This document shows positions 1-64,000 of a stretch of 64,000 bases of DNA, in pieces (within the stretch, counting starts at the first letter, position 1; the number at the start of each line of letters is the position of its first letter). This stretch comes from Roseinatronobacter alkalisoli (GTDB taxonomy: Bacteria; Pseudomonadota; Alphaproteobacteria; Rhodobacterales; Rhodobacteraceae). The position numbers and the translations under genes are program-made. The notes under the pieces are model-generated. The model ran no database searches. It saw only the letters and a list, made by a program, of their open reading frames with translations, and was not told the origin of the DNA. Location: the NCBI RefSeq assembly GCF_028745735.1, contig NZ_JAQZSM010000002.1, positions 1 to 64,000 of the forward strand, read 5' to 3'.

Positions 1-140
1 GGCCGCCCGCCCTGCAATTCAGCACGCGTGTATTCCTGATTCAGATAACGCTCCAGATACAACGCCGTCATCCCGGGATTGTCAGCATTGTCAAACCATT
101 CCTGTGAACGGTACTTCTTGGGGGGGGGCGTGTCAGACAT
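1..140 (-). CDS. IlvD/Edd family dehydratase (partial, N-terminus)
   Basis: The first 46 codons of a minus-strand gene that runs off the left edge, starting at an ATG at 138-140. The visible N-terminus has the segments KKYRSQEWFDN, DNPGMTALYLERYLN and AELQGGR, which I recognise as the conserved start of the IlvD/Edd dehydratases that act on sugar acids (L-arabonate/galactonate type). These Fe-S enzymes remove water from aldonates to give 2-keto-3-deoxy acids. The neighbouring LacI regulator and TRAP transporter fit uptake and breakdown of a sugar acid. The active-site residues lie outside the window, so the substrate is not determined. Confidence 0.75.
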   Translation of the reverse strand, partial: MSDTPPPKKYRSQEWFDNADNPGMTALYLERYLNQEYTRAELQGGR

Positions 141-239
141 GACGGTTTTGCCTTTGTAAATTGGGTCGTTCGGGCATTTGGACGGGTTGCAGACATGCGG
201 TATCGGCGCAGCTATGGAACTTTTATATCGGGGATCGCA

Positions 240-1277
240 TCATCCCCCCTTTTTCTGGCGTGATGTGCTGCTTCGGACCATCACGTCATAGCCAGCATCG
301 ATGATGCGTTGCTCGAGCGGAGTGCCATTCAGGTGATTCATTATCATGTTCACAGCCGTAAGGCCGGTTTCATAACGGTGTGTGCGCACGGATGAGATGG
401 TCGGCACCGAACAAGACACGACATCCAGATCATTGGACCCGACAATTCCCATCTGCTCGGGAACGCGAAGCCCGCGCCGCTGGCATTCGAACAACGCCCC
501 CAGGGCGACATCGTCATTGTTGCAAAACACTGCGTCTGCATCAGGTGCGCTGGCCAGCAGATCGGCCATTAACTGCCCGCCAACGGAATAAGCCGACGGG
601 TGGGGCGTTGTAATCACAAGCGCATCATCGGACAAGCCATGCGCGGACATGATGTCATTGTAACCGGCAAGGCGGCGTTGCGCGCGCGGGTCCATCCGCG
701 CGCCCAGAAAGCCGATCCGACGGTAACCCTGATCAATCAGATGGCGCACTGCCGCCCGCCCTGCATCCTGCTGATCGCAGCCAATCACCATATCTACAGG
801 GTCCGGTGTCGTTTCCATGACCTGCACGACAGGGCAGCCCATTTCCTGAAGCAATTGGCGCGCAGCTGCGGACTGATCGATACCTGCCACAATCATGCCA
901 GCAGGACGTTGCGTGGCAAAAACACGCAGCAGATCTTCCTCTCGTGTCAGCTTGTAACGGGTGTTCACGAATTGCGGAATATAGGTTGTCCCCTCCAGCC
1001 CATCCATGACGCCGCGCAGCAAGTCCGCGAAAATCTGGTTGGTTAGCGAAGGGATGACCACGCCGATCAAGCGCGAACGCGCAGATGCAAGCGCCTGCGC
1101 GGCTGGATTAGGAACATATCCCAGCGTTTTGACCGCATCCGCAATCTTGTCGCGCGTGTTCTGTGAGACCAGTTCCGGCTGGCGCAGCGCACGCGATACA
1201 GTGACAACGCTTACATTGGCACGCAGCGCAACATCAGATAGCTTTATCGCCTTCTTTTGTGCATTTTTCTCTCTCAT
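240..1277 (-). CDS. LacI-family transcriptional regulator (GntR/GntR-like sugar-acid type)
   Basis: A 345-residue regulator. The N-terminal helix-turn-helix (about residues 10-35, KLSDVALRANVSVVTVSRAL) and hinge (NPAAQALASARS) are followed by a periplasmic-binding-protein-like sensor domain opening with LIGVVIPSLTNQIFADLL. The start is placed at the ATG at 1275-1277, because the 20 codons upstream are not conserved-looking and the HTH would otherwise sit unusually deep. It is divergent from the TRAP transporter and next to the IlvD/Edd gene, so it probably controls both. The ligand is likely a sugar acid; this is inferred from context only. Confidence 0.9.
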   Translation of the reverse strand: MREKNAQKKAIKLSDVALRANVSVVTVSRALRQPELVSQNTRDKIADAVKTLGYVPNPAAQALASARSRLIGVVIPSLTNQIFADLLRGVMDGLEGTTYIPQFVNTRYKLTREEDLLRVFATQRPAGMIVAGIDQSAAARQLLQEMGCPVVQVMETTPDPVDMVIGCDQQDAGRAAVRHLIDQGYRRIGFLGARMDPRAQRRLAGYNDIMSAHGLSDDALVITTPHPSAYSVGGQLMADLLASAPDADAVFCNNDDVALGALFECQRRGLRVPEQMGIVGSNDLDVVSCSVPTISSVRTHRYETGLTAVNMIMNHLNGTPLEQRIIDAGYDVMVRSSTSRQKKGG

Positions 1278-1319
1278 TAGTGCAAGCCTGCATCCAGAAT
1301 AATGTAATTGGTATTTGAC

Positions 1320-1338
1320 AATGATATACGCTTTCATT
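1320..1338. promoter_or_regulatory. possible operator in the LacI/TRAP divergent region
   Basis: AATGA-N9-TCATT forms an imperfect 19-bp inverted repeat between the divergent LacI and TRAP genes, just after a TTGACA hexamer at 1315-1320. It lies where a LacI-type repressor would be expected to bind. There is only one copy and its centre is not symmetric, so support is weak. Confidence 0.3.
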
Positions 1339-1401
1339 TAGGCAATCACAACCGATTAATGGCTGGACCCAAGCTTTGATCATCCAAACCGGGAGGGGCC
1401 T

Positions 1402-1941
1402 GTGAAATATTTGGCGCGACTCGAACTGCTGGCCGTCCGACTGGGTGAATTTGCCCTTGTGGCTTTGCTCGCGGGTATGACCGTCATGGTTTTCGGCAAT
1501 GTTGTTCTGCGTTACGGCTTCAACAGTGGCTGGAATTTCTCCGAAGAAATGTCGCGCTATTTCTTCGTCTGGCTGGCGTTCATCGGCGCGATTCTGGCAT
1601 TCCGCGAATATAATCATATTGGCGTTGAAACCGTTGTGCGTATGTTTGGGCCTGTCGGGCGCAGGGTGTGTCTGGCGCTGACCAATCTTGTCATTCTGCT
1701 TTGCGCGTCTGTGCTGTTCTGGGGCACATGGGTGCAGCACCCGATCAACGCATCAATGACCGCGCCGGTCGTGGGGCTGCGGATGATCTGGGTTTATGGA
1801 ATTACCTATGTGACCGGTGGGTGCATCGCGTTGATGGCGCTGTTGCGGATCGTGCGCGCGATTACAGGGCGCACCCCCCCGCATGAAATGGCCCGATTCA
1901 CCGGCGAGTATGAAGAAGTTGAACAGAAGGAACAGCGTTAA
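1402..1941 (+). CDS. TRAP transporter small permease (DctQ family)
   Basis: A 179-residue four-helix membrane protein of the TRAP small-subunit family. The first helix is FALVALLAGMTVMVFGNVVLRY, followed by the family-typical SEEMSRYFFVWLAFIGA stretch and further helices around residues 95-115 and 130-150. The start is a GTG with GGGAGGGG immediately upstream. It ends in TAATG, sharing one base with the ATG of the large permease. It partners with the DctM-like and DctP-like products to import an organic acid by sodium-coupled transport. Confidence 0.93.
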   Translation: MKYLARLELLAVRLGEFALVALLAGMTVMVFGNVVLRYGFNSGWNFSEEMSRYFFVWLAFIGAILAFREYNHIGVETVVRMFGPVGRRVCLALTNLVILLCASVLFWGTWVQHPINASMTAPVVGLRMIWVYGITYVTGGCIALMALLRIVRAITGRTPPHEMARFTGEYEEVEQKEQR

Positions 1942-3218
1942 TGGTCCTTCTGATCTTCTTGGGAACACTGTTTTTCGGGCTGGCACTGGGGGTTCCGGTG
2001 GCTTTCGCGCTGATGTTCTGCGCGGTCGTTCTGATGACATGGATGGGGTTGTTCAACCCGCAGATCATCAGCCAGCAAATGGTGACCGGGGCGAATTCCT
2101 TTACCTTGCTGGCCATCCCGTTCTTTCTGTTGGCGGGTGAACTGATGAATGCGGGCGGCCTGTCCAAGCGGATTGTGGCATTTGCTGTGTCCTGCGTGGG
2201 CCATATACGCGGGGGCCTAGGCATTGTTGCGGTGATTGCGGCAGTGGTGATGGCATCGCTTTCGGGGTCGGCCGCAGCGGATTCGGCGGCGTTGGCGGCA
2301 ATCCTGATCCCGATGATGCGCGAGGCGGGCTATAACGTGCCGCGCGCTGCGGGGCTGATGGCCGCAGGCGGCGTGATTGCGCCTGTTATCCCGCCATCCA
2401 TTGCCTTCATCATCTTCGGGGTTGCGGCCAACGTGTCAATCACAGCGCTGTTCATGGGCGGGATCGTGCCCGGCATCATGATGGCGGCATCGCTGATCAT
2501 TGCATGGCTGATTGTGGCACGGCGCGAAAATGTAAAACCGCTGCCGCGGTGTTCGGGCCGTGAACGCCTGCGCGCCACGGCAGCGGCTGGCTGGGCATTG
2601 ATGATGCCGGTCATCATTCTTGGGGGGATTCGCTTTGGCATTTTTACCCCTACCGAAGCGGCGGTGATTGCTGCGGTTTATGCGCTGTTCGTGGGCATGT
2701 TTGTCTACCGAGAACTGAAAATAGCGCATCTGTATCATGTGTTGCTGAATGCCGCCAAAACCACATCTGTTGTCATGTTTCTGGTTGCTGCGGCGCTGGT
2801 CACATCATGGTTGATCACGCGCGCAAATATCCCCGCAGAAATCACACGCTTTCTGGGGCCGGTTCTGGACAACCCGAAACTGCTGATGCTGGTGATCGTA
2901 CTTCTTGTGCTGGTGGTTGGCACTGTTCTGGACCTTGCGCCGACGATCCTGATTCTGGTGCCGGTTCTGATGCCGGTCATCCGTGCGGCTGGAATTGATC
3001 CGGTCTATTTCGGGATCATTTTCGTGATGACCACCTGCATTGGCCTGCTGACGCCGCCGGTGGGTGTTGTTTTGAATGTGGTCAGCGGTGTGGCGCGCGT
3101 GCCCTTGGGCAAGGTGATCTGGGGCGTGTTGCCCTTCCTTGCAGCGCAAGTGGGCGTGTTGCTGGTGCTGATCGCATTCCCCGAACTTGTTCTGGTGCCG
3201 CTGCAATGGCTGCGCTGA
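1941..3218 (+). CDS. TRAP transporter large permease (DctM family)
   Basis: A 425-residue, roughly 12-helix membrane subunit of a TRAP transporter. Family hallmarks include FALMFCAVVLMTWMG near the N-terminus, SLSGSAAADSAALAAILIP, and GVIAPVIPPSIAFIIFGV, with the C-terminal repeat GLLTPPVGVVLNVVSG. The length is normal for the family. It is translationally coupled to the upstream small permease through a one-base overlap and is followed by the binding-protein gene. It forms the transport channel in the inner membrane. Confidence 0.95.
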   Translation: MVLLIFLGTLFFGLALGVPVAFALMFCAVVLMTWMGLFNPQIISQQMVTGANSFTLLAIPFFLLAGELMNAGGLSKRIVAFAVSCVGHIRGGLGIVAVIAAVVMASLSGSAAADSAALAAILIPMMREAGYNVPRAAGLMAAGGVIAPVIPPSIAFIIFGVAANVSITALFMGGIVPGIMMAASLIIAWLIVARRENVKPLPRCSGRERLRATAAAGWALMMPVIILGGIRFGIFTPTEAAVIAAVYALFVGMFVYRELKIAHLYHVLLNAAKTTSVVMFLVAAALVTSWLITRANIPAEITRFLGPVLDNPKLLMLVIVLLVLVVGTVLDLAPTILILVPVLMPVIRAAGIDPVYFGIIFVMTTCIGLLTPPVGVVLNVVSGVARVPLGKVIWGVLPFLAAQVGVLLVLIAFPELVLVPLQWLR

Positions 3219-3255
3219 GAAGAAGAAACCTGTTTTCACTATGGGAGGAAAGACC

Positions 3256-4263
3256 ATGAAAACCCTGACAAAACTAACCCTGACAACGGCGCTTGTTGCG
3301 GGTGTTGCAATGCCTGCGCTGGCAGATATCAGCACGCGCACCATTACAGTGTCCAATGGCGTTGCGGAATCCCACCCCGTTGGCGATGGTGTTGAAGCCA
3401 TGCGCGCCTGTATGACCGAACGCACAGACGGCGCATGGACGCTGAACGCGTTCTGGTCCTCGGCACTTGGCGACGACCTGACGGCAACGCAGGCGCTGCG
3501 GTCGGGCACGCAGGAAATGGTTGTGACGTCATCCTCGCCACTGGTCGGTATTGAACCGGCGCTGGGGGTATTCGACCTGCCGTTCCTGTTTTCCGATGCG
3601 GATGAAGCCGATGCCATTCTGGATGGCGATTTCGGGGATTTCATTGCAGAACGCATGGAAAATTCCGGTCTGGTCAATCTGGCCTATTGGGAAAACGGGT
3701 TCCGCAACCTGACCAATTCGGTGCGCCCCATCACCCGGCTGGAAGATTTTGACGGCATGCGCGTGCGTGTGATGCAAAACAACATCTTCCTGGATACGTT
3801 CCAGGCGCTTGGCACCAATGCCACGCCTATGGCCTTCGGCGAGGTGTTCACTGCGCTTGAAACCCGCGCCATCGACGCACAGGAAAACCCCTACGTGACG
3901 ATTGACACATCGCAATTCTATGAAGTGCAGGACTATCTGTCGGCCACGCAACATGCCTATACGCCGTTCATGGTCCTGTTCTCAGCTCCGATTTTTAACA
4001 CCTATTCGGAAACCGAGCAGGAAATCCTGCGCGATTGCGCTGTGGTGGGCCGTGACGTTCAGCGCAGCGTCAGCCGTGAATTGTCGGATGTGTCACTGAA
4101 CAACGTTCAGGAAGCCGGCATGGCGTTCAATGAACTGGACGGGGCCGAACTGAACCGCATTCGTGCCGCTGTTGAAGGTGTGTATGAAAAGCACGCCGAG
4201 TCCATCGGCATCGACGTGATCGATATGATGCAGGCAGAACTTGCCAAATTGCGCGGCGAATAA
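3256..4263 (+). CDS. TRAP transporter substrate-binding protein (DctP family)
   Basis: A 335-residue periplasmic solute-binding protein. The start at 3256 follows GGGAGGAAAGACC and gives a clear signal peptide ending MPALA-DIST. The mature protein has the DctP pattern: VFDLPFLFSDADEADAI, the WENGFRNLTNS segment typical of these proteins, and the conserved RVRVMQNN arginine that usually contacts the ligand carboxylate. It is the last gene of the TRAP operon and is followed by a strong terminator. The ligand is probably a sugar acid, judged from the adjacent dehydratase. Confidence 0.94.
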   Translation: MKTLTKLTLTTALVAGVAMPALADISTRTITVSNGVAESHPVGDGVEAMRACMTERTDGAWTLNAFWSSALGDDLTATQALRSGTQEMVVTSSSPLVGIEPALGVFDLPFLFSDADEADAILDGDFGDFIAERMENSGLVNLAYWENGFRNLTNSVRPITRLEDFDGMRVRVMQNNIFLDTFQALGTNATPMAFGEVFTALETRAIDAQENPYVTIDTSQFYEVQDYLSATQHAYTPFMVLFSAPIFNTYSETEQEILRDCAVVGRDVQRSVSRELSDVSLNNVQEAGMAFNELDGAELNRIRAAVEGVYEKHAESIGIDVIDMMQAELAKLRGE

Positions 4264-4277
4264 GTCGGTTTGATCCG

Positions 4278-4310
4278 CATGTGGGGGGCGCAGTCCCCCA
4301 CATGTTTTGA
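4278..4310 (+). terminator. rho-independent terminator after the TRAP operon
   Basis: A perfect 10-bp stem, CATGTGGGGG / CCCCCACATG, with a 7-nt loop, is followed by TTTTGACACTTTCTTT. It sits 15 bp after the stop of the binding-protein gene. Confidence 0.88.
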
Positions 4311-4337
4311 CACTTTCTTTATAAATGATGTGATGCG

Positions 4338-5237
4338 ATGACCCGCATGAACCCGACTCTGGTTGGTCTGGCCTTGATGCTGCTGGGCATGTTCCTTTTT
4401 GCGTCCAATGACGCGCTGGGGAAATGGCTGGTCAGCAGCTATTCGGTAGGACAGGTTCTGGCCATCCGCAGCCTTGCGGCTTTGGCGGTGTTGTTGCCGT
4501 TTCTGTATGCGTTCGGGTTTCGCAGGCTGTTTCATGTTGAACGCCCCGCCGTGCAGTTTGCGCGGGTTGTCCTGTCCACCGCCGAGGTGTTTTGCTTCTA
4601 TTTCGCGGTCCGTCACATGCCGCTTGCCGACACAATGACATTCTGGCTGGCTGCGCCCATTTATGTGGCAGTGCTGTCGCCCTTGTTGTTGCGCGAATCC
4701 GTCAGCCCCTTGCGCTGGGGTGCGGTTGTGTTCGGGTTTGTTGGTGTGCTCATTGCACTGAAACCCAGTGGCGAAGGGGCAGGGCTGGCCAGTCTTGTGG
4801 CCATCATCGGGTCACTGTGTTTTGCGTTGATGATGATTACAGGGCGCTATTTGCGTGGCACGCCCGACATGACGCTGGTGTTCTGGCAATTGATTGGTGC
4901 CGGTGTCGCTGGTGTTGTTGCGGCCCCTGTGGGCTGGTCCATGCCCGGCGTGTTTGACTGGGGCTTGTTGGCGCTGGTCGGCGTTGTGGCGATGGGGGCA
5001 CATCTATGCGTGAACCGCGCGCTGAAACTGGCCGATGCCGCCCTGATTGCACCGTTGCAGTATACATTGTTGCTTTGGGCCGTGATCCTTGGCTGGATAT
5101 TTTTCGGCGACATTCCGCGTTTGGCCATGTTGGCAGGGGCGGTGGTCATAATCCTGTCCGGGCTGGTGCTGGTACTGCCCGAACAACAGATCAAGGCCAG
5201 AATACTGCGTCGCTGGCGCAAAGAAAAACCCACCTGA
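4338..5237 (+). CDS. EamA/DMT-family transporter
   Basis: A 299-residue, ten-helix drug/metabolite transporter of the EamA (RhaT/YdcZ superfamily) type. It has two homologous five-helix halves: the first begins LVGLALMLLGMFLFASNDALGKWLV, the second near residue 150 (GLASLVAIIGSLCFALMMITGRYL). The fourth/fifth helix boundary AAPIYVAVLSPLLLRE is typical. It is likely a small-metabolite exporter of unknown substrate. It stands alone after the TRAP terminator, with no partner gene. Confidence 0.92.
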   Translation: MTRMNPTLVGLALMLLGMFLFASNDALGKWLVSSYSVGQVLAIRSLAALAVLLPFLYAFGFRRLFHVERPAVQFARVVLSTAEVFCFYFAVRHMPLADTMTFWLAAPIYVAVLSPLLLRESVSPLRWGAVVFGFVGVLIALKPSGEGAGLASLVAIIGSLCFALMMITGRYLRGTPDMTLVFWQLIGAGVAGVVAAPVGWSMPGVFDWGLLALVGVVAMGAHLCVNRALKLADAALIAPLQYTLLLWAVILGWIFFGDIPRLAMLAGAVVIILSGLVLVLPEQQIKARILRRWRKEKPT

Positions 5238-5402
5238 CTGCGTGGCCAGAGGGCGCTCTGGTCAGGGACAGAATATGCCTGAGTTTTGTCCCTGACGGAC
5301 TACGGGAAGAGCCAGCAGCAGGTCATTGTTTTCCCTTGATCATGCCGCAAAGAAGCCTCAGCCTCTTGGTGGCACCATCAGCAACGGAATGGCCAACGCC
5401 AA

Positions 5403-5846
5403 ATGATCATTGAAGAGGCATTGTTTGCTGACGCGAAAACGATAGCGAAGATACATCGGACTTCCAGACAGGAAGCAATGCCTTGGCTTCCGGTACTGCA
5501 CACTCCAGAAGAGGATATTTGGTACTTCAAGACCATGGTCCTTCCTGTGGAGAAGGTCTTGATCGCCCGCGAGGGCGTACACGCTGTCGGTTTCATTTCA
5601 GTGAATCAAGGATGGCTGAATCATCTCTATATTACTCCGGACCGTTGGGGATCTGGCTTTGGCACCAAGCTGCTGCAAGCAGCAAGGTCTGACTTAAGTT
5701 ATCTTCAGCTTTGGGTGTTCCAAAAGAATGCAAGGGCGCGGCACTTCTACTCTAAGCACGGGTTTTGTGAGTGCGAGTTTACTGATGGACAGAACAACGA
5801 AGAGAAGGTGCCCGATATCAGAATGGATTGGGCGCGCGACGATTGA
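5403..5846 (+). CDS. GNAT-family N-acetyltransferase
   Basis: A 147-residue single-domain GNAT. Visible elements are the beta4 strand AVGFISVNQ, the acetyl-CoA pyrophosphate-binding loop in LYITPDRWGSGFGTKLLQAA (a variant of the R/Q-x-x-G-x-G/A loop), and the C-terminal NARARHFYSKHGF segment that closes the fold. It has the usual length for the family. The substrate is unknown and the gene has no operon partner. Confidence 0.88.
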   Translation: MIIEEALFADAKTIAKIHRTSRQEAMPWLPVLHTPEEDIWYFKTMVLPVEKVLIAREGVHAVGFISVNQGWLNHLYITPDRWGSGFGTKLLQAARSDLSYLQLWVFQKNARARHFYSKHGFCECEFTDGQNNEEKVPDIRMDWARDD

Positions 5847-6237
5847 GGCGAATATCGGTTGTGCTTATGGCCGTTTCGTCCTGAAAATTTGTCGGTCGTC
5901 AGGCGTAAATGCTCGCGATAAGTGTTGGTAGGTTGTCCGCGCTATTTGACACTTCTCGCGATAGGGAGTCAGGCTCACTTTGTACAGGATGACCCAGGTC
6001 TTGAAGCAAGACGGTTGCGCGCTGCCTGGAAAATATCGGCGGAGACCTCCTCGCCTCCCCCTGCCGAACTCAATGATGATGCTGACTGCTGGAGCCGCAG
6101 CAAATTCGCAGAAGCGGCCTTCCTGCTTTACAAAATTGCGACAGAAATGCGCCCGGAAGAGTCGTGAATGTATTTCATTTTCGATCAACGTGAGGCTGAT
6201 TCCCAAAACGCAGATGGACTGAATCAGACCCGCATGT
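5847..6237. other. intergenic region with no recognised gene
   Basis: About 390 bp between the GNAT gene and the convergent queF. Reading frames of 80 or so codons exist on both strands but none resembles a known protein, and no RBS-supported start, hairpin terminator or RNA gene was seen. Confidence 0.55.
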
Positions 6238-6702
6238 TTACCCGCGCCCGCGATAGGGCGGTACGCCCTGATCAGGAACCCAGATATTGGCAGGCATAGG
6301 TCCGCTTTGCCAGAACACGTCGATAGGAATACCACCCCTTGGGTACCAATATCCGCCGATCCGCAGCCATGCAGGTTCAAGAAACTCCGCCAGTCGCCGA
6401 CCAATCGACACTGTGCAATCCTCGTGGAAAGCCCCGTGGTTTCGGAATGACCCAAGATAAAGCTTCAGCGACTTGCTTTCGACCAGCCATTCAGCTGGCA
6501 CATAGTCGATCACCAGATGTGCGAAATCGGGCTGGCCCGTCATTGGACACAGCGATGTAAATTCCGGCGCCACAAAGCGCACGTTATAGGACGTGTCGGC
6601 CTGCGGATTTTTCACCCGCTCAAGCATTGCGGCTTCGGGGCCTGATGGAAGTTCAGTTGTCCCGCCCAACTGTTGAAGTCCGCTATAGATACTTTCTGTC
6701 AT
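6238..6702 (-). CDS. queF: preQ0 reductase (NADPH-dependent 7-cyano-7-deazaguanine reductase)
   Basis: A 154-residue unimodular (type I) QueF, which reduces preQ0 to preQ1 with NADPH in queuosine biosynthesis. The catalytic cysteine lies in [12 protein letters not shown], followed by the QueF motif ESKSLK and the conserved [12 protein letters not shown] segment. The length matches the short YkvM-like form. It is the last gene of the queCDEF operon, 27 bp after queE. It belongs to the tunnelling-fold superfamily and acts in the cytoplasm. Confidence 0.96.
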
Positions 6703-6729
6703 TGCTCTTTTCCTTTTCTAGGGGGCCGG

Positions 6730-7437
6730 TCAAACACCGCGTTTGTTGCCCCAGATGAGTACGTGAAGCTGCGGAAGAATGCGGGGCATGAACCATTTGT
6801 CATCCATTACCCTTTCAACAAGCCACAGCAACCGATCCGCGCAAGCCTGTAAATCTACCGGGTGATCAGGATCGACGTCAGGATTTCCTGGCTGGAGGTA
6901 AAGTGGCAGGTCGGGAAACCGTGTGGCGGCGGCTTTGGCCCACGTGTAATCCGCATCGTCAAACACAACGATCTTCATCACGACTTTCGGCCCGTGGCTT
7001 GCCACATCCCTGCACTCTGCAAAGGCCTGCCAATCCACAGTCTCACCGCTTGAGGGTGGTTTGGGGCTGAGTACAAGCGTATCCAGATCGGCAAACCACG
7101 GCCGGGCGATTGAGCCTTGGGTCTCGCAGGCAAAGCGGTAGCCTTCGGACTTGCCGCGCATGATGACCGGGGCAAAGTCCTGTATAGCGGGATTGCCCCC
7201 CGACAATGACACTGTCAGGGGTTGCCCCCCAGACAGGGTGCGCACCCGGTCCCAAACGTCGTCCGCCGACATTTTCGCCCAGTCATGGCGATAGATGGTA
7301 TCAACTGCATGCAATGAATCGCACCAGCTGCAGCGATAGTCGCAGCCGCCCGCGCGGATAAAGACGGTAGGCTCGCCAATAAGCGCGCCTTCACCCTGAA
7401 CGGTGGGGCCAAAAATCTCGGCTATGCGCAGGCTCAT
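6730..7437 (-). CDS. queE: 7-carboxy-7-deazaguanine synthase
   Basis: A 235-residue radical-SAM enzyme that converts 6-carboxytetrahydropterin to 7-carboxy-7-deazaguanine. The N-terminal [17 protein letters not shown] and the cluster-binding CDYRCSWC motif (CX3CX2C) identify QueE, and LSGGNPAI follows. The start ATG at 7435-7437 overlaps the queD stop in an ATGA arrangement; a longer in-frame extension would run deep into queD and is unlikely. It is the third gene of queCDEF. Confidence 0.96.
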
Positions 7438-7787
7438 GGCCGGTACTCGGCCCAGGTCTTTGGCGTCTCTGACACTTTCACAGATGCTGTTTCCGGCCAA
7501 CGGACCTTGCACCAGTCATAGAAATGTTTGGCAAGGTTCTCTGCGGTTGAAGGCACATCCAGAATGTCATCAAGATGCCGGTGATCGAATGTGTTGTCTA
7601 CATAATCCTTCAGCGGTTTCAGCTCGTGATAATCGCGCACAAAGGCGTCAGCGTTCAATTCGGACGCTGCCAGCTCCACCACCACGATATAGTTGTGGCC
7701 ATGAAGCCGGAAACACTGATGATCCGGTGACAAATGCGACAGACGATGCGAGGCGGAGAAATGGAACTCTTTGCTGATCCGGTACAT
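7434..7787 (-). CDS. queD: 6-carboxy-5,6,7,8-tetrahydropterin synthase
   Basis: A 117-residue member of the PTPS family that converts dihydroneopterin triphosphate to 6-carboxytetrahydropterin. The zinc-binding histidines are in FHFSASHRL and RLHGHNY, and the catalytic cysteine is in [10 protein letters not shown]. The DHRHLDD segment and C-terminal [13 protein letters not shown] are typical of QueD. Its ATG overlaps the queC stop by one base (TAATG) and its stop overlaps queE, so the genes are translationally coupled. Confidence 0.96.
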
Positions 7788-8488
7788 TATACATCCTCCC
7801 GGCTGGATATTGCCTGCCGCCAGTAATCACGATCATCATAGATTGTAGGATCTGGGATACCTGCCAGATAAAAGGCTTCGCGCCGTTCAACACAGGTGCC
7901 ACAACGCCCGCAATGCTGTGCGCCCCCTTTGTAGCAGGACCAGGTTTCGCCGAAGGGTGTTTTCACCCGCGCGCCTTCGGTCACGATATCGGCTTTAGTG
8001 CGCCGCACAAACGGCGTATAGAGCGCCACTTCCGCATATCCTTCCAGCGCGGCCCGCTGCATCTTGTCAAAGGCTTCGGTGAAGCCCGGGCGGCAATCGG
8101 GATAGATAAAGTGGTCACCACCATGCACAGCAGTCGCGACTGCATCGTCCCCGTTCGCTGCAGCTATGCCATAGGCGATGCTCAGCATTATGGCATTGCG
8201 GTTGGGAACAACCGTGATTTTCATGGTTTCCTCGGCATAATGGCCGTCCGGCACATCAATGCTATCTGTCAGGGCAGACCCCGTCAGACTGGCTCCGATC
8301 CCGCGCATATCGATCAGGTGATGCGGTACTGCCAGACGACGGGCGCAGGCAGTAGCGAACTCCAGTTCCTTGCGGTGGCGCTGACCGTAATCAAAAGACA
8401 CCAACCGGGAAAGGGCGCCTTGCTCCGCGACCAGATGGGCGAGCGACACGGAGTCCAGCCCGCCGGAGCAGATGACAATCGTCTTCAT
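7787..8488 (-). CDS. queC: 7-cyano-7-deazaguanine synthase (preQ0 synthase)
   Basis: A 233-residue ATP-dependent enzyme that converts 7-carboxy-7-deazaguanine to preQ0. The PP-loop SGGLDSVSLAHL is at the N-terminus, and the zinc site CYKGGAQHCGRCGTCVERR lies near the C-terminus. The start is taken at the ATG at 8486-8488, which is preceded by AAGGA about 9 nt upstream; the in-frame upstream codons overlap the riboswitch. It is the first gene of the operon and sits directly behind the preQ1-I riboswitch. Confidence 0.96.
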   Translation of the reverse strand: MKTIVICSGGLDSVSLAHLVAEQGALSRLVSFDYGQRHRKELEFATACARRLAVPHHLIDMRGIGASLTGSALTDSIDVPDGHYAEETMKITVVPNRNAIMLSIAYGIAAANGDDAVATAVHGGDHFIYPDCRPGFTEAFDKMQRAALEGYAEVALYTPFVRRTKADIVTEGARVKTPFGETWSCYKGGAQHCGRCGTCVERREAFYLAGIPDPTIYDDRDYWRQAISSREDV

Positions 8489-8490
8489 GT

Positions 8491-8532
8491 TTTCAGTCCT
8501 TGTTTTGTTAACCGGGTAGGCTGCGACCGGTG
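8491..8532 (-). promoter_or_regulatory. preQ1-I riboswitch upstream of queCDEF
   Basis: Read on the minus strand, ACCGG-UCGCAG-CCUAC-CCGGU is followed by UAACAAAACAAGGA. A 5-bp P1 stem (ACCGG/CCGGU) encloses the UCGCAG loop, then an A-rich tail. The loop CCU can pair with AGG of the tail as the pseudoknot. The loop and tail match the Thermoanaerobacter tengcongensis type preQ1-I aptamer almost base for base, from memory. The AAGGA is also the Shine-Dalgarno sequence of queC, so ligand binding should block translation. This is product feedback on preQ1 synthesis. Confidence 0.9.
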
Positions 8533-9087
8533 TTTCACGAACTAGCCAAACCTTGATCCGAACGCAACCAGGTTCGAGCGACAAGGCAAGGGCACAGTGC
8601 TGGCCAGGGTGCGCGATCTGGCTTGAACAACAGGCGTGTCCACGCCAAGACCGCACCCACGTCACCGCCGTGGTCGGTTGCAGAAAGCGCCGGACTGGGG
8701 CACCCCTTGTCGCAATTGGTGGCCCGCAACAGCTTTGTAACACTGGCCGGGCGCCATTCCGGGACCACCCCGTCCGCGATTGGAACCCCAAGGATGCGCC
8801 TTCACGATGGCTGAGATGGTATTCGTCGTCTGACGCAAAGCAGGGTTCATTGCACGGAGTAGCGTTGCGACAACGGCATCAGCGTGCCAAATGGGAAGGA
8901 CGCGCTGCCGCTTCGAGCGCTAGCAGAACACCAATCAGAGGAACGGGGGGAGGCATAGTCGTTCAGTTCTGAGCCTGATCCCTGCACAATTGTTGTCGTT
9001 GGCGGATATCACATGTCAGGTACCAACGCATGACCTTGGCAGTTGACGACCGCTCAGACCGTACACCCAGTGCGCAGACCTGTCACA
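8533..9087. other. intergenic region with no recognised gene
   Basis: About 550 bp between the riboswitch and the convergent end of the methyltransferase gene. Open frames up to about 140 codons occur on both strands, but none shows a recognisable family motif or RBS-supported start. No tRNA-like or repeat structure was seen. It may hold decayed coding sequence. Confidence 0.5.
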
Positions 9088-9726
9088 TCAGGTCTTGCGC
9101 GTCACGATGAAAGGGCGGGCGTCCTTGCCTTTGGCTGCGTGGCTTTCTTTGGCAAGTATCTCGAAACCAGTCGCGTCGACCAGCCTGATCAAAGTGTCTG
9201 CGTTCATGACAGCGACATACGGCGCCAGCCCCACAGCGCGCATGCATGGTAGCAAGACGTTTCGGAGAAGAAAATTCATGTCCGCAAGGCAAGGGGTCTT
9301 GGAGATGAACAGCCCCCCGGGCCGGAGCATTCCATGAATGTTACGCAACGTGGTTTCCGGTTCGCGGACGAGGTGTAGATAATTGAACCCCAGAATGGCA
9401 TCGTATCTGGTCTCCCCCGATGCCAAGCTTTCGGCTGTCGCAGTGCGGAAGGTCAGGGCAGCGGCAGGGTGGGTTGCGGCTTTGCCCACCGCTATCGCGA
9501 TCATCTTGCCGGAGATGTCAGTTGCGAGATAGCTCTGCACATGTGGCGCAAGCCGCAGGGCTGTTGTTCCTGTGCCGCAGCCAAGTTCCAGCACCCGGTC
9601 ATCCGGGCCGAGCAGGGCGCGGGTCCGTTCCAGCGACCGCTCGTACCCTTCCAGATCGGAGATCTTCGCCTTGGCATATCTGCGTGAAGCCTTGTCCCAG
9701 AAACGGGCATCTTCTGTTGCGGTCAT
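9088..9726 (-). CDS. class I SAM-dependent methyltransferase
   Basis: A 212-residue methyltransferase. The SAM-binding motif I is VLELGCGTGTTALRL (about residues 45-60), motif II LATDIS, and motif III around DAILGFNYLHLV; the RPGGLFISKTP turn follows. The start at 9726 is supported by AAGGAGGCCCC directly upstream. It resembles the small UbiE-like methyltransferases that often pair with a LysR regulator. It is divergent from the LysR gene at 9813, and the 86-bp gap should hold shared control sites. The substrate is unknown. Confidence 0.9.
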   Translation of the reverse strand: MTATEDARFWDKASRRYAKAKISDLEGYERSLERTRALLGPDDRVLELGCGTGTTALRLAPHVQSYLATDISGKMIAIAVGKAATHPAAALTFRTATAESLASGETRYDAILGFNYLHLVREPETTLRNIHGMLRPGGLFISKTPCLADMNFLLRNVLLPCMRAVGLAPYVAVMNADTLIRLVDATGFEILAKESHAAKGKDARPFIVTRKT

Positions 9727-9812
9727 GAGGGGCCTCCTTTCAGTTTTCCGGCATAGCATATGCACAAAACATGGCAATTGCTGAAAAATGTAAGCATGAT
9801 ATACACTGACGC

Positions 9813-10703
9813 ATGAGGGCAATAGACTGGAACCATCTCCGCGCTTTTCATGAGACCGCGACAACCGGGTCTCTTTCGGCGGCAGCACGCCAGCTCGGGC
9901 TGACACAACCCACATTGTCGCGGCAGGTTGCTGCGCTTGAGGCCGGGCTGGGCGTGGAACTGTTCGAGCGGGTAGGCCGCAAGCTTATGCTCACGATCGC
10001 GGGGGCAGAGTTGCGCGATCGTATAAGCACGATGGCCGACGCAGCGGAATCCGGCGTTCTGGCGGCCAGCGGTCGCGTGCAGGAGATCCGCGGCAGAGTC
10101 TGCATTTCTGCCACCGACACTTACGCCGTGCATATCCTCCCAGAGATGGTGGAGCAGATCAGGGGCGAAGCGCCAGACATAACGGTTGTGATTACCGCTT
10201 CGAATGAACTGAGCAATCTGCACAGGCGCGAGGCCGATATAGCGATCCGGCATCAGCCGCCTGCACGATCGGGCTTGATCGGACAGCATGTCCGGGACAC
10301 GGAGGCGCATTTCTATGCGTCGGTGGACTGGATCAGGCGTAACGGACTGCCGACACGGCCAGAGGAACTGGCAAGCACTGCCATGATCGGGTTTGATGAT
10401 GTCGGGCGCTTTGTTGGCTATCTGCGGGATGTGGGCATCCCCATGGATGTCGCTGATTTCCGTTTGATGTCCGACTCATCAGTAGTGATCTGGGAGATGG
10501 TCAGACGCGGTATAGGTGTGGCCCCCATGTTGCGCGAAGTGGCCGAACGCACTCCGGGGGTGGTCAGGCTCTTGCCGGACATGCCGCCTATCGTAGTGCC
10601 AATCTGGCTTGTGACGCATGAGGATTTACACCTGAGCCCGCGGATACGGTTGGTCCAGAGAATGCTGGCGGAAGGGTTGGCGCGGACGCAACCGGAAGAC
10701 TGA
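9813..10703 (+). CDS. LysR-family transcriptional regulator
   Basis: A 296-residue LysR regulator. The N-terminal winged HTH (DWNHLRAFHETATTGSLSAAARQLGLTQPTLSRQVAALEA begins at residue 4, here spanning about 4-45) is followed by the effector domain from about residue 90. It is divergent from the methyltransferase at 9088-9726, the classic arrangement for a LysR protein controlling its neighbour. No effector can be named. Confidence 0.93.
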   Translation: MRAIDWNHLRAFHETATTGSLSAAARQLGLTQPTLSRQVAALEAGLGVELFERVGRKLMLTIAGAELRDRISTMADAAESGVLAASGRVQEIRGRVCISATDTYAVHILPEMVEQIRGEAPDITVVITASNELSNLHRREADIAIRHQPPARSGLIGQHVRDTEAHFYASVDWIRRNGLPTRPEELASTAMIGFDDVGRFVGYLRDVGIPMDVADFRLMSDSSVVIWEMVRRGIGVAPMLREVAERTPGVVRLLPDMPPIVVPIWLVTHEDLHLSPRIRLVQRMLAEGLARTQPED

Positions 10704-10730
10704 CCGGGGTACGCTTCTTAGCTGCTGTCA

Positions 10731-11495
10731 TCAGGCAGCCGTAAAATGGATATGTGGACGTCCATGATACAGCGACCGCGTTACACCGGCCTCAACTCGG
10801 AAAACCTTGCGCAGCAAAGTTTCGGTAAGCACATTTTCGGGTGATCCTCCGGCGATGACCGATCCCGCTTGCAGCACCACGATCCTGTCACAGAACATCG
10901 CGGCAAGATTAAGATCATGCAGCGCCACGATGCTTGTGAGATCAAGATCCCGCACCATCCGCAGGATCTCAATCTGGTGGTGGATATCCAGGTGGTTGGT
11001 CGGCTCGTCCAGAAACATGACCCGTGGCGATTGCGCCAACGCACGCGCAATATGCACGCGCTGGCGCTCGCCCCCCGAAAGGGTTTGCCAAGCCTGTGCG
11101 GTGTGGCCCAGCATATCCACGTGTGTCAGTGCTGTGGTTACGGCCGCCTCATCTGCGGCCGTCCAGCCCGCCAAAGCAGAGCGATGTGGCGTTCGCCCCA
11201 GACGGACAACATCGCGAACTGTGACATTCGTATCAGTTGCGGCACTCTGCTGAACGAAGGCGACCTGCTGCGACAAAGCGCGGCGCGACACCTGCGCAAT
11301 GTCCTGTCCGAAGATTTCCACACGCCCGGTATGCGGGCGCTTGAGTCCCGCAAGCAGTCGCAACAGTGACGATTTTCCTGACCCGTTCGGCCCGATCAGA
11401 CCAAGGGTTTCGCCGGGCGCGGCGGAAAGCGAAACGCCGCGCACAATTGTTTTGCGCCTGACACCCCAAGTCAGGTTTTCAGCGACGATGCTCAT
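10731..11495 (-). CDS. iron-siderophore/vitamin B12-type ABC transporter ATP-binding protein
   Basis: A 254-residue ATPase of the FecE/FhuC/BtuD type. Walker A is GPNGSGKSSLLRLL, the signature LSGGERQRVHIARAL, Walker B PRVMFLDEPTNHLD, and the switch histidine is in ALHDLNLAA. The ATG overlaps the permease stop (ATGA). It is the last gene of a three-gene importer operon. The substrate class (ferric siderophore, haem or cobalamin) cannot be narrowed because no TonB receptor gene is next to it. Confidence 0.94.
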   Translation of the reverse strand: MSIVAENLTWGVRRKTIVRGVSLSAAPGETLGLIGPNGSGKSSLLRLLAGLKRPHTGRVEIFGQDIAQVSRRALSQQVAFVQQSAATDTNVTVRDVVRLGRTPHRSALAGWTAADEAAVTTALTHVDMLGHTAQAWQTLSGGERQRVHIARALAQSPRVMFLDEPTNHLDIHHQIEILRMVRDLDLTSIVALHDLNLAAMFCDRIVVLQAGSVIAGGSPENVLTETLLRKVFRVEAGVTRSLYHGRPHIHFTAA

Positions 11496-12529
11496 GTTTG
11501 TGGCCTCGCACGGTAGAGGATGATTGCGAAGAATGGCACGCCGACCAAAGCTGTGACGACCCCGATCGGAATGGTCTGTTGGGCGACGACCACCCGCGAC
11601 ACGATATCAGCGATCACCATGAAAACCGCACCGATGGCGGCGCTGGCCGGAATCAGCCGCAGGTGCATCGGCCCGACAATGTATCGCGCTGCATGCGGAA
11701 CGACCAGGCCGACGAAGCCGATCGCTCCCACCATGCTGACGATTGTCGCGGTTATCATTGCGGTTACTGCAAAAAGCAGCAGGCGGATCCGTGCCACCGG
11801 AACACCAAGCGCCGTGGCATCCTCATCACCGAAGGTGAAAGCATCAAGTGCGCGGCCCATCCAGATGCAGATTGCAAATCCAAGCGCCACCACGACCAGC
11901 AACAACTGGAAATTCGGCCAGCGCACTCCTCCGAAACTGCCCAGAAGCCAGAACATAATATCCCTGGCCTGCTGCGCATTGCCGGAGGTCGTGACGATAT
12001 AGGAGGTCAGCGCATTGAAAAGCTGCGAAGCCGCCACACCGGCGAGGATTGTGTGATTGGGACCGCTCGTCGCGCCGTTTGACAGCAATGCGACCAGTCC
12101 GAAGGCCGCGAAGGCACCGGCAAAGGCGCCAAATGACAGCGAAAGACCGCCTGCGCCGATCCCGAGAACGATTACGCAGACCGCGCCGGTCGATGCGCCC
12201 GCTGAAACGCCGAGCACAAAGGGTTCGGCCAGTGCGTTGCGCAGCAGCGCTTGCAGGATCGCACCACAGATTGAAAGACCAGCGCCCGCCAAAGCAGCCA
12301 CCAAAGCCCGGCTGAGCCGCAGATCCCAGACTACGCTTTCCTCGATGCGCGATATCTCAGCGCTAGTAAGACCAAGCCGGTTCGTCACGGCCAGAACCAC
12401 CGTGCCCAGCCTGATATTGTAATCTCCGATAGCTGTCGCTACCGCAATAACGGCGACAAGCAGGATAGTGAACAATATCAGAAGCAGGGAGAGCCTCAAC
12501 GGTTCCCCCTCATATTGACCGGATGTCAT
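11492..12529 (-). CDS. FecCD-family ABC transporter permease
   Basis: A 345-residue inner-membrane permease with about nine to ten helices, of the FecCD/BtuC family. Family markers are RLSRALVAALAGAGLSICGAI near residue 75, LAEPFVLGVSAGAS, and the C-terminal GAIGFVGLVVPHAARYIVG coupling segment that contacts the ATPase. It overlaps its neighbours on both sides by four bases, so all three importer genes are translationally coupled. It probably imports a ferric chelate or related compound as a homodimer. Confidence 0.94.
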   Translation of the reverse strand: MTSGQYEGEPLRLSLLLILFTILLVAVIAVATAIGDYNIRLGTVVLAVTNRLGLTSAEISRIEESVVWDLRLSRALVAALAGAGLSICGAILQALLRNALAEPFVLGVSAGASTGAVCVIVLGIGAGGLSLSFGAFAGAFAAFGLVALLSNGATSGPNHTILAGVAASQLFNALTSYIVTTSGNAQQARDIMFWLLGSFGGVRWPNFQLLLVVVALGFAICIWMGRALDAFTFGDEDATALGVPVARIRLLLFAVTAMITATIVSMVGAIGFVGLVVPHAARYIVGPMHLRLIPASAAIGAVFMVIADIVSRVVVAQQTIPIGVVTALVGVPFFAIILYRARPQT

Positions 12530-13539
12530 TGCTTCAGATCATGTGCCCGGAGCTGTCCGGCGATCTGTTCCGCCCCATAGAGCGTGCGGATGCTCGGGTT
12601 CATCGCGGCGCCACTCATCACCACGATGCGGTCGGCTTGTACGGCATCCATCTGGCTGACTGTCGGATCAGAGGTGAGGAAGCTGATCTTGTTTTCCGCC
12701 GTGTCGAGTTCCCAGCGGTTGCGATCAACCTGCGCGACGACGAACACCGCGGGATCGGCGGCCATGATGCCTTCCCATCCCAGGGTTGGCCACTCTGCAG
12801 CGGTTTTGATGGCGTTAGCTCCGCCGAGCAGATCGGCGATGTAACCCGACGGGCCGTTTCCGCCGCCGAGATAGGCGTCATCTGCGGGTGACGGGCTGGA
12901 GAACCAGAACAGGAAGGTCAGTTCCTCGTCTTCCGCGAACTCTTCCCGAAGCGCTGCCTCGCGCGCCTTGAAATCCGCGATCAGGACCTCGCCCCGGTCG
13001 GCGACATCGAAGATCTGCGACAGGTCCGCGATCTCTCGGTAAAGCAGATCCATGGTCCAAAGGTCGTCGCGACTCCCATATGCGTCGCCCGCTGTGTCTG
13101 CGGTAGAGCACGCGCTGGGCGAAAGATAGGTCGGGATGTCAAGTGCGTGGAAATCCTCGCGCCTTGCGACCCGGCTGTCGGGCCCAAGCAGGGTCACCAG
13201 CATTGCAGCGACGAAATCAGGCTGCCGCGACAGCACCGATTCAAGCGTCGGAAACTCTACAGTAAGAATTTCCACCGCGTTGTTAGCCTCTTCAAGCTCG
13301 GGCAGCACGGAATCCGGCCAGAAGGCGGTAGCGGCCATCCGGTCCTCAAGACCGAGAAGCAGCATGATCTCCGCGCTGTTCTGCCCCAGCGCGACCGCGT
13401 TTTGCGGGGCGCGGTTGAACGTCACGGACTGCCCGCAGTTTTCGATCGTAAGGGGGTAGGATGTCGGCGCAGCTTGCACAGCATTGCCAGCAAGCATGAC
13501 AGCAATGCTTCCAAGCACCAGGAGGGTATAGTTCCTCAT
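12526..13539 (-). CDS. ABC transporter periplasmic binding protein (FepB/FecB type)
   Basis: A 337-residue class III binding protein with the start at 13539, backed by a GGAG eight bases upstream. The signal peptide is MRNYTLLVLGSIAVMLAGNAVQA. The fold is visible in YPLTIENCGQSVTFNRAP and VALGQNSAEIMLLLGLEDRM, followed by PDFVAAM. CSTADTAGDAYGSRDDL differs from the usual linker. It resembles binding proteins listed as iron-siderophore or Fe3+-hydroxamate type. It is the first gene of the importer operon. Confidence 0.9.
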   Translation of the reverse strand: MRNYTLLVLGSIAVMLAGNAVQAAPTSYPLTIENCGQSVTFNRAPQNAVALGQNSAEIMLLLGLEDRMAATAFWPDSVLPELEEANNAVEILTVEFPTLESVLSRQPDFVAAMLVTLLGPDSRVARREDFHALDIPTYLSPSACSTADTAGDAYGSRDDLWTMDLLYREIADLSQIFDVADRGEVLIADFKAREAALREEFAEDEELTFLFWFSSPSPADDAYLGGGNGPSGYIADLLGGANAIKTAAEWPTLGWEGIMAADPAVFVVAQVDRNRWELDTAENKISFLTSDPTVSQMDAVQADRIVVMSGAAMNPSIRTLYGAEQIAGQLRAHDLKQ

Positions 13540-13644
13540 CCGGGAATCTCCGTTTCGTGGCCAGATTTGTCGCGGCACCTCTATATGACCGACCTACGCG
13601 AAACAAGAGTATTTCAGTCAGGTATTTTGTGACCACATCCTGAA

Positions 13645-13795
13645 CGCTTGGGCAGGGCTTCTGACCAGCACATGTGCGACATGCGTATTTCGGGCGCATA
13701 GTGACAATCATACGCAGCTGTGCGGGCATGATATCCAGTGGCATTGTGCGATCTTCGCGGATATTGTGCCTTTCGCCGCAACCGCAAGGGCAGAT
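13645..13795 (-). pseudogene. IS66-family transposase (TnpC) fragment
   Basis: A minus-strand stretch of about 50 codons reads CPCGCGERHNIREDRTM, then DIMPAQLRMIVTMRPKYACR and TCAGQ. This is the zinc-finger-like domain of the IS66 TnpC transposase, which normally continues to a full 500-residue protein. Nothing of the DDE catalytic domain or of tnpA/tnpB is present, so it is a remnant. It lies directly upstream of the siderophore importer, where a receptor or regulator gene might once have been. Confidence 0.75.
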
Positions 13796-14163
13796 AAATA
13801 TTATCAAAAACAGCGTGCTAAGCTACGCCTCCGCCCGCATCATGTGCGCCCATCGTGTGAACCCGGTCCTTATAATACTCTTGCGGCTGAAGTCAGCTAC
13901 GCGGTCTGGCTGAGCAACCGGTGCGGTACACCCTCGACAGCCCGCTTGGTTCGATCTTCTCCATCACTGGATCACAAGCGAAAACTTGCGCATAGGTGAC
14001 ACGGCCGATCTGAGTTTTGATACTGTTGATATCAGATTGGTGCCGACATGATGTCGGGTGTTTGTCGGACGCACGGCACAAGTTCCTGGTACCGCCGGTT
14101 AGCTTGGTTGTCCGCAGTATCGGCTCAAGTATCATCTTCTGATGGCGCGACGATCCAACGGCT
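13796..14163. other. intergenic region with no recognised gene
   Basis: About 370 bp between the IS66 remnant and the LysR gene. No protein family, terminator or RNA gene is recognisable; it may be debris of the same insertion event. Confidence 0.5.
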
Positions 14164-15048
14164 TCAGGTGTCGGCGGCAGTATCAATACCGAATTCAGAA
14201 AGTATCCATGTAACGGTTTGCCTCAGAGGGTTCTCGTGCGCATACTGTTTGGGCCATGACAGGAAAAAATACTCTCCCGACGGATCCGGATTGCGCCAGA
14301 TTTCCACCAAGCGTCTGGCGCGAACATCTGCCTCGATCATGAAGGTTGGTGCGATAGCGACCCCGTGACTCTGGATTGCGGCATCCAGCGCCAGGGCAGA
14401 GCGGCCAAAGTTCAGAATACTATGCCCACCGTCATACCCAGTGCGCTCAACCAGACGTTCCCACCTGCGATGTGCATCCTGAAGCAGTGGAAATGCCAAA
14501 AGCGCTTGGGTATCGACCGGCCAGTCCGGGCGCAGGAAATCTGGGCTGCATACAGCTACAAGCTGCAACTCGCACAGGCATTGCACATGATGGGCCGAAT
14601 TGTGAACGGGTGCTCTGGCTGGCCAGAGGGCGATCTCGTTTCGTCCCAGATTGCGTTCCAGCATGGTGTCGTGGATCTCTGTCTCCAGAGAAATCTCCGG
14701 AAACCGGGCATTGAAGGCGCTCATTCTTGGCATCAGCCATTTGGCGGCAGATGACGCACCGATATGGAGTCTGATCTGGCGGCTCGATTGTCCCAGATCA
14801 GAGGTTGCAACCGCCAGGATGCTCAACGCTTCTTGAACCGCGCTATAGTATGTGCGGCCTTTTTCGGTCAGCGCAACGCCGCGCGGCTTCCTGTCGAACA
14901 GGACGACGCCAAGATCGGCTTCAAGCTGCTTGATCCGTTGCGACACTGCACCGTTGGAGATGTGCAGCATCTCTGCCGCACGTTGAAAGTTGCCATGGCG
15001 CGCAGCCGTGGCGAACACGCGCAAGGAATTCAGGTTCAGCTTCTCCAT
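14164..15048 (-). CDS. LysR-family transcriptional regulator (GcvA-like)
   Basis: A 294-residue LysR protein with the HTH at about residues 5-64 (LNSLRVFATAARHGNFQRAA, then LHISNGAVSQRIKQLEADLG). The strong LFDRKPRGVALTEKGR wing is of the GcvA/AmpR-like subgroup. It is divergent from the double-GNAT gene that starts at 15172, with 123 bp between them, so that gene is the most likely target. Confidence 0.92.
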   Translation of the reverse strand: MEKLNLNSLRVFATAARHGNFQRAAEMLHISNGAVSQRIKQLEADLGVVLFDRKPRGVALTEKGRTYYSAVQEALSILAVATSDLGQSSRQIRLHIGASSAAKWLMPRMSAFNARFPEISLETEIHDTMLERNLGRNEIALWPARAPVHNSAHHVQCLCELQLVAVCSPDFLRPDWPVDTQALLAFPLLQDAHRRWERLVERTGYDGGHSILNFGRSALALDAAIQSHGVAIAPTFMIEADVRARRLVEIWRNPDPSGEYFFLSWPKQYAHENPLRQTVTWILSEFGIDTAADT

Positions 15049-15171
15049 GGTGCGACCTTAGGTGTTAGTTTTTCTAATACCGGCACGAGTAATGCTGCTT
15101 TGTCAATTTCTTCGAGGTCTGCAATCGATAGGCGACGCACATCACGTTATGATCCCGACGAAAGGTTTACT

Positions 15172-16176
15172 ATGATACCCACGATCCGACCTGCCGAACG
15201 CGCCGATATTGATCAGATTGCCGAATTGTTGGTAGCCGATGCAGAAGAGCGCTGCGCGACCGACTCTGGCCTGTGGAAACTGGACCAGAATGCGCGGGAC
15301 AAAACCATCTCGACCATCAAGACGACTATGGAGGCGGAGAAAGCGCCCTTCCGGCAGCAATGGCTGATTGCGAAAGCCGGGGACAGGCTGGTTGGTGTGA
15401 CGCATTCCATTCTGCTGCCGGTTCCGCCGATCTATGCCGGTGAATTTGGCCCGCCCGGCCTGATCATGGAGGATTGCTGCATCGCGCAAGGCACCCCGGC
15501 CCAGACGCGGCATGAGCTGCTGAAGGCCGCAGAAGCCGACCTGATCGGGGCTGGCGCGTTGATCTTGCTGGCATCCAGTGTGCCGGGCGGTGCGTGGGAA
15601 GCCGAATATGCCGGGCAGGGGTATGCCCCCCTGACCAAGTATTTCGCAAAGACCCGCCTGACCCGGCAAACACCCTTCGCAGATGTGCGGCAGGCCACAG
15701 AGGATGATGTGCCCGGCATTGTCGCCGCCAGTGCGGTTCACAGGCGTATTCTGAACGATCTGCATCCCCTGTTCTGGAAACCGCATGATGACGCGGACAC
15801 GCGCTTCGGGGCATGGATGAAGCGCAGCCTCACCTTGGAGGATCGCGACATGTTCGTGTCGGATGACGTTGGTGGCATCCGGGGCTATGCGATCTCGCAC
15901 CCGGCGACCCCTTTGCATTTTCCAACACCGCATGACATTTCGGGTATCGGCGTGATTGATGACTTCTTCCATGAAGCTATTGAAAATCCCGATAAACTCG
16001 GTGGGTCCGGTCCGGAAGCGGTGGCTCTCTTCTCGGTGGCAGCGGCTGCGCGCGCACGGCGCGGCAATCATTCGGTTCTGGTTGTCTGCCCCGCCGATTG
16101 GCGGTCAAAGATCGAACTGCTTGAAAAGCAAGGATACCGCAACGCGATTACCTGGCACATCAAGATGGTCGGCTAA
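15172..16176 (+). CDS. tandem-domain GNAT-family acetyltransferase
   Basis: A 334-residue protein that appears to carry two GNAT-like domains. The first (about residues 1-165) starts TIRPAERADIDQIAELL and has GDRLVGVTHSILL. The second (about 170-334) starts ADVRQATEDDVPGIV and has GGIRGYAISHP and a C-terminal ELLEKQGYRNAITWHI. The reading frame stays open upstream, but the start at ATG 15172 begins exactly at the first domain. The first domain lacks an obvious acetyl-CoA loop, so one half may be degenerate. Probably controlled by the divergent LysR gene. Confidence 0.8.
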   Translation: MIPTIRPAERADIDQIAELLVADAEERCATDSGLWKLDQNARDKTISTIKTTMEAEKAPFRQQWLIAKAGDRLVGVTHSILLPVPPIYAGEFGPPGLIMEDCCIAQGTPAQTRHELLKAAEADLIGAGALILLASSVPGGAWEAEYAGQGYAPLTKYFAKTRLTRQTPFADVRQATEDDVPGIVAASAVHRRILNDLHPLFWKPHDDADTRFGAWMKRSLTLEDRDMFVSDDVGGIRGYAISHPATPLHFPTPHDISGIGVIDDFFHEAIENPDKLGGSGPEAVALFSVAAAARARRGNHSVLVVCPADWRSKIELLEKQGYRNAITWHIKMVG

Positions 16177-16410
16177 AGCAGACGCTCACGCTCCGTGCTG
16201 CATCAGTCACTTTGGGCGCTGCACGGCATCCGGCCCGGAGCAGTCGGCCTGTAACTTATTCGCAAGAAACGGGTCGCACGCGGCATGAGTATCGTGGCAC
16301 TCTGAGCGGGAGGATCCGACCTTCGGGTTCAGCGCCGTGGCACGCAGCTTGGTGCCACTTTCCGTCAGACATGAGGGGCCATGCCCCAATCAACAGAACC
16401 TATTCGCTCC

Positions 16411-16696
16411 ATGGCCTTAGTGGAATGGGGGAATGCTTCTTGCCCTTGCGATTGTATGGGGCGGCTCGTTCTTCTTCAACGAGATCGCCGTCCGGGAAGT
16501 GCCGGTGTTTTCCGTCGTTGTGGCCCGTGTGGCACTCGCCGCAATCTCCCATGGTTTTGCGGGAATTTACGGGCGCAGGTTTCGTAAGATGGGGATTAGT
16601 CCGATGTGTACGGCGACGGGTCAGGTCGTCGCATCAAGCGTAATTCTCCTGCCGGTCATGGTGTCTGTTGCGCAGATTGGCGCCGCCAAAGCGTGA
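16411..16696 (+). pseudogene. decayed EamA/DMT transporter gene
   Basis: An N-terminal piece (MALVEWG, then, one frame shifted, MLLALAIVWGGSFFFNEIAV) is joined to an internal piece (MCTATGQVVASSVILLPVMV). Intact EamA proteins have about 200 residues between and after these pieces. A frameshift at the GGGGGAATG run near 16426-16434 and a large internal deletion are visible. Its end overlaps the 3' end of the convergent P450 gene. Confidence 0.75.
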
Positions 16697-18053
16697 CTGG
16701 CAAGCCATTTGTCGGGATCGGGGTGGGAATGTGACGCCACTTTGGCCGATCGGGAACATCCATCCCGACCCTGTAACGCTGCAGAAACTGGACAATAAAT
16801 GCTTTCACCTGGATCGTGGAAAAATGGAGCCCGATACATTTATGCGCCCCACCCCCGAACGGCGACCAAGCAAATTTATGCACGCGATCCTCGGCGCGGT
16901 CGGGCGTGTATCTGTCGGGGTCGAAACGATCAGGATGGGGAAAAATCTCGGGGGTCATCATCACCGGACCGGGGCAGATCACAACCTTTGTGCCACGCGG
17001 TAAATGGTGGCCTTGCCATTGGGTGTCAGCCATGACAGCGCGGGCCGTAAAGGCAGAAGGCGTAAACCGGCGCAATGCCTCGCGGTAGACGCGGTCGGTG
17101 AGGTCCAACTTGTCCAGATCACCATAGGACACGGGACCAACAGGCAGCTGTGCAATCTCGGCGTAAACGCTCTCTTGCAGGTGTTCATCCTGTGCTAGTG
17201 CCCAGATCATGGCGGTCAATGCACCCGTGACGGCGTCATGTGCCGCCATCAGAAGGAAATTGAAATGATCAATGATGTCATTGTCGGACCATGCCTGCCC
17301 GTCTTCATTCTGCGCGATGCAAAGCTGAGAAAAGAAATCATCGCCACCCGTGGCTTTGCGCTTGGCAATCAATCGTCTGAAATCATTTGATAACGTTTCA
17401 CGGGCGGCAACACCGCGCCCCATTTTGGTGAAGGGCAATGGTTTGCGTATCAATGCGCTGGTTGCCGCAACTTCCTGGACAAATGCCGCGTTTATGCGCG
17501 TGACCTCGGCCGGATCTTCGACGCCCATAAAGACTTTTGCACCAAGGCGCAGGGTCAGTTCCTTGATCGCGGGCGCGAATTTCATCTTTGCACCCGTCGG
17601 CCAATCATCAAGCAACCGTGTGATTTCACCATTCATCAGGTGCAGATAGTTTTTCAATGCAGGTGCTCGGAACGCGGCTTGCATGACGCGCCGGTGGGCG
17701 CGGTGGTCAAGATCGTCACGGTGCAAAAGCCCACCTGAAAATAAAGGGGCAAAGGCCTTTAGCCCGTTCTGTGCAGAAAAGATTTGTTCGCGGTTCAGGT
17801 ACACATGTTCAAGCGCGTCGGGCCCGGCCAGAACGGCCCATATTTCGCCGAAAACATTCATGCGGAACACGTCACCAAAGCGGGCGACCTGTTCAAAGTA
17901 GGTGCCATATGGGTCCAGAGCAAAACCGATACTTTTCCCGATGAACGGTATCGTGCGCGGCCCCGGGATATGTCCCAATTGCGGGCGCGCAAGCCGGGCG
18001 CTGAACGCTGAATTGGTTTCCAAAATTGACAAACCGGTACTTTCATCCTGCAT
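16656..18053 (-). CDS. cytochrome P450
   Basis: A 465-residue P450 of the soluble bacterial type. The heme-binding signature is FGGGAHKCIG near residue 413, the K-helix ExxR is EALR, and the proline-rich start is GHIPGPRTIPFIG. The I-helix reads MAAHDAVTGAL: the usual acid is kept, but the oxygen-activating threonine (usual AAHDTTT) is replaced. Start at the ATG at 18051-18053; an upstream in-frame start would be TTG. It ends an eight-gene operon, about 150 bp after the AMP ligase. It resembles CYP120/CYP26-like retinoid/terpenoid P450s; substrate unknown. Confidence 0.92.
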   Translation of the reverse strand: MQDESTGLSILETNSAFSARLARPQLGHIPGPRTIPFIGKSIGFALDPYGTYFEQVARFGDVFRMNVFGEIWAVLAGPDALEHVYLNREQIFSAQNGLKAFAPLFSGGLLHRDDLDHRAHRRVMQAAFRAPALKNYLHLMNGEITRLLDDWPTGAKMKFAPAIKELTLRLGAKVFMGVEDPAEVTRINAAFVQEVAATSALIRKPLPFTKMGRGVAARETLSNDFRRLIAKRKATGGDDFFSQLCIAQNEDGQAWSDNDIIDHFNFLLMAAHDAVTGALTAMIWALAQDEHLQESVYAEIAQLPVGPVSYGDLDKLDLTDRVYREALRRFTPSAFTARAVMADTQWQGHHLPRGTKVVICPGPVMMTPEIFPHPDRFDPDRYTPDRAEDRVHKFAWSPFGGGAHKCIGLHFSTIQVKAFIVQFLQRYRVGMDVPDRPKWRHIPTPIPTNGLPVTLWRRQSAQQTP

Positions 18054-18205
18054 GTTCAAGATGTGCGTAAGTTGAATGCCGCTCAAGGTCAACGAGTTAC
18101 TGCATGTCTACGGTTGTGCAATCTGCTCGTCATTTTCGGACATGCGACTCCTCGCACAAAGGCGCAGATTCCGATGTCAGGAGGGTCATGCGCAAGCAGA
18201 GTCGA

Positions 18206-19627
18206 TTACAGCGATGCCCGCAGGGATTCACGGTCAATCTTTGAGCGGTGACGCTTATCCATTGGCATTGTCGCAACATGAACAACCCGGTTGATGCCGA
18301 ATGCGGCTGCGTGGGTTCGCCATGATGCCGCCTGCGCCTTGTCACCCTCAATTGCTAGGCAGGCTACGTCATTGACCGCGATCAGGGCGCATTGGCGCAC
18401 GCCGGGCCATTGTCGTGCCGCCACCTCGACCGAAAACGGGTAGCACATGCGACCGTCTATTTTTACATCCGTGCCCATACGCCCCAGCAACCAAAGTCTG
18501 CCTTGCGCATCCAGACGGCCTGCATCGCCCGTGCGGTGCCAGATAGTCGCGCCGTCACGAACCTTGTTTTGCGCGTCATGGGCTGGATCAAGATAGCCGC
18601 GGTTCACATGCGCACCGGCAACCTGAATTTCGTTGTTTTGAATGCGCAGACGAATCCCGGCAACAGGGTGACCGACCAGAAGCCCTTGCCCCCCATACAT
18701 GGCTGTGCGGTCATCGGCTGTTATGTCAGCGGCTTCCAGATGCGCAATTGGCTCTGCCTCGGTAGAGCCATAGACACAGCACACGCGCAGGTTAGGCCGG
18801 ATCGAATGCATCCTGTCGATAAGTTCCGGAAACACAGGGCCACCGCCGGTAAAGACCGTATGAAGCGGCGCCTCTGCCCCTGCCTGCGCCAGCATCTCGC
18901 ACAGCGATGGCGGCAGGAGTGCGCGGGTGACACCGTTCTTTTGCATCCAGTACTGTAAATCCGCGGGTTGCAGCGCGTCAAGCCGGGACATCTTCCAGTT
19001 AGGCAAAACCGAAGTCTGCCCGCTGGCAATGTTTATCAGCACGAAAACAGGAAACGCGATCAGGTCGCGCTGGGGCTGCTCGTCATGCAGCAACGGCGCA
19101 ATTGCTTTATACTGCGCGCCAAGGAAATCATGGCTGCGCGGAATTGCCTTTGGCATGCCCGTCGTGCCCGACGTGAAAGAAATAAGCGCTGTATCCACAC
19201 CCGCAGGGTGCGCAATATCGGGGATAGTCGCGGCCCGTCCAGTGGGGCGCAGATGGCGCACACGCCACAATTCAGGCAAGACCCATCCAAGCAGCCCAAA
19301 CAGGCCAGAGCTGCAAAATGCGCGCGGTCTTGTGACGCGGGCTGCGTGGCGCAACCCTGCAAGGCCTAATGCCGGTTCCGGCAACACGGCAGTTGCGCCA
19401 AGCGTCCATAGCGCAGCAAGGGCGGCATAAAGGTCTGCATCCACAGACATTGCGATCAACACCTTATCGCCCGCCCGGATGCCTTTGTGGTGCCACGCAT
19501 TCGCAAAGGCCAAACGGCGCGCGTTCAGTTCGATGTATGTTACCTCGCGGCCACTGCCGTCGATCAGCGCAACCCTGTCCGGATACCGTTCAACGGCGGA
19601 CGCAAAATCGCGTAGCAGATCAGACAT
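18206..19627 (-). CDS. AMP-dependent acyl ligase (OleC-like)
   Basis: A 473-residue adenylate-forming enzyme. The phosphate loop is SFTSGTTGMPKAI, motif A5 is YGSTEAEP, motif A7 is HRTGDAGRLDAQGRLWLLGR and the C-terminal lysine lies in MDKRHRSKID. The last two motifs resemble the OleC beta-lactone synthetase branch more than ordinary acyl-CoA ligases; this is a motif judgement, not an alignment. It activates a carboxylate with ATP. It overlaps the preceding GNAT gene by 8 bp and belongs to the eight-gene lipid/isoprenoid operon. It is shorter than typical OleC (about 550). Confidence 0.88.
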   Translation of the reverse strand: MSDLLRDFASAVERYPDRVALIDGSGREVTYIELNARRLAFANAWHHKGIRAGDKVLIAMSVDADLYAALAALWTLGATAVLPEPALGLAGLRHAARVTRPRAFCSSGLFGLLGWVLPELWRVRHLRPTGRAATIPDIAHPAGVDTALISFTSGTTGMPKAIPRSHDFLGAQYKAIAPLLHDEQPQRDLIAFPVFVLINIASGQTSVLPNWKMSRLDALQPADLQYWMQKNGVTRALLPPSLCEMLAQAGAEAPLHTVFTGGGPVFPELIDRMHSIRPNLRVCCVYGSTEAEPIAHLEAADITADDRTAMYGGQGLLVGHPVAGIRLRIQNNEIQVAGAHVNRGYLDPAHDAQNKVRDGATIWHRTGDAGRLDAQGRLWLLGRMGTDVKIDGRMCYPFSVEVAARQWPGVRQCALIAVNDVACLAIEGDKAQAASWRTHAAAFGINRVVHVATMPMDKRHRSKIDRESLRASL

Positions 19628-20465
19628 CCCATTTCAGCCCAAGCAGTTCATATCGGCGAAACACCTCTCCACCTTCCTTGCGGCTGCGATCGGCAGAGCG
19701 GTTGTTGTCTTGTATCAGCGCGTGGATCACTGTCTCATAGCCCATTGCACGCGCTTTCGCGTGACAGGCATGCACCATATGCCGACCCGCGCCGGGCACG
19801 AAGCTGGCATAAGTTTTCAGGATCACGGTTTTCGTTTCAAGCCCCTCGGCATAGTTCGGAATCGCAAACAGAAAGCCTGCCAATGTCCCGTCTGGCCGAC
19901 GCGCAAAGAAGATCAGCTCGCGCTTGAGCAAGGGTATGACGGGTCTATACATCCCAAGGAATACAGACTCGGGGATCGGTGTGTAGAATGCGTTATCCGC
20001 AAATGCTACGCAAGACAGTGCGAACACCTCTTGAAACAAGACCTCTGGTTCGTTGCCGTCCCATGTCTCTACAGTGAAATCGGCGGGGGCGGGCAATGGC
20101 GCGGGATCGCATTTTTCCAAGGCCATCCGCGCCGAGAAGTAGCGTGCCACAGGCTCAAATCCGGCAGCAGCAAAAATCAACGGTTCATGAGCGCGATTGG
20201 CCGGTTCCATCAGAAAGGCAGGCGAGCCGTCACTTTCGCTCACGAAACGATAGCTGTGCCATGTGTCGCCCGCCATTGGCCCCAACACCCTGTCAAACCC
20301 TGCATCACGGATGCGCACCAGTGCCTTTTGCAATAACTCCCTGCCTGCCTTAGGCACCTTGAACGACACATTTCCAATTGTCGCGGCAGGCGCACCGTCC
20401 CAGTCCGGCCCGTTCAGATGGATCGTCAGGGCAGCGCCATCGACCTTCAGTGTTTCGACTTTCAC
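19620..20465 (-). CDS. GNAT-family protein of the isoprenoid/lipid operon
   Basis: A 281-residue GNAT-like protein. Relevant segments are GPMAGDTWHSYRFV, FFARRPDGTLAGFLFAIP, TVILKTYASFVPGAG and VIHALIQDNNRSAD, a pattern I associate with large uncharacterised GNATs. Start is GTG, with GTGA overlapping the stop of the polyprenol-kinase-like gene. It may acylate or aminoacylate the pathway intermediate. No substrate can be named. Its place between kinase-like and ligase genes suggests it acts in the same pathway. Confidence 0.82.
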   Translation of the reverse strand: MKVETLKVDGAALTIHLNGPDWDGAPAATIGNVSFKVPKAGRELLQKALVRIRDAGFDRVLGPMAGDTWHSYRFVSESDGSPAFLMEPANRAHEPLIFAAAGFEPVARYFSARMALEKCDPAPLPAPADFTVETWDGNEPEVLFQEVFALSCVAFADNAFYTPIPESVFLGMYRPVIPLLKRELIFFARRPDGTLAGFLFAIPNYAEGLETKTVILKTYASFVPGAGRHMVHACHAKARAMGYETVIHALIQDNNRSADRSRKEGGEVFRRYELLGLKWDV

Positions 20466-21781
20466 AGGCTTGCTCCGGGTATTGGGGTTGTGCCGCCCTG
20501 ATCTATTACTGCAACCGTGTAATAGGCCAACGGCAGGATCATGGATAACAAGGTCAGTTTCAGAACGCGATGCCTGAAAAAGATGCTGGGCATTGCCGCA
20601 CTGGCCGTCGCGCTAAGGGCGAGACACAGGCAGGCCAATACCAACAGTGGCTCCGCCCACAAACTTTGCGGGGGGTTCAGCAACGTTACGACATATCGCA
20701 AACCAAGCAGCGCCACCGCGATCACCGGCACCCAGACCAGATTGCGCCGCAATGCAAGCGTACTTAACCCCATGACCAGCCCCATCGCTGTCAGGCCATA
20801 GAATTGAATCGCGTTCCACCCCACTGCATTTCCAACGGCCAACCAGCCAAAACTGAACAACGCCAGCGCTGCAACCATGTCCAGATCGCCAAAATCATCC
20901 TCACCGGGATTTTGGGTGCTTGCCCACGGATGCGCCACAAGCACCAGCGCTGGCAGGATCGCATTTTGCCATTCAACCGAAGCGAGGATCAGGAACATCG
21001 CCACGACATAAACGCGCGCCGCATGGGTCGACAGACCAAAGCGTGGACCGATCACGCGCGAAGCAATGATTGCAAGCACGAAAAGCGCTGCAAGCGGTCC
21101 CAACTCGGTCAGGCTGCTGTCGCTGTGGACCTCCAGAAACACCAGCAATCCCAGCGGCAGAAACAGGTTGTCAAACCCCCGCCAGCTTTGGGCCTCAACC
21201 AATGTGCCGAAACCGGCCACCAGCAACGCAAGTGTCAGGATATTCAGGGGGCGCAAGTCGGACAGGAACATCAGGCAGATCAACGCCACCAGAAGTGTGA
21301 TCACGAAAAAAACCACAGTTCCTTCAACACTTTTGTCGCCCTGTTCAACCTTGAAACGGCGCGTTCCATATGCTGTTCCGGCCAGCGCCGCGGCCGCATC
21401 AGCGAGTGTCAATACTGCGATAGGCAACACATAGAAAAGCGCCACCCCATCTGCCAGGAAGAAACAAAGCCCAACTGAAATGGCCAACAGGAAATCACCG
21501 TAGGACCGCCGCTCGACACTGTGCACGGCTTCGCCCAGCCGCCCCGAAATCTGCGGCATTCGCAGCATTACCATCATAACCAGCGTCAGGCCGATAATCA
21601 TGTATACTGGCCAGCGATCTGGAAAAAGCCACGGCAACCCCATCGCATAAACCCCGGTGCCGACATGCACCAGTTTACGCTTCACTTCGGCGCTAAACGG
21701 CAAGCGGCGCACAAGCGCCATCAACACGACAAACGCAGCAACCGAACTAAAAGCAATGACCAGTTGCGCTGAGATCGTCAC
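20462..21781 (-). CDS. phytol/dolichol kinase-like membrane protein (VTE5/SEC59 family)
   Basis: A 439-residue polytopic protein. The N-terminal half carries the family motifs KRKLVHVGTGVYAMGLP, SYGDFLLAISVG and LADAAAALAGTAYG, with KSVEGTVVFF. These are typical of CTP-dependent polyprenol/phytol kinases and related phosphatidate cytidylyltransferase-fold proteins. The C-terminal half (about residues 230-439) adds further helices of unknown role. Start is GTG, overlapping the DUF3419 stop by four bases. It probably phosphorylates an isoprenoid alcohol at the inner membrane, which fits the neighbouring UbiA prenyltransferase. Confidence 0.82.
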   Translation of the reverse strand: MTISAQLVIAFSSVAAFVVLMALVRRLPFSAEVKRKLVHVGTGVYAMGLPWLFPDRWPVYMIIGLTLVMMVMLRMPQISGRLGEAVHSVERRSYGDFLLAISVGLCFFLADGVALFYVLPIAVLTLADAAAALAGTAYGTRRFKVEQGDKSVEGTVVFFVITLLVALICLMFLSDLRPLNILTLALLVAGFGTLVEAQSWRGFDNLFLPLGLLVFLEVHSDSSLTELGPLAALFVLAIIASRVIGPRFGLSTHAARVYVVAMFLILASVEWQNAILPALVLVAHPWASTQNPGEDDFGDLDMVAALALFSFGWLAVGNAVGWNAIQFYGLTAMGLVMGLSTLALRRNLVWVPVIAVALLGLRYVVTLLNPPQSLWAEPLLVLACLCLALSATASAAMPSIFFRHRVLKLTLLSMILPLAYYTVAVIDQGGTTPIPGASL

Positions 21782-22878
21782 CTGCCAGCTTCCTCGATCA
21801 CAAAATCCGAATAGAAGAACGCCTTGTCACGAGCCTTGAGTTCATCCTCCAGGTCACGCAGGCGTGTCACGCGCGCGGACAAGTGCGGCGGCACACGGCG
21901 CGGGGCCATCATGTTCCAGTATACCAGCCGCGCACCGGGGGCAGCAGCACCCAGAATGCTGTCATAAACCTGCGCGAAAACCGGCCCCGACATATATTCG
22001 AAGATGTCCGATAGGTTGAAACCATGTGCCAACTCGCCGGTTTTGATAAATGCCTCCAGTGAACCGGGCCGGATTTCGATGCGGTTGCAACGATCACGGA
22101 TCAGTTCAAAATACTCCTCGCGCCACGCCATCGGCAGGGCCATGCCATGCGTTCCCTTGATGATCCAGTGTAGATACGGGTTCCCGGAGGGGTCGGTTTC
22201 TACCGCTGCGTGGTGGATGCGCCGCGCCACATGCTGCGCGGGACTGCCCTCGACATGATCAAAAAACGCCTTGTCCCGACCCATCCGGCCCATGACGAAA
22301 CGAGAGAAAAAGATACTCAGCAACAATCGCCAGCGCCATGTGTTGAAGCGCGTGTCAAAGAAGGCCTGACGCCCCGGCCTGTCGCGTGGCACGAATATGT
22401 CGTCGCGGGTTGTGCGGCCATGCACCAACGGCAGAAACCACGTTCGGAAAATCCGGAAATAGCGTTCAAACTTGCCGACGCCACCTGCGCCGAAACGGTC
22501 AACATCCTTGTCCAGCGCATTCCAGAACGCTCGTGTTTCCTGATCAAGCAACGCCACCACACGCGCCAGCAGCGCCTTGCGCCGTGTTGATGCGCGCGCG
22601 CCCATCAATTCCAGAAATTCGGCATGGCTCAATGTTGAATACGCAGCGATACGCAACTTCAGGCAAGCAATCTGTGCAGGTGACAGATCGACCACAACAA
22701 TCTTTGCCGGGTCCAGCGTCAGCATTGCCAGCGCGTTATCGCCTGCCGAGCAGATCGATACCAGCGTTCCCGAGGCACAATTTCCCAAGGCCTCGGTCAG
22801 AATATCCGCATCTTCCCACAATTGGGCATATCGGATGTGATCAAATGCTGCTTTTCCCTCAATCTCAGAGTGTGTCAC
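21778..22878 (-). CDS. DUF3419/BtaA-like aminocarboxypropyltransferase family protein
   Basis: A 366-residue protein of the DUF3419 family, which includes Rhodobacter BtaA (SAM:diacylglycerol 3-amino-3-carboxypropyltransferase for betaine lipids). Family segments are FDHIRYAQLWEDADIL, LVSICSAGDNALAMLTLDP (SAM site), VVVDLSPAQIACLKLRIAA and HGFNLSDIFEYMS. The GTG start at 22878 has GGAG seven bases upstream; the upstream ATG at 22908 has no RBS. It overlaps the PEP-synthase-like gene by 14 bp. It may add an aminocarboxypropyl group to the operon's alcohol product rather than to diacylglycerol. Confidence 0.85.
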   Translation of the reverse strand: MTHSEIEGKAAFDHIRYAQLWEDADILTEALGNCASGTLVSICSAGDNALAMLTLDPAKIVVVDLSPAQIACLKLRIAAYSTLSHAEFLELMGARASTRRKALLARVVALLDQETRAFWNALDKDVDRFGAGGVGKFERYFRIFRTWFLPLVHGRTTRDDIFVPRDRPGRQAFFDTRFNTWRWRLLLSIFFSRFVMGRMGRDKAFFDHVEGSPAQHVARRIHHAAVETDPSGNPYLHWIIKGTHGMALPMAWREEYFELIRDRCNRIEIRPGSLEAFIKTGELAHGFNLSDIFEYMSGPVFAQVYDSILGAAAPGARLVYWNMMAPRRVPPHLSARVTRLRDLEDELKARDKAFFYSDFVIEEAGR

Positions 22879-25285
22879 AAAGTTTCTCCACCTCGCCCGT
22901 CGCGCCATCAACGGTCAGCGTTTCACCATCTGCGATCCATTGCGTCGCGCCTTTCAACCCGACCACACAAGGGATACCCAGTTCACGCGCCACGATGGCC
23001 GAATGCGACAATAACGAGCCGCGCTCGACGACGATGGCAGACGCGTTTGAGAAAACGGCAATCCAGCCCGGATCAGTGTGGCGCGCCACAAGAATTTCAC
23101 CCGCTGCCAGCGATTGCGTGCGTGGGTCGCGAATCACGCGGGCCACCGCTGTCACCCGTCCCGCTGAACAGCCGGTTGCACTTCGGCGCGCAGCCTTGTC
23201 TTGCGCAACGGGCGCTTCAGCCCAGACGGGCGCGATGGCGGGGCCGCGCAATTCAATCCGTTCGGGTGGGTCAGGACGGTTTGCGGCGGCCGCATCTTCG
23301 GCCTTGCGCAGGGCGACCAACGATTTCAGATCGCCCGACAGCCCATACCCTTCGACCGCGCCCAGAACCTCTGACGTGGTCAGGTAGAACACGTCACGCG
23401 GGGCTGCCAGCAACCCACGGGCCGCAAATTCACGGCCAAGACCAAGAAAGACGCGGCGCGCATAGCCAAAGATGCGGGTTCGCTCAAAGCGCAGATTCTC
23501 ACGGTCGCGCACGCGATTCTTGGTCCATGAAATCATGGATCTGGCAACGAACCGTTTAAACGGGTTGGAAAAAAGCGCCCGCCAGTCGGGGTTCCGGACT
23601 TTGTGGGTTTCATTTGCGCCACGTTGCGCACTGGCCAAAATGGCCGCCAGCAAGCTGGATGGATCGTCCCGCAGGGTCAGGCTTTCCAGTTTCAGCTCTT
23701 CGGTGCAGCGATCACCAAACTTTTCAAGATACGCCTCCACCTCGCGGCGCAGGTCAGGATGGGCGTCCAGCCCGGAAATTCCGTCCGCAATCAGCGAGGT
23801 GTCCAGTCCGGTGGCCTTGACCATCCGTCCCATTTTCATGATGCGCTGCGCTGGTTCCGCCGAAATAATATCGCCTTGCCCGATCATCACATCGTTGTGC
23901 AATGCCAAGCCATCCTGACCAAGCCATTTTTTCAACAGGTTCCGCGAGGCTCCGAAAGCAATCATGCACAGAAAATCATTGACCAAGGGCGCATCCCAGC
24001 GATCAAGCAAAGTGCTTTCGATCTTGCGGTATTCAGCCGCAAGGGCGGTCGGACCCGCGCGCGTCACATCAAAGCCACTGTCAAGCGCGGTATTCAGGCG
24101 CGCATAAAATCGACTCCGCGTGCGCGGCAGCATGAATGCCTGCCACACCAAGCCCCCCGCGGCCCGCACAATCCTTAGATACTCGACAATGCGCCCCGTC
24201 CCGGTGGCTGGCGCCGGGCCGATGCTGTCGGTCACCTCCGAAGGCATCGGCGTATCCACCCCCATCATCGTTTCCATATAGGCCCTGTTAAGCGAAAAAC
24301 CGGGCAGAAGTGCCAGCGCGCGATACCAGTTAACCAGATTGTAATAGACCCGACCGTCCACGCGGCCCAGCATGTTACCAAAAACGGCGGATTGGGCGGC
24401 AATTGTGCGGTCGGGCACACCCAGCAAGGCAACAAAGGCGCGGTAAACACGCGCGTAAACATGTACAGCAAAGGAATATGTCAGCGGGCTGACCATGCCA
24501 GGATAGCTTTCAACAATGTTGGAGTTGTCGAATATAGTCAGCGCGTTGTCCGGGCTAGGGGGCGGCAGCAGGGGTGTCGTGATCGGGCGCGATTGCAAGA
24601 TGTGAAGGCCATTACCGTCAATCGCCCATTCGATATCCTGCGGGGTACCAAAAACATCTTCGGCCCGCCGCGCCAATTTGGCAATCTGCCCGGCCTCTGC
24701 TGTGCTCAGAACGGCAGGCGTTGTGGCGCAAAGCGCTGTGCCCTCTATGGTCCAGTCCTCGCCATCCACTTCGCCAGATACAAGGCGCTCGCCCAGCCCG
24801 GATATGGCGGACACAATCACGCGGTCACGCCGACCCGTCACCGGATCAGCGGAAAAGGCGACCCCGGCCGCGCGAGCATTGATCATGCGCTGAACAATCA
24901 CGGCCGGTCCCTCTGCCCTAGCTTTTGTTTTCAGGGCGCGGTAGGTGGCTACAGTGTCGGAAAAGCCCGATTCCCAGACTTGCCGCGCTGCGGCCGCAAC
25001 ACTGTCAGCCGCCACGTTCAGCAACGTGTCAAACTGCCCGGCGTGACTATGTTCCGCGCCATCTTCCTGCCGGGCGGAGCTGCGTACTGCAAACGGCCCT
25101 TCACCCAGTTGCGCCAACGCATCTGACAATCCGTCAATAGGCCCGTCTGCGTCAAATGCTTCGGCGCGAATGACGAAATAGGCAGGTGGCGCAAATCCGG
25201 TTTCTGCAAGGCGCGAGAGCGCAGCGGCCTTGCCGCCGACCTCATCGACGTTGCGCGCCTGTTGCTGCGGGACAATAAAAGACAT
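22865..25285 (-). CDS. PEP/pyruvate-dikinase-like enzyme (rifampin-phosphotransferase architecture)
   Basis: An 806-residue protein with an N-terminal PPDK ATP-binding domain (VGGKAAALSRLAETGF; FAVRSSARQEDG; residues about 1-300, including IEWAIDGNGLHILQSRPI), a 350-residue middle region, and a C-terminal phosphohistidine domain with RGSLLSHSAIVARELGIPCVVG. That order matches rifampin phosphotransferase and related small-molecule dikinases more than PEP synthase, because there is no PEP-binding TIM barrel. It probably phosphorylates a small hydroxyl substrate through a phosphohistidine relay. Its ATG overlaps the UbiA stop (TGATG). Confidence 0.85.
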   Translation of the reverse strand: MSFIVPQQQARNVDEVGGKAAALSRLAETGFAPPAYFVIRAEAFDADGPIDGLSDALAQLGEGPFAVRSSARQEDGAEHSHAGQFDTLLNVAADSVAAAARQVWESGFSDTVATYRALKTKARAEGPAVIVQRMINARAAGVAFSADPVTGRRDRVIVSAISGLGERLVSGEVDGEDWTIEGTALCATTPAVLSTAEAGQIAKLARRAEDVFGTPQDIEWAIDGNGLHILQSRPITTPLLPPPSPDNALTIFDNSNIVESYPGMVSPLTYSFAVHVYARVYRAFVALLGVPDRTIAAQSAVFGNMLGRVDGRVYYNLVNWYRALALLPGFSLNRAYMETMMGVDTPMPSEVTDSIGPAPATGTGRIVEYLRIVRAAGGLVWQAFMLPRTRSRFYARLNTALDSGFDVTRAGPTALAAEYRKIESTLLDRWDAPLVNDFLCMIAFGASRNLLKKWLGQDGLALHNDVMIGQGDIISAEPAQRIMKMGRMVKATGLDTSLIADGISGLDAHPDLRREVEAYLEKFGDRCTEELKLESLTLRDDPSSLLAAILASAQRGANETHKVRNPDWRALFSNPFKRFVARSMISWTKNRVRDRENLRFERTRIFGYARRVFLGLGREFAARGLLAAPRDVFYLTTSEVLGAVEGYGLSGDLKSLVALRKAEDAAAANRPDPPERIELRGPAIAPVWAEAPVAQDKAARRSATGCSAGRVTAVARVIRDPRTQSLAAGEILVARHTDPGWIAVFSNASAIVVERGSLLSHSAIVARELGIPCVVGLKGATQWIADGETLTVDGATGEVEKLCDTL

Positions 25286-26190
25286 CAGAACATCCTCGTG
25301 AGCATGGGAGCAAAGCCAGCCAAACCATAACAGGCGAACACCCAAAGCCCCGCAAAACTGTCCAGGCGCTTCTCTGCATCTGGCGTGGGGGCTTTACAAT
25401 ATGCACGCCCCGCCCAAATGCATGCGCCCGCCCCGGCACTGCCAAGCGTCGCTGTCATCCAAAGCGCACCGGTCACCGCGCTGACGCCCACGAGCAATGC
25501 CCATGACACCACAACACATATGGCCCAGATCATAGCCGCGCTTTGTGGACCCCAGAGGCCGGAATAGGTGTCGACACCGACAATTTCATTCTGCGGTGCC
25601 CAAAGCTTGCGCCCGATTTCCAGAACGCAGCCATTGACAAAGGACATCGCCAGAAACAGCCAAAGCCAGATAGCCGGCGCGCCAGCGGGCAGCCATTCCA
25701 TGGCGGTCAGCAGCAGATCAATCAGTGGCATGATCGCCATATGACTCAGCAGATACAGCACAGGGCGCGCCTTCAGCCATTTTGGCAAGCCGAACTCTGC
25801 TGTCATGGCCAGTAGCCACAGCCAGACAAGCCCAAGCAACCACAGAAGCGGCGGATGCCAAGCCCATGCGGCAAATCCCGTCATCGGTAAGGACGCCAGC
25901 CCAAGCATCAGAACAGCCCGCAGCGAGATCAGGCCACGCGGGATCGGGCGGTCAGGTCGGTAGCGTTTATCATCTTCCAGATCCTTATATTCGTCACAGA
26001 CCCGCATCTGGAAGAACAGTAGGATTGCCACTGCGAACCCTGCAATAAATGCCCCTTGGCCCGGTAGGGGCCGCCCCGCCATCTCGGCGGAAACGCTGAT
26101 ACTGGCTGCAGAAAAAACCGCCAGCAAAGGTACTGTCTTTGCCAGCGGGAAGCGTTCTTTCTGATATGCCCACAGGGCCGCAGGTGTCAT
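25285..26190 (-). CDS. UbiA-family prenyltransferase
   Basis: A 301-residue membrane protein with about nine helices. The first aspartate-rich motif is RVCDEYKDLEDD (variant of NDxxDxxxD), followed by YRPDRPIPRGLISL. The second motif region is VNGCVLEIGRKLWAPQNEIVGVDTYS. UbiA enzymes transfer a prenyl group from its diphosphate to an acceptor in the membrane. The DEYKD subtype is shared by several uncharacterised bacterial UbiA members. Start ATG overlaps the HMGR stop by four bases and its stop overlaps the PEP-like ATG, so the three are coupled. Confidence 0.9.
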   Translation of the reverse strand: MTPAALWAYQKERFPLAKTVPLLAVFSAASISVSAEMAGRPLPGQGAFIAGFAVAILLFFQMRVCDEYKDLEDDKRYRPDRPIPRGLISLRAVLMLGLASLPMTGFAAWAWHPPLLWLLGLVWLWLLAMTAEFGLPKWLKARPVLYLLSHMAIMPLIDLLLTAMEWLPAGAPAIWLWLFLAMSFVNGCVLEIGRKLWAPQNEIVGVDTYSGLWGPQSAAMIWAICVVVSWALLVGVSAVTGALWMTATLGSAGAGACIWAGRAYCKAPTPDAEKRLDSFAGLWVFACYGLAGFAPMLTRMF

Positions 26191-27452
26191 CTGTGGCGCG
26201 CCAGATTTTCATGAGCACGCGTGAAATGCCCGGCCGCAATTGCCGCCACAATAGAGATTTCGCCGCACAGGCAGGTTGCGGCCACCACTTCGGCCAAGGC
26301 CGCGCCGTTGCCTGCACCCTTCAGGCCAAGGATGTTCAAACCCGCCGACTGGCTGGGCAGCGATGTGCCCCCGCCGACCGACCCGACCAGTATGTTGGGC
26401 ATGGTCACGCTACAAAACAGATCGTCGCCGCGTGCCTCCATCCGGGTGATGCCCATGGCACTTTCGGCAACGCAGGCGGCATCCTGACCCGTTGCGATAT
26501 AGATAGCAGCTAACCCGTTCGCATAATGCGCCTGCGCCCCCAACTGTCCTGACAGATGCGCGCCAAGATTGGCCACCTGACCATAATCAAGCATGTCCTG
26601 AACTGTTGTCCCCAACGTCTTTTCCACAACGCCCGCCTTCAGCGTGACCGACGCACTGACCTTGCGTCCGCGTCCGGTGACCAGCCCCAGAAAAGACGCC
26701 TTCTTGTCACCGGAAAAATTACCTTCGATATACCATGCCTTCAGGGCGACGGGGCAGCGCGCCACAATATCATCGCATAAGGCATTTGTGGCGATTGTCA
26801 CCATGTTCTGGCCTGCTGCATCGCCGGTTGTGTAGCGGCAGATCAGGAACACTACGTTATTGTCTATCATCGGCTCCACTGACACCAATTTGCCGTGCCG
26901 TGTGGTTAATTCTGCCGCCACCTTCAACTGGTCGATCTGGTTCACAACCCATTCCACGAACAGCCCCGCATTCAGCAGGTTTTCCAGAACAAAGGCCGGT
27001 GTCCGGATCACGCCTTCATACAGGATCGCAGTGCTGATACCCCCTGATTTCGTGGCGGCATAGGCTCCGCGCGCGTAGGACGCAACCAGTGCCGCTTCAG
27101 TGGTGGCCATTGGCACGTGGAAATCACCATGGGCATTCAACCCATTTATCCGCAAAGGGCCGATAATCCCGACAGGCAATTTCACGGTGCCGATGAAGTT
27201 TTCTATATTGGCGTTGAATTTTTGGGGCGCTGCCATAGTCAGCGGATCTGCGATTGCATCGCGATCCGCCGGGCCGGTGGTGTTGCTCAGGTGGTTCCAG
27301 TATTTTTCGACAGATGCCTGCGTCGCCTTCCGAACGGGGCGCAGGGTGGTGAACTGTGCATCGCTCGGCAACATTCGTTCATGAAGCGGGGATTTGTAAA
27401 AACGGGACCTAATTCTATGCAGCATGTCTTTGACATGGGAAGGAATAGTCAT
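26187..27452 (-). CDS. divergent class I-type HMG-CoA reductase
   Basis: A 421-residue enzyme of the class I HMG-CoA reductase family, without the N-terminal membrane domain. Family segments are ENFIGTVKLPVGIIGPL, VPMATTEAALVAS (catalytic Glu), NFSGDKKASFLG (Lys), YIATGQDAAC (Asp), MPNILVGSVGGGTSLPSQ and GHFTRAHEN (His). All four catalytic residues are present, but substrate-pocket positions differ from the usual NAHAAN and GQDAAQ. It is the first gene of the eight-gene operon. No other mevalonate genes are nearby, and this lineage uses the MEP route, so an altered substrate is possible. Confidence 0.88.
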   Translation of the reverse strand: MTIPSHVKDMLHRIRSRFYKSPLHERMLPSDAQFTTLRPVRKATQASVEKYWNHLSNTTGPADRDAIADPLTMAAPQKFNANIENFIGTVKLPVGIIGPLRINGLNAHGDFHVPMATTEAALVASYARGAYAATKSGGISTAILYEGVIRTPAFVLENLLNAGLFVEWVVNQIDQLKVAAELTTRHGKLVSVEPMIDNNVVFLICRYTTGDAAGQNMVTIATNALCDDIVARCPVALKAWYIEGNFSGDKKASFLGLVTGRGRKVSASVTLKAGVVEKTLGTTVQDMLDYGQVANLGAHLSGQLGAQAHYANGLAAIYIATGQDAACVAESAMGITRMEARGDDLFCSVTMPNILVGSVGGGTSLPSQSAGLNILGLKGAGNGAALAEVVAATCLCGEISIVAAIAAGHFTRAHENLARHR

Positions 27453-28082
27453 TTAAGCATACCATAGTTGAAATTGCCGGTAGCTAACATGCGCATAGAC
27501 AACAGCGTGTGTCACTAAATTTCAGAAATTGCAACAATCGCTGGTAACGTGGCGCATCGCGCATCAGCGATGTTGACCGGAAAGGATCGCTGCGTCAAAC
27601 ACAAACAGTCGGTTATGTGAAGCAGCGTTGCAGCATGTTACCGACGATGATTGGCAGCAAAGGGCAGGCCACTTCGATCATCCAGACCTTGTGGCGGTCG
27701 TGCGGCGATTGGCACTTTCAGCGCATCTGGTTATGTCACTGCGACAGTCCGCTTTAGGGAAACCCCGAATGTGCCTTGCGCGAGCGCAGTGACATGACAG
27801 GAGGGGCTTCGTGAGTGGGCAAAACCTGAGGCTCAGTCGTTGTGATGTGGCGGTTGTATCGTCGAAACGACATTTGAAAACGGGACGAAACATTCTCATC
27901 ACGTTCCGCTTCATCAGCGCGTCAATCTTGGCCGGATCGACCATGCAGGCCAAGTCTGACGGATTGCCCCGCCGCCGCATGACGCGCAAACCATAACAGC
28001 GGATGATCAGGCCAGCATGCCTTTACAATGGGTTGCGCTTTATTCAGCCAAAGGCACAGCTTTTGCGCATCTTCGCCGCAAG
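27453..28082. other. intergenic region with no recognised gene
   Basis: About 630 bp separating the HMGR operon and the phosphatase operon. A 103-codon minus-strand frame exists at 27678-27989, but it has no family resemblance and a poor start. The HMGR promoter should lie here. No hairpin terminator or RNA gene was recognised. Confidence 0.5.
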
Positions 28083-29711
28083 CTATTCGCTGATGGCCAT
28101 AGCATCTGCAAGATATTGGTCCATCATTGCCAAGAGCATTTTGAGTCTTGATTGCAGACAGTCGGAAGTGGACCAAGAGCGTCCGGCATAGCACTCGATA
28201 AGCCGACGATAGATTGCCAGGCGTTGCGGGGAAACGAATTGGGTTACCAATGTTCCGGCATTGCGCGCTGCGTACCAATCTGTGATCAGATCGATACCAG
28301 TGATTTCGTCCTGTTCACGTCGCGAAGGAATATAGGTTGCCGCCTGAAGTGGTCGTTGAATATCGGCGATCCTGATCAGTTCGTTGACGCCTACGGCCTG
28401 AATGAACTGCGCCAGATCAGCGGGCCATTCTTTCGGAAGGTGGCGCTGTACCACTAACTGGCGAACATGCCGATAAAGAAAATCACCGTAGGACTGCGCT
28501 TGCATCCAATCGGACTGCGCAGCGTCGCGGTGGTAAAATGGGAAGAAGGCATCGAAGTCGTCAAACTCTATTTGCCTGTATTGGACATTTCGGGACTCTC
28601 CGTCGGCAGACACTACGGCAAAAGCGGGAGGGAATGCCACTGGCGACGGGATCGCGTGATTGGTCAGCGTATGGCCGTCGATACAGGTTGTGCAGGTGTC
28701 GCAGACATGCAGGTGACCTGAAAAGTGTACGCCGATACCGGTGGCTGCAACGGCCCGACCGGTTGCATGGTCCGGTGTGCGCCGCACGGCCTGAGTCGCG
28801 CCGAAGAGCATACTCTCCTGAGCGAAAGTTCCGTCATACGTATCCAGCACCGGGTAATGCGAGAAGCAGATCAGCGTCTTGCCCTGCGCCTTGGCGCGCG
28901 TGGATACATCAACGAGCCAATCAAGAATAAACGGCTTCAGGCGCACAAGTGAATTCCAGCCTGCGTCTGTGCTATCGGCGAAGGAGGACGGGTCGGTGTT
29001 GTCCGCACATCCGTTGCGTGGTTCAAACACATTGGCATCTATGGAGACAAGCCAAAGCCCTTTTTGCGGTTCGACAAGATAACTCAGATCCAGCTGCCGG
29101 TGGACAACCGAGCCGTCGGGGGAGGTGATCTCGAACATGCGGCTGGCAAATGCATCATCGGTCCCGAAAGGAGATTCCCAATGCAGGTCAGAGGATCGCC
29201 TCTGAATACCGTAGGGAGCCCAGAGCGGAGCGGTATCACGATAGGAGCGGCAGAACATCGCGCGATCAACGATGACCCGCTCTGTATTGGCTATCCCCTC
29301 TGGTTCGCTTGTAACCAAAGTTGTTCCGCCCCGACCGTCATAGAACGCCTTGGAATGATGCCGTCCGCTCATCCCGTAGGTGTCGTGATTGCCGGGCGTA
29401 AGAAAAAACCGGATTCCATGCTCAGCTTCATATCGGGCGAGCAATGCCAGCGCTGCATCCATCGTGGCGATCTGCCCGTCATCCGTCAGATCTCCTGCAA
29501 TAACCACGGTTTCAATTCCTTCTGCCACGCACGCGTCAAGCGCAGCAGGAAAAGAGAAATAGCTTTCATTATACACACGCGTCGATGCCGCGCTGTCATC
29601 TCGTGTGCGGATGCAGGCTCCCGATTGCCCCTTGAAATCAACGCCTTCAAACCGGTAACCAGGGAAGATCTCGTGATAGTGGGGGTCGGCAATAACCGCG
29701 AGTTTGTGCAT
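28083..29711 (-). CDS. metallophosphoesterase (calcineurin-like)
   Basis: A 542-residue cytoplasmic phosphoesterase with all five family motifs: ADPHYH (DxH), GDLTDDG (GDxxDxG), PGNHDTYG (GNHD), FSHYPVLD (H) and SGHLHVCD (GHxH). There is no signal peptide. The C-terminal 150 residues are an extra domain of unknown role. It starts 6 bp after the Na/Pi cotransporter and is the last gene of the operon with that transporter and a dual-specificity phosphatase. Probably a phosphodiesterase/phosphomonoesterase for an imported organophosphate. Confidence 0.92.
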   Translation of the reverse strand: MHKLAVIADPHYHEIFPGYRFEGVDFKGQSGACIRTRDDSAASTRVYNESYFSFPAALDACVAEGIETVVIAGDLTDDGQIATMDAALALLARYEAEHGIRFFLTPGNHDTYGMSGRHHSKAFYDGRGGTTLVTSEPEGIANTERVIVDRAMFCRSYRDTAPLWAPYGIQRRSSDLHWESPFGTDDAFASRMFEITSPDGSVVHRQLDLSYLVEPQKGLWLVSIDANVFEPRNGCADNTDPSSFADSTDAGWNSLVRLKPFILDWLVDVSTRAKAQGKTLICFSHYPVLDTYDGTFAQESMLFGATQAVRRTPDHATGRAVAATGIGVHFSGHLHVCDTCTTCIDGHTLTNHAIPSPVAFPPAFAVVSADGESRNVQYRQIEFDDFDAFFPFYHRDAAQSDWMQAQSYGDFLYRHVRQLVVQRHLPKEWPADLAQFIQAVGVNELIRIADIQRPLQAATYIPSRREQDEITGIDLITDWYAARNAGTLVTQFVSPQRLAIYRRLIECYAGRSWSTSDCLQSRLKMLLAMMDQYLADAMAISE

Positions 29712-29716
29712 GACAA

Positions 29717-31399
29717 TCAGCTTTCATGGTTTGAACGAAGACGTGTCTCGCGCAATGCTCCCAAGTCATCGAGAATAGGATAGGCAACCGATATCAGATG
29801 CGCATTGACCCTTTTGAGGTCCCGCAGAATATCGAGATGAAGACCTGATGTTTCCACAGTTTCGGTGCGCTGCTCCTTAAGCCGCTTCAGGTGCCGTTCA
29901 GCAGACTCGGTTTCAAGACGCCGGACATCACTTTTGTAGCTCACCAATTGCCGGGCCAGATTAAGGTCGCGCGACAGAAAGACAGATTGGGCAACCTGCA
30001 GAATCTCAAGAGTGCGATCGTAGAACTGAACAATCTCGGCCATACCTTCTGACGAAAAAGAAAGCTTACGCTTTGCTTTTTTTGCAGCGAGTTCGGACAG
30101 CCCGTTGTCGATGATGTCACCTATATGCTCAAGATTGACAGCATAGGACATGATCTCGGTGGCCCGGCGCGTATCCGCGTCGTCTAGCTCCTCTCGCCCG
30201 AGACGCGAGAGATAGAGTTTGATCTCCGAATGAACACGGTCGATGTCATCTTCTAAATCGGAAAGTTGTGTGCGGACTGCCGGGTCCGAACTTTTCAATG
30301 CAATCATGCTTGTTTCAAGCATGTCACGCACCATGTCGCCCAGCCGCAACGTTTCGCGCGCAGCCGCAGAGAGCGCGAGCACGGGTGTGCTTAAAGCACT
30401 CTCATCAAGATAGCGCGGCATTACCCTGGTTTCTGCCGGCTGGGGCATAAGCATCTCTGCAAGCCGGGCAAGTGGACCCAGAAACGGCAGGAAGACCACC
30501 AGCAGCACGGTCGAAAACCCGATATGGGCGACAAGCGCAACTGTGCCGGTATCGGGCCAGAGCTGCGCCATCCGCGGCGCGATCAGACCCGATAGAACAG
30601 TCAAGGCAATCGCACCTGCGGCGCGGATAGCAAGATTGGTTACCGCCAGTCGGCGCGCCTGGACGCCTTCGCTATAAACCGCAAGATAGGGGGGGATGGC
30701 GCCGCCCAGATTGGCACCTGCCACCAACACCAGGGCCAGTTCTGCGGTAACAATATTTGCCTGGCCCAACAACACAACAAACAGCACCACCGCCAGACTG
30801 GAAGATGCAAGGAATGCCAGGCCTGTCGCAAACAGAAGCGCAAATGCTGGCGCATTGCCCAGATGAAAGAGAACAGAAATAACAGCTTCCGAGGTTCTGA
30901 CTGGTTCGGTGGCCTGCCCCATCAACGACAGCGCGAGCAGCATCAGGCCTAGCCCCAGAATGGCGCGCCCGATACCCTTGCCCATGGCATAGCTGCTGTT
31001 GCTGAATGTAATCACGCCACAGAGTATGAGAACAGGTGAAAGCCAGCTCAGTTCCAACGACAGAAAATATGCAGCGATGCTGGTCCCGAAATTGGCGCCA
31101 AGAATAATCGCCTGCGCCATCATGCCCGAAACAAGATCGCGGGCAGCAAATGACGCGGTGATCACAGCTGTGGCCGTACTCGATTGAACGGCAATGGTAG
31201 CGAGTACCCCCACACCAACAGCAGAAAACCGGTTTCCGGTACTCTTGCCAATCCAATGCCTGAGCGACGCGCCAAAGGCCCGCAGCATCCCGGTTTTGAT
31301 CATCCGCAAGCCCCAGAGCAGTAATGCACCGGCACCCAAAAGATTGATAAGTATCAGTGTGGAGCTAATTTTATCTACCTTCCAGCAGGTCGATTGCAT
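29717..31399 (-). CDS. Na/Pi cotransporter family protein with PhoU-like domain
   Basis: A 560-residue type II Na/Pi cotransporter. The N-terminal half has the repeat motifs AVQSSTATAVITASF and ILGANFGTSIAAYF, with the second repeat around GANLGGAIPPYLAV. The C-terminal 230 residues form a PhoU-like helical bundle (LRLGDMVRDMLETS, EHIGDIIDNGLSEL). The start is uncertain: the ATG at 31399 overlaps the phosphatase gene by 29 bp. Such proteins move phosphate with sodium; with phosphatases on either side, it may export or balance phosphate released from organophosphates. Confidence 0.9.
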   Translation of the reverse strand: MQSTCWKVDKISSTLILINLLGAGALLLWGLRMIKTGMLRAFGASLRHWIGKSTGNRFSAVGVGVLATIAVQSSTATAVITASFAARDLVSGMMAQAIILGANFGTSIAAYFLSLELSWLSPVLILCGVITFSNSSYAMGKGIGRAILGLGLMLLALSLMGQATEPVRTSEAVISVLFHLGNAPAFALLFATGLAFLASSSLAVVLFVVLLGQANIVTAELALVLVAGANLGGAIPPYLAVYSEGVQARRLAVTNLAIRAAGAIALTVLSGLIAPRMAQLWPDTGTVALVAHIGFSTVLLVVFLPFLGPLARLAEMLMPQPAETRVMPRYLDESALSTPVLALSAAARETLRLGDMVRDMLETSMIALKSSDPAVRTQLSDLEDDIDRVHSEIKLYLSRLGREELDDADTRRATEIMSYAVNLEHIGDIIDNGLSELAAKKAKRKLSFSSEGMAEIVQFYDRTLEILQVAQSVFLSRDLNLARQLVSYKSDVRRLETESAERHLKRLKEQRTETVETSGLHLDILRDLKRVNAHLISVAYPILDDLGALRETRLRSNHES

Positions 31400-31973
31400 C
31401 CGAAGCCCGCTTTGCGGCTTCGATCAGCATCGGCTTTGGGGTCTCAAACCATTCGTCGCGCCGCAGTTCACGCTTTTCGCGCACATGAGCCAGTGCATCC
31501 TCAAAGCTAGGAAAAAGGTGCTGCTGGTTCTTTACCAGAAACAGCGCGACCAGCGCAACCGAACGGCTGCGCCCACCGCGACAATGAACCAAAATGTTCC
31601 CACGCTCGCGGTTGGGATAGCTCGCGCGGTCGGGCATTGTCTGCTTGAGCGCGCCGTCAAGAATGTAGTAGCCTGCGAGCATCATGCGCGAAGGATTCCC
31701 TTCGCCATCAATGAGTCCGATTTTATAGGCTCGAATAGCTCCGTGGCCGGTTGCGACCTTATCCCCCTCGGCTGCAAGAACTGGCGAGGTAACATAGTTG
31801 AAGTCGAGATTGACCGCGCAATTGATCACAGTTGTAATGCCATTTTCCCGAAGCAGTCCCAGATTGCGGGCGCCGTCCGACCCCCCAATAAACAGCGATA
31901 CCTTGTCTTCCCCCACATCGGTGGCGATCATGCTGATATCGGGACGATCGTAATGTGGTGCGACTTGCGCCAT
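31371..31973 (-). CDS. dual-specificity/PTP-type phosphatase
   Basis: A 200-residue cysteine phosphatase. The signature HCRGGRSRS (HCxxGxxRS) is near residue 130, preceded by the conserved GDGITTVINCAVN-like strand (here NGITTVINCAVNLDF). No signal peptide. The start at 31973 has GGAAGGAA upstream. It is the first gene of a three-gene operon that begins downstream of an embedded LacI-type operator. Its substrate could be a phosphoprotein or, in view of its neighbours, a phosphorylated polyol or sugar. Confidence 0.9.
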   Translation of the reverse strand: MAQVAPHYDRPDISMIATDVGEDKVSLFIGGSDGARNLGLLRENGITTVINCAVNLDFNYVTSPVLAAEGDKVATGHGAIRAYKIGLIDGEGNPSRMMLAGYYILDGALKQTMPDRASYPNRERGNILVHCRGGRSRSVALVALFLVKNQQHLFPSFEDALAHVREKRELRRDEWFETPKPMLIEAAKRASDAIDLLEGR

Positions 31974-32064
31974 GCAAAGTTCCTTCCTGCGAGGTAATAA
32001 TCCCGTGTCCGTTAAGCGTCACATTGACGGCATCAGATTTCCAATCCGATGCCACAAAGCAGAA

Positions 32065-32080
32065 TTGCACAGCTGTGCAA
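32065..32080. promoter_or_regulatory. LacI-family operator O1
   Basis: A perfect 16-bp palindrome, TTGCACAGCTGTGCAA, between the -35 and -10 of the phosphatase operon. The same word recurs upstream of the ABC operon at 39864-39879. Confidence 0.85.
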
Positions 32081-32237
32081 TATGGTCAATACAGGACTTG
32101 GCTCCGATGATAACATCTCGCATATTCGGGGTTCCTTACCTGTTTCTTCAGCGCAATTGTGGCTAAATTGTCTAATAATATCTGCATGAGGATTTGGACG
32201 CTGGCATAAGTCAGCAATGCATTTAGACTTGAAGCAA

Positions 32238-32253
32238 TAGCACAGCTGTGCAA
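32238..32253. promoter_or_regulatory. LacI-family operator O2 (autoregulatory)
   Basis: TAGCACAGCTGTGCAA, differing from the consensus palindrome at two outer left bases. It lies in the spacer of the regulator's own promoter, 36 bp before its ATG. Its centre is 173 bp from O1. Confidence 0.8.
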
Positions 32254-32288
32254 TCCGGAAAGCAGCAACGGCGGCTACGAGGAAAACC

Positions 32289-33320
32289 ATGAAACAGGAC
32301 AAGCTCGACAAATCTCGGGGAAAGTCTTTCGTCAGCGCACAGCAGGTTGCCGAGCGCGCGGGCGTGTCGCGCTCAGCCGTCTCCCGTACATTTACTGATG
32401 GTGCAAGCGTGGCACCGGCAACCCGCAAGCGGGTTCTACAGGCGGCCGAAGAACTTGGCTACACTGTCAACCACCTTGCCCGTGGGCTGATCCGGGAGAA
32501 AAGCAATATAGTCTCATTGGTGGTAGCTGACATAAACACACCCTATCAGGCGAAAATGACCGAAGCCCTTACCCGACGGCTACAAGCAGCCAATAAGGTT
32601 GCAATGATCATAAATTCGTCCGGCGAAAGTACCGATGTAGAAATGGCGTTGCGCCAGACATTGCATTACCGGGCTGACGCAACGATTGTTCTTTCGGGGC
32701 AGCCCAAGGCCTCGTTGATCGAAACATGTCTGAACAACGGCCAGCATGTCATCCTGATCAATCGCGACGATCCGGTTCCCGGCCCCGTTTCGGTTATTGT
32801 CACAAATCGTGCTGCGGCCCGGCAGGCGTTCGACATGCTCGAAAGGGCAGGGTGCCGTAAGTTGGCGGTGATCGCTTCCACCGTCGGGTCCGCATCGCTT
32901 GCCGCACGGGAAAAGGCCTTCGTTGCGGCCGCACAAAGCGCCAACATTGATGTCAGCGTGTCTCGATTGGGGCCCACAGCCTATGCATCCGGCGCCGAAG
33001 CCGCCCGGCAGGTGCTGAGCGGCGCTGACCGGCCCGACGGTGTATTCTGTGTTACCGATTTGCTGGCGTGCGGGTTCCTTGATGCAGCCCGCAATGAATT
33101 CGGTATCAAGATACCAGACGAACTGTGCGTAGTCGGCTTTGACGACATCGAACAGGCTGGTTGGTCATCCTATGAACTAACGACGTTCCGCCAACCAATC
33201 GAACAGATCGCCGAACATGTCGTGGATCTGATCGACCATCACACCCCGGTAGACGCAATTCAGGATCCGATCCGCTTTCAAGCTGAACCGGTATGGCGCA
33301 AGTCGGTGCGCCCGCGCTAG
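32289..33320 (+). CDS. LacI-family regulator of the organophosphate regulon
   Basis: A 343-residue LacI/GalR regulator. The HTH is VSAQQVAERAGVSRSAVSRTF (within residues 15-35, here quoted in part) and the hinge VNHLARGLI; the sensor domain begins IVSLVVADINTPYQ. The start is supported by GAGGAAAACC upstream. It lies between two operons, diverging from one and converging with the other (12 bp gap to the IMPase gene). Four shared palindromes flank exactly these operons and itself, so it is the probable binder. The ligand is likely a sugar or polyol phosphate or its product. Confidence 0.92.
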   Translation: MKQDKLDKSRGKSFVSAQQVAERAGVSRSAVSRTFTDGASVAPATRKRVLQAAEELGYTVNHLARGLIREKSNIVSLVVADINTPYQAKMTEALTRRLQAANKVAMIINSSGESTDVEMALRQTLHYRADATIVLSGQPKASLIETCLNNGQHVILINRDDPVPGPVSVIVTNRAAARQAFDMLERAGCRKLAVIASTVGSASLAAREKAFVAAAQSANIDVSVSRLGPTAYASGAEAARQVLSGADRPDGVFCVTDLLACGFLDAARNEFGIKIPDELCVVGFDDIEQAGWSSYELTTFRQPIEQIAEHVVDLIDHHTPVDAIQDPIRFQAEPVWRKSVRPR

Positions 33321-33332
33321 CCAAACCGGGAT

Positions 33333-34157
33333 TCAATTGCAGGGAATCCCGGTGGCATCGCTCATCATACTTGCAACACCGGGCGAGGAAGCCAGCACAC
33401 CGCCGCCGATTTCCAGACCGCCCGACGCCAGAAAATTGCACACTTTTCCCCCGGCTTCCCGGACCAACAGCAACCCCGCCAGACAGTCCCAGGGATGCAT
33501 GTGCAATTCGGCATATGCATCAGACCGGCCATCGGCAACATAGGCAAGTCCTAGCGCGCCAGTCGCCGCGCGTCGGCTGTTAACACCAGCTGACAAAATC
33601 CTGGTCAGCACCTGTAGATAGGTCTCGTTGGTGACGCGGGTCGACCAGCCCAGCTCGACGCATGCCGATTGTGTGTCGGTCACGCTCGATACCTGAATCG
33701 GCTCTCCGTTCCGGGTCGCGCCACGACCTTGCCTGGCAAGGTAGAGTTCGTCATGCGCAGGATCGTAGATAGCGCCCAACAGAATATCCGTTCCGGACGC
33801 CAACGCGATTGAAATACAATAATGAGGAATGCGGCGCGCAAAATTTGCCGTGCCATCAATAGGATCCACAACCCAGACACTCTCACCCAGGACGGAACCA
33901 GACTCCTCGCCCAGGAAGCCATCTTGCGGAAACTGTCCAAGAAGCTCGTCGCGAATGAACTTTTCGACCGCAGCATCGGTGACCGTCAGAAAGTCCTGCG
34001 GCCCCTTCAGTTCATAGCTGGCGCCGCCGGTTTCAAATGCGGTTTGCGCCATGGCACCGGCCGCCCGGATGGTGTCGATCAATACGCGCTCGCGACGATC
34101 AAGCTCATTGGGGGCATGGGCCATGTCGGGATTGGCGTGTTGTGAAACTGCTGACAT
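33333..34157 (-). CDS. inositol monophosphatase family protein
   Basis: A 274-residue Mg-dependent phosphomonoesterase. Metal-site motifs are FLGEESG (Glu), VDPIDGTANFAR (DPxDGT), and HPWDCLAGLLLVREAGG (WDxxAg). The start at 34157 is chosen because upstream codons overlap a hairpin, but RBS support is weak. It is the last gene of the ABC importer operon and ends 12 bp from the convergent LacI gene. It would remove phosphate from an imported inositol- or sugar-phosphate; HisN-type or FBPase-type activity is also possible. Confidence 0.92.
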   Translation of the reverse strand: MSAVSQHANPDMAHAPNELDRRERVLIDTIRAAGAMAQTAFETGGASYELKGPQDFLTVTDAAVEKFIRDELLGQFPQDGFLGEESGSVLGESVWVVDPIDGTANFARRIPHYCISIALASGTDILLGAIYDPAHDELYLARQGRGATRNGEPIQVSSVTDTQSACVELGWSTRVTNETYLQVLTRILSAGVNSRRAATGALGLAYVADGRSDAYAELHMHPWDCLAGLLLVREAGGKVCNFLASGGLEIGGGVLASSPGVASMMSDATGIPCN

Positions 34158-34211
34158 TTCTTGATACTCGATTTCAATTAGGGATCTGTAAGAGCCTTGC
34201 GGTAGATAGGG

Positions 34212-34241
34212 TTCGGGGGCAGCGGCCAACTCGCCCCCGAA
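34212..34241 (-). repeat. intercistronic hairpin after the second binding-protein gene
   Basis: A perfect 9-bp stem, TTCGGGGGC / GCCCCCGAA, lies between the stop of the second binding protein and the IMPase start. No U-run follows, so it more likely protects upstream mRNA or attenuates than terminates. Confidence 0.6.
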
Positions 34242-34275
34242 TGTGTCCGCCCTGAACAATCAGGACGACCTGACC

Positions 34276-35391
34276 TTAGCGGGAATAGTTGACCCGCCAG
34301 AAATCCTGCCAGTCCTGTCGTGCATCAAAATCATCGACGGCGGTGGTCATGGAAAAGGCCATCAGCTGATCGAAATAATCCGCTATGCCTGAAGGCTCGT
34401 CCTCGGGCAGCGTGACTTGGGAATTGGTGGAAATCTTCCCGTCGATCAATTGTGGATCAAGCCCTTCGGCAGTCAAAAGGTAGTGGATGAACAACCTTGC
34501 CGCATTCGGGCTTTTCGTTCCGGCGGCAATGACACCCGGGCCGGGATAAAGCCAGCCAATGAATGGCTCCATGCCGACACAAAGGCCGAGTTTGAAATCC
34601 GCTGTGATATTGTCACGGTACTTTGCAATAGGGCTGATGCCCATGAAAGGGTCGGCTTGGCCCGGTGCCCCGATGGCTTCGGCCACTGATGTCGAGTCGC
34701 CCAGCAGCGGCTGGTTCCGCGCAAAGGCACTCACCCACGCGGCTGTGGCGCTGCGCTCTTCGGTTTCAAGCGGCCTCCCGAAATGACTTTCATAGGCTGC
34801 CGCCATTTCGGCATCGAAATGCATCTCCATCTGGTTGAACCAATCGGCGTAATTGGGTTTAACCAAGGGATCGAGCATAGTAAGTTTGCGGGCATATTCA
34901 GGTTCCGTAAGTTGCCAGATATTGCTTACGGGACAGCTTTCGTGAACTTCGGTATTGTAAGTGAATACATGCGGGTCGTTGACCAGCACGAGTGGGTCTG
35001 TCCACTCCGGCGCAATATGCGGCGCGATGTCCGCAGGCACCCAGCTCTCGACAATTCCGTAGGGCACCAGTTGGGCCGCGATGGCCGCCACGTCGGCCGC
35101 AACCGACACGTCACCAACTATGTTTCCCGCCTGACTTTCGCGGATCAGCAGTTCCACCTGACTGGCTTCATTCACCTTGCGGCCCTCAGCCTGAACGCCG
35201 TACTTCTGCGTGAATGCGACAGCGGTATCCACGATCTTGCCTGTCACCGCATAGACAGTAATAGGCGCTTCGCCCCGCGCCGCTTCAACAAGCGCGTCCA
35301 GATCGAACGTTTCCTGGGCGCTGGCTGGCGTGGTTGCGAGCAGACCGATGGCAACAATGCCCAGCATTGAGGAATGAGTGGGTATGAACAT
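34276..35391 (-). CDS. ABC transporter substrate-binding protein, paralogue 2 (AfuA-like)
   Basis: A 371-residue periplasmic binding protein with the start at 35391, backed by AAGGAG. The signal peptide ends PASAQETFD. The mature protein starts FDLDALVEAARGE and ends DWQDFWRVNYSR, almost the same end as paralogue 1 upstream. It is of the Fe3+/AfuA class; AfuA itself binds hexose-6-phosphates. Two tandem binding proteins for one permease/ATPase pair suggest different but related ligands. Confidence 0.9.
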   Translation of the reverse strand: MFIPTHSSMLGIVAIGLLATTPASAQETFDLDALVEAARGEAPITVYAVTGKIVDTAVAFTQKYGVQAEGRKVNEASQVELLIRESQAGNIVGDVSVAADVAAIAAQLVPYGIVESWVPADIAPHIAPEWTDPLVLVNDPHVFTYNTEVHESCPVSNIWQLTEPEYARKLTMLDPLVKPNYADWFNQMEMHFDAEMAAAYESHFGRPLETEERSATAAWVSAFARNQPLLGDSTSVAEAIGAPGQADPFMGISPIAKYRDNITADFKLGLCVGMEPFIGWLYPGPGVIAAGTKSPNAARLFIHYLLTAEGLDPQLIDGKISTNSQVTLPEDEPSGIADYFDQLMAFSMTTAVDDFDARQDWQDFWRVNYSR

Positions 35392-35444
35392 AACAGCTCC
35401 TTGCTGCGCGCCATGATGACACGCGCGATACGTTTGAAACAAAT

Positions 35445-35476
35445 ATGGCGGCGGAAAGCGGACCATCCGCCGCCAT
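35445..35476 (-). repeat. intercistronic hairpin between the two binding-protein genes
   Basis: A perfect 11-bp stem, ATGGCGGCGGA / TCCGCCGCCAT, with a 10-nt loop, a few bases after the stop of paralogue 1. No U-run follows. Confidence 0.65.
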
Positions 35477-35480
35477 GTGT

Positions 35481-36629
35481 TTAGCGCGAATAGTTCACCC
35501 GCCAGAAATCCTGCCAATCCTGCCGGGTATCGAAGTCATCGATCGCAGTCGCAGTGTTGTAGGGCATCATCTGGTCCAGCACAGCGCCAACCCCTGAAGG
35601 CTCATCCGGATGGGCCGGGACCTGGCTGTTTGAAGAAAACTTGCCATCCACGGTTTGTGGTGCAATTCCTTCTTCGGTCAGCAGGAAGCGGACGAACAAG
35701 CGGGCAGCGTTGGGACTTGCGGTCCGAGTGGAGATCATCCCCACCCCGGGATACAACCATCCCGAATGCGGCTCCATGCCTTCACACAGGCCAAGCGCTA
35801 ACCCGTTTGGCGCATTGTCGCGGAATTTTGCCGTGGCCATCAACCCGATGAAGGGTTCGGCTTGTCCCCTTGCACCAACTGCATCGCCTGCTGCGGAATC
35901 CGAATCCGTAAGCAGTGGCGCGTTTTGCGCCAGAGCACGCACCCAGGCCTTTGTCGCGGACCCTTCATCTGTTTCCAGCGCCCTGCCATAGTATGACTCG
36001 TAGGCCGCCGCTATCGCATCGTCGTGATGCAATTCCATCTGGTTGAACCAATCGGTGTAGGTCGGCTTCCCAAGCGGATCCTGCATTGCGATCTTTCGGG
36101 TCCATTCGTCCTCGGTCAATTCCCAGATGTTGCTGATCGGGCAGGATTCATAGACTTCCGTGTTATATGTCCAGACATTCGGACTCGACACAATGATGAC
36201 CGGATCCCGCATATGTTCCGGAATGTGCTCCGCCAGATCAGGTGGCGTCCAACTTTCCATCAAGCCAAGCGGAACCAGTTGGGCCATGCCCGGTGGCACA
36301 TCCTGGACCACAACCACCGATCCTGTCACATTGCCGGACTGACCTTCGCGCATGACCTGATCGATCTGTCCCCCGGTGGATACTTTCACGCCAGTGGCGT
36401 CCAGGCCATATTTCGCAGCAAACGCCTCCGCAATCTCTACGATTTTCCCAGTGCTGTCATAGACAGTGAGAGGCGGTTCGCCTCTGGCCGCTTCGATCAG
36501 CGCATCAAGGTCAAAACCCTCGGCATCCCAGGCGTTCTGGGCATATACCGGCGCTGCGGCCAGTCCCATCGCAAGGGTCATCGCAGCGGTGCCTCCCGAA
36601 AGATGCTGCCAGCACGTATATTTGGTCAT
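35481..36629 (-). CDS. ABC transporter substrate-binding protein, paralogue 1 (AfuA-like)
   Basis: A 382-residue periplasmic binding protein. The signal peptide ends around VYAQNA; the mature protein begins FDLDALIEAARGEPPLTVY. The ANDWNTEVY-type strand appears as VWTYNTEVYESCPISNIWEL and the end is DWQDFWRVNYSR. The family is extracellular solute-binding type 1 of the Fe3+/AfuA/PotD class. It follows the ATPase gene by 33 bp and precedes a paralogue. Its neighbours (phosphatases, Na/Pi carrier) favour a phospho-compound over iron. Confidence 0.92.
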   Translation of the reverse strand: MTKYTCWQHLSGGTAAMTLAMGLAAAPVYAQNAWDAEGFDLDALIEAARGEPPLTVYDSTGKIVEIAEAFAAKYGLDATGVKVSTGGQIDQVMREGQSGNVTGSVVVVQDVPPGMAQLVPLGLMESWTPPDLAEHIPEHMRDPVIIVSSPNVWTYNTEVYESCPISNIWELTEDEWTRKIAMQDPLGKPTYTDWFNQMELHHDDAIAAAYESYYGRALETDEGSATKAWVRALAQNAPLLTDSDSAAGDAVGARGQAEPFIGLMATAKFRDNAPNGLALGLCEGMEPHSGWLYPGVGMISTRTASPNAARLFVRFLLTEEGIAPQTVDGKFSSNSQVPAHPDEPSGVGAVLDQMMPYNTATAIDDFDTRQDWQDFWRVNYSR

Positions 36630-36662
36630 TATATCTCTTCCTCCCTGTGGTAATGCCGGGGA

Positions 36663-37829
36663 TTAGGCCGACAATCTGGCTTTGGCCGTTTTGGCCGTAG
36701 TTTCAGCATCTCCTCGAAGCTGAATGTCTGCCGACACGTTGCGTTTTCCATGACTGTCAAACACATGAATCGCCTCGGGACGGACAAAGAAGAAACCCTG
36801 ATCCCCTTCCGCCACGACAGGCGGTTTATGCGTGGTCAGGAACAGCTTTGTGTCATGTGCGCGCAACTCGATGATCCACGATCCTCCGGTGGGTAGGACC
36901 CCCGTTACCTGGGCGCCGCCCTCCATCGCGCCTTGCGGCACCTCTGCGGCATCCTGCACAAAGCCCAGAGCCTCCGGGCGCAGGCCCACTGAGCCGATGG
37001 CATCGATCTGAGGAAACGCTTTTGAAAGGTATGATTTCACAAGCCCGGAAAGTGGCTCGGCTTTTCCTTCCCCCATCTCCACGATATTGATCGGCGGGCT
37101 ACCTACAAATTCGGCCACGAACCGGTTGGCAGGTTGCTCGTATATTTCATTCGGCGTACCGACCTGCTGAAGCTCGCCTTCACTCATGACCGCAATCGAG
37201 GTTGCCAGCGTCATCGCCTCCCACTGGTCATGGGTGACGAACACAATGGTCGTCTTGAACTCCTCGTGGATCCGCTTGAGTTCTGCGCGCATCTCCAGCC
37301 GCAGCCGCGCATCGAGATTCGAAAGCGGCTCATCCAGCAGCAGCACATCAGGGTTGACTGCCAGCATCCGGGCAAGCGCCACACGTTGCTGCTGACCACC
37401 TGAAAGCTGACTTGGATAGCGATCACGATACTTCTCAATTCCCAGGGTTTTCATAACCTTGTCGACCCTGGCCTGGCGTTCGGCTTTCGGCACTTTGCGC
37501 AGCCGAAGGCCAAAATCGGTATTGCGCTCAATGGTCATGTGCGGCCACAGGGCATAGCTCTGGAAAACCAATCCCATCCCGCGCTTCTCCGGCGAGATGA
37601 AACTGCCTGAAGCCACACAGTCGACAACTTTATCACCGACGGAAATCTGACCACCAGACAGATGTTCAAGCCCTGAAATCATGCGCAATGTCGTGGTCTT
37701 GCCGCAGCCCGAAGGGCCTAGAAGGCACATAAATTCACCATCACCGATTTCGAGGTTGAGGTCGCGAACTGCCTTGATTGCAGTGCCGCCATAGCTCTTT
37801 TCCGCGTTGCGAAGAGTAATTTTAGGCAT
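36663..37829 (-). CDS. ABC transporter ATP-binding protein (AfuC/PotA/UgpC class)
   Basis: A 388-residue importer ATPase. Walker A is GPSGCGKTTTLRMI, the signature LSGGQQQRVALARML, Walker B VLLLDEPLSNLD and the switch histidine FVTHDQ. The C-terminal 130 residues form a TOBE-type regulatory domain (VGLRPEALGF, FFFVRPEAIHVF). Start is 4 bp after the permease stop. It powers the two-domain permease encoded upstream and serves both binding proteins downstream. Confidence 0.94.
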   Translation of the reverse strand: MPKITLRNAEKSYGGTAIKAVRDLNLEIGDGEFMCLLGPSGCGKTTTLRMISGLEHLSGGQISVGDKVVDCVASGSFISPEKRGMGLVFQSYALWPHMTIERNTDFGLRLRKVPKAERQARVDKVMKTLGIEKYRDRYPSQLSGGQQQRVALARMLAVNPDVLLLDEPLSNLDARLRLEMRAELKRIHEEFKTTIVFVTHDQWEAMTLATSIAVMSEGELQQVGTPNEIYEQPANRFVAEFVGSPPINIVEMGEGKAEPLSGLVKSYLSKAFPQIDAIGSVGLRPEALGFVQDAAEVPQGAMEGGAQVTGVLPTGGSWIIELRAHDTKLFLTTHKPPVVAEGDQGFFFVRPEAIHVFDSHGKRNVSADIQLRGDAETTAKTAKARLSA

Positions 37830-37833
37830 CAGT

Positions 37834-39660
37834 TCAACTCCCTAGTCCGTCGGCCAGATTTGTTTTGGTCAGTTTCTGGGCCAACACGGTTCCAAAATAG
37901 GCGATAGCGGCGATTATCAGCACGACAGCGTTGGCCGCCTGAGTGTAATTGTAGTCGATCAGCCGCAGCGAAAAGGTGGTAAGCACATCGGTTGCCGGCA
38001 CTGCGAGGATCACAAACAGGCTCAGACCTTTGATGCCCGAAATGAACGGCAGCAGAATGCCGGTAACGAGTGCCCCCTTCTGGATGGGAATCACAATCGT
38101 CGTCATGCGTCGGAACCATCCCGCACCAGCGACCTGCGCAGCTTCCTCAGGGTCTTTGCCCAGTTGCATCATCGCCGAGATCCCGGCCCGCGAAGCATAT
38201 GGCATCTGGTCGGCAATCAGCGCCAGAACCAGGATTGCAGCGGTGCCATACAGTGCCGGTATCGGACCCCGCTGCACCGCGAACAGCGAAAGATAGGCAG
38301 CAGCAAAGGCAATTCCCGGCACCATATAGGGGAAGAATGTGACATGGCGCAGAAACGCGGCCAATGGCCAGACAGGCGTGCGGACGACCACATAGCCCAC
38401 CAACAACCCCAACAACCCGGCACACATTGACGCAGATCCCACGATCCAGAGTGTGTTCCAGGCTGCGGCCCACATCTGAGTGGAGAGCAGAATGCCATTC
38501 CGCAGTGCCACAGTCTCAAGATTGGTCCCGATCCAATAGTCGAGCGTGAAGTTGGAGAACGCAAAGTTCGCCGGTATCCGCATCACTGTGGACAGGACCA
38601 ACGTTAGCAACGGCAGCACCACCGAGACAATGAAGACGGCGATGGCAAATCCGGTCGCAGGCAGGCGCCATGCGCCAAGTTCGCTGCGGCGTGCCATCGC
38701 GCCCTTGCTGCCTACAGTCACGAATTTCCGCGACTCCCGAACCACTCGGGCATCCACCAACAATGCGATGATCCCGATCATCATGATTGCCATGGCCAGC
38801 ACTGCGCCCACACCGGTCTGGCGCGACGAAATGCTGCGATATAGCCCTGTCGCCAGAAGATCGTAATTTACCGGCAAGCCCAATACATAAGGGACACCAA
38901 ATTCGCCAATGCATTTGGCAAAGGCCAGAATGATCGCGCTCATAAGTGCAGGCAACATCATCGGCCCGATGATCCGGAATGCAACGGTCGGGGTGCTGGC
39001 GCCCAACATGCGCGCCGAATCTTCAAGCTGGCTGTCAAACCTGCGCAAAGCGTTCCCAAACAACAAAATGAAGAACGGAATGTAATTTAGCGCCAGGATG
39101 ATCGTGATCGGCACCTGCCCATAGGCCAGCCAGTCAGGCGGGGACCAACCCATCGCTTCGAACCATCCCAGCTGCCCCCCGATCGACCGGTTCTTGAACA
39201 GGGTGGTCCAGGCAAGGGCAAAGGTCCATGCCGGTAGCATGAAGGGAACGATCAGCGCCGTGGCGAACCAGCGCCGCCCCAGCATATCGGTCCGGCTGAC
39301 CAACCATGCCAATGGCCCCCCGATTGTAAGTGAAATGGCAATGGCGCCAAAGGCAACCGAAAGCGTATTGAACAACGGCGTCCAGAACAAGGAACTGGCA
39401 ACCGGCGAAAACAGCGCACGGTTGATGTAGTACAGGGTCCATCCACCTGGCTCTGTCCCGATTCGACGCTCATCACCAAATTGCACGCGCCCTGCATCGA
39501 CCAGAAGCGACGCGATCGGCACAATGATCAGATAGGCAAACAGCAAGGCTGCCAGAATGCCGATCAGGGTTGTGGGGTCACGAAAAGCAAGCCGCAGCTT
39601 GTAGCGCGCCACTTCAAAGCGACCTGCATGCTGTCGCTCAATGCTACCAGGGGCCATCAT
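37834..39660 (-). CDS. ABC transporter permease (AfuB/FbpB-type, two fused TM domains)
   Basis: A large permease with two binding-protein-dependent transport domains in one chain. The first EAA-like loop region is RRFDSQLEDSARMLGAS, the second GKDPEEAAQVAGAGWFRR. About twelve helices, starting LIGILAALLFAYLIIV. The frame is open from a GTG at 39753 (639 residues), but the ATG pair at 39655-39660 is overlapped by the stop of a 26-codon leader with a good RBS, so I prefer that start (608 residues). First gene of the importer operon. Confidence 0.9.
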   Translation of the reverse strand: MMAPGSIERQHAGRFEVARYKLRLAFRDPTTLIGILAALLFAYLIIVPIASLLVDAGRVQFGDERRIGTEPGGWTLYYINRALFSPVASSLFWTPLFNTLSVAFGAIAISLTIGGPLAWLVSRTDMLGRRWFATALIVPFMLPAWTFALAWTTLFKNRSIGGQLGWFEAMGWSPPDWLAYGQVPITIILALNYIPFFILLFGNALRRFDSQLEDSARMLGASTPTVAFRIIGPMMLPALMSAIILAFAKCIGEFGVPYVLGLPVNYDLLATGLYRSISSRQTGVGAVLAMAIMMIGIIALLVDARVVRESRKFVTVGSKGAMARRSELGAWRLPATGFAIAVFIVSVVLPLLTLVLSTVMRIPANFAFSNFTLDYWIGTNLETVALRNGILLSTQMWAAAWNTLWIVGSASMCAGLLGLLVGYVVVRTPVWPLAAFLRHVTFFPYMVPGIAFAAAYLSLFAVQRGPIPALYGTAAILVLALIADQMPYASRAGISAMMQLGKDPEEAAQVAGAGWFRRMTTIVIPIQKGALVTGILLPFISGIKGLSLFVILAVPATDVLTTFSLRLIDYNYTQAANAVVLIIAAIAYFGTVLAQKLTKTNLADGLGS

Positions 39661-39737
39661 CGCATCAGCCCATTTGCGCTGAAATGCGAATGCCTGCGCG
39701 ATTTTTTCGCCCCGCAGGGCGTTGCGTAACTCTTCAT
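39657..39737 (-). CDS. possible 26-residue leader peptide
   Basis: An ATG at 39735-39737, preceded by GGGAGGAATT, opens a 26-codon frame that starts MKSYATPCGAKK. Its TGA overlaps the start codon of the permease in a TGATG arrangement. It may couple translation of the permease. It is out of frame with the alternative GTG extension of the permease, so only one of the two reading choices can be right. Confidence 0.4.
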   Translation of the reverse strand: MKSYATPCGAKKSRRHSHFSANGLMR

Positions 39738-39863
39738 AATTCCTCCCGAACACACAGGACCGAATCCTCGGCCTGACAGTGTGCCTCTGATAACTCCCGG
39801 CCGAACATTGCCGACCGCCCTCAGATGCACGGTATCTTTCTCAAACAATTTGTCAAGAATATT

Positions 39864-39879
39864 TTGCACAGCTGTGCAA
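39864..39879. promoter_or_regulatory. LacI-family operator O3
   Basis: A perfect copy of TTGCACAGCTGTGCAA, upstream of the AfuABC-like operon and 7 kb from the regulator gene. On the minus strand it could lie in the spacer of a TTGATT-N16-TATTCT promoter or just upstream of the TTGACA box. Confidence 0.85.
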
Positions 39880-39974
39880 TCAAGTTTTAACCCTAAATTT
39901 GTCCAGATATACAAGATAACATTCACATACATGGCGAAATCAGAAGGGAATGTAGGAATATTCCGTATACAAAA

Positions 39975-39990
39975 TTGCACTGCTGTGCAT
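39975..39990. promoter_or_regulatory. LacI-family operator O4
   Basis: TTGCACTGCTGTGCAT, a near copy of the palindrome with mismatches near the centre and at the last base. On the minus strand a TTGATG-N17-GTATAC promoter would span it. Confidence 0.7.
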
Positions 39991-40283
39991 CAAAAGTGAT
40001 TGTCCCTCAACCGTCTGGCGCAGTTGTTCGCGTTCGTCGCGCAACACCCAAGTGCCCGGTAGTATTATGAAAGCATGTGCCACGGCTCCGGGCCGGGGGC
40101 TGCGAAAACAGGCGGGTGTGACCGTTAGCCCGGGACCGGTCGTGCGGACGATCCGCCATATGCCCACGATGCTAAAATGAACAAGGCGCGCCGGGGCGGA
40201 TTGCCCACCCCGTTTTTCAGGTCGCGATTTTTGGGCAGGCCGTATTGGCCTTATGCGTCGCTCAGCTTAACAAGCGGCTGACC

Positions 40284-41012
40284 CTAACGAACGGCGCGGG
40301 ATATTCTGCGCTGACCATACAGGATCACATCGCGCATTGCTTGTTCGGCGGCGTCAGTGTCACGCCGCGCGATGGCTTCGACTATGCGCAGATGTGTCGC
40401 AGATACATCCTGCTGGATCACCGGTTCCGAGGCCGGAGAGCTGAGCCGGAAGGTGGTCAGCAAGGCGGCTTCTATCAAGGTGCCGACGGAATGCATGAAT
40501 ACATTCCCCGACGCTTTGGTGATCGCGCGATGAAGTTCAAGGTCGGCCATCGCAAAAGCCTTGTCGCTTACTGCGGTCCGCATCGCTTCGGCATGGCTGT
40601 AAAGCGTAGTGATTTCTTCGGTCGTGGCGCGGGTTGCTGCCATTGCTGCAGCGGCGGGTTCCATCGTCAGGCGCATCTCAAACAACTGATCCAGAAAGCT
40701 CATGTCGGGATATTCATTCAGATGCCAGACCAGCACTTCGGCATCGAACAGGTTCCACTGCAAACGGTCGCAGACCCGTGTCCCGACGCGGGTGCGCGCA
40801 ACAACCATGCCTTTTGCCGCAAGCGTTTTCATTGCTTCACGCAGGACAGTGCGCGAGACACCGAACTGGCCCGCCAGTTCATCATCGCGCGGCAGGATCG
40901 ATCCTTGCGGGTATTTGCCGCTGACAATCGCGCTGCCGATCCCTTCGACCACTTGCCCGTGGCTATTGCGCACCAGCGTTTCGTTCAGGGCATCGCGCAG
41001 CAGATCGGACAT
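40284..41012 (-). CDS. GntR/FadR-family transcriptional regulator
   Basis: A 242-residue FadR-subfamily regulator. The winged HTH is about residues 20-80 (IVSGKYPQGSILPRDDELAGQ, quoted in part; FGVSRTVLREAMKTLAAKG), and the C-terminal FCD domain carries DLELHRAITKASGN with metal-binding-type histidines (HLRIVEAIARRD). It follows the last permease gene by 13 bp and is thus the distal gene of the galactofuranose-type importer operon, which it probably regulates. Confidence 0.93.
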   Translation of the reverse strand: MSDLLRDALNETLVRNSHGQVVEGIGSAIVSGKYPQGSILPRDDELAGQFGVSRTVLREAMKTLAAKGMVVARTRVGTRVCDRLQWNLFDAEVLVWHLNEYPDMSFLDQLFEMRLTMEPAAAAMAATRATTEEITTLYSHAEAMRTAVSDKAFAMADLELHRAITKASGNVFMHSVGTLIEAALLTTFRLSSPASEPVIQQDVSATHLRIVEAIARRDTDAAEQAMRDVILYGQRRISRAVR

Positions 41013-41025
41013 AACGTCTCCTTGG

Positions 41026-41982
41026 TCACTGATGAATACGCAGTCTGAGCAGACCTTTTTGCAGCAGGATGAACATCAGCAGCAGGCCGCCGATCACGAT
41101 TTTTGTCCACCAACTCGATAGGCTTCCGTCGAAGACAATATAGGTCTGGATCAGGCCCATTGTCAGCACACCGATCAACGTACCAAACATATAGCCACTG
41201 CCGCCAGTCAAAAGCGTGCCGCCAATGACCACTGCGGCAATTGCACTCAACTCCACGCCGACGGTTGCCAGCGGATAACCAGCCGAGGTGTAAACCGAAA
41301 AGACAATCCCCGACAACCCGGCCATAAAGCCCGAAAATGCATAGACCGCCACGGTGGTCCGCCCGACGGCGACACCCATCAGCCGTGCCGTGGCCTCTCC
41401 GCCGCCCAGGGCATAGACATTGGTGCCAAACCGGGTCCGGTGCAGAACGATCATCCCGACGACAACGGCCATGATCATGATCATCCCCAACAGGGTCAGC
41501 CGCCCCCGGCCGGGCATCACATAATAGGCGCGTTGCATCAGCTGATAGAGCGGATCGGCAATCGGCACGGAATCGATCGACAGCATATAGCTGGCGCCGC
41601 GTGCCAGAAACATGCCCGCAAGCGTCACAATAAAGGGCGGCATCGCCAGCAGATAGATCATCCCGCCCATCGCCGCGCCAAAGGCGGTGGTAATTGCCAG
41701 CAACATCGCAAACACCACCAGCGGATGGATCCCGGTATCGCGCAGAACTACCGCGATAAAGACACCAGAAAAAGCGATGACTGACCCGACCGACAGATCG
41801 ATCCCGCCCGAAATGATCACGATGGTCATGCCGACCGCGACGATGCCCAGATATGCATTATCGGTCAGCAAATTGCCGATCACGCGCGTGGACAGCATTG
41901 CCGGGAACTGGATGTAGCAAATCAGATAGGCCAGCAGGAAGATAGCGATGGTGGCATAAAGTGGCAGCGCGCGGATGCTCAT
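41026..41982 (-). CDS. yjfF: sugar ABC transporter permease (YjfF type)
   Basis: A 318-residue permease of the RbsC family. Markers are GMTIVIISGGIDLSVGSVIAFSG near residue 50 and RFGTNVYALGGGEATARLMGV (start of the coupling helix). Gene order YtfQ-YtfR-YtfT-YjfF matches the E. coli galactofuranose importer, where two different permeases form a heterodimer. Start overlaps the stop of the upstream permease by four bases. Substrate: probably a furanose sugar such as galactofuranose, by synteny. Confidence 0.9.
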   Translation of the reverse strand: MSIRALPLYATIAIFLLAYLICYIQFPAMLSTRVIGNLLTDNAYLGIVAVGMTIVIISGGIDLSVGSVIAFSGVFIAVVLRDTGIHPLVVFAMLLAITTAFGAAMGGMIYLLAMPPFIVTLAGMFLARGASYMLSIDSVPIADPLYQLMQRAYYVMPGRGRLTLLGMIMIMAVVVGMIVLHRTRFGTNVYALGGGEATARLMGVAVGRTTVAVYAFSGFMAGLSGIVFSVYTSAGYPLATVGVELSAIAAVVIGGTLLTGGSGYMFGTLIGVLTMGLIQTYIVFDGSLSSWWTKIVIGGLLLMFILLQKGLLRLRIHQ

Positions 41983-43028
41983 GTCTTGGTCTCCGTCCCG
42001 GCGTTTTGCTGCGATGTCTGTGACTGTTTGGGGCGCTGTGACCTGTCACGTCGGCCCCGCCACAGATAGGCAAGTTGCGGCAGCACCCTGGGCGATTGCA
42101 GCACAAGGATGATGATCACCAGAACCGCCTTGATCACCAGATTGAATTCCGACGGAAAGCCCGCCAGCAGAATACCGGTGTTGATCGTCTGGATGATCAT
42201 CGCACCAAGGATAGAGGCGAGGATCGAAAACCGCCCGCCCAGAAGCGAATTCCCACCGATCACCACTGCGAGAATTGCATCAAGTTCCAGCCACAGACCC
42301 GCATTATTGGCATCGGCGCCGCGGATATCCGCCGTGGCGATAATGCCTGCCAACGCGGCGCAGAACCCTGATCCCATATAGACCGCGATCAGCAACACGC
42401 GGCTGTTAATCCCGGTCAGCGTGCTGGCGCGCAGGTTCACACCGATGGATTCCACCAGCAGCCCCAGGGCCGTGCGCCGCACCAGAAGCCCAAAGCCGAT
42501 GCCCGTAAGCACCCAGATCACCGCAGGCACCGGTACCCCCAGAAGCGTGCCTGATCCAAGATAGGAAAATGCATCATTGTCAAAGGTCAGGATCGTGCCG
42601 CCGGTGATCAGTTGCGCAATGCCGCGCCCCGCTACCATCAGAATCAGCGTGGCGACAATCGGCTGGATGTCGAACACCGCAACCAACAGCCCGTTCCATA
42701 GCCCGCAGATCAGCCCCGCGACAAGCGCGATGCCAAGCGCTGCCCACAGGCCAAAGCCCTGATCAATCGACCAGGCCGCACTCGCGCCGCAGATTGCCAT
42801 CACCGCACCGACCGACAGATCGATCCCGCGCGTGGCAATGACCAGCGTCATGCCGATGGCCAGCAACGCAACCGGGGCGCCGCGTTTTATCACGTCAATC
42901 GGAATGCCGACCAGCCGTTCATTGACATAGACGATCTGCCAGAAACTGGGAAAATAAATGCTGACCAGCATGATCACGGCGACCAGTGTCAGCAATTGTG
43001 GTGCAACCCGGCGCAGCACCGTCGTCAT
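41979..43028 (-). CDS. ytfT: sugar ABC transporter permease (YtfT type)
   Basis: A 349-residue RbsC-family permease with GMTLVIATRGIDLSVGAVMAICG and the C-terminal IQTINTGILLAGF typical of YtfT. It has a basic, Gln-rich C-terminal tail of about 25 residues that is not part of the membrane domain. It overlaps the ATPase gene and the next permease by four bases each. It pairs with the YjfF-like subunit. Confidence 0.9.
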   Translation of the reverse strand: MTTVLRRVAPQLLTLVAVIMLVSIYFPSFWQIVYVNERLVGIPIDVIKRGAPVALLAIGMTLVIATRGIDLSVGAVMAICGASAAWSIDQGFGLWAALGIALVAGLICGLWNGLLVAVFDIQPIVATLILMVAGRGIAQLITGGTILTFDNDAFSYLGSGTLLGVPVPAVIWVLTGIGFGLLVRRTALGLLVESIGVNLRASTLTGINSRVLLIAVYMGSGFCAALAGIIATADIRGADANNAGLWLELDAILAVVIGGNSLLGGRFSILASILGAMIIQTINTGILLAGFPSEFNLVIKAVLVIIILVLQSPRVLPQLAYLWRGRRDRSQRPKQSQTSQQNAGTETKT

Positions 43029-44530
43029 GTTGTTGCCTCTGGCGTCAGATCCGGTGCGGCAATCGCGCGGACAATGGTATCGGTGGTCACATCTTCCCCC
43101 GTCAGTTGTGATACATGTTGGCGGTCGCGCACCACGATCACGCGGTGCGACACAGCGACGAGTTCATCAAGCTCGGATGAGATGACAAGGATCGACATGC
43201 CCTGCGCCACGACGTCTTCGATCAGCCGCAGAATTTCGGCATGGGCACCGACATCGATGCCGCGCGTCGGTTCATCAAGGATCAGGAACCGTGGGTTCGT
43301 TGCCAGCCAGCGCGCCAGGATCACCTTTTGCTGGTTGCCGCCGGACAGCAGGCCCACGGGCTTTTCTGCATCCGGGGTGCGGATATCAAGCCGGGCAATA
43401 TAGTCATCCGCCATGCGGATCTGTTCCGCCTGCGGGATCGGGCGCGACCAGCCGCGACGGGCCTGAAGTGCCAGAATAATATTCTCGCGCACGCTCAGTT
43501 CCGCGATGATGCCATCGGTCTTGCGATCCTCCGGGGCAAAGGCAAAACCGGCGGCGATGGCCGCGCGCGGATTGCGCAGATCAACCGGTCCATCGCTGTC
43601 CTCGACTGTCCCGCTGTCGCTGGGGGCTGCGCCGAACAGGACCTCTGCACTTTCGGTGCGGCCGGACCCGAGCAAACCCGCCATGCCGATCACTTCGCCC
43701 TTGTGGACAGTCAGATCGAATGGTGCGATCCGGCCACGCCGCCCGACACCTGAAAACCTGATCGCATCTTTGCCATCCGCAACAGGGCGTGCGCGCGTCG
43801 CGGTTTCCTGCTGCAATTCATGCCCCAGCATCAGGGTGATCAGCTGCATCCGGTCAACCTCTGCCGCCGGGCAGGTGGCGATGTGCCGCCCGTTGCGCAA
43901 AATGGTCAGGCGGTCCGAAATCTCAAACACCTGATCCAGAAAATGCGAGATAAAGATGATTCCCAAACCCCGCGCGCGCAGGTCGCGCACAACATCGAAC
44001 AGCATCTGCACTTCGCGCGCATCAAGGCTGGCGGTCGGTTCATCCAGAATCAGAACCCGGCCCGACAGATGCACGGCGCGCGCAATCGCAACGATCTGCT
44101 GCACCGCGACAGAATATTGGTCCAGCGTCCGGCGCACATCAATATCAATCCCGTAACCTGACAGCATCTCATCTGCTTGCGCGTTCATCGCGCGCGAACG
44201 GATCATGCCCAAACGGCGCGGCTGATGGCCCAGGGTCAGATTTTCCGCCACCGTCAGATTGGGCAGCAGATTGACTTCCTGATAGACTGTGCCGATGCCG
44301 ATGGCCTGCGCTTCAAGCGTGCTTTGCGGGAAAATGGGCTGACCTTCAAAAAGAATATCACCCGAATCGCGCCTGTACGCACCGGTCAGGCATTTGATCA
44401 GTGTAGATTTTCCGGCACCGTTTTCGCCCAGCAGGGCATGCACTTCACCGGCCTTCAGGTCGAAACTGACGGCGTCCAGTGCCCTTGTGCCGGGAAATGT
44501 CTTGGTCAGGTCGCGTGTCGACAATAGCAT
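43025..44530 (-). CDS. ytfR: sugar ABC transporter ATP-binding protein (YtfR type)
   Basis: A 501-residue dual-ATPase of the RbsA/MglA class. First half: LLGENGAGKSTLIKCLTGAY (Walker A), signature region YSVAVQQIVAIARAV, ILDEPTASLD. Second half: degenerate Walker A GMAGLLGSGRTESAEV, signature LLSGGNQQKVILARWL, ILDEPTRGID. The start is at ATG 44530; the 38 upstream codons cover an intercistronic hairpin and are unlikely to be translated. It energises the YtfT/YjfF permeases. Confidence 0.94.
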   Translation of the reverse strand: MLLSTRDLTKTFPGTRALDAVSFDLKAGEVHALLGENGAGKSTLIKCLTGAYRRDSGDILFEGQPIFPQSTLEAQAIGIGTVYQEVNLLPNLTVAENLTLGHQPRRLGMIRSRAMNAQADEMLSGYGIDIDVRRTLDQYSVAVQQIVAIARAVHLSGRVLILDEPTASLDAREVQMLFDVVRDLRARGLGIIFISHFLDQVFEISDRLTILRNGRHIATCPAAEVDRMQLITLMLGHELQQETATRARPVADGKDAIRFSGVGRRGRIAPFDLTVHKGEVIGMAGLLGSGRTESAEVLFGAAPSDSGTVEDSDGPVDLRNPRAAIAAGFAFAPEDRKTDGIIAELSVRENIILALQARRGWSRPIPQAEQIRMADDYIARLDIRTPDAEKPVGLLSGGNQQKVILARWLATNPRFLILDEPTRGIDVGAHAEILRLIEDVVAQGMSILVISSELDELVAVSHRVIVVRDRQHVSQLTGEDVTTDTIVRAIAAPDLTPEATT

Positions 44531-44609
44531 CAGATGCCTCGTGGGTGGTGCAAGGGCAGGGGGCTGAAATATGTTTGTGCCGGAATTTGCGCGCCAGTCA
44601 TAGGTATAT

Positions 44610-44638
44610 CCGGGACGCAGGTTTCCCCTGCGCCCCGG
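44610..44638 (-). repeat. intercistronic hairpin between ytfQ and ytfR
   Basis: A 12-bp stem with one G-U pair, CCGGGACGCAGG / CCTGCGCCCCGG as written on the plus strand, with a 5-nt loop, just after the binding-protein stop. No U-run. It probably shields the upstream mRNA from 3' decay, raising binding-protein output. Confidence 0.7.
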
Positions 44639-44656
44639 GCACATCCCGTCACAAAA

Positions 44657-45610
44657 TCAGTAACCCAGATCTTTGCGAGCCTCGTATTCACCAGCAGGAT
44701 CATCGGCTTGTGTATAAAGCCGCGATTCAGTCTGGATGAACTTTTCAGGCATTGTGCCATCGGCGAAATAAGCTTCCAGCGCATCAAAGGCGGGGCCGGC
44801 CATGTTTGGTGTCAACTCCACCGTGGCATTCGCCTCGCCTGCCGCCAACGCCTGAAAGATATCCGGCACAGCATCAATGGACACGACCAGAATGTCCTGA
44901 CCGGGGTTCAGGCCAGCCTCTTTGATGGCCTGAATGGCACCGACGGCCATGTCATCGTTATGGGCATAAAGCGCGCAGATATCCGCGCCGCCATTTTCAG
45001 CCTGAAGGAAGCTTTCCATAACTTCCTTGCCGCGTGTCCGGGTGAAATCGCCGGTCTGGCTGCGCACAATCTCGATATTGTCCGCCCCTGCGATGCCCTG
45101 TTCAAAACCGTTCTTGCGGTCAATCGCCGGCGAAGACCCGGTTGTGCCCTGCAATTCGACCACACGGCAATCCGCACCGTCCACCGCCTCGACCAGCCAT
45201 TCACCCGCAACGCGGCCTTCATGTACAAGGTCAGAACCGACGGCGGTCAGGTATAGGTCAGGGTCGCTGTCGACCATCCGGTCAAGCAGGACGACGGGAA
45301 TTTCAGCCTCTGCAGCTTCTTCCAGCACGGAATCCCAGCCGGTCGCCACGACAGGGGCCAACAGGATCGCATCAACGCCCTGCGCGATGAATGACCGCAG
45401 TGCTGCAATCTGGTTTTCCTGACGCTGCTGCGCGTCCGAGAAGCGCAGATCAATGCCACGGTTTTCCGCCTCTTGCATCGTGACGGTGGTTTCGGCAGCG
45501 CGCCAGCCGGATTCTGACCCGATCTGTGAAAAGCCGATGGTCTGCGCATGTCCTGCACCGGCCGCAAAAGTAAAGACAGCGACGCTGGCCATCAAAGTTC
45601 GTTTAAGCAT
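44657..45610 (-). CDS. ytfQ: sugar ABC transporter binding protein (YtfQ type)
   Basis: A 317-residue periplasmic protein with signal peptide MLKRTLMASVAVFTFAAGAGHA. The mature start QTIGFSQIGSESGWRAAET is the diagnostic YtfQ motif, followed by DAQQRQENQIAALRSFIAQG, LAPVVATGWDSVLEEA and VVELQGTTGSSPAIDRKNGF. In E. coli YtfQ binds galactofuranose (and galactopyranose weakly). It is the first gene of the operon, preceded on the minus strand by a TATAAT-like box at about 45666-45671. Confidence 0.93.
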   Translation of the reverse strand: MLKRTLMASVAVFTFAAGAGHAQTIGFSQIGSESGWRAAETTVTMQEAENRGIDLRFSDAQQRQENQIAALRSFIAQGVDAILLAPVVATGWDSVLEEAAEAEIPVVLLDRMVDSDPDLYLTAVGSDLVHEGRVAGEWLVEAVDGADCRVVELQGTTGSSPAIDRKNGFEQGIAGADNIEIVRSQTGDFTRTRGKEVMESFLQAENGGADICALYAHNDDMAVGAIQAIKEAGLNPGQDILVVSIDAVPDIFQALAAGEANATVELTPNMAGPAFDALEAYFADGTMPEKFIQTESRLYTQADDPAGEYEARKDLGY

Positions 45611-45774
45611 TGGAAATCCTCCCGAGATCTCAATGGTCCCTACCGGACCTTTCGCGAATAAATACTATTATATACATTGCGGCAAGGTTTTTCTGTTTTG
45701 CATCTTCTGATGCTTGTCAGGCTGGCCACAGCACCTGAGAATTCGCCTGTCGATGCGACAGCGGGATGACGTTG

Positions 45775-45806
45775 CAGGAAACGGCCTTTGGGGTGTTCCC
45801 AAAGGC
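45775..45806 (-). terminator. terminator of the Fe3+-type ABC operon
   Basis: A perfect 9-bp stem, GCCTTTGGG / CCCAAAGGC, with loop GTGTT, about 25 bp after the permease stop. On the minus strand it is followed by CGTTTCC, a weak U-run. Confidence 0.65.
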
Positions 45807-45831
45807 ATATCGACCGCTGCGGCCCCAGATA

Positions 45832-47505
45832 TCACCCGGAGAAGGCGCTGCTGTCCTGTCGCGCAAGCCACAGATTGACGGCCAACAATATGCCAGAGGT
45901 GATGGATATCGCGATCATGCTCATGGCCATGCCGGTTTGGACGGAGCCCTGTTCGAACTGCGCAAAAACAAATGTGCCTACAGTGCGCATCCCCGCAGGC
46001 GCGAGCATGATTGACGCCACCAGTTCGCGCGAAGCGATGGCGAAAACAAGCATCATCGCCGCGATCAGCGCGGGTGCCAGCAGCGGCAAGGTGACATGGC
46101 GCAAGGTCTGTATCTGGCTTGCGCCGGACACCCGGGCGGCATCGTCAAGTGATACAGATATCTGGCGCAACCGCGCAACTGCGTAGCGGATGGGATAGGG
46201 AAGCAGGATGCCGATATAGGCAATCAGCAAGATCGCAGCAGTGCCATAAAGCGAAACCGGCAGGTAGGGCGAATTCCAGAACAGGATGATCCCCACCGCC
46301 AGTACGATGGCCGGGATCGCATTGGGAAGGACTGACAACCCGTCCATGACAGCGCGCCCGCGCCCTGTGCCGCGCACAACGATACAGGCGACCAACGCCC
46401 CGATGACCGCCGTCGCAAAGGCGGTCAGTACGGCCAGCCAGCCGCTTGTCGCCAATGCCTGCCCCGCCCTGCTACCAGTATGGAAGATCGGCGCGTAATG
46501 GCGCAGGTCGAAATTCGACCAGTTCAGCCCGCCCGAGATCGTACCCATGAGGGATGTCACGGTTATTGCCGCCAGTGGGATCACCACGCCGATGATCGCG
46601 ACCAGCGTAAACAGGCCCAGCACAGGCCAGCGCCAGCGCCCCGGATCGGCCTTGACCGGATCAGCGGGTTTGCCGGTCTGGCTGATATAGGACCGCCGCG
46701 TCGCGATCCAGTTCTGAAGCGTGAAGGCCGCCAGCACCATCGCCATCAATATGCACGATCCCAGCGCCGCACCTGACATGTCGATCGGCCAGTCCGACAG
46801 CCGCGTGTAGATGCCGGTCACCAGCACTTCAAACCCGGTGCGCGCGGCAAGGGCGGCAGGCGTGCCGAATTCCTCTATCGACAAGGCAAAAACGATCAGA
46901 AGGCTTGCGGCAATGGCCGGGATCGACAAGGGCAGCGTGATCAGGAAGAACGCCTGCAATGGCCGCGCGCCATGCACACGCGCAGCGGATGCAAACCGCC
47001 CGCCCACCATTTCCAGCGCGCGGCTGACGGCGAAATAGACCAGCGGAAACAGGTTCAGTGTCATCACGAAGGCCACGCCGGTGAAACTGAACAGAAAACC
47101 ACCCATGTCAAAACCCAATAGCTGGAACAGGTAGCCGCGTGGCTGCAATGTCATCATCCACGCAATGGCCGCGATAAAAGGCGGGATCAGGAAAGGAATT
47201 AGAAAGATCACATCCCAGACCCGCGCGCCCGGCACATGGAAAAGCCCGCGCAATATGCCGATGGGCAGGCCGAAGATCAGACAGCCCAACATGACAGAGA
47301 AAGCCAGCATAAGCGTATTGCGCGCCTGCAGCAGCAGGCGTTCGTTTTCCGAAATGATGGCGAGTTTCGAAAAGGCCCCGTCCAGCGATCCGCGCGCGAA
47401 ATCGGGAAATACCGCTTGCAGCAGGATGAACACCACAGGCAGGCCCACAAGGATCAGCAGCGCACAGGCGGCCAGAGTGGTCAGGACAGATTGCGCGCGT
47501 GGCAT
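45832..47505 (-). CDS. Fe3+-type ABC transporter permease (FbpB/AfuB class)
   Basis: A roughly 557-residue permease with two fused transport domains: FASAARVHGARPLQAFFLITLPLS-type loop in the first half (here EMVGGRFASAARVHGARPL, then LITLPLSIPAIAAS) and SLDDAARVSGASQIQTLRHVTLPLL in the second. The start at 47505 has GAAAGG upstream; an ATG 21 bp earlier lies next to a 12-bp hairpin. It is the last gene of an ATPase-binding protein-permease operon of the iron(III)/2-aminoethylphosphonate class. Substrate not determined. Confidence 0.9.
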   Translation of the reverse strand: MPRAQSVLTTLAACALLILVGLPVVFILLQAVFPDFARGSLDGAFSKLAIISENERLLLQARNTLMLAFSVMLGCLIFGLPIGILRGLFHVPGARVWDVIFLIPFLIPPFIAAIAWMMTLQPRGYLFQLLGFDMGGFLFSFTGVAFVMTLNLFPLVYFAVSRALEMVGGRFASAARVHGARPLQAFFLITLPLSIPAIAASLLIVFALSIEEFGTPAALAARTGFEVLVTGIYTRLSDWPIDMSGAALGSCILMAMVLAAFTLQNWIATRRSYISQTGKPADPVKADPGRWRWPVLGLFTLVAIIGVVIPLAAITVTSLMGTISGGLNWSNFDLRHYAPIFHTGSRAGQALATSGWLAVLTAFATAVIGALVACIVVRGTGRGRAVMDGLSVLPNAIPAIVLAVGIILFWNSPYLPVSLYGTAAILLIAYIGILLPYPIRYAVARLRQISVSLDDAARVSGASQIQTLRHVTLPLLAPALIAAMMLVFAIASRELVASIMLAPAGMRTVGTFVFAQFEQGSVQTGMAMSMIAISITSGILLAVNLWLARQDSSAFSG

Positions 47506-47529
47506 CAGGGCCAGCCTTTCATGCAAATG

Positions 47530-47561
47530 CGTATGGCCCCGGTTTCGTGCGGGGCCATACG
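47530..47561 (-). repeat. intercistronic hairpin after the binding-protein gene
   Basis: A perfect 12-bp stem, CGTATGGCCCCG / CGGGGCCATACG, with an 8-nt loop, between the binding-protein stop and the permease start. No U-run follows. Confidence 0.75.
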
Positions 47562-47577
47562 TGAAGGTCAGTTCGGA

Positions 47578-48540
47578 TCAGCGGTTGATTACGGTTTCGT
47601 TGAAGCGCGCGATAATTTCGTCGCGGCGGGCAGAAACGGCATCCGTATCCACATCGATAACCGTCAGTTCATTGATTCCCGGACGCAAGCCCTCGATATC
47701 AGTGCGCGCGGGCATCAGGAAAGTTTCGGAAACAAGCGCCTGTCCGGCATCTGACAGAACGAAATCGACAAAGGCTTTCGCCGCGTCGGGGTTCTGTGTC
47801 GATTCCAGAATCATGATCGGGCGCGGCGCAATGACCGTACCGCTGGAAGGTGTGATCACCTCGATCGTTTCGCCCGAAGCGGCTTGTCCATAGCTGATAT
47901 AGTCCACCGCACCAAACACGACAGCCTTGGCACCTTGCAACACCGGGTTCAGTGCTGCGGCATTGGGGCCGGGCACGATCATGTCATTCGCGGCCAATGC
48001 GGACAGCAACCCCCAGCCCTCTTCGCCCATCGCGGCTTCCAGCCCGGCGACCAGATCGAAAGCGGCCCCCGATTGCGACGGGTCTGGCATGGTGATCAGG
48101 TTGCGATACACCTCATCAGTCAGATCGGCCCATTCATCGGGGCGCGGTACATCGCTTTGGCTGTTCCAGACCATCGCCAGCGCCGACACGCCCTGTGCGG
48201 CATAATGGCTGTGTTTCAGGAAATCCGGTATCATCCCGGCGTGGGGCGATGTGTATTCCATCAACAGCCCACGCTCATGCATGTCTTCCGCCGATCCCCA
48301 ACTGGCAGAGACGACAACATCAGCCTGCGGGTTGGCTTCTTCTGCTTCCAGCCGTGCCATGACCTGCCCGGTCGTGGCCTGAAAGACATTGACGGCAATA
48401 CCGGTTTCGGCCTGAAAGGCTTCGGCCAGCGCATCGGCCAGATTACCGGGGCCAGCGGTGTAGAAAGTCAGCGTATCAGCATGCGCAAGGCCGCCGATCA
48501 GGCCAAGGGTCGCAGCGAGTGCAGTGGTGCGGAGCATCAT
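47578..48540 (-). CDS. Fe3+/AfuA-class ABC transporter substrate-binding protein
   Basis: A 320-residue periplasmic protein with signal peptide ending GGLAHA-DTLTFYTAGPGN. The family hallmarks are the N-terminal LTFYTAGPGNLADALAEAF, the strand QADVVVSASWG, and GAVDYISYGQAA. Proteins of this class bind Fe3+ or small anions such as 2-aminoethylphosphonate. The tyrosine pair that holds Fe3+ in FbpA (YY) is not evident, so iron may not be the ligand. Follows the ATPase by 21 bp. Confidence 0.9.
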   Translation of the reverse strand: MMLRTTALAATLGLIGGLAHADTLTFYTAGPGNLADALAEAFQAETGIAVNVFQATTGQVMARLEAEEANPQADVVVSASWGSAEDMHERGLLMEYTSPHAGMIPDFLKHSHYAAQGVSALAMVWNSQSDVPRPDEWADLTDEVYRNLITMPDPSQSGAAFDLVAGLEAAMGEEGWGLLSALAANDMIVPGPNAAALNPVLQGAKAVVFGAVDYISYGQAASGETIEVITPSSGTVIAPRPIMILESTQNPDAAKAFVDFVLSDAGQALVSETFLMPARTDIEGLRPGINELTVIDVDTDAVSARRDEIIARFNETVINR

Positions 48541-48561
48541 ATCCTGTCCTTTTGGGTTCGT

Positions 48562-49635
48562 TCAGTGTGGAAATACGCGCAGCCGGTCGGCATCAATCGC
48601 CAGTGGGATCCGGCTGTTCAGGGCTGCGGGGCGATCTGTCGGGCAGACAAGGCGTGTGCTGTCCCCGTCCAGCCCCAGATGCAGCAGATAACGGTCGCCC
48701 TGAAACTGGCAGCGCAGCACCTGCGCCGTCAGCGCGCCGTCAGATGCCAGTCGGATGGCAGTGCGCGGGATAAGAATGCGCGCAGGCCCTTCTTGTGCGG
48801 ACAAGGCCAGATCGGGTAGCTTCAGGCTGTTGCGACTGCATGTGAATCCCTGCGTGCTGCACACATGCCCGTCGATCAATGCCCCGATATTCAGAAACTG
48901 CGCCACATCTACCGAGTCGGGGGATGCGAAAAGCCGCTCCGGCGTGTCGATCTGCGCAATCTCGCCCCCCAGCATGACGGCAACCCGGTCCGCAATGGTG
49001 AAGGCCTCGGACTGGTCATGCGTGACATAGATGGCCGAAAGCCCCAATTCGCGCAGAAGCGTGCCGATTTCAAGCGCCAGCCCCTCGCGCAATTCGCGGT
49101 CGAGGTTTGAAAGCGGTTCATCGAACAGAACCAATGGCGGTTCGGCCACAATCGCGCGGGCAAGCGCCACACGCTGCTGTTGCCCGCCCGAAAGCGTGCC
49201 GGGAAACCGTTCAGCCAGATGCGCCAACCCGACACGATCCAGCGCGCGCCGGGCGCGGGTTTCGCGGGCACTGCGGCCCAGTTTGCGCATGCGCAGCGGG
49301 AAGGCCACATTTTCCAGCACGCTCAGATGCGGCCAGATGGCGTAATCCTGAAACACCATACCAATACCCCGCCCCTCGGGCGGGGTGTTGACGCCACGGC
49401 CATCGACGACACACTTGCCTGCAATCTGCATCTGGCCCGCACTGGCCGTCAAAAGCCCGGCGGCAATACGCAAAAGCGTGGTCTTGCCACAGCCGGACGG
49501 GCCAAGCAGGGCCACAACCTCGCCCGGGGCAAGATCAAGATGGATATTGCGCAGCACCTCCGTGTCACCAAAGGACTTGGCAATCTGCGTGGCGGACAGC
49601 GCGAAAGAGCTGGCATTCAGCGGGTCAATTTTCAT
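48562..49635 (-). CDS. Fe3+-type ABC transporter ATP-binding protein
   Basis: A 357-residue importer ATPase. Walker A GPSGCGKTTLLRIAAG, signature LSGGQQQRVALARAI, Walker B LVLFDEPLSNLD, switch THDQSEAF. The C-terminal 110 residues are a TOBE-type domain (GPARILIPRTAIRL). Start chosen at ATG 49635, because the 35 codons upstream are not homologous-looking. It is the first gene of the operon with the binding protein and permease downstream. Confidence 0.92.
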   Translation of the reverse strand: MKIDPLNASSFALSATQIAKSFGDTEVLRNIHLDLAPGEVVALLGPSGCGKTTLLRIAAGLLTASAGQMQIAGKCVVDGRGVNTPPEGRGIGMVFQDYAIWPHLSVLENVAFPLRMRKLGRSARETRARRALDRVGLAHLAERFPGTLSGGQQQRVALARAIVAEPPLVLFDEPLSNLDRELREGLALEIGTLLRELGLSAIYVTHDQSEAFTIADRVAVMLGGEIAQIDTPERLFASPDSVDVAQFLNIGALIDGHVCSTQGFTCSRNSLKLPDLALSAQEGPARILIPRTAIRLASDGALTAQVLRCQFQGDRYLLHLGLDGDSTRLVCPTDRPAALNSRIPLAIDADRLRVFPH

Positions 49636-49804
49636 GTTGGGGGACGTAGCAGTCCGATGTAACAGTTTCTTGTCACTGACCTGTTGTTTCGCTGGATTTC
49701 TTGCCCATGCGCCAGCCAACGCCCCCCTTGTTCGCATCATTGCCTGAAGTCCACGGACGGGGGCAGGGCGTCAGGGATATATGATCATGGTCTGTGCCCA
49801 GACT

Positions 49805-50806
49805 TCAGGCCCGCGCAGACCATGCAGGGAACAGATCGCCGGTTTCAGGGCGTGCTTCATAAACCCCCCGTGCAATTGCGCGTGACAGACATGTGGCCGC
49901 GACTGCGCCGATCTGGGACAGCGCCTGCGCGCGGTCATCAGGCAGGCCGACATGCCCGGTAGAAACTGCAAAAACCAGATCGCCATCGAACGGGGTATGT
50001 GCAGGAACAATGGCCCGCGCGATACCATCATGGGCGGCAACAGCAAGGCGATGGCACTCTGCCTTGGTAAGGGCGGCATCCGTTGCAATGATGGCAATTG
50101 TCGTGTTTTCCTGCGTTGTGTCCCTGCCCGCAATCTTGTGGCCGAAAATCTTGCCGCTGTGTCCGCTGCTGGGATCAGGGCCAAGGCCGCCGAATTCGCC
50201 ATGTTGCTCAAACGGGGCGGCCCAGAAATGTCGACTGTCCTCGGGTGATACTGAACCAACCGGATTGACAGCGACCAGCGCGCCGACCGTAACGCCAGCG
50301 ACCTGTGCGGACGCGGACCCCAGTCCGCCCTTTACCGTTCCGGTCAGGGCACCGTATCCCGCCCCCGCAGTGCCGATCTGAAATGCAGTGCCAGCATTCC
50401 GGAATGCAGCGCGCCCCAGATCACGATAGGGGTTTTCCGTCCAGTCCTTGTCACCGCCGTTCAACAGGTCAAACAGAATTGCGCCGGGGACAATCGGAAC
50501 CACAGCACGACCCGCCGCAAACCCGCGACCAGCAGATCGCAACTCATCCGACACGCCGCTACAGGCATCCAGACCAAACGCAGAACCGCCCGACAGCACC
50601 AGCGCGTCAACTTTTTCCACCAGCCTGTCGGGCGCAAGCAAATCCGTTTCACGTGTTCCGGGCGCCCCACCCATGACATGCACTGAACAGACAAAGGGTT
50701 CTGGCGCGGTAAGAACAGTCACACCGGATTTTATCGCCGGATCACAGGCATTCCCGACAAGTATCCCGCGCACATCCGTTATAAGGTTTCGTGTGAGTTT
50801 TGACAT
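49805..50806 (-). CDS. P1-family (DmpA/BapA-type) peptidase
   Basis: A 333-residue Ntn-fold peptidase of family S58. Segments are NLITDVRGILVGNACDPAI-like N-terminus, LSGGSAFGLDACSGV, NPVGSVSP and the self-cleavage and nucleophile region ENTTIAIIATDA, followed by AAHDGIARAI. DmpA/BapA members are aminopeptidases and beta-aminopeptidases that mature by autocleavage. No signal peptide and no operon partner. The natural substrate is unknown. Confidence 0.92.
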   Translation of the reverse strand: MSKLTRNLITDVRGILVGNACDPAIKSGVTVLTAPEPFVCSVHVMGGAPGTRETDLLAPDRLVEKVDALVLSGGSAFGLDACSGVSDELRSAGRGFAAGRAVVPIVPGAILFDLLNGGDKDWTENPYRDLGRAAFRNAGTAFQIGTAGAGYGALTGTVKGGLGSASAQVAGVTVGALVAVNPVGSVSPEDSRHFWAAPFEQHGEFGGLGPDPSSGHSGKIFGHKIAGRDTTQENTTIAIIATDAALTKAECHRLAVAAHDGIARAIVPAHTPFDGDLVFAVSTGHVGLPDDRAQALSQIGAVAATCLSRAIARGVYEARPETGDLFPAWSARA

Positions 50807-50944
50807 GCGCCATCTTGTTCAGGGCAAACGGCTTCTTGCAATATCTCTTTGTCGCATGGCGCATTTTTGTGATTCCGTCTTGTTGCCCGATCTGTTGCCG
50901 CTATCGTTTATCAGCGGGCACATGAATGGCCCGCTGATGTTTGT

Positions 50945-51541
50945 TCAGGCCAGCATCCCGAATTCCATGCTGATCGGCTCTATGAGGGCAAGAAATGCGT
51001 CGCAGTCTGCATTTCCTGCCCAACTGGCACAGATGGCCCGGGCATCCGCGTCTGTCGCAGCAAAGGCCATATCCACCCAGGTTCCATCCTCCAGCTTTGC
51101 CAACCGCTGACCACGCCAGCCAGGCTGTTGCGAAAGCTGGTTTTCAACCATCCGGGCATGAGCAACACGTAACATGGCTTCTGTCACGCCCGACCGCAGG
51201 CGAAAGCGCCCCAGTTCCAGGCCATCGCCCGCCTGCATCATGGGCAAGCCGCCATAGGGCAACACGAAATGATCCATGTAGCCGAATTCCGAAATTGTGG
51301 CGCGGAACGCTGCAAACTCATCTGCCGAACCGACAGTCTTCGCGGCGTTGTCGGCGGCGTCCTGATTGCGCCAGACCACAAGATCGCCGCGCCGCGCCGT
51401 ATTCTTCGCGCATGTCAGCGGAAGCCAGCCGGAGAACCCCTTCAGGGTGACAGCAAGCTCCCTCGCGTTGTGGCGCTGGCGGTCGGCTTCCGCGACTGAT
51501 CCGACGTTGTAGGTAACAATTTCCAGGCGGGGTTGTGACAT
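50945..51541 (-). CDS. hypothetical dimeric alpha/beta-barrel (ABM-like) protein
   Basis: A 198-residue soluble protein with two apparent repeats. Each has an N-terminal beta strand and a helix with a hydrophobic core, as in antibiotic biosynthesis monooxygenase (ABM)-like or Dabb proteins. Recognisable points are LEIVTYNVGSVAEADRQ, GFSGWLPLTCAKN and GDLVVWRNQDAADNAAKTV, with a second copy around FGYMDHFVLPYG. It diverges from the WYL regulator (86 bp gap), which most likely controls it. Function unknown. Confidence 0.75.
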   Translation of the reverse strand: MSQPRLEIVTYNVGSVAEADRQRHNARELAVTLKGFSGWLPLTCAKNTARRGDLVVWRNQDAADNAAKTVGSADEFAAFRATISEFGYMDHFVLPYGGLPMMQAGDGLELGRFRLRSGVTEAMLRVAHARMVENQLSQQPGWRGQRLAKLEDGTWVDMAFAATDADARAICASWAGNADCDAFLALIEPISMEFGMLA

Positions 51542-51627
51542 CTGCGTAGTCCTTTTGTTGGTGTGTCGTCACTTTCTAGATGTTACCCCTGACAGATAGT
51601 GTCAGGATGGTGCTATAAGTCTGCTGC

Positions 51628-52305
51628 ATGAAAACCCACCGCCTGTTCTCTTTGCTGGATCATCTTCGGTCCGCCCGTCGGCCTGTCCCGGCGGGTGTGC
51701 TGGCGCAGCGCCTTGGCGTTTCTACCCGCACGATCTATCGCGATGTTGCCACCCTGCAGGAGATTGGCGCGCCCATTCGCGGCGAAGCAGGTATCGGCTA
51801 CCAGCTTGAACAGGGCTATTTCCTGCCACCACTCCAGTTCGATACAGAGGAGATGGAGGCAATCATGCTGGGAATGCGCCATCTGATGGCCCGGCGCGGC
51901 GGTGGATTGCGCGACGCCGCGGAGAGGGTCACGGGCAAGGTTGCCGCATCGCTGGGCGCAGAGGTCGGCCAGAAGTTTCAGAACCTGAACCTGCTTGCCG
52001 TGACAAGGCACCGCGCGGCAGATGTCCTTGCCGAACAATGGGGTGGCATGGCCCGCCGGGCGATCCGCGCAAGACGTGTCCTGCAGATCACCTATGTCAG
52101 CCTGGAGGGGCGCAGAAGCGAACGCCGCGTCCAGCCGCTGGGCATCACATTGTTTGATGATGTCTGGCTGCTGACCGCATGGTGCGAGCGGGCAGATGAT
52201 TTCCGCAATTTCCGTCTGGACCGGGTCGAAACCATGCTGGAAACAGAGGAGGTTTTCCGACCCGCAAGCGGCAGGCAGTTCAAAGACTATGTGCTCCGCC
52301 TGTAA
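51628..52305 (+). CDS. HTH/WYL-domain transcriptional regulator (YafY type)
   Basis: A 225-residue regulator. The HTH_11 domain is residues 1-58 (LFSLLDHLRSARRPVPAGVLA, quoted in part; LGVSTRTIYRDVATLQ), and the WYL domain is about residues 135-205 (ITYVSLEGRRSERRVQPLGI, then WLLTAWCERADDFRNFRLDR). It diverges from the hypothetical ABM-like gene and probably regulates it, as such pairs usually do. WYL domains sense nucleic acids or small ligands; the signal here is unknown. Confidence 0.92.
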   Translation: MKTHRLFSLLDHLRSARRPVPAGVLAQRLGVSTRTIYRDVATLQEIGAPIRGEAGIGYQLEQGYFLPPLQFDTEEMEAIMLGMRHLMARRGGGLRDAAERVTGKVAASLGAEVGQKFQNLNLLAVTRHRAADVLAEQWGGMARRAIRARRVLQITYVSLEGRRSERRVQPLGITLFDDVWLLTAWCERADDFRNFRLDRVETMLETEEVFRPASGRQFKDYVLRL

Positions 52306-52428
52306 GGGGGGTAGATGCCGGAAGGGGGGGCAGGCCCCGTAGGCAACGGTTTGCAGGTCTTTGTCACGCTGGCGTGAACAGGTGATGTACAGGATGAAAA
52401 TCATTTGGAACTTTGCAATAACGCGCCT

Positions 52429-52456
52429 GTAACAAAGACCGCACCAGCCCCGAACA
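52429..52456 (+). promoter_or_regulatory. predicted ECF (SigF-type) promoter
   Basis: GTAACA (52429-52434), 16-bp spacer, CGAACA (52451-52456), 15-45 bp before the two candidate starts of the sigma gene. Caulobacter SigF/NrsF-type sigma factors use a GTAACC-N16-CGAA-like site, so this is a likely autoregulated promoter. Confidence 0.65.
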
Positions 52457-52470
52457 GAAAGTGAATCGGA

Positions 52471-53013
52471 TTGGAAGGCCCCGGAAATCTGGAAGATCTT
52501 ATGCGCGCGGCGAAACGTGGTGATTCCGTCGCCTATCGTCAGTTGCTTCAGGCCATCACCCCTGTCCTGCGGACCGTGGTGCGCGCCCGGGGGACTGCGC
52601 TGGGGCGCGAGACATGCGAGGATGTATTGCAGGAAGTTCTGCTTGCGATCCACGCCAAGCGGCATACATGGCAGGAAGATGCACCCCTGCGCCCGTGGCT
52701 CTATGCGATTGCACGGCATAAGGTGGTGGATGCCTTTCGCGCGCGGGGCAGGCATTTCGATCTGTCCATCGACGATCTGGCAGAGGTGCTGCCAGCAGCA
52801 GACGGCCCCGACCCTACGGAAGGGCGCGACATGGAAAAAGTGCTGAGCAGGCTGGAACCACGCGCGGCTGAAATTGTGCGCGCCTTCGGTCTGAACGGTG
52901 AAACGACTGCCGAAACTGCAGCGCGTCTGGATATGTCCGAAGGGGCCGTGCGCGTTGCCCTGCACCGGGCGCTGAAGACCATTGCACGGCTGCGTGAAAG
53001 GATGATCGAATGA
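52471..53013 (+). CDS. ECF sigma factor (SigF/NrsF-type)
   Basis: A 180-residue sigma factor with region 2 (LMRAAKRGDSVAYRQLL to HKVVDAFRARG) and region 4 (LEPRAAEIVRAFGLNGETTA, then ARLDMSEGAVRVALHRALK). The frame starts at TTG 52471; ATG 52501 is an alternative with GGAAG six bases upstream but would lose conserved N-terminal residues. The stop overlaps the NrsF-like gene (ATGA). In Caulobacter the homologous sigma responds to heavy-metal/oxidative stress and is held by the membrane protein NrsF. Confidence 0.9.
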   Translation: MEGPGNLEDLMRAAKRGDSVAYRQLLQAITPVLRTVVRARGTALGRETCEDVLQEVLLAIHAKRHTWQEDAPLRPWLYAIARHKVVDAFRARGRHFDLSIDDLAEVLPAADGPDPTEGRDMEKVLSRLEPRAAEIVRAFGLNGETTAETAARLDMSEGAVRVALHRALKTIARLRERMIE

Positions 53014-53642
53014 ATACGGATGACCTGATTGCGGTGCTTGCTGCTGATACGCTGCCGCAGCAGACGGTCGGCCAGCGGCTTTGGCGGGCGCTGCCGGTCG
53101 CCATCGGGGTGACCGTACTGGCATTCGTGGTGTTCTGGGGGGCACGTGCGGATATGATGGCCGCGCTGAATTCAGCTGCAATCCTGAAAACCATCTTCCC
53201 GTTGGTGCTTGCGCTGTTGGCCGGGGCGCTTGCTTTTGGGCTGGCACGCCCCGGTCTGCGCGCGGATATGCGCATGGCGGCGCTGGGTCTGTTTGCGGCC
53301 GGGTTGATCGCGGCTTTCGCTATGGCGCTTGCGCGTGACGGGGTTTCGGGGCTGACAGGTGCACTTGCCACGCCCAGTCTGGTGACCTGTCTGCTGTCGG
53401 TTCCCACGCTGGCCCTGCCGTTGCTGGGCGCTGTTTTCTGGGCGCTTTCCGCCGGGGCCGCGCTGCGCCCACGACTGACCGGCGCAGTGGCCGGCCTGCT
53501 GGCGGGGGGGCTGTCGGCTGCGCTTTATTCGCTGCATTGTGATCAGGATGCAGCGCTTTTCGTGCTGCCCGCCTATTCCACGGCAATCCTGCCCGTTGCG
53601 CTGTTCGGTGCGGCCATCGGCCCCCGGTTGCTGAAATGGTGA
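53010..53642 (+). CDS. NrsF-family (DUF1109) anti-sigma membrane protein
   Basis: A 210-residue protein with six predicted helices. A 25-residue cytoplasmic N-terminus (TDDLIAVLAADTLPQQTVGQR) precedes the first helix near residue 29. DUF1109 hallmarks are GLARPGLRADMRMAALG and the C-terminal ALYSLHCDQDAALFV, with its conserved Cys in SLHC. It is translationally coupled to the sigma gene by a 4-bp overlap and should keep that sigma factor at the membrane until stress. Confidence 0.9.
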   Translation: MNTDDLIAVLAADTLPQQTVGQRLWRALPVAIGVTVLAFVVFWGARADMMAALNSAAILKTIFPLVLALLAGALAFGLARPGLRADMRMAALGLFAAGLIAAFAMALARDGVSGLTGALATPSLVTCLLSVPTLALPLLGAVFWALSAGAALRPRLTGAVAGLLAGGLSAALYSLHCDQDAALFVLPAYSTAILPVALFGAAIGPRLLKW

Positions 53643-53660
53643 CACGCACGCGGGCAGGCG

Positions 53661-54824
53661 CTACGTGCGGTCAAGTACCTCTACTGCAAGAATGGTAGGC
53701 AGGTGTCGCGCGATTTCCTGCCATGTGTCGCCTTCATCCGCGCTGGCAAAGACCGACCCGCTATTGGTGCCGAAATACACCCCCGCCGGATCGCGCGTGT
53801 CCCCCGCCATCGCCTGCCGCAGCACAGTGAAAAAGCATGATGTCTGTGGCAACCCCTCGCGCAGGGCTTGCCAGTTCCGGCCACCATCGCGCGACCGCCA
53901 CACGGCTGCGGCGGCATCCGGTGGGAACCGCCCGGCCATGTCGCCATTCAGCGGCAATGTCCAAATGGTGTCAGGGTCGCGCGGATGCACCCGGATCGGA
54001 AAACCGAAGGTAGACGGCAGGCCCGTGGTAATGTCATCCCAACTGCGCCCGCCATCTGCCGAACGCCACACGCCATGGTGGTTTTGCTGATAAAGCACAT
54101 CTTCGCGCCCGGGCGCACGCATCATGTTATGCACACAATGCCCGGTTTCGCCGCCCTGCGGCCCGGCAGGGTGATCATGGTGATGGCTGTGGGTATCGGC
54201 GTTCGACAGGCGGTTGCGGCGCTCCCATGTTTTGCCGCCATCCTCGGTCGCGAACACACCCGCAGCAGAGATGGCGACCCAAAGTTTCTGTGCATTGGCA
54301 GGGTCCGCAACGATCGTGTGCAATACAAGCCCCGCAGCACCAGGGTTCCAGCTTCCGGCAGAGGGGTGATTGGTCAGCCCGTCAACCCTGCTCCAGCTTT
54401 CGCCGCCGTCATTGCTTTGCAGCAGGTTTGCGGGTTTCGTCCCGGCATAAAGCGTGCCATGGGCATAGCATAGCGACCATATCTGACTGAAGCTGTCGCC
54501 GAATGGAAGGGTCGTATCCGACCAGCCAATCATTTGGGCGAAATCGGGGTCATTGGCGGCCCAGTCGTCCATTGTCCCTTTTGTCAGGCGGGTAAGGGTC
54601 CAGTTTTGCCCGACGTCATCCGAACGCCAGATACCCGCGCCGTGCCAGTCACCGCCGCCCCCGGCCCATAGGGTTCCTGTTGCCGGGTCGCCGACGACAT
54701 GATTGATCGGCCAGCCGTCGCAAAACGGGCCTGTCACGTTCCAGCCGTCCCGGCCGCCCGTACCCGTGACAAGAAATGCGCCTTTTGTGGTCCCGACAAG
54801 GACAATACTATCCCCCGACGCCAT
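53661..54824 (-). CDS. BNR/sialidase-fold exo-alpha-sialidase-like (VPS10-type) protein
   Basis: A 387-residue beta-propeller protein with repeated SxDxGxxW Asp-boxes: SNDGGESWSR, TEDGGKTWERR, SADGGRSWDD, SRDGGRNWQAL and SADEGDTWQEI. The start at 54824 has GGGAGGCAGG upstream. No signal peptide is visible. The fold is common in proteins labelled glycosyl hydrolase or photosystem-stability-like, but catalytic sialidase residues are not evident. It is monocistronic; function unknown. Confidence 0.88.
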   Translation of the reverse strand: MASGDSIVLVGTTKGAFLVTGTGGRDGWNVTGPFCDGWPINHVVGDPATGTLWAGGGGDWHGAGIWRSDDVGQNWTLTRLTKGTMDDWAANDPDFAQMIGWSDTTLPFGDSFSQIWSLCYAHGTLYAGTKPANLLQSNDGGESWSRVDGLTNHPSAGSWNPGAAGLVLHTIVADPANAQKLWVAISAAGVFATEDGGKTWERRNRLSNADTHSHHHDHPAGPQGGETGHCVHNMMRAPGREDVLYQQNHHGVWRSADGGRSWDDITTGLPSTFGFPIRVHPRDPDTIWTLPLNGDMAGRFPPDAAAAVWRSRDGGRNWQALREGLPQTSCFFTVLRQAMAGDTRDPAGVYFGTNSGSVFASADEGDTWQEIARHLPTILAVEVLDRT

Positions 54825-54889
54825 GACCTGCCTCCCTCTCCGCAAAAGATGCAGGAATGCTATCACGAAAGGGGCTGCTTTGATAGAAG

Positions 54890-54925
54890 GCGCGCTGCGC
54901 TGGACCCGCCCGCGCCGCAGCGCGC
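54890..54925 (-). terminator. hairpin downstream of the PiT gene
   Basis: A perfect 10-bp stem, GCGCGCTGCG / CGCAGCGCGC, with a 16-nt loop, a few bases after the PiT stop. On the minus strand the following bases are CTTCTATC, so U-run support is modest. Confidence 0.6.
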
Positions 54926-54930
54926 ATGCC

Positions 54931-56406
54931 TTAATAGGTGATCAGATTCATCAGATGGAACAGCCCCGCCGACAGCAGCGCGGCGGATGGCACTGTCACA
55001 ATCCAAGCGGCTAGGATAGTCAGGAAATGGGCGCGGCGGACGACCATTTTCCGTTTGCGCACTTCCTGCGGGACGGTCGTATCAACGCGGCGCTCATTCA
55101 GGATGCGTTCATGATACCATTCACGAAAGAACCCCACCCCGAAGATCGCACCAATGGCAATATGTGTCGAACTGACCGGCAATCCCAGCCAGGATGCGAA
55201 AATAACTGTGATCGCAGCGGCAAGTGACACGCAATAGGCGCGCATTGCATTCAGGCGTGTAATCTCGTTGCCGACAAGGTTGATCAGCTTTGGCCCGAAC
55301 AGCAGCAACCCCACCGACAGCCCGATCCCGCCAATCAGCATGACCCACAGTGGGATGCCCACACTGTCAGCCGCACCGCCACCCTGCACCGCATGGACAA
55401 TCGCTGCAACCGGACCGATGGCATTGGCCACATCATTGGCCCCATGCGCAAAGGACAACAGCGCAGCAGAGAATATCAGCGGAATATTGAACAGGATTTT
55501 CAGGGATTTCTTGCGGTTCTCCATGCCTTCGCTTTGGCGACGGATCACCGGACGCATGGCAAAGGTCAGGACTGTGCCGAACACCACCCCCAGCGCGATT
55601 GCAGTGCCGAAATCAATGGTGACAATCCTGTTCACGCCCTTCAGCGCCAGATAGGTCGCAAATGCCCCCCCCATCACCCCGATCAGGATGGGAACCCAAT
55701 AGCGCGCGGCCTGAATCATGTCGGGACGGTAGATGATGCGTGATTTGATGATCGCCAGAAAGATTGCTGCGAATATTCCGCCCAGAACCGGCGATATGAC
55801 CCAGCTTGCTGCGATGCGCGCCATCATCGGCCAGTTCACTGCCGCAAACCCTGCCGCCGCAATGCCTGCCCCCATGACACCGCCGACAATCGAATGGGTG
55901 GTTGATACCGGCGCGCCGATCCATGTTGCCAGATTGATCCATATTGCGCCGGCCAGCAGCGCGGCCATCATGGCCCAGATGAACACCTGGGTTTGCGCAA
56001 CCGATTCCGGCGCGATAATGCCGCGCGACACGGTGCTGACCACATCGCCGCCCGCAATCAGCGCGCCAGCCGTTTCGCAGATTGCGGCAACGATCAATGC
56101 GGTACCGATGGTCAGCGCGCGCGCGCCCACCGATGGCCCCATATTGTTGGCCACGTCATTCGCACCGATATTGATGGCCATATAGGCACCGATGATCGCC
56201 GCTGCGATGACAATCAGGCCAAGCGGTTCAAACCCGATGAATGCGGCAACTGCCAGCCCGGTCACAACCATGAAGGCAAGTGCAAGACCGGGTGCAACCA
56301 GCGGGCGGGCGGAATAGGCCATGGCCTGTTCCATCGCCGAAAGGCGGGCCAGATCCTTGTTGAGCGTCTTCCAGGATTTTTCCGAAAGGTTCGACACCGC
56401 AGCCAT
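54931..56406 (-). CDS. PiT-family inorganic phosphate transporter
   Basis: A 491-residue symporter. Both PHO-4 signature repeats are visible: NIGANDVANNMGPSVGARAL in the first half and FAHGANDVANAIGPVAAIV in the second. About twelve helices, with a cytoplasmic loop around residues 290-310 (RRQSEGMENRKKS). PiT proteins import phosphate with protons as metal-phosphate complexes. It is a low-affinity housekeeping carrier here, without a PhoU-like partner gene. Confidence 0.94.
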   Translation of the reverse strand: MAAVSNLSEKSWKTLNKDLARLSAMEQAMAYSARPLVAPGLALAFMVVTGLAVAAFIGFEPLGLIVIAAAIIGAYMAINIGANDVANNMGPSVGARALTIGTALIVAAICETAGALIAGGDVVSTVSRGIIAPESVAQTQVFIWAMMAALLAGAIWINLATWIGAPVSTTHSIVGGVMGAGIAAAGFAAVNWPMMARIAASWVISPVLGGIFAAIFLAIIKSRIIYRPDMIQAARYWVPILIGVMGGAFATYLALKGVNRIVTIDFGTAIALGVVFGTVLTFAMRPVIRRQSEGMENRKKSLKILFNIPLIFSAALLSFAHGANDVANAIGPVAAIVHAVQGGGAADSVGIPLWVMLIGGIGLSVGLLLFGPKLINLVGNEITRLNAMRAYCVSLAAAITVIFASWLGLPVSSTHIAIGAIFGVGFFREWYHERILNERRVDTTVPQEVRKRKMVVRRAHFLTILAAWIVTVPSAALLSAGLFHLMNLITY

Positions 56407-56490
56407 CCGTTTGTAACAATTTCACGACAGTCCGGCGGTATCAGGATTCCCTGCGCGCGACAACATACGTTGCGCTTGCCTGTTGCCCGT

Positions 56491-57021
<531 letters not shown>

Positions 57022-57438
57022 TCAATCCGGTTTGGGACCAGCCCGCAGTGCCTTGATATCGGCGCGGTGGGCCTTGCTTTCAAGTCGCCGTCGTTTGCTG
57101 GCAAGGGTGGGTCGGGTCTTGATGCGCGGTTTCGGGCGTTTCAGCGCCTCCAGGATCAGTTCTGCCAGCCGGTCGCGGGCGATGTCCCGGTTGCGCGCCT
57201 GCGACCGCGTTTCTTCCACCCGCAGCACAAGTGCGCCATCCTGTGTCCAGCGCCGTCCCGCCAACCGTTTCAGGCGTGATTTCACCGGCGCTGGCAGGTT
57301 CGGGCTGCGTTCCGCTTCAAAACGCAACTCCACCGCAGTGGACACTTTGTTGACATTCTGCCCGCCCGGCCCGGATGCACGGGTGAAGGATTCCGTCAGT
57401 TCCCAGTCCTGCAAGGTTATGTCGTCGTTGATGCGCAT
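57022..57438 (-). CDS. arfB: alternative ribosome-rescue factor / aminoacyl-tRNA hydrolase
   Basis: A 138-residue ArfB (YaeJ) protein. The GGQ loop is ASGPGGQNVNKVST; the basic C-terminal tail (RPTLASKRRRLESKAHRA, then DIKALR) is the ribosome mRNA-channel anchor. It hydrolyses peptidyl-tRNA on stalled ribosomes. Start at ATG 57438, with the conserved IDDITLQDWELTESFTRA-like start present. The operon context is unremarkable. Confidence 0.94.
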   Translation of the reverse strand: MRINDDITLQDWELTESFTRASGPGGQNVNKVSTAVELRFEAERSPNLPAPVKSRLKRLAGRRWTQDGALVLRVEETRSQARNRDIARDRLAELILEALKRPKPRIKTRPTLASKRRRLESKAHRADIKALRAGPKPD

Positions 57439-57701
57439 TCGTTCTACGACCCGGAAAATCACTGTGAATCGAAAGGGCCGCCTTATGACGAGGCGGCCCT
57501 GAACGAGCTTCAGGAGATGGAGCCAAGTTAGAGCATTGGCCCAATCAAAAGGGTGTCCCCATCGGGGTTGCCGTCAGGTTTTGCCCCTCTTGACTGTCTT
57601 TGCACCGCTCTCCAACATCACTCTAGACACTGGACCACCTCCTTTCATTTGGTTGCTGTTATATAGGATGGTGGCACATATTTTGTGTTTGTCAAAAGAA
57701 A

Positions 57702-58337
57702 TTATGCGACAGGTAGCGATTTTTTCCTGACGATCAGGCGGAACGGCACCAAAGCAAGCAATGCCAGACCCAGTTTCACGCCCCAGTCCGCGACAGCAAG
57801 GCTGACCCATAGCGGTATTTCCGGTCCGACGCCCAGCATGGGCAGGATTTCACCAGCCCAGGACACATCATTGCCCGGTTCGATGAAGCTCAGTGTGGCG
57901 GAAAAGGCGATGCTGAAAAACAAGGCAGTGTCGAGGGTGGAGCCAACAAGCGTCGATGCCAGCGGCGCGCGCCACCACGGCCCGCCATGTTTGTCTTCGC
58001 GCAGGCGGTCAAAAATGGCGACATCCACAAGCTGCGCGGTCAGGAATGCAATGCCCGACCCCAGCGCAATGCGCAGCGTGACCAGCGGGCCGAATTCGCC
58101 CATGATCTGCGTGCCGATCAGGGAACAGGCCATCCCAACGGCAAAACCCACCCAGACCACGCGGCGCGCGGCCTGTGGTCCGTAAACGCGGTTCATCACG
58201 TCATTGACCAGAAACGCCAGCGGGTAGGTGAACGCCCCCCATGTCAGCCAGTTTCCGAACAGGAATTGAACAAGGATATTCGATGCGACGACAATCGCCG
58301 CCATGGCAAGAATGCCGGGCAGGTGGACGCGGGTCAT
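57702..58337 (-). CDS. yhhQ: queuosine precursor transporter
   Basis: A 211-residue, six-helix membrane protein of the VUT/YhhQ family (COG1738), which imports preQ0/preQ1-type precursors. Markers are MAAIVVASNILVQFLFG, FTYPLAFLVNDVMNRVYGPQAARRVVW, LRIALGSGIAFLTAQLVDVAIFD and STLVGSTLDTALFFSIAFS. Start at ATG 58337; the upstream frame is not conserved. The 5' leader contains two mutually exclusive hairpins (see findings). Together with queCDEF the cell can make and import preQ1 precursors. Confidence 0.94.
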   Translation of the reverse strand: MTRVHLPGILAMAAIVVASNILVQFLFGNWLTWGAFTYPLAFLVNDVMNRVYGPQAARRVVWVGFAVGMACSLIGTQIMGEFGPLVTLRIALGSGIAFLTAQLVDVAIFDRLREDKHGGPWWRAPLASTLVGSTLDTALFFSIAFSATLSFIEPGNDVSWAGEILPMLGVGPEIPLWVSLAVADWGVKLGLALLALVPFRLIVRKKSLPVA

Positions 58338-58362
58338 GCTATGTATTCCGTTTTTTTCAAGG

Positions 58363-58389
58363 TTGCGGAGACTTGTGCCGCAAGCGGCA
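58363..58389 (-). repeat. alternative hairpins in the yhhQ leader
   Basis: In the leader, TGCCGC/GCGGCA (58376-58389) and TTGCGG/CCGCAA (58363-58383) overlap and cannot form together. The second would leave the weak CGGA ribosome-binding site free; the first frees a TCCG that could pair with it. Confidence 0.45.
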
Positions 58390-58433
58390 TGGCGCCAGAT
58401 AACGAGACTGCCATAGAAAAGCAAGCATGGCGC

Positions 58434-59327
58434 TTATTGCGTCGCCACAACCTGCTGGCATTGCGTGGGCAGGTCCGCCATCGTGAATTCGCGCGGGTGG
58501 CGCTGGCGCGGGGCAGGGGGTTCTGTGCGTTCTGTGCGTTCGCGCTTGGGCGGGTTCAGGAAATCGGTGACCCACCATTCCAGCGTTTCATCGCAGCCAT
58601 TACCGCCCTTGGACAGTTCCGCCACTGTGGGCGACTGGGTTACGCAATGCCGGTTTCCGCGCGGACAGGCCAGCCGCACATGGAAATGATAGTTATGGCC
58701 AACCGCAGGGCGGATTTTCTGAAGCCATGCAGTATCGGCGCGGGTGGCGGTCTTGCACATTTCCAGCTTGACAGCAGCGGCCACGAAAATGCGGTCCACG
58801 CGCGGGTCAAGGGCGGCCTGTTTCATCAGTTCGTGATGCGCGCGCGTCCAGTTGGAATTGACACTGCGCTGGTCTTCGGTGCGCACGGAAATCGAACTCA
58901 GGTTTTCGCGTTCGCTGCGCGACAGGTTCAGCCGCGACGGCCGCAGCATCCATATGTCGATATCAAGCCCGATCTGATGGCTGGCATGGCCGGATGTCAT
59001 GGGCCCGCCGCGCGGCTGGCTGATATCGCCGATATAAAGCCCCGGCCAGCCGATCTGCACCGCCTTGCGCGACAGATCCTGCACATAGGCAATCGCATCC
59101 GGGTGGCCCCAGTTGCGGTTGCGCGACAGGCGCATGGCCTGCCATGTCGGACCGGTTTCCGGCAGGCGCACCAACCCCGCCGCGCAACCCTTGGCATAGG
59201 ATCCTATCGCCTCGGGCGCCTGCAGCGATGGCATGGCATGTGCGCCAAACATCTGATTGGCCAGTGATTGCGCCATGGCCAGGGCGGGCATGGCAATAAG
59301 GATCAGGGTCAGGATTGTTCCGCGCAT
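58434..59327 (-). CDS. mepA: penicillin-insensitive murein endopeptidase
   Basis: A 297-residue MepA with signal peptide MRGTILTLILIAMPALAMA. Motifs of the zinc LAS peptidase fold are TSGHASHQIGLDIDIWM (His, Asp) and HNYHFHVRLACP (HxH). It cleaves D-alanyl-meso-diaminopimelate cross-links in peptidoglycan, in the periplasm. The start overlaps the MFS gene by 19 bp. A Pro/Arg/Glu-rich C-terminal tail (KRERTERTEPPAPRQRHPRE) precedes the end. It is a housekeeping gene. Confidence 0.93.
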   Translation of the reverse strand: MRGTILTLILIAMPALAMAQSLANQMFGAHAMPSLQAPEAIGSYAKGCAAGLVRLPETGPTWQAMRLSRNRNWGHPDAIAYVQDLSRKAVQIGWPGLYIGDISQPRGGPMTSGHASHQIGLDIDIWMLRPSRLNLSRSERENLSSISVRTEDQRSVNSNWTRAHHELMKQAALDPRVDRIFVAAAVKLEMCKTATRADTAWLQKIRPAVGHNYHFHVRLACPRGNRHCVTQSPTVAELSKGGNGCDETLEWWVTDFLNPPKRERTERTEPPAPRQRHPREFTMADLPTQCQQVVATQ

Positions 59328-60664
59328 TGAAATTCCGGCTCTCCCTTGGGTTTCACCCAGATTAGCAGAACAAGCCCCAGTGCGAACAGCCCTATTAACG
59401 GGGCTACCCCAAGTCTTTGGCTGCCTGTCGCCGTGGTGGCCAGCGCGATCAGTGCAGGCGCGATGAAGGACAGCACCTTGCCCGACAAGGCATACAGGCC
59501 GAAACCTTCGGTCATGCGCTCGGGGTTGGCCTGCCGCACCATCATGGTGCGCGATGCGGACTGCAGCGTGCCACCACCCGCGCCGATCAGCCCGCCGCAT
59601 ATGTAGAACACGATGTCGGGCAGGTTTGACGACGGGTCAACCGGCGTGAACAGCACCATGCTGCGGTCGGTGCTGACGATGATGATACACACGACAATCA
59701 GCAACAGGATACAGCCGATGATCACGGGTTTCGGGCCGAACCGGGAATCCAGCTTGCCGCCAAGCCAGCAGGCTACCGCCCCCACCGCCGCCGCCAGAAT
59801 GCCGAACACGCCGATCTGGATGATGGTCCATTCCAGCACACCGGCTGCGTAAATCCCGCCAAAGGCATAGATGCCGTTCAGCGCGTCGCGGTACAGCATG
59901 GATGACCCCAGATAGGCGAACAGGCTGTGCCGTGTGGGCAAGGTGCGCAGCGTTTCTTTCAACTCGCGCAATCCGCGCATCACGGCGCCGGGTGCTTTGC
60001 GGGGGGCGGGCGGTTCCCTGACCCAAAGAAAGAACGGGATGACAAAGATGATATACCACAGCGCGGTGAAGGGACCGACAGCGCGCGTCCCTTCGCGCAT
60101 GTCCGGGTCCAGCCCGAAAACCGGCGCAATCCCCAGCATGGTGACGCCTGCATCGTTTTCCGCCAGCAGCGCCAACACCACCGCCAGCGACGCCAGCCCC
60201 CCCACATAGCCCAAGGCCCAGCCAGTGCCGGAAATGCGCCCCAGTTCGGCGCGCGGGGCAAGGCTGGGCAGCACGGAGTTCGTGAACACGATTCCGTATT
60301 CCAGCCCCACCAACCCCACCGCGAATGCAACCAGCACCAGCAGGATTGTGCCCTGTCCCGCATCGGGGACCGCCCACCACAGCACGAAAGTCCCCGCCAC
60401 ATACAGCAGCGACCACAGCAGGATCCATAAGCGTTTATACCCGGAATTGTCGGCGATGGCCCCAAGGACGGGCGCGAAAAACGCTGTCAGCAGGCCGGAA
60501 ATGGCCAGCATCCAGCCCCACATGACCTGCCCTGTAACCGGGTCCGGCGCGACAGACCCCGCAAAATAGGGTGCGAAAATGAAGGTCAGAAGCAACGTGT
60601 TGTAAGGCTGGTTTGCCCAGTCGAAGGCCCACCACCCCCAGATGCGTTTGCGCGTGTTTCCCAT
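59309..60664 (-). CDS. UMF1-family MFS transporter (Atg22-like)
   Basis: A 451-residue, twelve-helix major-facilitator protein. It opens with RKRIWGWWAFDWANQPYNTLLLTFI, the classic UMF1/Atg22 start, followed by FAPVLGAIADNSGYKRLW. GLEYGIVFTNSVLPSLAP and GIGAPVFGL-like pieces fit the family. Probably exports a small metabolite such as an amino acid. Upstream of MepA and coupled by a 19-bp overlap. Confidence 0.92.
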   Translation of the reverse strand: MGNTRKRIWGWWAFDWANQPYNTLLLTFIFAPYFAGSVAPDPVTGQVMWGWMLAISGLLTAFFAPVLGAIADNSGYKRLWILLWSLLYVAGTFVLWWAVPDAGQGTILLVLVAFAVGLVGLEYGIVFTNSVLPSLAPRAELGRISGTGWALGYVGGLASLAVVLALLAENDAGVTMLGIAPVFGLDPDMREGTRAVGPFTALWYIIFVIPFFLWVREPPAPRKAPGAVMRGLRELKETLRTLPTRHSLFAYLGSSMLYRDALNGIYAFGGIYAAGVLEWTIIQIGVFGILAAAVGAVACWLGGKLDSRFGPKPVIIGCILLLIVVCIIIVSTDRSMVLFTPVDPSSNLPDIVFYICGGLIGAGGGTLQSASRTMMVRQANPERMTEGFGLYALSGKVLSFIAPALIALATTATGSQRLGVAPLIGLFALGLVLLIWVKPKGEPEFQCAEQS

Positions 60665-61023
60665 GCTGCCCCTGCCTGCCTTGATGGTGCCGATTTAGGC
60701 AGGGTCACGGCCCGCTGGCAAGCAGATAGCGCGGGATTATGCCGTATGGTGCGGCAGGGCCGGGCGTTTTCTGGTCTGAACCGGATGGTTGGGAATTCCA
60801 AAGGCCAAAGGTGGCCCACGCCGTTGGTGGGCCGTCCCGTGGCCTGCCGGTTTCGCTGGTGTCGGGCCAAGCCTTTGAACTCAGGAGTATGCCGCCCGGA
60901 TAACGTGAATCCCTCCCACCTCGGACCGGCAGACCCCGACCCACCGCTGGCTTCGTGCATAATCCAACGGTTGCTTCAGGCCAGAAAACACCCGACCCAG
61001 CGGTTCCGCCGGGGGAACACCGC
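60665..61023. other. intergenic region between gyrB and the UMF1 gene
   Basis: About 360 bp. It holds a GGCCCAC/GTGGGCC hairpin at about 60814-60834 with no U-run. No coding sequence or RNA gene is recognised; short frames have no family match. Confidence 0.5.
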
Positions 61024-63456
<2,433 letters not shown>

Positions 63457-63570
63457 TTAGACTGCCGTAGTTATAGGCAGTTCGTGCGGGATTGTCACGC
63501 CCAAGACACAATATTTAGTGTTTGCAGATATGATGGCGAAAGCGACCCCGGCGCATTGGCCGGGGCTGCA

Positions 63571-64000
63571 TCAGGCCTGTTCGTTCTGCAGCACAATCCC
63601 GATCAGCGCGTAGGTCAGTTGTGCCGCTGTAAAGTCCCACACATCCGCACCTTCAATGGGGGCCAGTTCGACAACATCAAGGCCCACGCAGCGCCGACCC
63701 TTCAGCGCGGACCGCACCAGCGCCAGCGACTGGTAATAGCCCAGACCCCCGGGAACCGGGGTGCCGGTGGCGGGCATGATCGCCGCGTCCAGCCCGTCCA
63801 CATCAAACGTGACATAGACATCTTCGGGGAAGTCATCGGGCAGGGTGATGTCATGGATGTTGCCAGTGACCAGATCTTCGGCATCGATGAAGATGACATT
63901 GTTGCGCGCGCGGCACTCCGCTTCTTCGGCGCAAAGCGCGCGGACACCATATTGCGCCAGTGGCAGACCTTCTTCCTCAGTCAGCAATTGCATGACGGAT
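63571..64000 (-). CDS. arginase/agmatinase-family hydrolase (partial, C-terminal part)
   Basis: The C-terminal 143 residues of a minus-strand gene that continues beyond the right edge. The metal-binding motif DVDGLDAAIMPATGTPVPGG (DxDxxD) and the following GLDVVELAPIEGAD mark the ureohydrolase fold. The first aspartate-rich motif lies outside the window, so agmatinase, arginase and guanidino-acid hydrolase cannot be separated. Confidence 0.9.
   Translation of the reverse strand, partial: SVMQLLTEEEGLPLAQYGVRALCAEEAECRARNNVIFIDAEDLVTGNIHDITLPDDFPEDVYVTFDVDGLDAAIMPATGTPVPGGLGYYQSLALVRSALKGRRCVGLDVVELAPIEGADVWDFTAAQLTYALIGIVLQNEQA

What the first reader, a model, noticed from the sequence alone, without database searches (positions are those of the whole stretch)
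16656..27452. Eight-gene, coupled operon joining a divergent HMG-CoA reductase to UbiA, PEP-dikinase-like, DUF3419, polyprenol kinase-like, GNAT, OleC-like and P450 genes
Seven of the eight genes overlap or abut by up to 14 bp, so they are made together. The combination is not one I recognise from any described pathway. One reading is that the UbiA and kinase-like proteins handle a prenyl or phytol chain, the DUF3419 protein adds an aminocarboxypropyl group, and the dikinase-like, ligase, GNAT and P450 enzymes phosphorylate, activate, acylate and oxidise it. That would be an unusual lipid or terpenoid. Class I HMGR is also unexpected in a lineage that uses the MEP route for isoprenoids. The assignment of each step is inference.
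Basis: partly seen in the sequence, partly recalled or inferred. Interest (0 to 1): 0.9.

Follow-up and report, generated by a model that had tools for sequence, protein, structure and literature searches.

The report
Seven-gene operon for an unknown lipid
A block of seven tightly linked genes, kept together in bacteria from two distant phyla, probably makes a lipid-like compound that has not been identified, and it includes a relative of the statin-target enzyme that seems to have been turned to a different job.

Summary
Seven genes (18206-27452, minus strand: A HMGR-like, B UbiA-like, C Rph-type dikinase, D DUF3419, E prenol-kinase-like, F tandem GNAT, G AMP ligase) overlap by 1-14 bases; P450 H stands apart and is an accessory. 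Of 38 loci examined, 32 hold all seven on one strand: 25 Rhodobacteraceae in one order, 7 Bacteroidota in two; five of the other six are cut by contig ends. So it is a conserved pathway. HMG-CoA synthase was found in 0 of 25 genomes searched, the MEP enzyme DXR in 17 of 18. A lacks two residues that hold HMG in true HMGRs, in 36 of 36 sequences, so it probably reduces another thioester. B lacks the usual second Asp motif. D is a divergent BtaA relative without BtaB beside it. A variant, C-D-B-F, ends in a phosphatidylserine-decarboxylase-like gene, which fits an amino-acid head group. Best reading: a phosphorylated alcohol joined to an aminocarboxypropyl head, then N-acylated; 12 of 24 relatives add a P450 and sulfotransferase. 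Product, substrates and order of steps are inference.

The parts
26187..27452 (-). A: class I HMG-CoA-reductase-like protein, 421 aa, with an altered HMG pocket
   Evidence: PF00368 362 bits; TIGR00533 315 bits, below its 442 cut-off; Glu, DKK and GQD motifs kept, Ser684 and Lys735 equivalents replaced
25285..26190 (-). B: UbiA-like membrane protein, 301 aa, first Asp motif kept, second replaced by ExGRKxxxxxxE
   Evidence: PF01040 40.1 bits, cut-off 34.2; motif alignment
22865..25285 (-). C: Rph-type dikinase (ATP-grasp, acceptor domain, C-terminal His swivel domain), from ATG at 25285
   Evidence: PF01326 and PF00391; alignment to Listeria Rph 5fbs; Rph residues kept
21778..22878 (-). D: DUF3419 protein, divergent relative of BtaA; GTG start at 22878 gives a 14-base overlap with C
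   Evidence: PF11899 183.5 bits; 27% identity over 344 residues to the canonical-type copy of G063, which is followed by a methyltransferase
20462..21781 (-). E: polytopic protein, N-terminal half with CTP:prenol-kinase-like motifs, C-terminal membrane half
   Evidence: RKxxH, DAxAALxG, KSxEG and EAxSWRGxDN invariant in 18 aligned sequences; RKxxH, DxxA, K(S/T)xxG and GxDN also in Bacteroidota; RKxxH clamp described for PfPolK
19620..20465 (-). F: tandem GNAT-fold acyltransferase, 281 aa
   Evidence: AlphaFold2 model mean pLDDT 86; Foldseek top hits MshD and other tandem GNATs, E about 1e-10
18206..19627 (-). G: AMP-forming acid ligase, 473 aa
   Evidence: PF00501 131.5 bits; below OleC cut-offs
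16656..18092 (-). H: cytochrome P450, accessory, not in the conserved core (alternative ATG start at 18053)
   Evidence: PF00067 189 bits; an 88% homologue at this place in 1 of 27 Rhodobacteraceae loci

Best explanation
The seven genes A-G form one membrane-associated biosynthetic pathway for an unidentified amino-acid-headed lipid or terpenoid. Proposed logic: G activates an acid to an acyl-CoA. A, a retargeted HMGR-like reductase, reduces a CoA thioester other than HMG-CoA to an alcohol (or stops at the aldehyde). E (CTP-dependent prenol-kinase-like) and C (His-swivel dikinase, ATP to AMP plus Pi) phosphorylate the alcohol. B, a UbiA-like enzyme with a rebuilt active site, transfers the activated chain to an acceptor. 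D transfers the 3-amino-3-carboxypropyl group of SAM to a hydroxyl. F N-acylates the resulting amine. P450 H in this window, and a P450 plus sulfotransferase pair in half of the relatives, decorate the product. Shown: the operon, its conservation, the residues kept and lost, and no detectable HMG-CoA synthase. Inferred: substrates, order of steps and product.
For: Coupled genes. All seven together on one strand in 32 of 38 loci, in two phyla. Protein distances of the seven genes correlate pairwise, r 0.57-0.94 over 17 sequences (not corrected for shared ancestry). HMG-CoA synthase in 0 of 18 and 0 of 8 genomes, 25 different ones; DXR in 17 of 18. A: Glu in place of Ser684 and no Lys at the 735 position in 36 of 36 sequences, while human, plant and methanogen HMGRs and two bacterial ones that group with them keep both (human numbering recalled). 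C: GGK, RSS, the Arg-Glu pair and the swivel His in 13 of 13; Arg117, Arg666 and Glu667 of Rph align with them and are named in PMC4844700 (passages). D is the only DUF3419 protein found in 23 of 25 genomes. F and G are neighbours in 25 of 25 Rhodobacteraceae and 7 of 7 Bacteroidota full loci, with one small gene between them in two. L073: C-D-B-F followed by a phosphatidylserine-decarboxylase family protein (PF02666 162 bits; F homologue 83 bits), as expected if D makes an alpha-amino acid that can be decarboxylated.
Against: No metabolite, expression or enzyme data. The catalytic His of HMGR is absent or shifted by one residue in 6 of 35 A sequences with C-termini (L078, L106-L110), so a four-electron reduction is uncertain. 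The pocket change is not special to the operon: HMGR-like proteins of Vibrio, Photobacterium, Alteromonas, Sinorhizobium and one Streptomyces plasmid also lack both residues. E has no family hit and no fold match. L073 has no A in its genome and no E or G beside it, so C-D-B-F can occur without them; its UbiA-like protein is below the Pfam cut-off (27.2 of 34.2). C scores highest against a model named PEP synthase (657 of 883). UbiA enzymes normally use allylic diphosphates, which this scheme assumes rather than shows. No regulatory clue was found.
Confidence: 0.5

Rival explanations
1. Meroterpenoid or prenol-salvage pathway: E and C turn a free prenol (farnesol, geranylgeraniol, phytol) into a prenyl (di)phosphate and B prenylates a small acceptor; A and G supply or modify the acceptor, and D, F and the P450 tailor it.
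For: E has the RKxxH clamp described for the prenol kinase PfPolK; B keeps the first UbiA Asp motif in 12 of 12; P450 nearby.
Against: Second Asp motif of B replaced; reaction-centre proteins, a sign of bacteriochlorophyll and so of phytol, in 6 of 25 genomes only; no family in the seven genes that would make an aromatic acceptor; no E beside the L073 variant.
Confidence: 0.25
2. A phosphorus-free or homoserine-type membrane lipid made to replace phospholipids under phosphate limitation, like betaine lipids.
For: D belongs to the BtaA family; the window operon lies beside a Na/Pi symporter and a phosphoesterase.
Against: No BtaB-like methyltransferase among the seven genes (the rest of the genomes was not searched for it); no Pho-box-like site above the best of 60 shuffles upstream of A in 26 of 26 sequences, four of them equal to it; the two phosphate genes gave no hit in the relatives' loci; C and E suggest a phosphorylated intermediate.
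Confidence: 0.15
3. A is an ordinary HMG-CoA reductase feeding mevalonate or mevalonolactone, made from leucine-derived HMG-CoA, into the product.
For: Class I HMGR family, Glu, DKK and GQD motifs kept; leucine breakdown can give HMG-CoA without HMG-CoA synthase (established knowledge).
Against: HMG pocket residues changed in 36 of 36; score below the HMGR equivalog cut-off (315 of 442); split from the three mevalonate-type rows on the tree, support 96/93.
Confidence: 0.1
4. The operon makes a small phosphorylated signal or enol-phosphate natural product: C resembles dikinases that sit beside AfsA-type genes in Streptomyces, so C would phosphorylate a butenolide-like head and the other genes would build its tail.
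For: C homologues (31%) on Streptomyces clavuligerus and S. durmitorensis plasmids lie next to AfsA-related hotdog proteins and share the Arg-Glu pair and the swivel His.
Against: None of the seven genes is AfsA-like (the flanks were not searched for one); DUF3419, UbiA and GNAT have no role in that scheme.
Confidence: 0.08

Closest known systems
BtaA/BtaB betaine-lipid pathway (Rhodobacter, Agrobacterium)
   Same: D belongs to the DUF3419 family, as does BtaA, which transfers the aminocarboxypropyl group of SAM to diacylglycerol (established knowledge).
   Different: D is 27% identical over 344 residues to the canonical-type copy of G063; cluster copies score 93-256 bits against 341-357 for the two canonical-type copies; no methyltransferase among the seven genes; six other enzymes.
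Rifampin phosphotransferase (Rph) and the prodigiosin ligases PigC/RedH
   Same: C has ATP-grasp, acceptor domain and C-terminal His swivel in that order, and keeps the Arg-Glu pair of Rph.
   Different: Well below the curated cut-offs (251 of 999, 261 of 1300, 291 of 1350); acceptor unknown.
Class I HMG-CoA reductase, including the lone HMGR genes of Vibrio and Photobacterium
   Same: Same family; the Vibrio and Photobacterium proteins are 51-54% identical to A over the aligned part and fall among the operon proteins on the tree.
   Different: Two HMG carboxylate contacts lost; sits in a seven-gene operon in genomes without detectable HMG-CoA synthase.
UbiA superfamily membrane transferases (DGGGP synthase, EboC, chlorophyll synthase)
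   Same: B passes the Pfam UbiA cut-off and keeps the first Asp-rich motif.
   Different: Second Asp-rich motif replaced by ExGRKxxxxxxE or close forms; far below all NCBIfam cut-offs.
CTP-dependent prenol kinases (VTE5, FOLK, PfPolK)
   Same: RKxxH clamp with the spacing given for PfPolK.
   Different: No family-level or fold match; extra C-terminal membrane half in Rhodobacteraceae and in five of seven Bacteroidota loci. Not aligned to any known member here.

Membership tests
Mevalonate-pathway HMG-CoA reductase | Catalytic Glu, Lys, Asp | tested here: met
   ATTE/ATSE, DKK and GQD motifs in 36 of 36
Mevalonate-pathway HMG-CoA reductase | Catalytic C-terminal His | tested here: inconclusive
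   kept in 29 of 35 with a C-terminus, the window among them; absent or shifted in 6
Mevalonate-pathway HMG-CoA reductase | HMG carboxylate contacts (Ser684, Lys735, human numbering recalled) | tested here: not met
   Glu at 684 and no Lys at 735 in 36 of 36
Mevalonate-pathway HMG-CoA reductase | HMG-CoA synthase in the genome | tested here: not met
   0 of 25 different genomes; the control search rang in 4 of 14 well-known genomes
BtaA betaine-lipid synthase | DUF3419 family with BtaB methyltransferase beside it | tested here: not met
   DUF3419 yes; no methyltransferase among the seven genes; a DUF3419-methyltransferase pair exists in G063
BtaA betaine-lipid synthase | transfer of aminocarboxypropyl to diacylglycerol | not testable with these tools
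   needs an enzyme assay
UbiA prenyltransferase | first Asp-rich motif | tested here: met
   DExKDxxxD in 12 of 12
UbiA prenyltransferase | second Asp-rich motif | tested here: not met
   canonical spaced-Asp pattern (recalled) not seen in 12 of 12; RKxxxxxxE there instead
Rph-type dikinase | ATP-grasp, acceptor domain, C-terminal swivel His, Arg-Glu pair | tested here: met
   13 of 13 cluster sequences; reference residues from PMC4844700 (passages); the match of Lys22 to GGK is recalled, not aligned
Rifampin phosphotransferase proper | curated NCBIfam score | tested here: not met
   251 of 999 bits
CTP:prenol kinase | RKxxH clamp | tested here: met
   18 of 18; reference from PMC10849223 (passages)
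CTP:prenol kinase | profile or fold match to known members | tested here: inconclusive
   none found
OleC beta-lactone synthetase | curated NCBIfam score | tested here: not met
   150 of 900 and 142 of 850 bits

The most novel reading that the evidence does not exclude
A previously unknown class of bacterial lipid: an alcohol made by a retargeted HMG-CoA-reductase-like enzyme is phosphorylated by unrelated CTP and ATP kinases, joined by a UbiA-like enzyme with a new active site, given an amino-acid head from SAM and N-acylated; the pathway is shared by Rhodobacteraceae and Bacteroidota, and the lone HMGR genes of Vibrio descend from it.
Probability: 0.35. Interest if true: 0.88.

Novelty: new variant of a known kind. 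Interest (0 to 1): 0.7.

Why it matters
A seven-gene pathway kept together across two phyla, with no product found for it in the searches made here, is a direct route to a new natural lipid. It also suggests that part of the 'HMG-CoA reductase' annotation in bacteria is wrong in function, the lone Vibrio genes included, and it offers three testable enzyme subfamilies (HMGR-like, UbiA-like, DUF3419) with remodelled or divergent active sites.

Tried and rejected
Rejected or weakened: the mevalonate pathway (no HMG-CoA synthase; later mevalonate genes not searched); phytol from bacteriochlorophyll as a general source; a canonical betaine lipid; phosphate regulation by a Pho box; recent foreign origin by composition (GC 58.3% for A-G, 58.2% for the window). 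The P450 was dropped from the core because a close homologue stands at that place in 1 of 27 loci. Promoter-like and terminator-like sites were near chance (8 against a mean of 6.0, 16 against 15.2).

Led nowhere: fold search of E; profile searches of E and F against solved structures; ten paper searches. In these I saw listings with the start of abstracts only, and for five of them only the best 10 to 20 of 68 to 514 papers; two papers were read in passages. Subscription literature and gene-cluster databases were not available.

Rows dropped: 8 of 10 genomes with a match (E 7.6e-6 or weaker) and, 64 of 72 (E 7.5e-8 or weaker) were taken as ordinary UbiA proteins and not followed. In one search, 16 of 32 genomes with a match were left out as weaker (E 5.6e-73 or weaker); three of these (G005, G264, G056) had no strong C homologue. 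In one search C of L038 and D of L037 and L038 were dropped because the match ran through a stop codon, which I take to lie upstream of the real start but did not check; L023 and L044 were left out, so 17 sequences remain there.

Redundancy: L027 and L030 are from one species, so the 25 Rhodobacteraceae loci are not 25 independent events. In L113 A is cut by the start of the plasmid record, and in L043 G reads in two pieces and is cut by the contig end.
Full report
WHAT IS THERE. The window carries eight ORFs on the minus strand between 27452 and 16656. Seven of them, A to G, are coupled by overlaps of 4, 1, 14, 4, 4 and 8 bases. The eighth, a P450 (H), begins 113 to 152 bases after G. Pfam gives HMG-CoA reductase for A, UbiA for B, PPDK_N plus PEP-utilizers for C, DUF3419 for D, AMP-binding for G and P450 for H, all above cut-off; E and F have no passing hit. 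The window is 64 kb of a 4.84 Mb genome in 130 contigs.

IS IT A UNIT. A protein search with A found close homologues (E below 1e-160) in 16 of 295 sampled genomes of the family, the window's own included (32 of 295 have any match). In the other 15 the short loci show A-B-C in order, 15 of 15. A scan of species genomes gave 23 loci, 22 from Rhodobacteraceae in the wide sense by their titles and one from Cytophagales. With regions fetched from genomes and one plasmid, 38 loci were examined for A-G: 32 hold all seven on one strand, 25 Rhodobacteraceae all in the order A-B-C-D-E-F-G, and 7 Bacteroidota, 3 in that order and 4 in the order F-G-A-B-C-D-E. Of the six others, five are cut by contig ends (L023, L024, L041, L044, L074) and one (L073) is a real variant. 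Identities of the Bacteroidota proteins to the window's are 42-52% for A, 35-37% for B, 35-43% for C and 34-46% for D. In the phylum of the Cytophagales genome, 8 of 296 genomes, that one included, have a strong B homologue (E below 1e-74). In the window's class, G476 is the one clear extra case among 385, and 398 genomes drawn from the window's phylum gave only the window at E below 1e-6. Distances between the genes correlate at r 0.57-0.94 across 17 sequences, though shared ancestry alone also produces such correlation. The operon is on a plasmid in Roseinatronobacter sp. S2. Two of the Bacteroidota loci have a Polyketide_cyc2-like gene between F and G, one of them below the Pfam cut-off.

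ACCESSORIES. Of 27 Rhodobacteraceae loci examined, 24 have at least 3 kb upstream of A; 12 of these 24 carry a divergent pair next to A, a sulfotransferase (PF13469, scanned in L027) plus a P450, and 12 do not. The P450 of the window is a different one (22-27% identity to those); a close homologue (88%) stands at its place in 1 of 27 loci, L025. L034 has another P450-family gene about 2 kb upstream of A. So oxidation, and often sulfation, look like optional finishing steps; this is inference from position.

A, THE HMGR-LIKE ENZYME. HMG-CoA synthase (PF08540) was not found in 25 different genomes, 24 of them with A (0 of 18; 0 of 8, G675 in both; the control rang in 4 of 14 well-known genomes). 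DXR of the MEP pathway is present in 17 of 18; the miss is the Cytophagales assembly. Mevalonate kinase and the later genes were not searched. In A the Glu, DKK and GQD motifs are kept in 36 of 36, but the Ser before the cis-loop (Ser684, human numbering recalled) is Glu and the Lys at 735 is missing in 36 of 36. Human, plant and methanogen HMGRs keep both, as do a Streptomyces HMGR beside mvk and mvaD and one of G264 that groups with it (the neighbours of the G264 gene were not annotated). The change is wider than the operon: HMGR-like proteins of Vibrio, Photobacterium, Alteromonas, Sinorhizobium and one Streptomyces plasmid also lack both. On a maximum-likelihood tree of 21 proteins the three mevalonate-type rows separate from the rest with support 96/93; the Vibrio and Photobacterium proteins fall among the operon proteins, next to Rhodobacteraceae, with moderate support 92/87. 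The Vibrio fluvialis gene has none of B-G beside it, and B, C and E gave no Vibrio match among plasmid records; Vibrio chromosomes were not searched. Against a simple four-electron reduction: the C-terminal catalytic His is kept in 29 of 35 sequences, the window among them, but absent or displaced in L078 and L106-L110.

B, THE UBIA-LIKE PROTEIN. The first Asp-rich motif is present as DExKDxxxD in 12 of 12, while the place of the second is occupied by ExGRKxxxxxxE or a close form. I take this as a rebuilt donor site; the canonical form is recalled, and no structure of B was predicted.

C, THE DIKINASE. The match to Rph of Listeria covers the ATP-grasp domain and the C-terminal half with the swivel domain at the end. 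The Rph paper (PMC4844700, passages read) names Lys22, Arg117, Arg666, Glu667 and His825. In the alignment Arg117, Arg666 and Glu667 face the RSS and RE motifs of C; these, GGK and the swivel His are kept in 13 of 13 cluster sequences, the window and L073 included. Equating GGK with Lys22 is recalled. C remains below every NCBIfam cut-off, and its best model is one named PEP synthase (657 of 883 bits). The closest homologues on plasmids outside Roseinatronobacter are in Streptomyces, next to AfsA-related genes.

D. It is the only DUF3419 protein found in 23 of 25 genomes; G063 and G116 have a second copy with 341-357 bits, against 93-256 for the cluster copies, the lowest being a fragment at a contig end. 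The second copy of G063 is followed by a methyltransferase, which makes it look like BtaA-BtaB, and D matches it at 27% over 344 residues; D matches that of G116 only over a 113-residue piece, at 37%.

E AND F. E has an RKxxH motif invariant in 18 sequences, the clamp described for the prenol kinase PfPolK (PMC10849223, passages read); its model has mean pLDDT 77 and matches nothing in the PDB at E below 0.001. F models as a tandem GNAT with mean pLDDT 86, top hits mycothiol synthase and similar, TM-scores about 0.5-0.65.

THE VARIANT L073. In another alphaproteobacterial family (G476) C, D, a B homologue (A1 profile E 5.7e-22; below the Pfam UbiA cut-off) and an F homologue (83 bits against the F profile) are followed by a phosphatidylserine-decarboxylase family protein (PF02666, 162 bits). 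The B, F and decarboxylase genes overlap end to end. A is not detectable in that genome; E and G are not beside it and were not searched in the whole genome. A decarboxylase of this kind beside D is what one would expect if the product of D carries an alpha-amino acid; this is inference.

HOW IT PROBABLY WORKS. F and G are neighbours in all 32 full layouts, save for the small extra gene between them in two, and A-E form the other block, so I read F-G as an acid-activation and N-acylation module and A-E as the part that builds chain and head. A and G may share the acyl-CoA pool. The order of the phosphorylations by E and C, and what B joins, cannot be decided from sequence. My confidence is high (about 0.95) that this is one pathway, about 0.8 that A does not serve the mevalonate pathway, about 0.6 that the product carries an aminocarboxypropyl-derived group, and low for the detailed order.

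KNOWN OR NEW. Ten paper searches in the open-access library listed nothing on this gene set among the rows shown; for the broad ones only the top rows were seen. The word DUF3419 occurs in four papers of that library, which by title and abstract deal with algal metabolism, betaine lipids, an anther smut and a picoalga (listing seen). Every enzyme is from a known superfamily, so I rate it a new variant of a known kind (a biosynthetic operon linked through D to SAM-dependent homoserine lipids), while leaving open that the product class is new.

Noticed in passing
L045 13866-15128; L046 14001-15239: Vibrio fluvialis and Photobacterium carry HMGR-like genes, 51-54% identical to A over the aligned part, with the same altered pocket and nested beside Rhodobacteraceae A on the tree; in V. 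fluvialis none of B-G is adjacent.
   Followed up: partly
L048 7016-13044: An Alteromonas macleodii plasmid has another HMGR-like gene near an AMP-ligase, an iron-containing redox enzyme, an SDR and a thermostable-hemolysin-family gene, possibly another pathway with a retargeted HMGR.
   Followed up: no
L051 4917-13144: A Sinorhizobium plasmid carries an HMGR-like gene between acyl-CoA carboxylase-like subunits, after an indolepyruvate ferredoxin oxidoreductase-like gene.
   Followed up: no
L111 13024-17421; L112 4669-10616: Streptomyces plasmids have a C-like dikinase beside AfsA-related and isoprenylcysteine-methyltransferase-like genes, with a P450 next to it in S. durmitorensis.
   Followed up: partly
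L017 1112-2373: In genome G013 the HMGR-like gene reads in two overlapping pieces, a frame break or an assembly error.
   Followed up: no
window 28083-31399: A calcineurin-like phosphoesterase and a Na/Pi symporter with PhoU domains lie upstream of A on the same strand; they gave no hit in the relatives' loci searched.
   Followed up: partly
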